Assembly (NCBI GenBank): GCA_028277205.1
Contig: JANQGT010000004.1
Coordinates: 1-40,347 of the forward strand
DNA length: 40,347 bases
Reading direction: 5' to 3'
DNA from: Candidatus Altimarinota bacterium
GTDB lineage: Bacteria > Patescibacteriota > Gracilibacteria > BD1-5 > UBA2023
The translations under genes were made by a program, and so were the position numbers. Every line of letters begins with the position of its first letter. The stretch's first letter is position 1. Positions 1-40,347 of this stretch are shown one piece after another. The notes below the pieces were generated by a model. That model made no database searches, had not been told where the DNA came from, and saw nothing but the letters and a program-made list of their open reading frames with translations.

Positions 1-248
1 GACTTGTACGATTTCAGCGTGTAGCCCGCCTCGGGCGCCTCGGGATCGACGGTATCGGCGAGGATGACATCCGCATCTTTGGAGTATGCGGCGAGCGCCT
101 GCTCTCGCTCGTCAAAGATGGGCAGCGTGATCCGCGTGAATCCGTGCTTTCGAAAGACGTGACGAAAAATCTTTTTCAGAAACGTGTAAAAGCGCTGCGG
201 CTCGCCGTACATGTCGTAGCGCGCGAGGTGTTCGGGTCGGAGAGGCAT
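1..248 (-). CDS. hisS: Histidyl-tRNA synthetase-like, N-terminal part (runs off the left edge)
   Basis: Only the first 82 codons are in the window; the ATG is at 248 on the minus strand. The peptide starts MPLRPEHLARYDMYGEP and continues with a stretch typical of class II synthetase motif 1: aromatic FYTFLKKIFRHVFRKHGF, then TRITLPIFDE. This pattern (basic helix, hGF, RI, tPiFeE) is that of HisRS or the related HisZ. The following residues, up to the window edge, do not show the motif-2 region, so the assignment rests on about 45 residues. A putative promoter lies 34 bases upstream. Function would be charging tRNA-His with histidine in the cytoplasm. Alternatives are HisZ or another class II core protein. 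Confidence 0.55.
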   Translation of the reverse strand, partial: MPLRPEHLARYDMYGEPQRFYTFLKKIFRHVFRKHGFTRITLPIFDEREQALAAYSKDADVILADTVDPEAPEAGYTLKSYK

Positions 249-281
249 ACGAAAAAAGCGACTACGGTAAGCGAAAATATC

Positions 282-309
282 AGTATATCGCAAATGACGG
301 GGAATGCAA
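282..309 (-). promoter_or_regulatory. Putative promoter of the hisS-like gene
   Basis: On the minus strand, TTGCAT (309-304) and TATACT (287-282) are separated by 16 bases and point at the ATG at 248. The predicted transcript start is near 275, giving a short leader. The box pair matches that of the rnpB promoter in this window in sequence and spacing. Confidence 0.5.
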
Positions 310-527
310 TGCGGTGGATTTTTATATACGAAGAAGTCCGTCCGAGCGCTATGCGAGTGTTTGTATCGTACGGGTGGAGCTTCATTGTCGATAGTATCTA
401 CGATCTTCTCTGTTCAAATGTCAAACTCGCAAAAACACGGAAGCGAAAAATAAAGTGCCAAGAATTTGAATAATCCATTATCCGCAATAACAAGCTCACC
501 TCGAAAGCCCTGCTTGTCAAACCCCTC

Positions 528-1742
528 CTACCGCTCCCCCAGCTCCACCGTCCGTATAAAGGTCTCGTCGGTATCGGGTCGATAGATTTTCAGGGAGATT
601 TCATCTCCTGGAAATTCGTCTTTGAGGATATTTGTAAGTGTAGAAATATCCGCGAGGGGTACGCCGTCCGCCTCCAGGATCACGTCGCCGGTGCGCAGAT
701 CCGCACGCTCGGCTGGAGAGTCCGGGATGATGGCGCTCGCTCCCTCCCCGCGAAAGAGAATATAGCCATATGGCACAGGGATATCGAGCGCCTCGATCTG
801 ATCATCGGTGAGGGCGACGTAGTAGACCCCCAGAAATGCGCGTTTGATCTCGCCGTAGCGCTCGACGGAGTCGATGAGATGCCCGATCTCCTGACGCGAA
901 ACCGGTATCGCAAATCCTACGCCGTTTGCGCCATCGACGATCGCCGTATTGACCCCGATGACTTCTCCGTCCAGATTCACGAGCGGTCCGCCGCTGTTTC
1001 CGGGATTGATGGCGGCGTCCGTCTGGATGAGCCCGGAAAGAAGATCCGATGATCGCGACAGTCCGTCCGACGCCTCGATCGTGCGCTCCAGCCCGGACAC
1101 GACGCCGAATGTGAGCGTATTTTGAAATTCGGCGAGCGCATTTCCCATAGCGAGTACAAACGAGCCAATCTCCATCTCCCGAGCACTATCCACGAATGTC
1201 GCCGAGGTTGTCGCGACCGGTTTTTCTCCGGTATCGTCCAGCGCCTGCACGACAGCCAGATCGGTCGTAGGATCGAGGGCGAGCACCGTACCGGTATACT
1301 CGACACCGTCCGCAGTGATGACAGTGTAGTCCGATCGCTGGTCGGAGACGACATGTTTATTGGTCAGGATGAGTCCGGTATCGTTTATGAAAATACCGGT
1401 CCCGCCGCCGATTTCCCGGCGTACCGTCCCGCCGGTCGATCAGCCGAGCATGCCAAACGGATCCCGGCGAAAGACGCGAATATCCCGACTTGCGACGATG
1501 CTCACCACCGAGTCGGCAGTGGATTCGGCGACTGCCTTCACGCTCTCCTCGATATCCGAGAGACGCGAGACGACAGGGGTCGCACGCACATTTTCCCGAG
1601 AGACCGGTATATCCGACGCGATACCGGGCAGGCGAGCCGACGTACCGGAAAACTCCGAGAGTACCCAGTAGGTGGACACACTGGAAAATGCGGAGGCGAT
1701 GAGGGTAAAAAGAAGAATGAGAACGAGATGAAATTTTGACAT
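528..1742 (-). CDS. htrA: HtrA/DegP-type serine protease with PDZ domain, membrane anchored
   Basis: A 404-aa trypsin-like protease for quality control of proteins outside the membrane. Residues 1-25 form a hydrophobic signal anchor (MSKFHLVLILLFTLIASAF). The catalytic triad is visible: His130 in TNKHVV, Asp161 in DPTTDLAVV and Ser250 in PGNSGGPL. A PDZ domain follows at about residues 305-400 (PAERADLRTGDVILEADG). One in-frame TGA (codon 101, plus-strand 1440-1442) sits in the linker before the protease domain, in GMLG-G-STGG, and is read as Gly; with a standard code the gene would look split there. The stop is TAG. The ATG at 1742 is preferred; an in-frame TTG at 1754 is possible. It stands alone with its own putative promoter. 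Confidence 0.9.
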
Positions 1743-1813
1743 AAAAAAAATCAAGAGAAGCCAAATCGCCAGTGTAGCCGATGACTATAAGGATGGATTA
1801 CAATCCAAAAGGC

Positions 1814-1842
1814 ATGGTAGTCGATACTATCCCGAGAGTCAA
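1814..1842 (-). promoter_or_regulatory. Putative promoter of htrA
   Basis: TTGACT (1842-1837) and TACCAT (1819-1814) on the minus strand, 17 bases apart, about 70 bases upstream of the htrA ATG. Confidence 0.4.
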
Positions 1843-2014
1843 TATCTCGAGAAAATGCCAAACAGGTACTGCGGCACGTTTATCTAATGATCACAGCATA
1901 CAGCAAAAGACAATCACCACCTCGCAAAACGGTCGAATTTGCGTGCTTTTCTATCGTCCGTGATGTACTGATTTCAGCGCCGAGAGCTCGTATTTTCTCG
2001 TACAAGTGTACAAT

Positions 2015-2038
2015 AAATCCCGCCTCTCGGCGGGATTT
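2015..2038 (-). terminator. Hairpin terminator after the acidic secreted protein
   Basis: A perfect 10-bp stem, AAATCCCGCC / GGCGGGATTT, closes a 4-base loop. It lies 30 bases past the TAG stop of the minus-strand gene. The flanking A/T stretches are short, so it could work weakly in both directions. Confidence 0.7.
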
Positions 2039-2067
2039 TGAGACCAATGCTCTTCAGACGATTTTTG

Positions 2068-3255
2068 CTAAAACAGCTCGTCGAGAATATCCTCCTCGCT
2101 CATGTCGTCACTGATCTCGTAGAGTCGCTCTGCTACGATATCGGCGATCGCGAGCAAAAAGCGCTCCATTCGCTCATTCATATTCGGACGATCGAGCATC
2201 TCGTCGATACGATCGAGCACGCGCTCGTAGACCATTTCTTTATCCTCGTCCGGGATCGCGTCGAGTCGAGCCTCGAGCTGCGCCTGAAGCGACTCAGAGA
2301 GCGCACTTCGGATTTCGCGATTCTCTTCGTAGACATCGTGGCGGACGTGCATGTTTTCCTCCAGCATCTCCATGAGTCCATCGAGCATCGCCTCGAAATC
2401 CTCGACCCTATCATCCGCGATATAGGGGATGAGCGCATCGTACCAGTCATCGAGAAGCATTCTCGCCTCGTCAATGTATCCCTCCTCTTCCAGCGCCTCG
2501 CGTACATCGCCATCATCCTCGGCGACCGCTATCGCGAATTCTCTCGCTTCTTCGCGCAGCATTCGCCATTCTTCATGAAATTCTTCATTGAGCATTTTTA
2601 TGTCCTCGTACTCCTCTTCAGAGAGATCGGCATCCAGATAGTCTCGGATGCGTCCGTACTCCTCGTGAAATTCTTCGCGATGCTCGCGGATCTCGCGGCG
2701 TCCCTCGCGACGATTATCGCGCATCTCGCCATGGGCGTCGCGCATCTCGCCATGGGCGTCGTGATACATTTCCCGGGGCTTCATGCGGTATCCCTCGGCG
2801 AGTTTTTTCTCAAGCTTTGCGATCATGTCATCATGCTTTTCCCCGAGCGCCTGCATGTGCTCATCGGCGACATACGGCATGAGTGCATCGTACCAGTCAT
2901 CGAGAAGCATTCTCGCCTCGTCAATGTATCCCTCCTCCTCGACCGCCGCCAGGATATCCTCCGGCTCTACCCCCTCTTCTCTGAGATCATGAGCGAAATC
3001 ATAAATCTCCTCCTGCAGCGCTTTCCAGTCATCGTGAAATTCCTCATGCATTTCCTTGACGTCTTCCATCTCATCCTCATCCAGATCATCGCGCAGATAT
3101 TTCATGAGCATATCGTCATGATGGCGCTCGTGATGATGCGATCCGTCCTCCATATCATCATGCTCGGCATAGGCGAGAGATGATGATGCGGAAAAAACCA
3201 AAAGAAGCGCCGCAAGGGAAAATGCGAGCTTCTCTCGAAAGCGAATATGTGACAT
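2068..3255 (-). CDS. Secreted acidic helical protein with an internal duplication, function unknown
   Basis: A 395-aa protein with an N-terminal signal peptide (residues 1-29, hydrophobic core LAFSLAALLLVFSASSSLAYA) and then an almost entirely charged, Glu/Asp/His/Arg/Met-rich helical sequence. Two copies of a roughly 80-residue unit are visible near residues 58-140 and 208-290. Each has the order E-D-V/I-K, EEFH-(D/E)-(D/E)-W, then the block EEEGYIDEARMLLDDWYDAL followed by PY(V/I)AD. Over that block the DNA of the two copies is also nearly identical (2432-2486 and 2886-2940). A separate 7-residue unit AHGEMRD is repeated in tandem. The His/Asp/Glu-rich start (GSHHHERHH) could bind metal. 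No family is recognised; an extracytoplasmic chaperone or metal-binding role in the style of Spy/CpxP is only a guess from composition. Stop TAG, no internal TGA. Confidence 0.8.
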   Translation of the reverse strand: MSHIRFREKLAFSLAALLLVFSASSSLAYAEHDDMEDGSHHHERHHDDMLMKYLRDDLDEDEMEDVKEMHEEFHDDWKALQEEIYDFAHDLREEGVEPEDILAAVEEEGYIDEARMLLDDWYDALMPYVADEHMQALGEKHDDMIAKLEKKLAEGYRMKPREMYHDAHGEMRDAHGEMRDNRREGRREIREHREEFHEEYGRIRDYLDADLSEEEYEDIKMLNEEFHEEWRMLREEAREFAIAVAEDDGDVREALEEEGYIDEARMLLDDWYDALIPYIADDRVEDFEAMLDGLMEMLEENMHVRHDVYEENREIRSALSESLQAQLEARLDAIPDEDKEMVYERVLDRIDEMLDRPNMNERMERFLLAIADIVAERLYEISDDMSEEDILDELF

Positions 3256-3297
3256 GGCTATGTATGGTAAAAAAGTAAAAACCGATAGCCGCAGACG

Positions 3298-3325
3298 ATA
3301 CTATCAGATGACAATAAGAACTCAA
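3298..3325 (-). promoter_or_regulatory. Putative promoter of the acidic secreted protein gene
   Basis: TTGAGT (3325-3320), 16-base spacer and TAGTAT (3303-3298) on the minus strand, about 45 bases upstream of the ATG at 3255. Confidence 0.5.
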
Positions 3326-3353
3326 TACAACAGTGTGAAGACTCTGTGAAGAC

Positions 3354-3381
3354 AAAATTTCCCTCTGTGGTGGGAAATTTT
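3354..3381 (-). terminator. Hairpin terminator downstream of tRNA-Lys
   Basis: A 10-bp inverted repeat AAAATTTCCC / GGGAAATTTT with an 8-base loop, 55 bases past the tRNA 3' end. The A/T-rich ends make it potentially bidirectional. Confidence 0.65.
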
Positions 3382-3435
3382 ACTACTGCGACCCGGCGAA
3401 AAAACACCAAGAAGCAGTATGTATATTACGGTCAA

Positions 3436-3511
3436 TGGTGGGTCCTGCGGGGATCGAACCCGCGACCATCGCCTTAAAAGGGCGCCGCTCTACCGACTGA
3501 GCTAAAGACCC
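3436..3511 (-). tRNA. tRNA-Lys (anticodon UUU)
   Basis: The minus strand folds into a full cloverleaf of 76 bases. The acceptor stem GGGTCTT pairs with AGGACCC (one G-T pair). The D-arm is GCTC-AGTCGGTA-GAGC. The anticodon loop CTTTTAA gives UUU. The T-arm is GCGGG-TTCGATC-CCCGC. The 3' CCA is encoded in the DNA. It decodes lysine codons. It is not the tRNA-Gly(UCA) expected to read UGA, which is not in this window. Confidence 0.95.
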
Positions 3512-3525
3512 GAAAAGGTAGGCGC

Positions 3526-3553
3526 ATTGTATGAAAAAGTCCCTGCTTGTCCA
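3526..3553 (-). promoter_or_regulatory. Putative tRNA-Lys promoter
   Basis: TGGACA (3553-3548), 16-base spacer and TACAAT (3531-3526) on the minus strand, ending 14 bases before the mature tRNA 5' end. Its position makes an upstream start for the giant plus-strand gene at 3531 less likely. Confidence 0.6.
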
Positions 3554-3596
3554 GAGCTTCTTTTCAGACATTTTCACGCAACTCTTTTTTTACAGA

Positions 3597-6500
3597 ATGA
3601 GAAAAATATGGTATCATCACCGCAAGTCTCGTCCCCTCAAGATTATCGCATCCGTGCTCTTCATCGATCGCATCGTCATACGCCGCGGACAGCAGACGCT
3701 TTCGTGGCTGCTGATCGCCGCCATCCTCATCCTCAATACCGTCCGCATCCCCTTCGAGGCGGCGAGTGCCGAGGCACAGGTCCGAGCAGTCGATCTGGTC
3801 TCGCTCATCGTCGAGCGCGATCTGTACACGGACTCGACACGCGATCTGGTCGATCGCTATGCCGAGGATATCCAGGCGGCGCTGCCTGATACGCGTGCGG
3901 CGATATTTATCATAGATTCGGACATCCACCCGCAAAACATCGCCGCCCTCAATGAAAAGCTCTACTACGAATGAGACGGCACGGGTGTCTCCCAGCTGGT
4001 CGGGACGATCCTCATCGGCGATGTGCCGCTGCCCGTCGTCCATGATAGCGGCACCAGTTTTTTGTCGATATATCCGTACATTGATTTTCGTGAGAAAAAT
4101 TTCATTTTCGATGAGTCGGAGGGAAAATTTGTCAAACGCGAAAACGACATAGCGGACGCCTCGCCCGAGGTATGGCACTCTGTCGTCGCGCCGAATACCG
4201 GCGATGAATCCGAGGATCGGCGCAGACTCTCAAATTTCTTTGAAAAATCGCACGAATTTCATACTTCTCAGGGACGATTTTCCGAGCGGCACGATCCTCC
4301 GTATGTGTTTTATTTTGATGCGCATCACGATCAGCTCTCCACCAGACTCATCAGCTGGGAGTCATACTCGCGCTACCTCGAAAATATCGAGAGCTTTGCC
4401 TACAATCGACACAACAAACACCTCGCCGAAGAGCTCTACGAAGCAATGCAGTCAAACATGACGACGATGCTCGGTGGGACGGATGCGCGTATCCAGGAGC
4501 TCCTCGCGGCGCAGGGACTCTCCGGGTCAGATGTGGATTCGGGAATGAGATTTTCCGCGATGCCGGATGTCCAGAGCAGGCGCGTCATCGACAAAACAGT
4601 CGAGCCGTTTTACGGCATCCTCAATCCGACATACATCGGCGATCTGCTCTGATACGCCAGAAATACGGGACGATACGGCGCGACCGAAAATGTGCGCGTA
4701 GATATCGCGAGCGTACTGGTGGCAAAGCAGGACGAACTCATCCGGGAAATACTGCGATCCGGCAACACCAGTGTCGAGGACATGATCGACTCGATCATCG
4801 AAAAATCCATCGCGACGCCCCTCTACATTCCCACGAGATACGATGTCGACATCACGATCACCAGCACGTGAACTACGAACAGTGGATGAACGAGCGGCGG
4901 ATGAGCGAGCAGTGGATGAACAGGCGGCGGATGATGAGCAGCCACAGGATGAACGAGCGGCGGATGATGAGCAGCCACAGGATGAACGAGCGGCGGATGA
5001 GCGAGCAGTGGATGAACAAGCGGAGGACAAACAACGACCCGAACGCAAAAAGCCGAGTATTCATATCAAAACTATCTCTACGGACGGCGCGCCGATACCG
5101 TCACTCATCCAAAACACTGCAGCATCGCTCGCGGAAGCTCGCTGGTCGTGGAGGCAAATCGAGGATTCAATGTGCTGCACTCTCAAGAAGATGCCGATCT
5201 TCTTTTCGAGGATTTGCCCGAGGGACAATGTTTCGCTGAAGGAGAAGCGAAGACGATGGTCTACTGGTGAGGAGGATCTCCCCTCAATCTCGACATGACC
5301 TCCATAGCTGGGGGAGATTTTGACATGAAGCTGCGGGAGCGTACCAATAAGTGATTCATAAGACCCGCTTTCGATCTCAGGGGTTCTCGAGAGATTCCCT
5401 TCGTAGCACCGCTCGAGACGGATCCGAGCGCGGGACATGCACCGACGGTCTCGGGCTCCGGCATGAATGCGGCATCGAGCGGATCGGGTGTCGTGATCGC
5501 TCCGCCGCCGGACGAAAATCTGCAAAACACTACAGCACCGATCCGAGTAGCATCGCCGTTTGACTGCTACGACGGGGCGATGGTGCTCCAGCCCTATACG
5601 CAAACCTCGTCGTCCTCATCCTCGGACGACAGCAGTGCCGGACAGACCACGACGACATACTACCCGGAGGAGACCGGAGGAGGACGTCTGAGCTGTATCT
5701 CCGAGATCCGGACGATGGCTCCGCCCAGCTATGAATCCGTGATGAGCGCGGATGCATGACCGTGCGTCATCGACACGGTCATCCTGGACGCCTCGACTGT
5801 GAAACAGCAAGGCGCCGCATGTACCACGTCTACGCAAGACGAAACCACCACCACGCAAATCAAGCGGACATTTGAATTTCGAAGTGTGTCATCCGTCCTG
5901 GAACACAAATCGCCCACCGACTCGGAGCTTTCGGTCATCGCCTGAAATCTGGTCACGCCGTCCATCCCCATCGATCGGGATCGGTACGTCGATTTTCTGG
6001 ATGCAAACGGAGACTACGCAAAAATCGTCTATCCGAATTTTTTTCGTATCGATATCGATGATCTCTCGAATCTCAATCTGGACTTCGCACGCACGAAAGT
6101 GATAGAGCTGCTGGATCAGACGAGTGCGAGTCTCAATGCAATCCCAGGCTCCCCGGGCGATATCGACCTCACGGCGAGACTCGAGTCCACACCGGAAGTC
6201 CTGGACACTATCACCGAAAGCGTCCTGTGGAACAATCTCGACAATATCACGGCAAAGTACGCTTTCGCACTGGAAAAGCAACTCAATGAAGACGCGATTC
6301 AGGATGACGCGATCTCTGATCATAAAGAGGACTACGAAATCGCGTCCCTCATCAGCACGGGAGAAGCCGAGGCAATGTATGTAAAAGTCGATCCCGAGAC
6401 GACATCCGAGCCGCCCGCGAGCATCGCGGGAATCATGCAAAGCGCAAACGAATATCGCAGCGCCCGCGACGCAAGCAACGTATGAGTATGAGTGGGCAAT

Positions 6501-9500
6501 AGAACTATACGATGAGTCGGCACAAGCGCATGAAGCGGCGCATGAAGCGGCGGATGAAGCGCTCAGTTTGAGTGCGGACCGCCCGAGGGTGTGCCGATAT
6601 GGGAATGGCTTCCGGCGATATTTTGCTGGCTCGGGACGATCCTCCCGCCGACCATCTCGGCGGGAAGCTGCTCGGAGACGTCGTTGCTTGACTATTTTCG
6701 TGATGACTTTGAAAATGACTTTAGCGGTCCGGTGGGCGACGGAGATGCGAATGGCATTTTGGACGCCCGCGAAGCGGTACGCTACGGCTCGATAGACCTC
6801 TCGTCCGATGCCGTCACACTCTCGCACTCCACGAGCGGAGAGCTGTCCGCGGTCATGCTCTCCGAAGCATGAGAAGCACTCGCCTATGATTCATTTTCCC
6901 GGGTCGAGTTTTCGGTCGATCGGGTCGTCGATATCGAGAACGGCGAACGCGAAATCGTCTACGACAGTAGCGACGAAACACTCGACGATCCGGAAAATCT
7001 GGAGCCGTACGTACAGTTTGCGAGTGCCGAGGTGCCCGTCACACAGGGGCGCGCCGGGTACGCATTTTCTACGAAAAATCGGGATAGCGACATCACATTT
7101 CAGGCGCGCGTAAACGGAGAAAATGCCCAGGGCGAGACCGTATTTACCACGCTGTCAAATCCCGTCACGGTACGCGTACGCGCCGACAGACTCCAGGTGA
7201 CAGAGTCGGTACGCACCGACGATGACAGTGATTATGAGATCGGGACGCATTTTATCGCGGGAAATCCGTACGGTGTTCGATTTGATATTTCACGGCTTGA
7301 CAGTCACGGCAGTCCCGTAGAGCTCTCGGGCGGACTGCGGTATCGCCTGTATGACGCGGCGGATCGTCCGATCTTTGAGGGATCTCGGGATATCGAGGGA
7401 TCCGTCCTGCAATTTGGCGATCCCATCCTGCGCACCGCCGGATCCTACCGATTCGAATTTTTCGATGCGGACGGCTTGCGCGTCGAGCATACTTTTACCG
7501 TGCTGCCCGCCCCGCCGAGTCAGCTCGACGTCACTCCCTCGACGAGCGTCCATACGCCGGACGAGAGCGTGTATATCCTCATCCAGCCGCGTGATGTATT
7601 TGGAAATATCGTCAATAGCGAATTTTTGACCATACGGGGCGAGATCGTGGGCGGACCGGGACGATTCGTCGACCAAGACGGAAATCCGGTCGAGACGCTT
7701 GAGCGCACGAGCTTCGAGGGATATACCACCTACGAGCTGCGATCGGACGAGATCGGCGAGACGAGTTTCAAATTTCGCATCGTAGACGAAGCTGTCGAAA
7801 CCCCCATTACTTCGATAGAGACGACCGACTTTGCGCGGCTGTCCGTACAGGTGGAAAACAGTGATCGCATCACCGCGTGAGGCAGTCCCCACGCCGTCGC
7901 ACTGCGTGTGACGGACGAGGACGGCGCGACTCTCAGAGGGTACAATGGCGTGGTGGCGCTCGATTTTCCCTCGGTATCAGGACAATTTCATCCCGCGTAT
8001 GTCCAGATCGTCGACGGAGAAAACCGGCAATCCGTCACATTCACACCGGGATACGTCGCGGGAAATGACATTTCGGCGAGCATCGCGCTGCCGGGCGTCT
8101 CGCAGATCTCGTGAAATACGCTGACCGTCCTGCCGGACGCGGCGATGGAGATCGCACTCTCACTCGAAAAGGATGCTGTTGAAGCGGAGTTTGGCACATC
8201 GAATGCGATCACCGCCACCCTCTATGACCGCTATGGAAATCTGGCATGGAATCACCGTCCCATGTCCGCCGAGTTTTTCATCGAGGAGCAATATCAAAAA
8301 TTCGTCCGCCTCGAGGGAAATGCGAGCAGCGCAAGACGACAGTTTGAGCAATGACGAGCCCGGATGAACGCGATCGCGACGAGTCTGCCGGGGACAGCGT
8401 ATATCAGCGCGCGTACGACGCCGGACCTCTCCACCCAGAGCTTTACCGTCACGGGACGGGCGTCCGGCTCGGATGCTGCGACTCTCACGATCAGCGGTCT
8501 CGGAGCGGACGCGGTGCGATTTGATTCGTACTATCACTATGACGGCGAAAAAATCCGCGGCAACCATTACAATGCGCTTTTTTCGGTGATGGCGGGCGCC
8601 GACTACGGCAATATCACCGTACCGGGATATCTCGCGGGGGAGGCGGTATTTGATGCGGATTCGCGCGCCCTCGCCGTCTCCACGCTCCTGGGGCGTCCGT
8701 ACTCGCGCGATGAGATGTTTTCTTTTACCTCGGCATGACAGTACGAATCCGGCAATGGCAGTCTGGCTGTAGGACTGGAGGCGAGTATCGTCGAGCGGGA
8801 CGGTGCGACCTCGCTTGATTTTTATGACTCCGTCACACGAGAGCGCATAGCGCGCGCCGATATCAGCATGAGCAGGGCAGTACTCGTCGCCTGCGATCAG
8901 CCCCGATCAAATGCGGTGGAGGCATGCGGTATCCCGGCGGATGCGGAGTCGTACATTCTGGCGGCATCCCTCGCCAGAGGGTCGCGCGTCGAAACCGTGG
9001 ACGGCGTGATGTCGCTGTCGATGGGAGACACCCGGATATTTTCCGTCGATGAAACCGGTGTGATCGACCGAGCGCCGACGACACGATTTGAGATCGATCC
9101 GAGCGCCCCGGGAAATTTTCTCGGAATCCGGGTTTTCGTCAATCGTACTCCGGTCTGATACCTCGCGTACCGGTTTTCCCGGATGCGCGTCGCGGATCAG
9201 AGCGCCGAGCTGTCGTTTTCGGATATATCCGCCCGATACGGGTACGAGTATATCTATGCCGGAAATTCTTCGAAAGCCGAGAAAGGAATCCGGTTTTACC
9301 GAGCGGATACCGGAGGCGCCGACGATATCGACCGGAAAAAAGCCGGTCCGTTTCAGTCGGGACTGGAGTACGCCACCGAGCGTACCGGTATCGGCTGGGA
9401 GGGGGACAATACATTTTTACTCGAGTTCACGAGCGGCGGCACGTCTCTCGGTGATGCGACACGCGCATACCAAAGCTATCTCGGCATCACGATCGGCGAT

Positions 9501-12500
9501 CCCACCATATCGCTGCCGGTACGTGCGGATGCAAAAAAATTTGATCAGGGAATCGGAAAGCGCCTGTACAATAACAGTGCGGATATCACCGAGGCGTCGA
9601 TTCCACTTGACTTCAATGGAGACGATGCCCCGGACATTGCCGTATTTTCGACCAATGGAGCTATCCGCCTGCTCGCCAATACCGGCGGAAAATACCGGGA
9701 TATGGGATACCTCGCCTCCGTCGCGGACGCAGGCAGACGCCGAAAAGATACGGGGGATTTTCGCGGTGACGGCTACGACGACATCGTCATGGCAGACGAG
9801 GATCATGTCATATTTCTGCTTGAAAACACCCGGGGAAAATTCGAGCGCAGACCACTGCTCGTATTTGATGAGGGCGCCAGTGCGCCCAGACGATTTGACG
9901 TGGGCGTCATGCAGCTGCAGACCTACGACATGGACGTGGACGGATATACCGACATCGTGACAGTAGACGAGGCGGGAGAGCTCAATATCCTCTACGGTCG
10001 CGCCGACGGTCGCTTTGATAAAAAGCTCATCGACTCGGGATTTGGTGTGCGCATCACCGGAAAGACACGCTCGACCGAGGGCGCCGTGTATTTCGACGGA
10101 CTGCGGCAGATCACCCCTACCGAGCAGCGGGACTTTTTGGTAGAGTCGGAGGCACTCCGGCTGAGTACCGAGACCGACGTCAGCGGATGAATGGACGAGG
10201 CGACGGCGCGACGTCTCGTCGATGCTCAGATCTACTATACCGAGACGCGACAGACCCTCTCGCAGATCGAGTCCGTCCCCACGACCGCGGATATCGCAGG
10301 CTCGGCGGGTACGGACGACTCGGGAGCACCGCGAGAGGATATCGCCGAGAGCGTGAGCGCGGGCATGGCGAGTATCGAAGCCATGGGAGGTACGACGGAT
10401 TTCCTGGTGCCAAAGCGTACGATAGAGAGCCGTACGTATATCCGATCCGAATACGCCGAGGGAGAAAATCTCCGCGTCGAAAAAACCTACACCGACAGAA
10501 ACGGTGACACACTCCAGACAGACGACATCGTGGACGTCACCGTACGCCTCACGAATACGGGCGATGAAAATCGCACAAACGTCGAATACCTCGACAGCTA
10601 TGAAAAAAATGTCTTTGATCTGCCGGATACCGCGCAGGTCAGCCTCATCCAGTCAAATGGCGAAGAAACGACACTTTCCTATGATCCGCTCGTACAGGGC
10701 GAGTACGATCTCTCGGTCGACGTCGGAGAGCTGCCCGCAGGGGCGTCGGCGGAGTTTTCCTACACGCTCGAATCCCGACCCATCGCCTATGGAGAAGTCC
10801 TCGTGGGCGATCTGGGGTCTGATGCCGGCCACGGCGAGATCGCCGTACGCGCCAATAACGTCTGCGGCGAATCATACACCGCATGGCACTCCACCGAGCC
10901 GTATCCCCGTACCTATGCGACGGAAACCCTGGACGTCGCAGAGCCGGCAAGTCTCCCGAGTCCCGTCACGGAGGATCTGGTCGATGCCGATCAAAACGGT
11001 ATTCCCGATATTGCCGAGGCATTCTCCGATTCGGATGGAGATATCTCCGAAGAAGACCTCGACGCTTTTGCCGAGTACGCCGAAGAAGCACTGGACGAGT
11101 ATCAGTCAAACGAATATGTCTTTGCTTCGTGAACGCAAAACTCCGCCGATCTTTTGGTGTATGACGAGGACTCGGATTCTGTCGATGTACTGGGCATGAG
11201 CAGCGCCGATGTGGACAGCATGATCGCCTCGGTCAATAATATCGTCGAAGGACTCGGCTGCGGATTTGGTGGTGGATCCTGTCTCTCCATGCCCCTAAAC
11301 TGGGCTCCGCTCGCGCCGGGATCGGCACCGACCATCTTTGGATTTCCGGCGGGCATCCTCGACCCGTCGACCGGTATCCCGATATTTTCCGGGATCAACT
11401 GGGTCGGACTCTGACCACTGTGTCTCCCGGGAGTATGGCCGCCACTCGTACAGCTGCCATTTCCGGTCTGTGGAGGCACCGGAGCCGGAGGATTTCTGGG
11501 GACGCTGAGTCCTACGAATGTGTTTCGGCTCTATATCACTCCGACACTCACGCTCGGGGTCGGGGTCGCAGCATGCTTCGGAGGACCGTCGGCGATCGTC
11601 GGACGCGTCCCTCCTCCGGGAGTCTCGCCGCTCGTCCCGGGCGGAAACTGCGTAGTCGCCGCCCGCCCCCTCTGGAACTGCGAGGCGGACGGATCGGACG
11701 GCGACGTCGGAGAGTGGTCATACACCGCCCCCGGACACTATACCAATGCCGGATCATGCACACCCCAGAGCCAGCGGATCGGCTACGCCGCCACTCCGGA
11801 GGAGCGCCAATCGTTTCAGGAGCGCATGATGGCATACATATCGGGAGACAGCTCGGTCCTCAGCTCACTCTGAGCCGATATCACGAGGGGGACGTCGAGC
11901 GATTTTACCAGTGGACAGCCGCTCATCAGCTCGGGTCTCCCGGGAGGCGGAGGCGATCCAAATCTCGAGGTCGAGATCGATACGGACGCGCTACAGGATT
12001 TTGATTTTGAAAATGTCGTCAAAATCTCGCTCGATCGCATCCCGGCATTTCCCGATTTTCTCATGGAGTGGGTGACCCGACAGCTGGAGGAGATCATAAA
12101 CAAGCTCACCTCTCTCCCCACACTGTATATAATTCTTCCTGACTTTTCACTGTTTGAGACGAGCGGATGGGTCGGATTCACAGACAAAATCGAGCAAGCA
12201 TACGATGACGCAGCAGCGGAATACGAGGATATCGATCCGACATTCGACACCGATACGGGATTTGAAGAAGTGGAGGCAGTCGAAGGAGAGATAAACAGTT
12301 TTCTCGCATGACAAAGCGACAATATCAATACTATCGGTCGCAATATCTCGGGCATCAAAGCGGCGTATGAATTTCTCTCCAATCTCCCGCTACTCTCCAT
12401 AGAGCCGGAAACCGTACATGTGCGCATCCCCTGGATCCCTCCGGAGGATATAGAAAAATGGATCCTGGACGCCGAGGCGACGCTCAAGCAGTGGGAAGCG

Positions 12501-15500
12501 GAATTTGACGAGACAGTGGAAAACTGGGAACAACTCGGGACAGAAGAGGGCGCCCTGGAAAAAGTCAATATCGAGGCAGGAGCACTCCTGCAGAGTCTGC
12601 GCGCAAATATCCAGACACTCAAGGAGTATAAAGAATTTCCGGAAAAGCTCCTGCGATACCTGGAGTACAAAGAAATCTACGCCGAGCAAATCCTCTGCAA
12701 TATCGAGGCGATCGAGTTTTTCCTCGGAGGTTGGCTCGCGGAAAACGCCGCGCGATTCCGTGCGTGGGTGGAGCTGTATATCCTGATACGCGCGATCCTG
12801 GAGGGGTGGCAGCTCATCATTGATATCTTCGTAGAGTTTGATGCAAACTGCGGCGTCTGCCGAAACGAGCGATGGGATCTAAAGCATTTTCTCATCAAGC
12901 TGCTCTCGATGGTGATTCCCGATCTGCCCATCATCATCTTTCCGAAATGGCCCGATATCATCCTGGATCTGCATAATATCCGTGCGGGACTCGTGGTCCC
13001 GATACCGGAGTTTGATTTTGATGTGACGCCGCTGGTCCTCCCCGCTCTGCCGGAGCTCGATCTCCCGGATGTCCCCACGCTCACGCTCGCGCTCCCCGTA
13101 CTCCCCCTCCTCCCGAAAATTCCACCGCTCCCATCTCTGCCAGACATTCCGAGCTTGCCGCTGCCAGAGCTTCCGAGCTTGCCGCCTCCCCCGACGATTC
13201 CTGCGCTCTTTGGTATCATAGAGATGGCACTGCAGATCCTGCGGCTCATCGCGCTTATTATCTGTATTTTACGCACCAATCCGTTTGCGCCAGAGTGGCG
13301 CGTCGGTGATCTGATCGCACAGCTCACGGAGCGACAGGGGACGCTGCCGATCGACTTTCTGTTTTTGGAGTTTCCGCAGTTTTCGATGAGCTTTATCGAC
13401 GCGATAAAAGTGACGACGTACGTCAATCTGGAGTTCGAGCTTGATTTTATCATAGAGATGGCGAGCTCCACGATGAAACCATTCAATACTTTCACGGCAA
13501 ATCTCTCGAATGCGACGAGCCATGTAAAGCTCTTGGATCTCGACTTTAGTGGCACGATCCCGGAGGATATAGAGATCGACGCCTCCACCGGCGAGGTGCG
13601 CGGTCTGGAAGACGTGGGCGAGCTGCCGGAAGCACTCGAGGGTCTGGAGGGATTTGCGCCGACGCACGAGTATATGCGTGAGCGTCTGGGCGCGATCGCG
13701 CATTTCGCATCGGGATCGCTGCATCGGCTGGCTGCGGGTATGCAGTCCGAATCCGAACGCATGCTCTCGGTCTCGGAGCTCTCGGACGAGATGGCGGCGC
13801 AGATTCCAGCGCTGAAAACGATCGCACCGGATATTGCCGCTCGATTTGAGGCGGCGGTATCCGCCGGCAGCGGGGACGCGGACGAGATCACCGCCGAGCT
13901 CCAGCAGACGCAGCGTCAAAAGTTTGACGTGCTCAAATCGTATATCAGGGAGGACATGCGCCGAAACAACGAGCGGATGGCGGAGCTTCGAAAGATTATC
14001 CAAAAAGAACATTCGCTCAGCGAACTATCGTTTATCCAAAGGGATCTACCCCACCTCATCACGATCATCGCAAATACGCAGGCTGAAGACGAACTGCGAA
14101 AACAGGCAATCGAGGGCGAACTGAGAGCCCTCAATGATCGCATCGCCGACCCGCTGTCCCGTATCCTCGATCCCTCGACCGACCCCATGATGCGAGAGCT
14201 TTCGCAGATGCGCACGAAAGCACTCTCGCAACTCCATGAGGCTGGGAAGTGACGCAACACATCATGAGCCCTCGCACTCGGGGATACCGCCTCGTCCGCA
14301 TCATTTTCACTCGCGGCGGATACGAGCAGTGCATCCGGTACATACGATATCGCAGACAGCTACCGCTACAACTACGAGGGTATCTACTACCTCGACGCAG
14401 GGGGAAATCAGACGAGACTCTTTAATTATACAGAGCTGCTGACCGGACGCGAAAAGGCGCGCGAGCTCGACATCGACGATGATGGTGATCGGGATCTCAT
14501 CTACACGATGAACAATATCACCTACCTCAAAACGAATCATACGAATACTCCCGAGTCCCGGCATATCACGGATGCACCGCGCACGCGCGATCTTTCGGCA
14601 TTTCTCGGCATCGATGCGGACGACCCGGTCGCCGCAGGCGCACCGGAAAATTTCTCGGAGGATTTTGCCACGACAGGACGGATCAATGCTTCTTTTGACG
14701 CTGCCGATATCCGAGAGGAGCAGCGATACCGGCTCGAGATGTACGACTACGTCGATCGATTTGATCGGGTAAAATCCGGCGAGACGCCGCGATCCATCAC
14801 GCCCGCCACCGCGCGACAGTACGTGGATCTCGTCACGCGTGACGATAGCGCCCTCGTCACCGACAGTACGCGTACCGGTGCCATCATCGGACGCGCTCCC
14901 GCCCGAGTGCGCTCATCGGTCGGCGACATTCGCATGCGGGGATTGAGTCTGGAATTCGTAAATCCAGGGGAGACCATCACCATCCGCGCCGGAAGCCGCG
15001 TCTATGCGGGAGGAGGAGGAGCGGAGATTTCATACCTCCGCAGCACGCAAACAGCATCCGAAACCGTCACACTCGCACCAAACGCCTGGATCGAATTTTC
15101 CGCCACGACGCAGGTATCGGTCTCGACGGGGCGACTTGTACTTCTCTCAGAGTCGCTTCGTGATGGGATCATGCTCGGACCGGACGAGCTCTCGGACATG
15201 CCGATCGTACCGGACGTACGACTCTCCGTACCCGAGGGGGGACGCATATTTCTGGAGTACTTCGATGACGGACGACTGATCCTGGACACGCCGAGCGAGT
15301 ACGAAATGTACGATCTCGGCGAACGGGACGGGGACTATAGCATCAGCCTGGATCGACCAAATGGTCTTTTCTACGCGCGACTTGCGGCATTCGACAAATC
15401 GGGTGAGCTCGGTACGTGGGCGTCGCAGACGCTTCTCTCGCCCCAGACTGCGGCGGATGCCACTGCGCCGTCCATTCTCGCAGGCAGTCGGATCCGCATT

Positions 15501-16520
15501 CCCGTGTATCAGCCATATACACTCGATCTGCAGGGAAAAATCACCGATCTGGGGACGATCACGCGTCTCTGGCTCGATATGGATCTGGATGCGGATTCGG
15601 ACGGCGACGGCAATCCGAAAAACGACAATGATTCGCTGAGTGATTCGCTCGAGGAAAATCTATCGTACGGCGCAACCACGCGCATAGATGAGGACGGTAT
15701 GCCGACGCTTCAGATTGATTTCACTCCCTATGATGAGATCATGGAAAAAACCGTCCGTCTCTTCGTAGAGGACGATGCCGGAAACATCGCAACGAAAGAC
15801 ATGACTCTGTCGGTCTATGCTCCGACACCGATCATCGAGGGCTACGACGGCGAGTCTACTGTCGTATGACGTCTCGACGAGTCACTGGAGGACATGCCCG
15901 TTGATCTCTTGCGCTTGCGAAATGGATTTATCACGAAGGTCGATCCAGAAGAAGAGGCAGTACACACCGGCACGGGCGGACGCTACGAATATACCGAGTC
16001 CGGCTCCGGCGGAGCGCTCATATCCCGTGACGGCGAGACGATCGCAGCTGTCAATTTCAAAACCGGGCTCCTAGAGCTCGTAAACGGCGGCGGCTACACT
16101 ATCAGAGCCCTCGCACGCGATGGAGAGCGGGACATGCGCCTGGAGCTCTCGGACGAGAGCGGTATAGTCGTATACCGCCAGACATTCGGACTGCCGGCGG
16201 GGACGCGCATCATACCCATCGCGGATTTCTCGGCGGTCTCGACGGACGGAGCATACCTGCGCGTCATGGATCCGGCATTTCGCTACGAGCCAAATGATTC
16301 TGATGCTCCGGTGCTCCCGGACGGCGGATTTCTGGTGCGATCGGACGGCACGGCGATCGTAGGATTTGACGAGAGGGGGCATATCATCGCGGTCTCGGAC
16401 TCGGACGCCGAGCTCGTCTACGACCGACTGGAGGATTTCATCCTCATGCGCGTGCAGAGCGGCGAAGATACTGTCGTAGAGATACTCTACCGTCTGGACA
16501 TCGAGTACGCGATACGATAG
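3597..16520 (+). CDS. Giant multidomain surface protein (about 4,307 aa), UGA-rich
   Basis: One frame stays open from 3597 to the TAG at 16518 with about 38 in-frame TGA codons and no TAA or TAG. Residues 1-34 are basic and 35-49 hydrophobic (LSWLLIAAILILN), a signal anchor or signal peptide ending near AASA. Visible regions: Gly/Thr/Ser linkers at about 425-480 and 963-988, written largely with TGA; Ig-like beta domains of bacterial Ig (Big_1) style at about 1300-1505 (DVFGN, then GEIVGGPGRF); FG-GAP/VCBS-like repeats at about 2000-2145 (DFNGDDAPDIAVF, DFRGDGYDDIVMA, DMDVDGYTDIVTV); Asp-rich calcium-loop-like motifs near 1046 (GDGDANGILDAREA), 2461 (VDADQNGIPDIAEA) and 4000 (DADSDGDGNPKND); a Cys/Pro-rich block at about 2560-2710; a Leu-Pro repeat at about 3140-3205; a helical, probably coiled-coil part at about 3400-3550. 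It is most likely exported and cell-surface bound. Adhesion or host contact is inferred from architecture. The ATG at 3597 is chosen because the one at 3531 lies in the tRNA promoter. Confidence 0.85.
4878..5025 (+). repeat. Minisatellite encoding a UGA-dense Gly linker
   Basis: Two perfect tandem copies of a 33-base unit lie at 4925-4957 and 4958-4990, flanked by a second near-identical element (starting at about 4892 and 4988). In the gene frame the region has 11 TGA codons in about 50 codons. Read as Gly it encodes a Gly/Thr/Ser/Ala linker. Because the units are multiples of three, copy-number change would only alter linker length. Confidence 0.8.
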
Positions 16521-16914
16521 GAAAATCGCGCTCGCAGGTGTCAAATGCTCGAAACTCTACTCGCCATACGCATCGCGTACAGACACGTTTCCCCGGTAAA
16601 TTCTCCAGTTTAGTTTCAATAAAATCAGAAAGTCGTTCGAAAATTCCATTCTGATCACTATCCTCTCGAGCAGTCTGTAAACTGAATTGGTGGTAAAAAC
16701 AACAGCTTATAAATCGAATAAGTACCAAAAGGTCTCCCAATAGCGCGACGGAGCGGGCGGATTTCAGACTTCAAGCGTGTTGAAGAAGCGCATTTTGCGC
16801 ATGATAGAAACTCTCAATAGAGACTGTTCCTTTTTCGGGAAGTATTTGCTTTTTTTACGATTTTCCCCATACTACTCGCTCTTCGCCGATTTCGTCCGTC
16901 ACGACACCATCAGC
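16521..16914. other. Intergenic region without a supported gene
   Basis: About 390 bases, more A/T-rich than the neighbouring genes. A minus-strand frame at about 16560-16740 reads like coding sequence for a short stretch (REDSDQNGIFERLSDFIETK) but has no clear start context and runs into the antisense of the giant gene, so at most it is a gene remnant. The 3' end holds a putative promoter for the exonuclease gene. Confidence 0.4.
16846..16873 (+). promoter_or_regulatory. Putative promoter of the DEDDh exonuclease gene
   Basis: TTGCTT, 16-base spacer and CATACT, 41 bases upstream of the ATG at 16915. The spacer-to-box segment CGATTTTCCCCATACT resembles the sequence upstream of thyA (CGATTTTTCCCTATACT). 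Confidence 0.35.
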
Positions 16915-17517
16915 ATGAAAGCCTTTGTATTTGACACGGAGACCACCGGACTGCCCATCCGTGATGCGGATGTCGATGCGCAGCCGCACGTCATTCAGTT
17001 TGCCGGGATCCTCGCCCAGATCCACGACGACGGCACACACACCGAGATCGAGCGGATAAACGAGCTCGTAAAACCGCCGATTTCCATCCCGTTTGTCGCA
17101 TCGAGCGTGCATGGGATCTATGATCGAGACGTGGAAAACGAGCTGCCCGTCGCCGAAAAAATCACCCGCTGGCTCTGGTATCTGAATGCATCGGACACCG
17201 TCGCCGGACACAATCTGGAATTTGACGAGCTCATCATCCGATCAGAGCTCGCGCGTCTGGGACGCGACGGAGAGTACCAGCCGATGAAGCGCGTCTGCAC
17301 CATGCTCTCCTCCACACAGCATTGCCAGCTTGCGGGGCGCGGATTTTCGTACAAACCGCCGAAACTCAATGAGCTGTATCTGCATCTCTTCGGTGAGCGA
17401 TTTTCAGGAGCGCACGACGCGATGGTCGACGTCGAGGCGACACTGAAATGTTTTGTCGAGCTCGTGCGACGAGACGTGGTGCAGCTGCAGGAAAATCCGG
17501 TGATGCGGTTGTTTTAG
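16915..17517 (+). CDS. DEDDh-family 3'-5' exonuclease (DnaQ/epsilon-like)
   Basis: A 200-aa RNase T/DnaQ-type exonuclease. The three motifs with the acidic residues are visible: Exo I FDTETTGL (residues 5-12), Exo II HNLEFDELII and Exo III HDAMVDVEAT, with the His/Asp of the DEDDh class. Such enzymes remove nucleotides from 3' ends, as the proofreading subunit of DNA polymerase III or as stand-alone nucleases; the sequence alone does not decide which. The ATG at 16915 puts the Exo I motif at the start as in the family; an in-frame upstream ATG (16777) would add 46 residues without similarity. Stop TAG. Confidence 0.85.
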   Translation: MKAFVFDTETTGLPIRDADVDAQPHVIQFAGILAQIHDDGTHTEIERINELVKPPISIPFVASSVHGIYDRDVENELPVAEKITRWLWYLNASDTVAGHNLEFDELIIRSELARLGRDGEYQPMKRVCTMLSSTQHCQLAGRGFSYKPPKLNELYLHLFGERFSGAHDAMVDVEATLKCFVELVRRDVVQLQENPVMRLF

Positions 17518-17536
17518 AGCATCGCTATAGTATAAT
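17509..17536 (+). promoter_or_regulatory. Putative promoter of the GFA-family gene
   Basis: TTGTTT (17509-17514), 16-base spacer and a perfect TATAAT (17531-17536). The first box overlaps the end of the exonuclease gene. An inverted repeat AGAGCAT / ATGCTCT spans the -10 box. Confidence 0.55.
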
Positions 17537-17603
17537 GCTCTCAAGGAGAGCATATCGCGAGTTCATTCTCCGGAGCTACTGTTTTATACTAGCAGCTCGC
17601 CAC

Positions 17604-17996
17604 ATGCCAACATTCACCGGCGGATGTCTCTGCGGTGCGGTGCGCTATACCATAGACGGTGATCCTGTCGACCCGCATCTCTGCTTTTGTCGTATGTGTC
17701 AGCGCGCGAGCGGCGCACCCGTCACGGCATGGGTCAGCTTTCCGCGGCAGTCTGTCGCATATATGGGCGAGACACGTCCGACACTCTATCGATCCAGCCA
17801 GTCGGCGCAGCGCGGATTTTGCCCGAAGTGCGGGAGTCAGCTTTTCGCGCTCGACGACGGAGGTGATAGCATCTGCATGATGATCGGATCATGTGATGAT
17901 CCCGATGCATTTGCGCCCGAGTTTGCGAGCTTTTCAGAGTCCGCGCCGTCATGGCTTTCGCAGAGTATGCGAGTATATTGCAAGTCCGATATATAA
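17604..17996 (+). CDS. GFA/CENP-V family zinc-binding protein
   Basis: A 130-aa protein with the cysteine pattern of the GFA (glutathione-dependent formaldehyde-activating) / CENP-V fold: Cys8 and Cys10 in GGCLCGAVRY, Cys27/Cys29/Cys32 in LCFCRMC, and Cys73/Cys76 in FCPKCGSQLF. These ligands bind zinc in known members. Most bacterial members have no proven substrate, so glutathione or formaldehyde chemistry should not be assumed. The ATG at 17604 places GGCLCG close to the N-terminus as in the family. Stop TAA; the end abuts the Nudix gene start. Confidence 0.85.
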   Translation: MPTFTGGCLCGAVRYTIDGDPVDPHLCFCRMCQRASGAPVTAWVSFPRQSVAYMGETRPTLYRSSQSAQRGFCPKCGSQLFALDDGGDSICMMIGSCDDPDAFAPEFASFSESAPSWLSQSMRVYCKSDI

Positions 17997-17997
17997 T
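17992..17997 (+). promoter_or_regulatory. TATAAT box just before the Nudix ATG (possible leaderless transcript)
   Basis: A perfect TATAAT ends 7 bases before the ATG at 18005, the distance at which transcription would begin at or next to the start codon. No good upstream box is seen at 16-17 bases, so this is weak. Confidence 0.25.
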
Positions 17998-18004
17998 TTT
18001 CCCC

Positions 18005-18427
18005 ATGCCCACACAAAAAATCACCGCCTGCGCTTTCATCCATCACGATGGAAAAATGCTCGCCGTCCAGCGCGCTGCACACAAAACATTTCTGCCGAAT
18101 CAGTGGGAGCTGGTGGGCGGACATATCGAGCACGGCGAGACACTGGAGCAGGGACTCGCGCGCGAGATCCGCGAGGAGCTCGGTGCAGAGGTCGAGATCG
18201 GCGAGCCGATCCACGCCTTTACGTATATGAGGGACCGTGAGACACACTCCGTGGAGATCATTTTCCTCGCGAGGATGCTCGATCCGGATGCTATCACCCT
18301 CGATCCGAACGCGCTGCAGGCGTATCGCTGGGTGACGCTGGATGAGGCGCGAGAGCTGTACGGTGAGGACGATGCGGAGTTTCCGGCGATCGTGCGGGGA
18401 TTTGGGCGGATTGTTACAATTGGGTAA
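18005..18427 (+). CDS. Nudix hydrolase
   Basis: A 140-aa Nudix protein. The Nudix box is complete, from Gly39: G-x5-E45-x7-R53-E54-I55-x-E57-E58-x-G60. Such enzymes cleave nucleoside diphosphate derivatives (for example oxidised dNTPs, dihydroneopterin triphosphate or NDP-sugars) with a divalent metal. Substrate cannot be told from sequence. The ATG at 18005 (MPTQKITACAF) starts right before the first beta strand. The stop TAA at 18425-18427 lies inside the convergent HD-domain gene, a 14-base overlap. Confidence 0.9.
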   Translation: MPTQKITACAFIHHDGKMLAVQRAAHKTFLPNQWELVGGHIEHGETLEQGLAREIREELGAEVEIGEPIHAFTYMRDRETHSVEIIFLARMLDPDAITLDPNALQAYRWVTLDEARELYGEDDAEFPAIVRGFGRIVTIG

Positions 18428-19496
18428 TTGGAATTTCGGTATTTCATCAGATCTCTTTCGCCGCATTGATTGATGCGATCATTTCGAGTTCCGCCTGGAT
18501 CAGATTTTTAAGCGCTTGATGCGACTCCGGTTCAAGAGGAATCGCAAGAAGTTTTTGTATCACATCGTCAATTTCCTGTCTCACCATCTGCACATGATTT
18601 TGCAGCAGCTCTTTATGGGTATCGATATACTGGGGAAAAACATGCGTCAAGCCATGCATCGAACCCTGAATGAGATCAAAAAATTTGACGAGAAACGGGA
18701 GGAGATGTTTGGTATTCACCGAATCAAAAGCAGTCTTTGAGGGCTTGTTTGCATTATAAGAGTCCAAAAGATTCCGTGCGTACCGGATGATCGGACGATC
18801 TCGCGAAAAAATAATCTCGATCGCACGACGTTCGTCATCTTCCTTTCTTTGTTTGAGCGCACGTCGCGCAGATTCGTCTGGCGCTGAAGAGAAACGATCC
18901 TTTGCCACATCTCCGTCAAAATACTCCGGGAGATCGTGGAGGATGCATGTGAGTACAAAGTCTCTGAGCGAACACTCTATGCCAGAAAATATTTTCACGA
19001 TTTCCTCCTGTCGTTCCCATATTCGGTCGCATATCCTGATCACATGATCGAGATTGGTCTCTTCTCCCTCTGTCCAGTTTTTCGATACAAATATACCGCT
19101 GCGCCAGCGATCGATCGTCTCGAGCATTCGGGCGATCTGTACTAGATAGTGAGACTCCGACGAGCGCGGCGCACATCCCGGCAGTGTAAAAATAGGATGG
19201 TGGAGAAATGTCTGAATACGATATACTGCATGCGGACGCGGTCGTCCGGTGCGCCATGCACGAAGCGGGGTAATCGGCACGGCTCGCTCGTCTGAAGAAA
19301 ATCGCGCATGTAAAAACATGGCAACATGATGACAAAAACGCTCTTTTATAATAAATGCTCCAGGATGTACATGAGCCCCTACCGCACCCCGAATCTCCTG
19401 GGCTGGGAAATGGGAGGGATTCGATAGTATCTTTCCGAGTCGGGTAGGCGCTGGAAAATCGGGAAGAGCAAGCTCTGAAGTCGGAGCGCTCATCAT
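18414..19496 (-). CDS. HD-domain phosphohydrolase-like protein
   Basis: A 360-aa protein. The HD metal-binding signature is clear in its second half: His in NLDHVIRICDRI, the His-Asp pair in CILHDLPEYFDGDV, and a later region with a conserved Asp (FFDLI). The LHDLPE...GD pattern resembles YfbR/HDDC2-type nucleotidases, but the protein is longer and the first 130 residues are not recognised. Probable role: metal-dependent phosphohydrolase on a nucleotide. At the C-terminus two adjacent TGA codons are read as Gly (KEI-GG-NTEIPITQL) and the true stop is TAA at 18414-18416, overlapping the end of the Nudix gene. Start at 19496 or the adjacent ATG at 19493. Confidence 0.7.
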
Positions 19497-19526
19497 GATA
19501 GAAAAAATTTCATGGGGTATTTGATA

Positions 19527-19554
19527 TTTATATATATTTATATATGAAAGTCAA
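19527..19554 (-). promoter_or_regulatory. Putative promoter of the HD-domain gene
   Basis: TTGACT (19554-19549), 16-base A/T spacer and TATAAA (19532-19527) on the minus strand, about 30 bases from the ATG. Confidence 0.6.
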
Positions 19555-19602
19555 TTACTTCGTCTCTCCATCTCTTTTTTTCAGAACGATGCAGCACTTT
19601 GC

Positions 19603-19630
19603 TTGCATTTCCTGCATCCCTGCATATAAT
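19603..19630 (+). promoter_or_regulatory. rnpB promoter
   Basis: TTGCAT (19603-19608), 16-base spacer and a perfect TATAAT (19625-19630), ending about 6 bases before the 5' end of the RNase P RNA. Confidence 0.75.
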
Positions 19631-19635
19631 CAATA

Positions 19636-20010
19636 TCCCCCAAGGCAGGTACGCGCCCGCCAACGGCGGGAGGAAAGTCCGGACACCGCGGAGGCAAGCA
19701 TAGCGGGTAACGCCCGCGGTCGCGTCGCATGACCAAGGACGCGATACGGCAAGTGCCACAGAGACGATACTCTTCCCGGCTTTTTTCGGGAAAAAAGGTG
19801 AAAAGTCCCGGGGTGGGCATGCCCTACCCGGGAGCGTCCAGACGGACGCCGGTAAACCCTATGCGGTGCAAGAGGAATGGTGCGCGTCGCGCAATATCCC
19901 GCCTCCGGGAGCGCGAGCCGCGCATACCTCGCTCGAGGTTCCGAGTGATCGGGATCCCAGATAGATGCGTATCGATATACAGAATCCGGCTTATTCCCTC
20001 GGGGGTCCTT
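19636..20010 (+). ncRNA. rnpB: RNase P RNA, bacterial class A
   Basis: The universal P4-side sequences are present: GAGGAAAGTCCGGACA at about 19670-19685 near the 5' end and ACAGAATCCGGCTTA at about 19979-19993 near the 3' end. Between them are typical elements, including GGTAAACCCTA and GGTGCAAG around 19850-19870. A CCCCC run at the 5' end can pair with CGGGGG at the 3' end as helix P1. The RNA is the catalytic part of RNase P, which matures tRNA 5' ends. The ends are set from P1 and the promoter and may be off by a few bases. Adenylate kinase follows 20 bases later and may be on the same transcript. Confidence 0.93.
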
Positions 20011-20030
20011 GTGATATCAATCTTTTTATT

Positions 20031-20660
20031 ATGAATATCCTCCTGACCGGCATCCAGTGAAGCGGCAAGGGGACGCAGGCGAGTCGCATCCTCGAGCGCT
20101 ACGATCTCGCTTTTTTCGAGACCGGGGCAGCGCTGCGGCGATTTGCCGAGGGCAGCTCGGATCGGGCTCGGGAAACCCGGGAAATCCTCAATGCCGGAAA
20201 GCTCGTCCCGACGGACGTCGTCGTGACGGTACTGCAGGAGTTTTTGCATGTACATCAGTGAAAATCAGCATTGTTTGACTCGCTCATACGCTCCGCCGAG
20301 CAAGATGAGAAAATCTGACCGGTCATCGGACACATGACCGTACTCTTTTTCGATATCGACGAAGAAACGGCAATCACACGACTGCTTGGCAGAAAGATCG
20401 ATCCCGTGACCAAAGAGGTGTTTGGACCTGGTATCGAGACAAATCCAAAAACCGGAAATACGCTCATCACGCGCGATGACGACACACCGGAGGCAATCCG
20501 AAATCGTATCGAGTGGTCAAAACGCGATACGCTCCCCCTGCTCGACGGATGGCGCGCGCGAGGATGGGACGTCCACACGGTCGACGCATCACGGACGCCC
20601 GACGAGGTGTTTGATACGGTGAGGGCGGTGCTGGATCCGATTTTGATGCGAGATGATTAG
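20031..20660 (+). CDS. adk: Adenylate kinase (atypical core)
   Basis: A 209-aa nucleoside monophosphate kinase interconverting AMP, ADP and ATP. The P-loop reads LTGIQ-G-SGKGTQ, and the glycine at codon 10, required for phosphate binding, is written TGA (20058-20060): direct evidence for UGA = Gly. Two more TGA codons occur (77 and 96). The AMP-binding part has TGAALRRFA and ALFDSLIRSAEQ; in most adenylate kinases the latter region reads DGFPR or DGIPR, so the proline is replaced while the Arg is kept. The LID has GRKIDPVTKEVF and R-DDDTPEAIRNRI and no zinc cysteines. Stop TAG. It follows rnpB closely and no separate promoter is evident. Confidence 0.85.
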
Positions 20661-21245
20661 GGGTGAGCGCAAACAAGAGAGAAACGCTTTAGTCGGAAGA
20701 ATTTGTAAACAATCCCCGTCTACCGACCGGGAGCTTTCGTAGTCGCTTGTGCGACTATAGTACCAGCTTTGCTTGTTTAGAATTTTCTTTTGCTTGGTGT
20801 TCTGTATATATTCGGATAGTGTCTTCATGTACGTTGTTTATGAAAATATTTTCGGGGATGATAGCTTGATAATAAGAATACTGTGATGATTGCAGCATAT
20901 ATAGATACAATTGCTTTGTCGGTGTGATTTCATATGTTTCCTGCTGTTATCTCATCCAAAGAGGATTTCTGAAAAACTTCATTCCCCAGCCGGGAGAGAG
21001 AGAGGGGGGGGGTTGGGAGGAATACTGCCAATTTATTCGAAGAGACTCATTCTTTCGATCGGAATTTCAGCATCGTGCATCTACAGAAACCCGGTGAAAA
21101 ACAGACGCAATTACGATGGCTCTCTGTCTATCAACCAAGAGTTTTTTCGTGATACGGGAGAGCTGTGAGTTTCATTCGTCTTGGTTTCATCTGCACACGC
21201 TCCGTCCGCCGACAAGTAAATCTCGAAAATATCCGAAAGCGCAAG
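20661..21245. other. Intergenic region between adk and folA (convergent genes)
   Basis: About 585 bases, A/T-richer than its surroundings, without a convincing gene on either strand when UGA is read as Gly. It contains a 7-bp stem with a TTGT loop (20740-20757, TAGTCGC/GCGACTA) that might end transcription of adk, though no T-run follows, and a purine-rich run of G and A at about 20994-21020. A minus-strand frame starting at 20828 (MKTLSEYIQNTKQKK) is noted but unsupported. Confidence 0.4.
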
Positions 21246-21731
21246 CTACGATTTTCGCTCCCATACTTCGTACGTCGCTTGCGTTCCGGCTTCAGACTCC
21301 GTCAGTGCGTACCCGTCCGGTATCTCTGGAAACCACGTATCACCCGTATACTCGCCCTCTACACGGGTGATATAGAGTCTGTCGGGGATTTTTTCTCGGA
21401 GTGATTCGGCATAGACGCGGGCACCGCCGATGATGAAAATCTCACGCTCACCAAAGAGTCGCGCATGTCCCACCGCCGTCGAAAGAGAATGCGAGACGAC
21501 GACACCGTCGCGCCGCCACTCGGGATTTCCGGTGATGACGATGCTGATACGATCGGGGAGCGGACCGCCGAGACGCGCCTCGATAGAGTCGTAGGTCTTT
21601 CTTCCCATGATGACGACATTGCCGGTCGTCAGCTTTTTGAATCGTTTCAGGTCTTCGCTCAGGTGCCACGGCAGATCACCCCCGGATCCGATGAGGTGAT
21701 TTGCATCCATGGCGACGATGAGGGAGATCAT
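21246..21731 (-). CDS. folA: Dihydrofolate reductase
   Basis: A 161-aa DHFR that regenerates tetrahydrofolate from dihydrofolate with NADPH. Conserved elements: MISLIVAMDANHLIG at the N-terminus, GGDLPWHLSEDLKRFKKLT with the folate-binding Trp and the active-site acidic residue in PWHLSED, VIMGRKTYDSI and FIIGGARVY. The ATG (21731) lies 2 bases after the TAA of the upstream small ORF, so translation is probably coupled. It forms a cluster with thyA, whose product releases the dihydrofolate that DHFR reduces. Stop TAG. Confidence 0.97.
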   Translation of the reverse strand: MISLIVAMDANHLIGSGGDLPWHLSEDLKRFKKLTTGNVVIMGRKTYDSIEARLGGPLPDRISIVITGNPEWRRDGVVVSHSLSTAVGHARLFGEREIFIIGGARVYAESLREKIPDRLYITRVEGEYTGDTWFPEIPDGYALTESEAGTQATYEVWERKS

Positions 21732-21733
21732 AT

Positions 21734-22060
21734 TTAGAGCATTCGGTGCGTATACCCCTCCACTATAAGGCTTTGTAGCGCCCGGTCAACCTGTTTTGAA
21801 AGCGGTCACTGATCAGACTGATAGCCGAGCTGTGCGTATTGAGCCATGCGATCTACATCACCGACCAGTATATGTACGAGTCGCTCCATGTCCCCGTCCA
21901 TACGTGCTATATACTGATCAAACGTCTCCGGACGTGATGCGACCGACACGCGAGTATACGGCAGTATCCACTGTTTCTCAAATGTCGCGAGCACTCGTCG
22001 CTGCATATAGGGCTTTTGGATATAAAACCATGCTCCTGCGACGAGATGCCCGGACGCCAT
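21734..22060 (-). CDS. Small protein between thyA and folA, unknown
   Basis: A 108-aa frame starting MASGHLVAGAWFYIQKPY. A single TGA (plus 21806-21808) is read as Gly in YQSDQ-G-PLSKQ, extending it to TAA at 21734-21736, two bases from the folA start. The second half looks helical (FDQYIARMDGDMERLVHILVGD). No family is recognised. It lies between the two genes of the thymidylate cycle on the same strand, so it is probably co-transcribed. The start is uncertain; longer versions would overlap thyA. Confidence 0.5.
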
Positions 22061-22118
22061 TCGCCGCGAGCCAGCATGCAAAACGGACACTCTGGAAGCT
22101 GCATCGATATGATATTGG

Positions 22119-23102
22119 TTACGTTCCGTCTTTCCCCTCCCCGTCTTTATCAAAATAGCCGCCGACGATCGCGAGCTCTCATTTGAGCGTCGGGTGCGAT
22201 TGATAGTTTTCCAGCTTTACATGCTCGGGACGAAATATATCGAGAGTCGTCACCTCTGGGCTGATAGACAGAGTCGGAAACGGATACGGCTCGCGAGTCA
22301 GCTGCTCTCGCACCTGGTCGATATGATCTGTGTAGATATGCACATCTCCAAATGTATGGATGAATTCTCCGACCTCATATCCCGTCACACGCGCGACGAT
22401 ATGGGCGAGCAGGGCGTATGAGGCGATATTGAACGGTACACCCAAAAACATATCGGCGCTGCGCTGATACAGCTGGAGCGAGACTTTGCCGTTTTTCACC
22501 GAGAGCTGATACATATTGTGACAGATCGGGAACTGCGATACCTCGTCCAGGAGCGCCATATCGTAGAGGTATTCCGGATTCCAGCTATTTACGATCGCAT
22601 TTCGAGCGTAGGGATCATCCACGATTTCCTGTGTCGCCCACCGCAGCTGATCCACCGTCCGATCGGGACGCTTCGTCGGCCAGCGCCGCCAGAGCTCGCC
22701 GTAGATGCGGGGGAGATTTCCCCATTTCTCGGCAAATTCATCGTCGGTTTTGATTTTTTTGATAAATTCATCCTGGCTCATTTCCGGTACCTCGCCGCGC
22801 CTCATGGCGACGGTATAGGGACGATACGGCGGCTCGTCCCAGATGTGGACATTATGATCGACCAGATATTTGATATTCGACTGTCCCGACAGAAACCAAT
22901 ACAGCTCGTGCAGCACGCCTTTCCAGTAGACTTTTTTCGTCGTCAGGAGTGGGAATCCCTCTGAAAGATCAAATCGAATCTGTCGTCCGAAAACGCTCAG
23001 CGATCCGTCTTTGTTTCGGCGGTCGATATTTTCGACGCCGTGATCCAGGATCTCCTGCAGTAAATCGAGATATGCATACTCGGGATGGCGGGTATCGGAC
23101 AT
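22119..23102 (-). CDS. thyA: Thymidylate synthase
   Basis: A 327-aa ThyA that methylates dUMP to dTMP with methylene-tetrahydrofolate. The active-site Cys194 is in QFPICHNMYQLSV. QRSADMFLGVPFNIASYALL and HTFGDVHIYTDHIDQ are classic family motifs. The first TGA (22179-22181) is read as Gly in HPTLK-G-ELAIVGGYF, matching the usual family ending, and the gene runs on to a TAA at 22119-22121 with a short Gly/Asp/Lys tail. The ATG at 23102 (MSDTRHPEYAYLDLL) is the start by homology; the upstream in-frame extension is hydrophobic and unrelated. Confidence 0.97.
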
Positions 23103-23251
23103 GAGAAAGCAGTGATGATATACGAAAAAAGCGAGTATAGGGAAAAATCGCAAAAAGGAAAGAGAAGTGTCCTGATGAAAAAAAGACTTGATTTTTGTGT
23201 TTTTTTCATTAGTAAATACTAGCATTTTACATTTTTACTATAAACTCTCTC

Positions 23252-24112
23252 ATGAGTGAAGTAGCAGCATTGGAGTACTCCAAAGAAACTCGGGGCAATG
23301 TGCCGGGTACCGCCAACGCATCGTGACTCCGCAGAGCGACGGGTAATACTGTCGCCGCTACGGTATCACAGGAAAATCCACCAACTGCAGCGGAATTTAT
23401 AGAGCCAATTCAGGGTCGTAAAGCCGATAATAAGCCAAGCACCAGACAACTCTGGAGGCAGATCGTGCCACAAAATCCGTTTGCTTTTCGTAATATCAGC
23501 CAAGCAATTCAAACAAACCTAAAACTTCCGACTCCTGGAATCATACGTGCAATATACATCACAAATATCAATATCAACAGACCCCTCGGAATAGCGCTGC
23601 AGGAGTGTCGACGATCTGGGGGAAGACTGCTAGCAGCCACACGACAACCTGGAAAAGAACTGCGTGGCTATGTCATCATCCGACCGACGCAGGGGGATCT
23701 CGCAGAGTGAACCAGTCCTCGTATGTCCCAAAATTGAGCAACTGTATCTTGAGTATCTGGATCGCATGAGGAAGCCGATGACATGCCGTCTCTGCAGGAT
23801 GATTTTAGAGTGTTTGCAAAATGTAATGGCAGTGAAAAACAGATGCGAAAAAGGTGCTCTCAAGTCCCCCACGGGTTTTTCTGAAGTCATTATAAACCTA
23901 AAAAGTGAGAGGCGGTATATGCGGCGATAGCAGCAAGAATCCCGGGAACTCCTCAGTTTTTTACTTACACTCTCTGTGAGAGAGACGATCGCGGCTTTGC
24001 GCAGACTGCAGCTGTGCGAGCAAACGAGCAAATTATCGGATACTTCCTCGTACGCAGGGATGAGAGCTGAAGCAAAACAGTCGTTGAGAATATCCGTCCA
24101 AAAAGGACATAG
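23252..24112 (+). CDS. Unknown 286-aa protein with about eight UGA-Gly codons
   Basis: A single frame from ATG 23252 to TAG 24110-24112 that is open only if TGA is sense. The N-terminal third is polar and probably disordered (MSEVAALEYSKETRGNVPG). The middle has PGIIRAIYITNININRPLGIALQECRR split by no TGA. The end has a more ordered part (EAVYAAIAARIPGTPQFFTYTLCERDDRGF and IIGYFLVRRDESG). No family is recognised. A TATAAA (23239-23244) ends 7 bases before the ATG, which would give an almost leaderless transcript. It stands between the divergent thyA and the convergent miaB. With the standard code only its 23465-23710 part would appear. Confidence 0.6.
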
Positions 24113-24145
24113 CAGTATCCTATCGAGAGTCAGGACAAAAACCAC

Positions 24146-25585
24146 CTATCTCCGCTCTCCCCTGAGCACCCACCCGTCTACTGCAGTGATCTTCACCGGC
24201 ACGAGGCTGCCGATCCGTACGTCCGCCCCCACCTCGAAAAATACCTCTTTGAAATTTCGTGTTCGTCCCGATGCCGTCGTGTCGTTCATCTTCTCGATGA
24301 GGACATGCTCTGTGCGTCCGATCATGAGCGCATTTCGCTTTTGGATGGTGTGTTTTAGCAGACTATTTAGGATATCCCATCGTCGCGCTTTTTCATCTGC
24401 GGGGATATCGTCGGTATATTGCTTTTGCGCGAGTGTCCCGCGTCGCTCGGAGTAGCGCGCGATATAGGCAAAATCAAATTCGCACTCCTCGAATGCCCGG
24501 ACAGTCTGGGCAAACTCTGCCTCTGTCTCGCCCGGAAATCCGACGATGATATCGGTCGTCACACCGAAAAACGGATCACGCTCGCGCAGATACCGGACCT
24601 GCGCGCGAAAATCGGCGTAGGTATGTTTGCGATTCATGCGATGTAGGACTGCGTCCGATCCGGACTGCAGCGCGAAATGCAGCGACTCGCATACACCGGA
24701 AAGATCAAACGGAGCATCCAAAATATCCGGCGTCATATCATGCGGATTGCTGCTCGTGTAGCGGATACGCTCCAGTCCGTCGATCGCATCCAGTCTGTCC
24801 AGCAGCTCTCGAAACGGCGTCTTTTGCTCACTGGCTCACCATGTCAGGCTCTCGGGATTCCATCGTTTTTTGCGGGTTTCCTTGCCGTAGCTATTGACGT
24901 TTTGTCCCAGCAGCATGATCTGTTTCGCACCGGATGCGACGGCTTCGCGTGCCTCCGCCTCGATCTCGTCCATACTGCGCGATATCTCCCGACCGCGCGT
25001 ATACGGCACGATGCAAAATGTACAAAAATTATCGCAGCCGGTCTGGACGATGATATTCGCGCTGCCCGGGTCATCCCGGGACTGACGCAGGCGCAGATAG
25101 TCCTCGTACCGGTCATCCGCGCCGATATCCGTACCGGTAATAGCAGACAGGATGCGTCCCAGATACGCCGTCTCCTCGATACGAAATATAAAATCAATAT
25201 CCCCGCTGCGAGCAAAAAGCGGATCATCGTGATTGAATATCGAGTCGGGCGACCCGAGCATCGTGATGGTGCGCGCGTTTTTTCGTGCGTTTTCGGCATC
25301 ATAGTGGCGAGGTGCCATACCGGTTTTTCGTGTCATGCACCCGGTAATACCGGTAAAAATCCGGCGTCCCTGCGCTTCGGAGAGTTTGCGTACCTCGCGC
25401 AGATACCCGAAAACCCGGTCTTCTCCCTTTTGTCTGACAGAGCAGGTATTGAGAATCACGACGTCCGCATCCGCCGCCTCCACGACACGCGAGGCGCCCG
25501 CCTGTCGCAGGAGCATCGTGATTTTTTCGCTGTCGGCATGATTCATCTGACAGCCGAAAGTACGCAGCAGAAATTTCAGAGACAT
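24146..25585 (-). CDS. miaB: tRNA-2-methylthio-N6-dimethylallyladenosine synthase MiaB
   Basis: A 479-aa methylthiotransferase that adds the methylthio group to A37 of tRNAs reading UNN codons. N-terminal domain with RTFGCQMN and ILNTCSVR, giving two of the auxiliary cluster cysteines, the third in GITGCM. Radical SAM motif GCDNFCTFCIVPYTRGRE with CxxxCxxC. Later LLGQNVNSYG, HFALQSGSDAVLHRMNR and IIVGFPGET. A C-terminal TRAM-like segment is present. One TGA (24836-24838) is read as Gly in ESLTW-G-ASEQ and joins the two halves. The ATG at 25585 is used; 25594 adds three residues. Stop TAG. Confidence 0.95.
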
Positions 25586-25909
25586 ATGGAGCATAGGCAA
25601 AACGCGAACAAGTGTATGGAAAATAGAAAAAATAGAAAGTTGTCGAGTGTCGCGAAGTTGACTGAAAGCCATCGATAAACTATGATAGATATTGAGCTAT
25701 AAAATTCATCCTCTAAACAATAGAGGAGTTGTATTGTCGTGCTATAGGTAATTTCAAATTTCATTATATCCTCATCTGTGTTCGAAAATCCTTCATCCAC
25801 CGACAGGTAAATCAATGACTTTTCAAAGAGAAGTTTGCAAGAAAATCATAGTGGTATTCGCGTAAAATTTTCATACAATGATTGCTCCTCTCAGCAATCA
25901 TAGTAGTCC
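25586..25909. other. Divergent intergenic region between miaB and the solute-binding protein
   Basis: About 320 A/T-rich bases with two inverted repeats and no supported gene. At about 25714-25731 a short stem CCTCTA/TAGAGG closes an AACAA-type loop; the other is described separately at 25878-25901. Confidence 0.5.
25878..25901 (+). promoter_or_regulatory. Perfect 9-bp palindrome at the start of the solute-binding protein transcript
   Basis: ATGATTGCT and AGCAATCAT flank CCTCTC. It overlaps the 3' part of a TACAAT box (25874-25879) and ends 8 bases before the ATG at 25910. It could be an operator over the transcription start or a leader hairpin covering the ribosome-binding region. Confidence 0.45.
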
Positions 25910-27316
25910 ATGTCCCCAAAAAAACTCATCGTCCTCACCATCGCCGGAGTCCTAGGACTCGGTGCGATGATCACCATAGCACTACTCGGAAATCCCGGCG
26001 ATCCGCCCCCCGCAGATGAGGATACGCAGGATCAGGCACCCGAGTCGTTTTCGATCTGGATACTGGAGGATGAGACGGCGGGCTACTCCGATATCATCAC
26101 GGGATTCAGGGATCGATATCCGGAGTATGCAGATACCGAATTCGAGCTCACGAAATTTCCAGACTGGGAGGGATATCGTCGATTGCTGCTGCTTGCGATC
26201 ACAGATGGAAATTCGCCCGATGTCTTCATGGTGCCAAATAACGGCGACGATCTCTTTGCATCAAAGACATTTGCGATCCCGCCGGAGGCTGTGAGTGTCG
26301 ATGACTTTTCAAAAAATTTCGAACGCGTATTCGACGAGCTGGTCCTGACAGAGACCCTGACAGACGAAGAGGGAAACGCAGTGGAAAGCTACGCACTGAA
26401 GGGAATCCCGATGGGATACGAGACGCTGGCACTATACTACAATTTTCGACAGGTGCGCGTCGTCCCTGAGACGTGGAGTGAATTTAGCGAGGACATCGCG
26501 GAAAACGACAGTCCGGACTACGCGCCTGTCGGTCTCGGACTCGGTCCGGACTACGTACCGCTCACGCCCGATATCATCCAGCTCCTGCTGCTGCAAAACG
26601 GTATCAACACCTACGAGAATATGGGAGAATCAGTCGGACTCGCCGCGCTGTCCGGATACCGATCATTTGCAGAGGAAGAGAAAAATCCGGTGAGGAGTAT
26701 GCGCGAAAAAATGGATGCGCTCTATTTGGATGTCATCGATCTCTTTGCACGGGGAGAGATCGGCATGGTCGTCGGATACCCATCGACACTCGAGCAGATC
26801 CGCGAAGCCATCAAGCGCGCCGACAGCGAAGCGGAACTCTCGGAGCGATTTTTGCGTACGGCGACGATCCCCCAGCTCTCCACCGACCCCGAAACCCCGG
26901 GACGAAATCTCGTCTCGTACCGGTATTTCGTCGCATCCCGGTTTTCGGATACGCCCGATATGGCGTTTGATTTTCTCTCGTATCTCGCATGACAGGAGGC
27001 GCAGCGTGCGTATATGGAGGCATTTGCCTATACACTCCCGGCACTGCGCGCACTCGAGACCGAGCGCCGAGAGGATGCCATCACCGACGACATACCGCGG
27101 GTACGCTACGAGCATTTTCTGGACTCGACGGTGGAGCGTGCGAGTTTCGATACCGGTCTGCCGGAGAGCTTTGATACCGGTATGCGATTTCTTTTCGAGC
27201 GGGATGATACTGATCTGGGCGAGCGAGCGCGTAAAACCGCAGAGTATATCTCGTGTGAGTACAGTCGCTTCGTAGAGGGAGAAAATCCGCAGTCACCGTG
27301 CATTTTGGTGCCATAG
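25910..27316 (+). CDS. Membrane-anchored extracellular solute-binding protein (family 1-like)
   Basis: A 468-aa protein with one N-terminal hydrophobic segment (KLIVLTIAGVLGLGAMITIALLG, residues 5-27) and no lipobox cysteine, so it is probably held by a TM anchor. The rest reads like an ABC sugar-binding protein: SFSIWILEDE at the start, GNSPDVFMVPNNGDDL, GIPMGYETLALYYNF, PETWSEFSEDIA and a late MVVGYPSTLEQI. One TGA (26990-26992) is read as Gly in SYLA-G-QEAQ; without it the last 107 residues would be lost. No permease or ATPase is next to it, so transport is not shown; it may bind a ligand for another purpose. Stop TAG, followed by a strong terminator. Confidence 0.75.
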
Positions 27317-27331
27317 TTTGTCGCGAAAAGC

Positions 27332-27360
27332 AACCGTCATTTTGCAAAATGACGGTTTTT
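27332..27360 (+). terminator. Rho-independent terminator after the solute-binding protein gene
   Basis: A perfect 12-bp stem AACCGTCATTTT / AAAATGACGGTT with a two-base centre, followed by a T-run, 16 bases after the TAG. Confidence 0.9.
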
Positions 27361-27387
27361 GCGTTTTCAAAAACAATAGGGTACACT
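27359..27387 (+). promoter_or_regulatory. Putative promoter of the pilin-PKD gene
   Basis: TTGCGT (27359-27364), 17-base spacer and TACACT (27382-27387). It starts in the T-run of the preceding terminator, 29 bases before the ATG. Confidence 0.4.
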
Positions 27388-27415
27388 GAAAGAAATCGTA
27401 GTTTTCACTCCCACT

Positions 27416-30400
27416 ATGGCTTTCACACGCGTTATTTTCGGGATATTCTGTATTTTTCCGACATTTTTCTTTTCCGTGGCTCCGGCATCGGCAGATGTTT
27501 GTTTCTTTGGTGTCTGAGGCGGCTGCGACTCATGAGACAGCGTCCCATACTGCGACGACGAGACCTGCACCATCGAGGAGGGGATCAGTATCGTCAGAGA
27601 GGGCATCAACGATATCGAGACAGAGCGCACGGCTTCACAGTATATCCAGGACGTGCTCGAGTATCTGCTCGTATTTCTCGCGATCGTGGCGGTGCTCTAC
27701 GTCATCTATGCGGGAGTGCGAATACTGACATCCGGCGGAAACGAGGAGGCGATGAAGGAGGGCAAGAAAAATATCATCTCGGTCGTGATCGGAATCATCC
27801 TCATTTTCCTCGCGTATTCCATCGTCCGATTCATCATCGATACGGTCAATACGGGCGATGCGGGTACGACCGTCGGTACGGGTATCTTTATCACTCAGGC
27901 GTACGCCCAAGAGGCAGGTTCAAACGACCCTTCGAGAGCTCAATCCTCGGACTATCAGATTTTACCAAATACATTTGCGGAGAGTGAGCCGTTTGAAAAC
28001 GCTCCCGACATATCCACACCCGCAAACATCGCTCCGACGGATACCGACGGAGGCGCGACGATACGGGAATCCCGGGATATCTGATCGCCCGTACGAGTGG
28101 CAAATACCTCACCAAATACCCGCAGCATCGACTTTACAGCGTCGATCCGCAGTACGACCACCGCGACGGATACCCAGTCATTCGACGGATACGCCACGGC
28201 GATCCAGCAGATCATGGCGACGATGGAGCGCGAATACACGATCGAGTGATCCATTTCCATCTCTACGCTCCGGGAGCTGCAGGAGCTCGTCCGGGAGGCA
28301 CGCACGACATTTCCCGATGAGCGAAATACCATTTTCAACAATAATCTCGCGACTCGCGTCGAAACCGCCATCGAGGTGCTGGCGCGAAATCCGGAATCCG
28401 ACGAAAATATCCGGGATCTCGCAGAGGCACTCGTCAATTTCCTCGAAAATATAAAAATCGAAGAGATCTCCGGTACCGTCGAGGTCACGCCGCGCGAGGG
28501 AAATGCCCCGCTCACCGTCACGCTCCGGGCGGTCAATGTCGTCGATCCGTCGGGGATCGTCATCCCGGAGGACAATTTCGTCTGGTGGATCAAAACCGCC
28601 GAGAGCGGTCAAACCGTCATCGGCAGATGACCGAGCATATCGCATACTTTTCGCGAAGAGCGGGTCTACACGGTGTTTCTGGCAGTACGATCCGCCAGTC
28701 GAAACATCGCGTGAAAAACAGACATACGACCACTACAGACCAGTACTCTCGTGTCGGTACAGCCGAGAGTCGGTACCATCCGACTTTTTTTGAACGGCAA
28801 TGACGTGACGGATCTGGATCGATTCAAGGTCACACCGCGAGAATGAGCGGAGGGAGTGCTTTTCGATGCGACCGCGACCGAGGTCGGCGGCGGGACGAGG
28901 ATTCTTTCGACATCGTGGAATTTTGGCAATGGACGATCCGTGCGTCGTACCGGAGCCCCGAGAATAGAGGAAGCCGTCTACGCCACCGAAGGCATCTACG
29001 ACGTATCGCTCACCCTGCGAACCAATGAAAACACGACCATCAGAAAAGAGCTGGAGGTGGAGGTGCGCGATCCGATCGCCCGCATTCGCACCGACTCTGG
29101 CGAGAGAGTGGCAAATGTCGGAGATGAGATGCGATTTTCCGCATCGACAAACTATAGCGATCTGCAGCTGCGGTATTTTTGGGAGGTGATCGATCTCGAG
29201 ACCCGGGAGGTTGTTTTGACCTCATCGCAAAGAACGATTTCCTACGCCTTTCCGGCGATCGGAAAATACCAGATCCGCCTGCGTACCACCACTCCCCTCG
29301 CAAAGGAAGATACCGACTCTGTCATCATCGAGATAGAGCCAAAGGATCCCATCGTCGGATTTCAGTCGCGCATCGAAAACTCCGAGCTGCCGAATGTCGT
29401 CACATTTGACGCGACGCAGAGCTACGATCCCGATACCTTTACAAATTCGAATCTGCAATACGAGTGGTCGATCAACGGAAATGCGGTCATACTGGACAAT
29501 CCGAGTCGAAACGGAGCAATGGGGCAGTACACCTTTACTACCAGAGGAACCCACCGCATCCTCCTGCGCGTGACAAATCAATCGGGACGCACCGTCACAA
29601 AGGCGCGCGACATCACCATAGATTCGCTGCTCTCGGTACGCCTCGCGACGACACCGAGAATCGCGAGAGTCGGAGATGCCGTCTCATTTATCGCCGATGC
29701 TCCGAATGCTCTGGTATACGAATGGAATTTCGGCGACGGTGAGGACGACACGACCAACATCGGACGAATATCTCATACCTATAAACAAGCCGGCTCATAC
29801 CGGATAACACTGCGAGTGCGCGCCGCAAACTCGCGCGAGCAAAACTCGATCACTCGCGAAGTCTACATCACCGAGGCAAATGCTCCCTTTGCGGTCATCG
29901 ACATGTCGCAAAATTCCGAGCCGCTTTTCCCGACATCCGGGGCGTGCGGAGACAGACCCGCATACATCGTCACCCGCGAATATCCCGTCCAGTTTTCAGG
30001 AGCCGAGAGTGTCAATGTAGAGGGGCGATCGACGAATCTGGACTCCGTATGGCAGTATGCGGGAAATACCTCGGCGCAAAATTCATTTTCCTATCGATTC
30101 GACGAGCTTGGGTGTTTTCCGGTATCGCTCACCGTCATCGACAAAGAAACCGGAAAACGCAGCACGCGATCGACATACGTCTCGGTCCGAAACGTCCCGC
30201 CGGAATTTTCCGCTATCCAGATAAACGCTGATACCGAACAGGATCCGGTCGTCGTGAATGTCTCTGCGACAAACGCGAGAGATCCGGACGGCGTCATCGT
30301 CTCATACCTCTGGTACTACTACACCGACAATGATCCGGAGCCGCAGGATTTTCGCATTACCCGGACGCCGCAGACATCGTTTGTCATTCCGAGAGTGACG

Positions 30401-33400
30401 GGGACCTACTATTTCGGAGTGGTGCTCGAAGACTCAAACGGTGCGAAAGTCAACTCTATGGAGGTACGTGATGAGCGCTACTCGCTGAGGATGGCAAGCG
30501 ACAATATCAATACTCCTCTACTCCAGCTCTCCACATCAAGCAATTCGATCTTCGCATGAGACGACGTGTCTTTCGACGTCACGGTAAAAAACGTCCTGGG
30601 ACGCGATATCACGACGAGCGCCGAGTACGAGTGGGATTTTGACGGAGACGGATTTTATGATGAGACCACCGAAACACCCCGCGTGACGCACACCTACGAT
30701 CGCCCCGGCACATTTACTTTTCGCGTCAAGGCGACCAATAAAGGACTCTCGAATACAAAGACCGCACAGATCACCGTACGAAATGTCCTCAAACCGGATT
30801 TTGAGATCGTCACCATCGGAGGTGAAATCGCCCTTTTCAATACGACGCAAGGAGTCTATACGGACGCATCATGGAGCGCCGGAGACTGGGAATCCGAGGA
30901 GAATTTTTCGGTCGTACATGATTTTGGCGATACGCTCCCGCAGACCGTCACGCTCACTGTCACCGACGGCGAGAGCACCCGAGAGCTCACGAAAATCATC
31001 TCCCCGAATCGACGAAATACCCTCCTCGTCGAGCGCTATCCCGGCAGCCTCATCGTCTTTAGTGTGCCGGATCTGCGACAGGGCGCCATCACGATCGAGC
31101 GCCCGGATCAGCCGCTGTACATCTATCTGGGAAAGTCGAAGGGAAACATCGCCCGCTATGAGATCGACACCGACGTCACCCTCGATTCAAATCTCAACGG
31201 AACCCCGGACGACGACGCCGATAATTCGAATACGGCATCTCTCACAGACGGATCGCCGTACGTCATCCGAAATATCTCGGACACCGATCCCTCGCGTACG
31301 ATGCGCATAGCCCTCTATGATGAGGATGGAAATCTCATCGACGACGAGGAAATCGAGATCATCCTCGCCTACAATGCGCCATCGCTCGCAGAAAGCGAAC
31401 TCGAGTCAAAGACGCAGATCTCCTCCGCCATCGCCGAGCGTGACCGCGTGGCGCTCGCCGAGCTCAAAGATCTCATCCGATCAGGCTCAAAGGAGCATCG
31501 TCTGTATCTGATGGAGCACCTCGCAAAGCTGCAGGAAAGCTGGTTTGACGAGCGGGAAAAGACCCGCGCCATCATCGATTTTCAGGAGTATATCGCCGGG
31601 ACAGCATCCATCCCCGACTCCGAAAAAGCGCAGTACTACGGCTATCTGGACGGCTTTCTCTTTTCCGACGAGCAGACCGAGGATGAGATCGCGCTTGCCA
31701 CATCGGTCATTCGAAATCTCGTCCCGAAAGACAATCCCCGCTACGACACGATCACGCAAAATCTCTCGGAGATACTGTCCCATCCCACCGACACGCCGAC
31801 AAATCGCGAGCTCGGACGTGAGATCCTGGAGATCGTCAGAGCCGACGAGTCCATCTCCGTCGAGGACAAGCTCATCATCCGCGATCAGGTAGAGGTCATC
31901 GTCTACGGGGGACTCGAAAATATTCCCGATGACATCGCAGACGGACAGCAGGAAACCGAGTCCGGAGGCATCATCGCCTCTATCATCTCCGTCGCTAAAT
32001 GGATCGCATTCGGATTTCTCGGGATCGTCGGATTCTTCGTATTGCTCTTTCTGGTGCTCTTCACGGTCTTTCAGTTTTCAAACAAAAAGAAAAATCTCGG
32101 ATTTCAGGACTATGTCATAGAGCTCTTTACGAGTACGGAAGTCCCGGGAGCAAAGGTCGAAAAACCCAAAGAAAAGCCGAAAGACGAGAAAAAATCAGAA
32201 ACGCCGAGAGTCGATCCGCTTGCCATCGCAGCATCGGACGAGAGCGCGACGACGAGCGAAACTCCGCCCGCAGAGACTCTTTCGGCAGAGCCGGAAACAC
32301 CAGATACGACGACGACCGAGACGAAAACGAGCGAGGATACGCAGGACACGGCGATACCGAGCTGGCTGCGTGGAGCGACGGACGAGACCGGATCACCCGA
32401 TGCGAACACACCGGAGTCGACGGATACTTTGTCTGCTCCACCTCAGAGTGAGAGCGGTGATGCGGATGCGGCGATACCGAGCTGGCTACGCGAGAGTGCC
32501 ACCAGCACACCGGAGACTCCGACGCCCGGCGACACCCCCGCGATCCCGGACTGGCTGAGGCAAGAGGGACAATCGGATACTGTCGCCCCGGATATTTCCT
32601 CCGAGACTCCGAAAACCGAAGAAACGCAGACGCCAACCGAAGAGAGTGAGTCCGCTCTAAATACGGACGCAACAACGGAACAATCGGATGAAGCTATCCC
32701 CGACTGGCTGAAAGATACCGACAACAAGGCACTGTCACTCGACTCCGAAAAACAAGAGCAAGAGACGGACTGGGGCGATATGCCGATCATCACGGATGAA
32801 AATACGCCGCCCTCCGGTGAGAGCGGGATAGACGGATCCGAGGCATGAGCCGATACGAAGACCGACTCTACAGCAGTCAACGCTCCGCAAGATACACCCG
32901 AATCATCCGATACCACCACCACTCCGGCACCGAGCGAGACGGATGACAGTATCCCAGACTGGCTAAAGGGATGGGAAAAGGATGCTCCGAAAGCGGACGA
33001 TACGACGCCATCCACGACGGATGAATCAGTCAGAGTCATCCAAAAAGAGCCGGGTCAGGACACAAAAACCGATGAGCAATCAGACGAGAAAACAGAGCAA
33101 TCAAGCGATCCAAATACTGCACCGACCGCCGATGACGATCTGCCGGACTGGCTCAGAGAATGGCAAGAGCAAGAAGCGCAAACCGCCAAATCGAACTCAA
33201 AGCAAAGCGAAGTCAGTACAAACGACGAGCCAAAAACAGCAAAAAAATCAAATGCGCAAGAAGACGGTGCGGATACTGTGGCACAGCAGACGGACACAGA
33301 TGAAAAGCCACGCACACGAAAACCGCGCACAAAAAAGCCCAAAACCGAGACCGCCGATACAGCGGAAAAACCGAAGCGCACACCGAGAAAAAAACAGACC

Positions 33401-33409
33401 GGAGAGTAA
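27416..33409 (+). CDS. T4SS-pilin-like / PKD-repeat / IPxWL-tail membrane protein (1,997 aa)
   Basis: One frame from ATG 27416 to TAA 33407 with nine TGA-Gly codons. Order: signal peptide 1-26 (ending APASA); a Cys-containing segment (residues 29-53); a two-helix domain at about 79-141 (YLLVFLAIVAVLYVIYAGVRIL, then SGGNEEAMKEGKKN, then IISVVIGIILIFLAYSIVRF), closely resembling the T4SS_pilin/VirB2-like proteins common in CPR genomes; a helical segment; at least six beta domains with PKD traits between about 350 and 1190 (WNFGNG, YEWNFGDGEDD, YEWDFDGDG, HTYKQAGSYRITL); a charged helical part at about 1325-1500; a TM segment at about 1522-1556 followed by NKKK, placing the tail inside by the positive-inside rule; a low-complexity acidic Thr/Ser/Pro tail with six IPxWL-type motifs; and a Lys/Arg-rich end. 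The fusion is unusual. Probable role: a surface appendage or contact protein linked to the cell interior (inference). Confidence 0.85.
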
Positions 33410-33420
33410 TTCCGGTCTGT
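33394..33420 (+). terminator. Hairpin across the stop codon of the pilin-PKD gene
   Basis: A perfect 9-bp stem ACAGACCGG / CCGGTCTGT with a 9-base loop that contains the TAA stop. No T-run follows, so termination is likely but not certain. Confidence 0.5.
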
Positions 33421-33823
33421 CTCGTGAGCATGGGACAGATGCCATTACTCTCCTTTATGTGGCATGACTTGCGTCAGAATTGTTGCGATTTCCGGATCGT
33501 CACGATATCCAGAAAAGAGATTGCCCATTTTGATATCCTGAGGCAGAGCATCCCACATCCGCGGAAAATACCCCAAAAGCCAAGCGATAGTATCCGGAAA
33601 GCATTTCACATCATATTCATCCCTATATACAGTGGATTTTTGAATCGCAGTTCCAAAGCCTCCGGCGCATTGTTTTTCGAATACGATGAACTGCGTACAT
33701 GAGCGAACTCACGTTGTTCCAAAAATCCAAAAAGAGCTTCAGTGATTATTTCCACGGGATCTGACATTTCTACAGAAAACCCGGGACATCGCGTGAGAAA
33801 ATTTTATTTTGCGATAGCTCCTG
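33410..33823. other. A/T-richer interval between the pilin-PKD gene and dus
   Basis: About 410 bases. The only candidate gene is the possibly frameshifted minus-strand one listed at 33445-33767. Otherwise nothing is recognised. Confidence 0.4.
33445..33767 (-). pseudogene. Possible frameshifted small gene, unknown
   Basis: On the minus strand two frames each look protein-like in one half. From ATG 33767 the first reads MSDPVEIITEALFGFLEQ and stays plausible to about 33600 (ELRFKNPLYIG). The second, ending at TAA 33445-33447, reads DEYDVKCFPDTIAWLLGY and then DDPEIATILTQVMPHKGE. They meet near 33600 and are not in the same frame. With UGA as Gly the second frame is also open back to an ATG at 33789, but that N-terminal part is Cys/Ser/Arg-rich and looks like a shadow. 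It is therefore either a decayed gene, a sequencing error, or a 114-aa intact frame. Confidence 0.35.
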
Positions 33824-34840
33824 CTACGCCGTATATCCCTCCCACGCGCGCAGGACGCTATCGGTATCGCGACCCGGTATCGGCATATCCAGTGTATCCG
33901 AATGATCCGTCCGGATCGTCATGAGCACACGATCGACATCCTCCGGCGACTCGACACTCACGAGTGCGCGGCGATAGCTCTTTGCGCCGGGGAGGGCATG
34001 CAGATACTGTACGAGGTGTTTTCGCGCCTCGAGCATTCATTTTCTGCCTTTTGTCTGAAACAAAAAATCCGTATGCAGTCGCATCGTATCGAGGACTGCT
34101 GACAGCGTCGGCACATGCGCATCCGCACGAAAACACCACGGATTTCCAAAGCTCGCACGACCGATCATAAATCCTGCGAGATTACTCTTTTTCGCCATAC
34201 CATCGGCGTAGTCACGCACATCGCCGTTTCAGATCACCGGAATGCGGATACTGTCCGCGAGCTCATAAATTGCTGTCCAGTCGGCTTTTCCTGTGAATTG
34301 CTGCTGATAAGTGCGCCCATGGACGGTGATGAGATTTGCGCCTGCGTTTTCCAGTCACCGGCAAAACTCAGTCAAGGGATCACTATTTTCCCAGCCGAGT
34401 CGAGTCTTGACAGAGATGGGGATACTGACCGCCATCGCCATCGCCTCGATGCAGCGGTACGCCGTATCGCGGTGGATCATGAGACTCGATCCGTGTCCGC
34501 TTTTCACGACTTTTTTTGCGGGACATCCCATATTGACGTCGATGCCCGCCACACCGTACGACTCGATGATTTTCGCCGCCTCGGCAAATTTCTCGGGATC
34601 CTTACCAAATATCTGGACGATGAGCGGCTTTTCGATCTCGGCATGCGGGAGCACGGCGGGTGCGAGCGTCTTTGAGTGGACGAGTCCGTCCGCACTGTAA
34701 AACTCGGAAAAGGCGATTGTCTCAGGCGCGATTGTCTTGATAAGCTGGCGGTACGCGCTGTCGCAGTAGCCGTCCATGGGCGCGAGTGCGACGATGGGTC
34801 CGCTGTCAGCCAGGTTTTTCCAGAAATTTTTAGTGGTCAT
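33824..34840 (-). CDS. dus: tRNA-dihydrouridine synthase
   Basis: A 338-aa FMN enzyme that reduces uridines to dihydrouridine in tRNA. Motifs: LAPMDGYCDSAYRQL, IVQIFGKDPEKF, GIDVNMGCPAKKVVKSGHGSSLM with the catalytic Cys, VKTRLGW, ITVHGRTYQQQF and IPVI-G-NGDV. Three TGA codons are in frame. The one in PVIGNGD falls on a position that is Gly or Ala in the family; the others are in FCR-G-LENAGA and KGRK-G-MLEA. With the standard code the gene would appear as three fragments. Stop TAG at 33824-33826. A small possible upstream frame ends within its start region. Confidence 0.93.
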
Positions 34841-35177
34841 GTTTTTGTGATGAGAGGTGTTTTACAGTGACGGCTATTGTTTTTTGGCAGGTACGCATGC
34901 AGTGCCTCGTCCGGGAGGATATCCGAAAGCGTTTGGAATACCACACAAGAAGAGCATTAGTGCAAACAAAAGTGTCTATATTTCTCGATACGGTTCTTCA
35001 GACTCATCCCTCGTACAGTCGGAGGAAATGCGCTCACCCAAGCCATACAGTCGAGATATTCCGTCGCAGACGACTTCAGCGATTATCGAAATCATGACTC
35101 ATGCGTCAAGCGAAAAATCTTTTTTTCCCCTGCGAAATATGCTACCGTATGGGTGCTATCCATATTTCCCTCATCCC
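34841..35177. other. Interval between dus and the glycosyltransferase-like gene
   Basis: About 340 bases where all three minus-strand frames show short plausible pieces and none is convincing. One is 34976-35095 (39 aa, MISIIAEVVCDGISRLYG, ending TAG). Another frame nearer dus reads VVFQTLSDILPDEALHAYLP. A third, from ATG 35102 with several TGA codons, is open to a TAA (34830) that overlaps the dus start. This pattern fits a decayed gene upstream of dus. Confidence 0.3.
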
Positions 35178-35693
35178 ATGTCCACCCTCGCTATGAACAC
35201 CGCCGCAAAACGCTCCGCCCGCCATCATATCGCCGATCGTCACGGCGTCTCAAAGAAGTGCGCCGGCATGGGACTCATCTCTTTTTCGGATGAGCATCTC
35301 CGGGATTTCATCGCCTCCGGCATCACCGCTATCGGATACGCCGCTCTATCCACAGACGGATCGGTGGACACCGCCATCGAAAATGCTGGGTATCTGGAAA
35401 AAATCGCACCCGCGGATCTGTCGGCGTTTGATTTTTTTGTGACGGACATGCGCGGATCAGTCGATGTCATGCAGGCGATGCGTGCCGGACTCGTCCCCAT
35501 CCTGCCGAGGGAAAATATTTTTTCGGAGCTCCTGTCAGAGTTTGATCCGATGAAATTCGAGGGAAATGCCTTTCTCTTTAGCGATCTCGATCCGTTTCGC
35601 ATTTTTGAAAAAATCGTCGCATACAAAGAAAATGTCAAATTTCCGGAGGATCGGCGCATCCTCCTGCGAAATGTCGAGAGGACATTCTCATAA
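35178..35693 (+). CDS. Small glycosyltransferase-like protein (GT-B C-terminal half type)
   Basis: A 171-aa protein. The C-terminal half has the layout of the acceptor/donor domain end of starch-synthase-like GT-B enzymes: an AMRAGLVPILPR segment, then FEGNAFLFSDLDPFRIFEKIV, comparable to the GxAFLF-xxPw-xFxAI pattern of small glycosyltransferase-like proteins in CPR bacteria. The N-terminal half keeps FDFFVTDMRGSVDVMQ, similar to the S-E-P segment that precedes it. It is too short for a complete two-domain enzyme and may be catalytically inactive or work with a partner. Start at 35178 or the near in-frame ATG at 35193; a longer frame back to 34857 is probably not coding. Stop TAA. Confidence 0.5.
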   Translation: MSTLAMNTAAKRSARHHIADRHGVSKKCAGMGLISFSDEHLRDFIASGITAIGYAALSTDGSVDTAIENAGYLEKIAPADLSAFDFFVTDMRGSVDVMQAMRAGLVPILPRENIFSELLSEFDPMKFEGNAFLFSDLDPFRIFEKIVAYKENVKFPEDRRILLRNVERTFS

Positions 35694-35918
35694 ATCGATG
35701 AGTATTTTTCGGATAGCGGATGTCCACGGGCACATCATGACACTGCTTCTTGGCACAGTTTTTCAGCTGCGACCGCACTCGGGACGCTCTCATACCGACA
35801 TACAAAATCGCAAACATTCATGGGCATTGAGGCGTTTTGTATCGTGAGCATACTGGATATCCATAGTCATAGTACCGCCTACCGAAAAGTGCGCAACCAC
35901 GCATGCCATCACAATGAT

Positions 35919-35945
35919 TTAGCACTCTATATATTTTAGTGCTAA
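35919..35945 (+). promoter_or_regulatory. CIRCE operator (HrcA site) upstream of dnaK
   Basis: TTAGCACTC - 9 bases - TAGTGCTAA. The consensus is TTAGCACTC-N9-GAGTGCTAA, so only one position differs. CIRCE is bound by the heat-shock repressor HrcA, which is not encoded here but should be elsewhere in the genome. It sits just upstream of the -35 box. Confidence 0.85.
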
Positions 35946-35951
35946 AATCAT

Positions 35952-35980
35952 TTGACTTTTTATCCGGCGCCGACTATACT
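35952..35980 (+). promoter_or_regulatory. dnaK promoter
   Basis: TTGACT (35952-35957), 17-base spacer and TATACT (35975-35980), 36 bases before the ATG. Confidence 0.65.
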
Positions 35981-36016
35981 GGCAGCGCTGGTTTTTAGAT
36001 GCTAATTTTTTCACCT

Positions 36017-37909
36017 ATGCCAAAAATCATCGGTATCGACCTCGGTACTACAAACTCTGCGCTCGCCGTCATGGAGGGATGACAGGCAAAGATCATCCCG
36101 AATGCCGAGGGCGGTCGCACGACGCCGTCCGTCGTCGCAAGTAAAAATGAAGAGACGCTCGTCGGGACTCCCGCCAAGCGACAAGCTGTCAGCAATCCTG
36201 CGCAGACGATTTTTTCCGCAAAGCGATTTATCGGACGAAAGTACGACGAAGTCAAAGAGGAAATCGCTCACGTCCCATTCAAGGTGACGAAGGGATCAAA
36301 CGGCGAATGTCTCATCGAGTTTGCCGGGAAATCCGTACGACCGGAGGAGATCTCCGCGAAAGTCCTGGAAAAGCTGAAATCGGATGCGGAGAAATTTCTG
36401 GGTGGCAGCGTGACGGAGGCGGTCATCACGGTCCCTGCGTATTTCAATGATGATCAACGTCAAGCCACGATAAACGCCGGAAAGATCGCGGGACTGGATG
36501 TCAAACGCATCGTCAACGAGCCGACCGCCGCCGCGCTCGCCTACGGCGCCGACGAGAGAAAAGACCAAAAAGTCGCGGTCTACGACTTTGGAGGAGGGAC
36601 ATTTGATATCTCCATACTAGAGATCGGATCCGAGGGAACATTCGAAGTCATGGCGACAAACGGAGACACGCGCCTCGGAGGAGACGATTTCGACCAAAAA
36701 ATATTTGAGTATATCGTCGACGAATTTAAAAAAGAGCAGGGTGTCGATCTCACGAAAGATCCGATGGCAGTCCAGCGCGTGCGCGACGAAGCGGAAAAAG
36801 CCAAAAAAGAGCTCTCTTCCGCGACCGAGACAGAGATCAATCTCCCGTATATCACGGTCGACGCCGGCGGTCCGAAAAACCTGTTTATGAAGATCACGCG
36901 CGCAAAATTTGAAGAGCTGGTCTACGATCTCGTAGAGCGATCCATAGAGCCGTGCCGAAAGGTCATGAAAGACGCGGGGCTCCAGGCGTCGCAAGTCGAC
37001 GAAGTCATCCTGGTCGGAGGGTCAACGCGCATCCCGCTCGTACAAAAAAAGGTCGAGGAATTCTTTGGAAAAAAGCCGAATGCGAGTGTCAATCCGGACG
37101 AAGCTGTCGCGCTCGGAGCCGCCATCCAGGCGGGGATTTTGCAGGGCGATGTAAAGGATGTGCTGCTCCTGGACGTCACGCCGCTCTCGCTCGGTATCGA
37201 GACACTCGGCGGTGTCATGACCCGCATGATCGAGCGAAACACCACCATCCCCACATCGAAATCACAGGTCTATTCTACCGCTGCGGACAGCCAGCAATCA
37301 GTGGAAATCCACATCCTGCAGGGCGAGCGCGAGATGGCAGCGGACAATAAATCTCTCGGTCGCTTTGTGCTGTCGGGCATCCCGCCCGCGCCGCGTGGCG
37401 TGCCGCAGATCGAGGTGACATTTGACATTGACGCGTCCGGTGTGCTGCATGTCACGGCAAAGGATCAGGGCACCGGCAAGGAGCAAAAGATCACCGTACA
37501 GGGCTCGACCGGCATGACCGACGAAGAAGTCGATCGTCTGGTAAAAGACGCCGAGACAAATCGCGAATCGGACAAGACGAAGAAAGAAGCCATCGAAGCC
37601 CGAAATCTCGCCGACTCTGCCGTCTATCAGAGTGAAAAAACCCTCGCGGATAATGCCGATGCGATCTCTGCAGAGCTGAAAAATGAAGCCGAGAAAAAGA
37701 TCGCCGAGCTCAAAAAAACGCTCGAAAATACGAACGCGGACAAAGATGAGATCGCGACTGCGACGGACGCCCTCCAGCAGACGATGATGAAGATCGGACA
37801 GGAGATCTACGCAAAGCAATCGGCGGAGTCAGCAAACACTTCAAACGACGCTAATGCGAGCGGCGACTCGGATACGGTGGACGCCGAGGTAGAGGAGGAA
37901 AAAAAATAG
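36017..37909 (+). CDS. dnaK: Chaperone DnaK (Hsp70)
   Basis: A 630-aa Hsp70 of normal length. ATPase domain: [65 protein letters not shown] and [14 protein letters not shown]. Substrate-binding domain: [20 protein letters not shown], with GERE and the [19 protein letters not shown] segment. Helical lid and an acidic tail. The single TGA (36080-36082) is the second Gly of [20 protein letters not shown], a conserved position, so UGA = Gly is well supported. It folds and refolds proteins in the cytoplasm. grpE and dnaJ are not adjacent. Regulated by the upstream CIRCE. Stop TAG. Confidence 0.98.
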
Positions 37910-37928
37910 CCTCAAACGATAATCAAAC

Positions 37929-37951
37929 AAGCTCCCGAAAGGGAGCTTTTT
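37929..37951 (+). terminator. Rho-independent terminator after dnaK
   Basis: Stem AAGCTCCC / GGGAGCTT with a GAAA tetraloop, followed by T residues, 20 bases after the stop. Confidence 0.9.
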
Positions 37952-38018
37952 CATGGGAGAAAATCCATAGACTTTCGGAGAGAAAGACATATAGCGAACA
38001 ACGTTTTCTAATTTACAA

Positions 38019-39254
38019 ATGCGGTCACCTCCCTCCTCTCGAAATATCACGCTCCTCGCCGCATACAACGCGTGTTTTTTCGCAATCGCACTCTATATGC
38101 CGTTTCTCGTGCTCTACTATACGGCGCACGGGATGAGTATGGCGGACGTGCTGTTGCTCCAGGCGTGCTATGCTGTCGGGATGACGCTCTTCGAGGTGCC
38201 ATCAGGATACCTTTCCGATCGATTTTCCCGGCGGATTATTCTCGCTATCGGTGGCGGGCTTTTTACGCTCGGGACGCTCGCATATACGCTCGCGACGGGA
38301 TGGTGGGGATTTTTTCTTGCGGAGATGATTTTGGTATTTGGGCACGCGCTCGCATCGGGTACGGTCGAGTCTGCGGCGTATGAATCACTCGTAGCGGAAT
38401 GACGGGGTGAAGAATTTTGAAAAGTCTGGGGAAATATCGTCTCATACGAGCTGGGGATAACGGCAATGCTCAATATCATCGGAGCATTCCTCGCCGATGC
38501 CTTCGGTATGCGAATACCGATCTGGATCGCGTGTATAGTCATAGGCGCGACAGTACCCTTGGCGCTGCTCCTGCGAGAGCCACCGAGAGAAAAAGCCGCT
38601 CTCGAAACGACAGCCCTCTCACATATCTGCGAGATCGGTCGATGGCTCGTATCGAGGCGGGACATTCTCTTTCTCATGGTGATATTCGCCGTATTTTTCG
38701 CGCTCAGTCATCTCGGATACTGGTACTCACAGCCGATACTCGATGGGGTCGGCATTCCACTGGTGTGGTTTGGCATGATTTTCGCCGGATTCAATCTCGT
38801 GATGGCGCTCTCGGCACGGATATTTGGTCGGATCGTCGCGCATTTGCCCGCTCTATTCGGCATGTTCGTGGCATTTCTCTTTGTGGCGATCGGATATTTC
38901 GGTATATCTTTCTTCTTTTCTGCAGTCTCGATTGTCTTTATGGTATTTCAAAAATCGGGCGTGGGAATTTTTCGGATCGAGCGCTCCCGCCTCATCAACG
39001 AGCGGGTCCCGGATGATCGTCGCGCAACTATACACTCTATGGTGTCGCTTTTTTGTCACCTCGCCCAGCTCTCCTCCTTCTCCGTCTTCGCGCTTTTCGC
39101 GGGCGGTCTCACTCTGCGGGAGTCGATTCTGTGGCTCGGGATTTTCACTCTCATCATCATGGCGGCGATGGCGATCTGGCATCTCGCGGCACGTCCACTC
39201 TATCCACGAGCGCGAAATCAATCCGCCGCAATCGCGGATCCGCCGACTCGATAG
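38019..39254 (+). CDS. MFS transporter
   Basis: A 411-aa protein of the major facilitator superfamily with about 12 hydrophobic segments. The loop 2-3 signature is GYLSDRFSRRIIL. After helix 4 the sequence SAAYESLVAE-G-RGEEF-G-KVWG has two TGA codons (38400 and 38418), both at positions that are Gly in related transporters (EEGREEEFxKVxGR type). With the standard code the gene would look cut in two. Substrate cannot be predicted. The last roughly 70 codons overlap, in antisense, the 3' end of the RNase R gene. Stop TAG. Confidence 0.88.
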
Positions 39255-40347
39255 CGACGCGCACGCGATCAGCGATGCGCAGATACGCGTGTCAGTCCAG
39301 AGTCTGCAGCTGCAGCCCCGGCTCGAAAAACCGGGTTCGTACCGGCAAATTTCGGATAAAGCAAAATCCCTCCAGCCCGTCGTCGAGCGTCACGTACGCC
39401 CCAAACTCGGTAATACCGGTCACGATACCCTCCGCCTCCTCGCCGAGCCGGGTCGCGGCGTATCGGGCGAGGCGAGTATCGCGCACGTCGTACTCCGCGC
39501 GCTCCGCACGCCGCTCGAGCACAGAGGTGTCTGCGGCGATGCCCGGCAGGATATGCCGGTAGTGCCCGGTACGCTTGCTGTCGAGGCGATTGTGAATCCG
39601 GTCTTTTATGATGCGGTGTATCTGTAAATCCGGGTATCGACGGATCGGCGATGTGAAATGCGAATAGTGCGAGAGTCCGAGTCCGTGGTGCCCTAGGTTT
39701 TTCTCACTGTATTCAGCTTTTTGCAGAGACGTCAGCACGTATCTCAGCAGGGGGGCATACCGGGTTTTTGCGATTTTTTCTACCATGCTCCCCAGAAATA
39801 CCGGGTCCGTGAGCGCGCCGGCATCGCAGGGAAATCCATAGTGGGACAGGATTTCCGACAGGCGATCGAGTTTTTCCGGGTCGGGACGCTCGTGAACCCG
39901 GTAGAGAAACGGCAATTTTTTTTGGTAAAATGCGTGCGCCACCGCTTCATTGGCACTGATCATAAACTCCTCTATGATGCGATGCGCATCGCCACGCACG
40001 CGCGGACGCGTCCCGGAAATCGTGTAGGGATCCCGGTATTCCAGGATGAGCTCTGCGAGCTCGAGTGCGAGCTTTCCGGAGCGGATGCGTTTTTTTTCGA
40101 TGATACGAAAGAGATCGCGTGCATGGCGCAGACTCGCGACGAGCTCGTCCGGATACTCGGAGATATCCCGGTTTTCATCCAGGATTTCCTGTACCTCGTC
40201 ATACGTAAACCGGTATCGGCTCTCGATGACGGACTCGTATATTCCCTCAGTCCGGATGTGTCCGTCCGGGGAAATCCGCATCACGACCGACTGCGTGAGC
40301 TTTGGTGTGCCGGGATGCAGCGAGCAAAGATCATTTGACAGGCGCTC
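39037..40347 (-). CDS. rnr: Ribonuclease R (5' end outside the window)
   Basis: At least 436 codons of a 3'-5' exoribonuclease; the start is beyond the right edge. The first visible residues ERLSNDLCSL and the signature HFTSPIRRYPDLQIHRII belong to the RNB catalytic domain. An S1 domain follows (GIVTGITEFGAYVTLDDGLEGF). The TGA at 39292-39294 is read as Gly in LQTLD-G-HAYLRIADRVRV, completing the S1 domain to DPRLRRIDFALVD. The frame then runs through five more TGA codons to TAG at 39037, encoding a very basic tail (RKARRRRRRRAGRGDKK); basic tails are usual in RNase R. This tail is antisense to the MFS gene over 218 bases. It degrades structured RNA. Confidence 0.92.

What the first reader, a model, noticed from the sequence alone, without database searches (positions are those of the whole stretch)
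3597..16520. A 4.3-kilo-residue surface protein that is invisible under the standard code
A single 12.9-kb frame, nearly a third of the window, stays open through about 38 TGA codons. It mixes FG-GAP-like, Ig-like, calcium-loop-like, Leu-Pro-repeat and helical regions behind an N-terminal signal anchor. For a reduced-genome, host-dependent lineage this is a large investment and suggests an adhesin or host-contact protein. Standard gene calling would report more than a dozen unrelated hypothetical ORFs.
Basis: partly seen in the sequence, partly recalled or inferred. Interest (0 to 1): 0.75.

Follow-up and report, generated by a model that had tools for sequence, protein, structure and literature searches.

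The report
Ancient giant envelope protein of Gracilibacteria
The reported 12.9-kb gene is real: it encodes one exported protein of about 4,300 residues that belongs to an old family of giant cell-surface proteins found in most of a class of tiny, probably host-dependent bacteria, and its relatives carry a cell-wall anchor that this branch lacks.

Summary
Under code 25 one frame (3531-16520, + strand, 38 TGA) stays open; orthologues show it is one gene. Of 58 code-25 loci, 36 hold complete frames (3,494-4,566 aa). The 21 standard-code relatives (Peregrinibacteria, Peribacteria and others) show the same protein in frames of up to 5,313 aa open under the ordinary code. Window TGA positions align to Gly about as often as GGN positions do.

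The family is class-wide (93 of 99 near genomes, own included; 20 and 23 of 379 sampled phylum genomes with two probes, all in the class). It has a signal peptide, an N-terminal domain whose predicted fold best matches gingipain (C25) proteases but lacks Cys at the aligned nucleophile position, Ig-like regions, FG-GAP, conserved Cys, and an invariant Leu-Pro array. In 20 of 21 standard-code loci it carries S-layer homology (SLH) domains, mostly as a C-terminal extension starting where the window protein ends; 0 of 58 code-25 loci carry them.

Best reading: an exported, disulphide-stabilised envelope scaffold, wall-anchored in relatives. Host adhesion is plausible but untested. Giant surface proteins in this clade are already in print; this family's architecture and the anchor difference I did not find described.

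The parts
   Evidence: collinear orthologues
3589..3617 (+). promoter-like site TTTACA-17-TATCAT with TG before the second hexamer (candidate promoter)
   Evidence: consensus match only; total number of such sites is not above shuffles
3699..3755 (+). hydrophobic core of the signal peptide (aa 57-75 of the 4329-aa frame)
   Evidence: hydropathy; 19 of 43 code-25 frames not open at the 5' end have A-x-A within 22 residues after their most hydrophobic early window (the 43 include 5'-broken frames)
3783..6365 (+). N-terminal domain with gingipain-like (C25/caspase-like) core and long inserts (aa 85-945)
   Evidence: AlphaFold2 pLDDT 78, pTM 0.72; top four structural matches all gingipains, Z 11.9/8.5/7.9/7.9, next unrelated 6.9
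4869..5015 (+). Gly-rich linker (aa 447-495) holding 12 of the 38 TGA
   Evidence: translation
5904..5906 (+). His792, conserved in 56 of 57, candidate equivalent of the gingipain catalytic His
   Evidence: equivalence inferred from motif and order, not from superposed coordinates
6918..8450 (+). Ig-like / invasin-like region (approximate, aa 1130-1640)
   Evidence: Invasin_D3 in 3 and Big_1 in 2 of 11 orthologues; no Pfam hit in the window protein itself
9609..9788 (+). FG-GAP_3 repeat (aa 2027-2086)
   Evidence: Pfam 28.2 bits, cut-off 26.9; in 10 of 11 orthologues scanned
10470..10772 (+). DUF11-like stretch, below threshold (aa 2314-2414)
   Evidence: E 0.06, under the cut-off
11259..11759 (+). 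Cys-rich conserved domain (aa 2577-2743)
   Evidence: Cys columns 43, 50, 148, 173 in 72 of 72 and 209 in 71 of 72 rows of A4
12549..12851 (+). predicted long helix of about 100 residues (aa 3007-3107)
   Evidence: AlphaFold2 model, pTM 0.50
12918..13202 (+). Leu-Pro / Pro array starting at PIIxFPKWPD (aa 3130-3224)
   Evidence: invariant and near-invariant Pro in 72 rows, both codes
16491..16520 (+). C-terminus; site where standard-code orthologues continue into an SLH extension
3436..3511 (-). tRNA-Lys(ttt), divergent neighbour
   Evidence: same neighbour in 5 of 36 other loci

Best explanation
One giant envelope protein, inherited across the class. Shown by computation: a single gene; TGA read as Gly; collinear class-wide orthologues; SLH wall-binding modules in the standard-code branch and none in the code-25 branch; conserved cysteines; FG-GAP; a gingipain-like predicted fold. 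Inferred: it leaves the cell by Sec, forms disulphides outside (the genome has VKOR), and stands out from the wall as a long multi-domain scaffold. In the standard-code branch the SLH modules bind a pyruvylated wall polymer. The code-25 branch dropped that anchor (or the other branch gained it) and is held by an unknown means: an uncleaved signal anchor, the Cys-rich/helical/Leu-Pro module, or partner SLH proteins. The C25-like domain most likely works as a non-catalytic binding or structural module, and the faster-evolving Ig-like and C-terminal parts would be the exposed surface, plausibly used in cell-cell contact. I put about 0.75 on envelope scaffold and 0.4 on direct host adhesion (the two can both be true).
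For: Orthologues: 93 of 99 genomes incl. own; 26 of 27 in the family, 50 of 50 in the rest of the order, 17 of 22 in other families of the class (counted). Two separate domains give 20 and 23 of 379 sampled phylum genomes, all hits in the class. SLH: 5 of 11 full-length orthologues by Pfam, best E 1.4e-27; own SLH HMM hits 20 of 21 standard-code loci and the giant in 0 of 58 code-25 loci, 47 of which are complete at the 3' end. Tree of the 2535-3345 module: code-25 rows are one side of a branch, SH-aLRT 100. CsaB-type pyruvyl transferase (PF04230, 2.8e-32), other SLH proteins (13 hits over the cut-off) and VKOR (2.9e-15) in the own genome. Fold. Conservation concentrated in N-terminus and 2550-3330.
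Against: The window protein itself has no SLH and no other recognised wall anchor, so its attachment is unexplained. No expression, localisation or lattice data. The fold match covers only 125 residues of a 991-residue model, and Foldseek alone gave E 0.058 for 1cvr (probability 0.99). The class family coded f7 mostly lacks the full-length protein: only 2 of its 15 sampled genomes show a remote match, in frames of about 1,050 aa, so it is not indispensable. A-x-A cleavage-type sites were found in under half of the frames (19 of 43).
Confidence: 0.68

Rival explanations
1. A dedicated host-attachment adhesin: the Ig-like/FG-GAP parts bind receptors on the prey or host cell.
For: FG-GAP and invasin-type Ig domains; giant surface proteins with integrin/DUF11 domains are proposed for host recognition in Vampirococcus (PMC8080830, passages) and in S. 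methylophilicida (PMC13059738, passages).
Against: Single-copy in the own genome and conserved over most of the class in two genetic codes, with the most conserved parts not the adhesin-like ones. Host binding untested.
Confidence: 0.35
2. An active cell-surface cysteine protease of the gingipain type that processes host or envelope proteins.
For: Gingipain-like fold; a His conserved in 56 of 57.
Against: No Cys at or near the aligned nucleophile position (none within residues 861-881 of 57 rows); the near-invariant Cys459/608 pair always occur together (56 both, 0 single), as a disulphide would; Pfam C25 does not hit the giant (4 of 117 genomes ring, in frames of 51-615 aa).
Confidence: 0.08
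3. A true S-layer lattice subunit, i.e. the protein tiles the cell surface.
For: SLH in standard-code orthologues; class-wide conservation; S-layer genes reported for Peribacteria and Gracilibacteria (PMC4736985, PMC6851277, passages).
Against: SLH also anchors non-lattice proteins; the code-25 branch lacks it; lattice formation cannot be read from sequence; 4,300 aa is large for a lattice unit (recalled).
Confidence: 0.2
4. Several separate proteins or an artefact: the frame is open only because TGA was read through.
For: Table 11 gives 40 pieces.
Against: Standard-code orthologues are single frames of up to 5,036 aa when complete; TGA sites align to Gly.
Confidence: 0.01

Closest known systems
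Giant membrane/surface proteins of Vampirococcus lugosii (ten longest 1392-4163 aa; DUF11, integrin, fibronectin domains; PMC8080830, passages read)
   Same: clade of reduced genomes with UGA = Gly, size, exported location, integrin/DUF11-type domains
   Different: the passages seen do not describe a class-wide orthologous family, an SLH-bearing sister branch or a C25-like domain; whether its 4163-aa protein is an orthologue was not tested
SLH-anchored S-layer and surface proteins (Pfam PF00395)
   Same: standard-code orthologues carry 2-3 SLH modules; own genome has a CsaB-type enzyme and other SLH proteins
   Different: the window protein has no SLH
Gingipains RgpB/Kgp, peptidase family C25 (PDB 4ief, 1cvr, 4rbm, 6i9a)
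   Same: best structural matches of the N-terminal domain, with a conserved His
   Different: no Cys at the aligned nucleophile position, no Pfam C25 score, large inserts
Huge proteins (>5000 aa) enriched in Cand. Peregrinibacteria (PMC11573180, passages read)
   Same: the standard-code branch includes frames over 5000 aa
   Different: the passages seen give propensities and say these proteins had no COG assignment; no link to this family seen

Membership tests
Genetic code 25 gene (TGA = Gly) | TGA in frame at positions conserved as Gly | tested here: met
   TGA sites align to Gly at about the rate of GGN sites; TGA share of Gly falls with GC (Spearman -0.95, 57 loci)
SLH-anchored surface protein | SLH modules in the window protein | tested here: not met
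   none
SLH-anchored surface protein | SLH modules in orthologues | tested here: met
   20 of 21 standard-code loci; 0 of 58 code-25 loci
SLH-anchored surface protein | pyruvyl transferase for the wall-polymer ligand in the genome | tested here: met
   (family-level hit; substrate not known)
S-layer lattice protein | forms a two-dimensional lattice | not testable with these tools
   needs microscopy
Peptidase C25 (gingipain) | caspase-like core fold | tested here: met
   ranks 1-4 gingipains, Z 11.9 at 2.4 A over 125 residues, next unrelated 6.9; core only
Peptidase C25 (gingipain) | sequence profile PF01364 | tested here: not met
Peptidase C25 (gingipain) | catalytic Cys | tested here: not met
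   no Cys at the aligned strand in 57 rows; model coordinates were not inspected
Peptidase C25 (gingipain) | catalytic His | tested here: inconclusive
   His in 56 of 57 at a plausible position
FG-GAP / integrin-alpha-like protein | FG-GAP repeats above the Pfam cut-off | tested here: met
FG-GAP / integrin-alpha-like protein | complete seven-bladed propeller | not tested
   this region was not folded; own HMM finds one strong and one weak repeat
Host-attachment adhesin | binds a host cell | not testable with these tools
   none

The most novel reading that the evidence does not exclude
The family is an ancestral, class-defining envelope backbone built on an inactivated gingipain-like domain. 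It was wall-anchored by SLH in the ancestor, and the anchor was lost once, on the same branch as the UGA-to-Gly reassignment, so that in Gracilibacteria/Absconditabacteria the giant became a differently attached or releasable contact organ in the shift to an epibiotic or predatory life.
Probability: 0.22. Interest if true: 0.72.

Novelty: new variant of a known kind. Interest (0 to 1): 0.5.

Why it matters
Giant surface proteins are repeatedly mentioned for these uncultured bacteria but, in what I read, without families. This one can be followed through most of a class and across a genetic-code change, gives a clean natural test that TGA reads as Gly over 4,300 codons, and offers a single conserved target (antibodies, cryo-ET, proteomics) for asking how these cells build their surface and hold their hosts. 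The SLH difference between the two branches is a specific, testable evolutionary event.

Tried and rejected
Antisense frame 3474-8567 (1697 aa, 13 TGA): set aside, since the orthologues read the other strand. Separate SLH gene next door in code-25 loci: six-frame search found only one weak hit (L084, 11.5 bits). Homologue in the own genome of the large exported protein that follows the giant in standard-code relatives: only E 0.006 over 45 residues. Second FG-GAP region near aa 3630: not found with an HMM made from the first. PDB by sequence: phmmer of the giant gave only hits at E 0.04 and above, around its Gly-rich stretch; profile A3 gave none. Fold of the 2535-3345 module: no match above the level usual for helices (best Z 8.3, a designed protein); a known fold is not excluded. 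Conserved second transmembrane helix: none shared by all of the 14 orthologues listed. Conserved C-terminal motif: a loose pattern fits 35 of 47 code-25 C-termini; it may just be the last strand. NCBIfam gave nothing. Papers: searched; I did not find this family, a C25-like domain or the anchor difference described, but only listings and passages were read.

Rows dropped: L082 (duplicate of L081) in counts; L041 and L043 have a broken 5' part, L094 and L108 a broken frame. Alignment A3 took 57 rows of 61 proposed and A4 72 of 77 (rows with long inserts, partial rows or near-duplicates left out).

Full report
OBSERVATION. Under table 11 it falls into 40 pieces. The start is probably later than both: a promoter-like site lies at 3589-3617 and a divergent one, placed for the tRNA-Lys, at 3553-3526 (consensus matches only), so GTG3654 (4288 aa) is my preferred start (inference).

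IT IS ONE GENE. A 1200-aa N-terminal query finds relatives in 93 of 99 genomes, own included; the six misses are G012, G080, G083, G092, G095 and G096. A scan of named genomes gave 80 loci, one of them a duplicate. I count 58 as code 25 and 21 as standard code. 36 code-25 frames are complete, 3,494-4,566 aa, median 4,253; 16 standard-code frames are complete, 3,332-5,036 aa. Frames of the 21 standard-code loci have no TGA except one to three in L115-L118 and L120, whose code-11 frame is only 11-259 aa shorter. The two sets of loci overlap in genomes. The TGA share of glycine runs from under 2% to 90% and falls with GC (Spearman -0.95, 57 loci); in the window it is 38 of 370 Gly. TGA sites are Gly in relatives about as often as GGN sites are.

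DISTRIBUTION. With the N-terminal domain as profile, 20 of 379 phylum genomes match; with the 2950-3335 module, 23 of 379. All matches are in the window's class; 37 class members are listed in the sample. One family of the class (code f7) is the main gap: of 15 f7 genomes searched with the second module, 2 have a remote match in frames of about 1,050 aa. The protein is single-copy in its own genome (query the first 2199 aa).

ANATOMY (numbers from ATG3531). Hydrophobic signal core 57-75. 85-945: domain with long inserts; AlphaFold2 pLDDT 78, pTM 0.72. The second-look aligner puts gingipain entries 4ief, 1cvr, 4rbm and 6i9a first to fourth (Z 11.9, 8.5, 7.9, 7.9; 125-134 residues; rmsd 2.4-3.2 A); the next unrelated entry scores 6.9, and caspases, of the same clan (recalled), follow at 6.7 and below. 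Foldseek alone ranks 1cvr second, E 0.058, probability 0.99. A His is conserved in 56 of 57 rows, in a His-Lys-Ser-Pro-Thr stretch that I compare from memory with gingipain's His-Gly-Ser. At the strand that should bear the nucleophile no row has Cys within residues 861-881 of the model numbering. Cys459 and Cys608 (model numbering) occur together in 56 rows and never singly, which fits a disulphide. So: gingipain-like fold, probably not a protease. I could not inspect coordinates.

Ig-like parts follow: Invasin_D3 in 3 and Big_1 in 2 of 11 orthologues. FG-GAP_3 at 2027-2086 is above its cut-off and present in 10 of 11. DUF11 is below threshold. 2577-2743 is Cys-rich: four Cys columns in 72 of 72 rows and a fifth in 71. 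2840-3330 holds the best conserved part: a helix of about 100 residues and a Leu-Pro array with invariant prolines in both code groups. Its model is weaker (pLDDT 71, pTM 0.50) and has no convincing fold match.

THE ANCHOR. Pfam finds SLH in 5 of 11 full-length orthologues, best E 1.4e-27. An SLH HMM built here finds it in 19 of 21 standard-code giants, and in a 20th (L108) in the next frame, where the gene is broken; L116 has none. Mostly it is a C-terminal extension that begins where the window protein ends (residue 4321); L097 runs off its contig and shows only an internal pair, and L103, L104, L106 and L117 have an internal pair as well. None of 58 code-25 giants has SLH, 47 of them complete at the 3' end. 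In the tree of module 2535-3345 the code-25 rows are one side of a branch (SH-aLRT 100, quick method, unrooted), so one loss or one gain, with L116 extra, accounts for the pattern. The own genome does keep SLH proteins elsewhere (13 hits over the cut-off), a CsaB-type pyruvyl transferase and VKOR. Downstream of the standard-code giants, 16 of the loci share a ~350-aa and 16 a ~1,000-aa exported-looking protein; neither has a Pfam family above its cut-off and the larger has no clear homologue in the own genome.

HOW IT PROBABLY WORKS. Export by Sec, disulphide formation outside, and a long multi-domain body on the wall. In relatives SLH binds the wall; in the window's branch the means of attachment is unknown. 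The conserved N-terminal and 2550-3330 modules look like the structural core, the faster Ig-like and C-terminal parts like the exposed surface. Envelope scaffold about 0.75, direct host adhesion about 0.4. All of this paragraph is inference.

WHAT IS KNOWN. Passages of PMC8080830 report that the ten longest Vampirococcus proteins (1392-4163 aa) are inferred to be membrane-located, that most carry interaction domains including DUF11, integrin and fibronectin, and that they probably make its fibrous surface. PMC13059738 (passages) reports large adhesion-domain surface proteins and 8-10 SLH proteins in another Absconditicoccaceae member. PMC6851277 (passages) reports S-layer-domain proteins, large extracellular proteins and one large invasin-domain protein in a gracilibacterium. 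PMC4736985 (passages) reports large exported, often Cys-rich proteins, FG-GAP proteins and S-layer genes in Peribacteria. PMC11573180 (passages) lists Peregrinibacteria among the bacteria richest in huge proteins. So the kind is known. The orthologous family, the gingipain-like domain and the anchor difference I did not find.

VERDICT. Observation confirmed, interpretation partly supported, novelty: new variant of a known kind, interest 0.5.

Noticed in passing
window 27416-33409 (+): A second giant (1997 aa, 9 TGA): T4SS_pilin domain (PF18895, 1e-10) at the N-terminus fused to several PKD domains and a tail with repeated Ile-Pro-Asp/Ser-Trp-Leu motifs.
   Followed up: partly
L101-L121 downstream of the giant: In standard-code relatives the giant is followed by conserved exported-looking proteins (~350 aa and ~1,000 aa, 16 loci each; a smaller one in 9 loci) without a Pfam family above cut-off.
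   Followed up: partly
window 528-1751 (-): HtrA-type protease (Trypsin_2 plus PDZ) beyond the tRNA-Lys, upstream of the giant.
   Followed up: no
window 2068-3252 (-): Highly charged His/Asp/Glu-rich helical protein with a signal-like N-terminus and no Pfam hit.
   Followed up: no
G000 C51, C52, C37, C14, C2:108 kb: Other SLH proteins in the own genome, possible partners or alternative anchors.
   Followed up: no
L116 C-terminus; L103, L104, L106, L117, L097 internal: One standard-code giant without SLH, and five with an internal SLH pair.
   Followed up: no
G259:C1:1226733 and G392:C24:39646: Family f7 genomes with a remote match to the Leu-Pro module in frames of about 1,050 aa: possible shortened relatives.
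   Followed up: no

Follow-up and report, generated by a model that had tools for sequence, protein, structure and literature searches.

A T4SS-pilin-like domain joined to a PKD array and a motif-bearing tail: a candidate envelope tether in Gracilibacteria

Introduction

Gracilibacteria are tiny, host-dependent cells. A locus of one member of this class raises the question of whether a pilin-like domain can truly head a giant PKD protein and, if so, what such a protein might do. The window analyzed here is a stretch of 40,347 nucleotides from a Candidatus Altimarinota bacterium (assembly GCA_028277205.1, contig JANQGT010000004.1). An initial annotation, made from the sequence alone, read positions 27416-33409 as a T4SS-pilin-like domain fused to PKD repeats, a further TM helix and an intracellular tail. 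We have followed up this reading with profile searches, structural models and comparisons across the class and the phylum. The gene content of the source genome was checked through searches only, and six-frame HMM mapping replaced the unreliable gene calls of its GC-rich contigs.

Results and Discussion

Architecture of the fused protein

The main gene (Table 1) contains nine TGA codons that are translated as Gly in code 25. The family alignment has invariant or nearly invariant columns at three of the residues encoded in this way (G405, G433 and G477), and thus, the reading of TGA as Gly is sound. The hydrophobic segments of the protein are residues 1-26 (the signal peptide, with an equivalent segment at the N-terminus of the full-length orthologs), 75-108, 115-146, and 1516-1557.

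Table 1. Position of the main gene, its encoded domains and motifs, and the upstream gene in the window.
Feature	Coordinates	Strand	Evidence
Orphan SBP gene, 468 aa, N-terminal TM helix, maltose/oligosaccharide-binding fold	25910..27316	+	Pfam and AlphaFold
Main gene, 1,997-aa pilin-PKD-TM-tail protein (code 25)	27416..33409	+	
Signal peptide, residues 1-26	27416..27493	+	Hydrophobic run, ends ...APASA
T4SS_pilin domain (PF18895), residues 71-140, two TM helices and cytoplasmic loop, GGNEEAMKEGKK	27626..27835	+	Profile matches; loop consensus
Conserved linker domain, residues 235-350	28118..28465	+	Purpose-built HMM (HELN)
PKD array, residues 351-1170	28466..30925	+	Pfam PKD_4/PKD/K319L-like_PKD
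Ig/FnIII-like domain with Asp-rich loop, residues 1216-1340	31061..31435	+	Class-wide matches of profile A1 fall here
Helical domain, residues 1345-1502	31448..31921	+	AlphaFold model
Third TM helix, residues 1516-1557	31961..32086	+	Hydrophobic segment
Cytoplasmic low-complexity acidic tail, basic C-terminus	32087..33406	+	
Tail motif 1, IPSWLR	32354..32371	+	
Tail motif 2, IPSWLR	32474..32491	+	
Tail motif 3, IPDWLR	32543..32560	+	
Tail motif 4, IPDWLK	32696..32713	+	
Tail motif 5, IPDWLK	32951..32968	+	
Tail motif 6, LPDWLR	33140..33157	+	

The pilin-like character of the N-terminal domain, proposed in the initial annotation, has been borne out. The domain matches Pfam T4SS_pilin (PF18895) with 42.0 bits (cut-off 26.6, E 1e-10), which is the top match to this profile in the whole genome, and it also passes, marginally, the cut-off of NCBIfam NF045849 (Mbov_0395 pilin-like conjugal transfer protein; 40.6 versus 40 bits). 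The VirB2/TrbC profile (PF04956), named alongside PF18895 as a check, stayed below its cut-off on the 1,997-aa protein (21.8 versus 27.9 bits). The loop between the two TM helices is charged and cytoplasmic. Its consensus reads GdEEkvkKaKK across 43 fused domains and GNEE..KAKK in stand-alone pilins, and this conservation in the fused domains exceeds the needs of a mere anchor. The NCBIfam PamR "CPR pilus" system (NF058578) was rejected as a candidate, since its match reached 24.2 bits against 300 and was confined to the PKD-like region.

Following the pilin domain, Pfam detects PKD_4 (166 bits) and PKD (141 bits), and the block of the array at residues 830-1025 is homologous across the class. 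The helical domain has no solved relative by sequence and gave no confident fold match in the PDB.

Conservation of the fusion and its genomic context

The fused gene is found in 21 of the 23 informative genomes of the window's family (f1), and relatives with the same architecture rule out a one-off fusion or an assembly artifact. In the two other genomes (G016 and G017) the gene is split: the pilin gene lies directly upstream, and the PKD half, which has its own signal peptide, starts just ahead of the linker domain. Every full-length fused protein among the 21 members scanned (19) matches T4SS_pilin with E <= 0.001; in the remaining two members the gene is split, and there the separate pilin product matches this profile too. 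The splits of G016 and G017 are independent and derived, and only these two genomes of the family have a stand-alone version of the domain. The initial annotation had named a separate N-terminal gene in close relatives as grounds for refutation; G016 and G017 do have such a gene, but because their split is derived, it does not refute the fusion. In addition, both splits provide the PKD half with a signal peptide and the tail motif described below is confined to the tails, so that the topology suggested from the sequence, i.e., PKD array outside and tail inside, is supported.

The same order of pilin domain, PKD array, TM helix and tail that the initial annotation had read in this single ORF thus recurs in relatives, and the fusion also occurs in other families of the class. 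On the evidence of sequence comparison, it is a class-wide architecture, not a one-off. Most often it directly follows single or triple-pilin genes: triple-pilin genes precede it in nine other families (f6, f8, f18, f20, f22-f24, f26, and f27) and single ones in f12, f17, and f19. Family f2 has kept the PKD, TM and tail regions, and the linker profile is found in most of its genomes, but the pilin domain is absent; therefore, this domain is dispensable in f2. The idea that the rest of the phylum has such a pilin-PKD module was also considered and discarded, since strong full-module matches of profile A3 appeared only inside the class, and the 12 loci inspected outside it encode generic PKD proteins, none with a fused pilin.

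The initial annotation proposed to look for VirB4/VirB6-like genes nearby. Neither VirB4 nor another T4SS gene is found in the window, but T4SS genes flank the homologous locus in two other families of the class: VirB4 adjoins it in f17 (G041), and PrgI and TrsD-like genes adjoin it in f8 (G044). In the source genome, VirB4 sits on contig C3, and the main gene adjoins neither VirB4 nor stand-alone pilins.

A one-sided motif in the cytoplasmic tail

The last 440 residues are rich in Ser, Thr, Pro and acidic residues, carry six [IL]P[DS]WL motifs and have a basic end. When this tail was shuffled 20,000 times, no shuffle contained more than one motif. Across the relatives, [ILV]P[DS]WLK occurs in 186 copies in 51 tails versus one copy elsewhere in the same proteins. 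The Trp is present in all 186 tail copies, and the residue before it is mostly Asp. When the PDWLK tail was sought beyond the class, its C-terminal form turned up in none of the 380 genomes of a phylum-wide draw, which itself contained few family members. In eight families of the class, the gene for the pilin-PKD part encodes no PDWLK tail.

The neighboring solute-binding protein

The gene that ends 100 nt upstream of the main gene encodes a solute-binding protein (SBP) that matches Pfam SBP_bac_8 (52.6 bits) and SBP_bac_1 (43.8 bits). Its AlphaFold model has a pLDDT of 89, and the top PDB folds are oligosaccharide-binding proteins. This gene is directly upstream in 21 of the 23 family genomes; G016 and G017, in which nothing but the split-off pilin gene separates it from the PKD gene, are counted among these. 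In other parts of the phylum, 24 of the 29 best loci have the SBP gene ahead of T4SS pilin genes; in the sampled genomes of the class outside f1, it is never beside a pilin.

A role for the SBP in a normal ABC importer was rejected, since no PF00528 (BPD_transp_1) permease was detected in the source genome, which is 93% complete. This permease is missing from 22 of the 28 genomes with the SBP, the source genome included, and present in the other six; all 14 controls of the search were positive.

Proposed role and alternative explanations

For the 1,997-aa protein, which the initial annotation had likened to a receptor or an appendage base, we propose the role of an envelope-spanning tether or receptor that belongs to a T4SS-pilin system, linking a pilin assembly, the outside of the cell and a putative cytoplasmic partner that binds PDWLK, and we give this reading a probability of roughly 0.4. 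According to it, Sec would insert the protein and the signal peptide would be cleaved, leaving the pilin domain in the cytoplasmic membrane as a hairpin of two helices, beside or within assemblies of stand-alone T4SS pilins. The C-terminal end of the hairpin would lead the PKD and Ig-like stalk outside, and the third TM helix would bring the chain back to the cytoplasm, where the several PDWLK motifs of a presumably disordered tail could engage one folded partner, resulting in multivalent binding. The membrane-anchored SBP might act together with the complex outside the cell, where it would most likely recognize a host or matrix glycan. The pilin match and its retained loop, the pilin and T4SS genes beside the locus in other families, the topology, the position of the SBP and the missing permease speak for this reading. 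Against it, the third TM helix, lying in the same membrane, holds the fused chain at both ends, so that the pilin domain is unlikely to leave in a filament and would have to remain at the base. The distance of the gene from VirB4 and stand-alone pilins in the source genome, the loss of the pilin domain in f2, the SBP away from pilins in the sampled genomes of the class outside f1, and the eight families without the PDWLK tail also count against it.

The pilin-like hairpin might instead be a membrane anchor only, in which case the protein would be an ordinary giant PKD surface adhesin without a working T4SS link. The loss of the domain in f2, which kept the rest, and the lack of VirB4 or other T4SS genes in the window agree with this, as do the giant membrane proteins with PKD domains reported in Vampirococcus (PMC8080830). 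However, the loop signature has been retained, pilin genes precede the gene in many families, and on splitting, the pilin persists as a separate gene in place; we regard this alternative as somewhat unlikely.

The conserved multivalent motif strictly on the inner side and the binding-protein fold next door could also suggest a signaling receptor, in which the PKD array and the SBP bind a ligand outside and the clustering of the PDWLK tails changes, signaling to a putative cytoplasmic partner. This is decidedly unlikely, since neither the chain nor the neighboring ORFs scanned gave a match to a kinase, HAMP or other signaling domain, and constitutive tethering accounts for the same data.

The orphan SBP might be thought to pass its cargo to a T4SS-like channel rather than to an ABC permease, given the SBP-pilin gene pair across the phylum and the absence of a PF00528 permease from most genomes with the SBP; yet sugars are not among the cargo of the known T4SS relatives, which transport DNA and protein. 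In addition, SBP folds often serve recognition alone, and the SBP is not beside a pilin in the sampled genomes of the class outside f1. Such nutrient uptake is very improbable.

Finally, the tail can hardly be a copy of the FtsZ C-terminal peptide (D-[IV]-P-x-F-L-R) serving as a putative tether to FtsA or the division site: the two share the succession of an acidic and a hydrophobic residue, P, x, an aromatic residue, L and K/R, and FtsA and FtsZ are present, but the family FtsZ ends in DVPAFLRNK or a close Phe variant wherever it was read, and the tail motifs invariably have Trp.

The tether reading could be part of a larger picture, although an unlikely one as a whole: a hitherto unrecognized type of Patescibacteria appendage, in which an orphan oligosaccharide-binding protein is coupled to T4SS-type pilins. 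The coupler in Gracilibacteria would be the pilin-PKD-TM chain, its PDWLK tail docking the machine to a dedicated cytoplasmic partner, and recognition or uptake would proceed via a conjugation-derived machine instead of ABC importers.

The fused protein is a new testable candidate for how Gracilibacteria contact other cells, and it bears on the host contact of Patescibacteria and on the role of their relaxase-poor T4SS. The handles that result are the conserved envelope protein with its pilin head, a linear motif that is short, strictly one-sided in location and usable as bait, and the SBP-pilin gene pair, which is phylum-wide and occurs in genomes mostly without ABC importer permeases.

Comparison with known systems

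Our literature search found no published description of a pilin-PKD fusion or of the PDWLK motif. This agrees with the initial annotation, which knew of no described protein with this order of domains; the protein is nevertheless not unique, being conserved in its family and class-wide.

The related predator Vampirococcus lugosii has giant membrane proteins whose adhesion domains include PKD (PMC8080830). Like the window protein, they are very large membrane surface proteins with PKD among their domains; the accessible part of that report does not mention a pilin domain, a tail motif or a pilin operon. The Ig-like RSP proteins of IncHI plasmid conjugation, extracellular and with a Big domain, are likewise large Ig-fold proteins that serve a conjugative T4SS, and what is available of their description (PMC8730810) mentions neither a pilin fusion nor a tail motif.

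The SBP shares its fold with the maltose/oligosaccharide-binding proteins of ABC importers; it differs from them in lacking a PF00528 permease in the genome, in its placement with pilins and, in f1, in its TM anchor.

Arrays of T4SS VirB2 pilins have been described in Patescibacteria (PMC12102498), and a pilin array is essential in Ca. S. epibionticum (PMC10633639). These arrays belong to the same pilin family and phylum as the window protein; what is available of their descriptions mentions no pilin-PKD fusion or SBP neighbor. In other classes, pilin genes of this type lie downstream of the same SBP as at the window. With T4SS_pilin (PF18895) and Mbov_0395 (NF045849) proteins, the window protein shares an over-threshold profile match, two TM helices, a charged cytoplasmic loop and a signal peptide; the stand-alone members seen here have about 110-240 aa, whereas the window protein adds 1,850 residues comprising the PKD array, the third TM helix and the tail.

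Domain organization of the fusion protein

The initial annotation had described the main gene as a T4SS-pilin-like domain fused to PKD repeats, a further transmembrane (TM) helix and a long tail, and this description is correct at its coordinates. Three of its TGA codons (G405, G433, and G477) correspond to invariant or nearly invariant glycines in the family alignment. The pilin assignment of the N-terminal domain was borne out by PF18895 (T4SS_pilin), which residues 71-140 match with 42.0 bits (cut-off 26.6), and the same residues match NF045849 with 40.6 bits (cut-off 40), but the TrbC/VIRB2 profile scored under its cut-off. PKD profiles match C-terminal of the pilin domain, and the hydrophobicity pattern shows a signal peptide, a two-helix hairpin, a third TM segment at residues 1516-1557, and then a 440-residue tail.

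Features of the contig (SBP, solute-binding protein)
Feature	Position	Strand	Description
tRNA-Lys gene	3436-3511	-	
Large ORF	3531-16520	+	4,329 aa, code 25, 38 TGA read as Gly; single FG-GAP_3 match
RNase P RNA (class A)	19637-20009	+	
SBP gene	25910-27316	+	TM-anchored protein of maltose-binding type, oligosaccharide-binding fold
Main ORF	27416-33409	+	1,997 aa under code 25, nine TGA codons

The large ORF has no counterpart near the pilin-PKD gene in 22 relatives.

Fusion and splits of the pilin domain

The part of the protein that follows the PKD array was used to search 27 genomes of the window's own family (f1), whose named relatives are Candidatus Gracilibacteria. One good match was found in 23 of them, with a second, weak match in G005. 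Nineteen of the 21 full-length family proteins, that of the window included, have an N-terminal PF18895 match, the exceptions being those of genomes G016 and G017. When G011 (3' end cut) and G001 (partial), both carrying the fused domain, are added, the pilin is fused in 21/23 informative genomes. In G016 and G017, a gene for a PF18895 protein of 143-146 aa separates the SBP gene from the PKD gene, and the latter starts with its own signal peptide. Since this signal peptide takes the place of the pilin in both splits, it provides independent evidence that the PKD part is extracellular.

A tree built from the PKD-to-helical part common to these proteins places the split genes in separate starred pairs (G016 with G013; G017 with G004). 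The protein of the outgroup family f3 is fused, and three state changes are enough to explain the pattern. Thus, the fusion is most simply the ancestral state, followed by two independent splits and a loss in family f2. The separate N-terminal gene considered in the initial annotation does exist in two relatives, but there it is most simply derived. In the pilin tree, both free pilins are nearest to the fused domains, although these sequences are short and the resolution is low.

Architectures across the class

Mapping our own HMMs onto about 40 loci of class Gracilibacteria revealed several arrangements: (a) the fused pilin-PKD-TM-tail protein in f1, f3, and f8 (also f21, with the 5' end cut); (b) a pilin-PKD protein plus a separate Ig-TM-tail gene in f4, f12, f17, and f19; (c) a pilin-PKD protein without the PDWLK tail (see below), behind two triple-pilin genes, in f6, f18, f20, f22, f23, f24, f26, and f27; (d) a small pilin plus an Ig-TM-tail gene in f7; and (e) a PKD-TM-tail protein in f2, where the gene lacks a pilin domain and roughly 5-10 kb of upstream sequence showed none. 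A profile built from the C-terminal part matches all f2 and f3 genomes drawn from the order, with most of the profile covered in nearly all of them; in many other families the match is to its Ig-like domain. The pilin genes upstream of pilin-PKD genes are single-domain in f12, f17, and f19, and triple-domain in the type (c) families and f8. The triple-pilin proteins (310-375 aa, longer stop-to-stop; loci L146-L152 and L205-L207) have three T4SS_pilin-like domains in a row; in many families of the class, their genes come in adjacent pairs, upstream of pilin-PKD genes.

The VirB4 gene that the initial annotation had suggested looking for nearby lies, in the window's own genome, on another contig (C3), but in an f17 genome (G041) about 1.6 kb separate it from the tail gene. 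In an f8 genome (G044), PrgI and a TrsD-like gene are a few kb from the homologous locus. The stand-alone and triple pilins of the own genome are encoded on different contigs from the main gene or at a distance of 100 kb. Its contig C52 (L057) carries, at 5126-9717, tandem-pilin genes directly upstream of ftsA and ftsZ on the same strand.

The PDWLK tail motif

The tail repeats a short motif with the consensus acidic-acidic-[ILV]-P-[DS]-W-[LM]-[KR]-G. Across 51 tails, 186 copies were counted, versus one in the remainder of the same proteins, and 186/223 tail tryptophans lie inside a motif. The window tail has six, versus at most one in 20,000 shuffles, and the main gene is the only match of a degenerate DNA pattern in its genome. 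The f2 PKD-TM-tail protein has up to eight (f2/f3 loci L134-L145). A terminal PDWLK-stop was found in 14/288 genomes of the class draw and in 0/380 of the phylum draw. Eleven are family members, all at the main-gene ortholog; in G049 and G117 the match is the end of a homologous tail gene, and in G086 that of a fragment resembling the tail, located on another contig. The terminal copy is missing from the window protein and its sister in G026, both of which finish with a basic stretch. The recurrence of this short, conserved motif within a low-complexity tail that lies on one side of the membrane implies a putative cytoplasmic binding partner.

The neighbouring solute-binding protein

The SBP gene is directly upstream in 21/23 family genomes, including the two with only the split pilin between. 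A phylum-wide alignment search detected the SBP in 140/192 genomes, in single copy each. Of the 29 best loci outside the window (L209-L237), 24 have a same-strand T4SS pilin gene no more than 1.5 kb away, in most cases immediately downstream. Given about a dozen pilin clusters in a 1-Mb genome, we estimate that roughly 1% would have one by chance. Within the class, the sampled genomes outside f1 did not show this adjacency. Such SBPs serve permeases of the BPD_transp_1 family (PF00528). Because PF00528 was absent from 22/28 SBP-bearing Patescibacteria genomes tested, among them the window genome and 12 of the 13 other family genomes, whereas it was present in 14/14 control genomes, the SBP is probably not part of any classical importer, with the caveat that these genomes are incomplete.

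Proposed role and comparison with known systems

We propose that the main protein may be an envelope tether or receptor, whose pilin hairpin would join or contact assemblies of T4SS pilins at the membrane. The stalk of PKD and Ig-like domains would face outward, as would the SBP, with which the protein might associate, perhaps for glycan or host recognition, and the PDWLK tail would dock to a cytoplasmic partner. The hairpin could instead be a mere anchor, but this is made less likely by the pilin loop signature, which it retains, and by how often the gene is placed next to pilin genes. Export of the protein in the filament is disfavoured by the third TM segment.

We found neither the pilin-PKD fusion nor the PDWLK tail nor the SBP-pilin pair described in the literature searched, which covered few subscription papers and preprints, and the pilin-PKD architecture may already be present, uncommented, in domain databases. 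Published reports describe VirB2-type pilins and pilin arrays in Patescibacteria, which are essential in one cultured member (PMC12102498, PMC10633639), and large PKD-containing surface proteins in Vampirococcus (PMC8080830). The layout of the tail motif is like that of the FtsZ C-terminal peptide, but they differ at the aromatic position, since the FtsZ of the family has DVPAFLR whereas the tails always have Trp.
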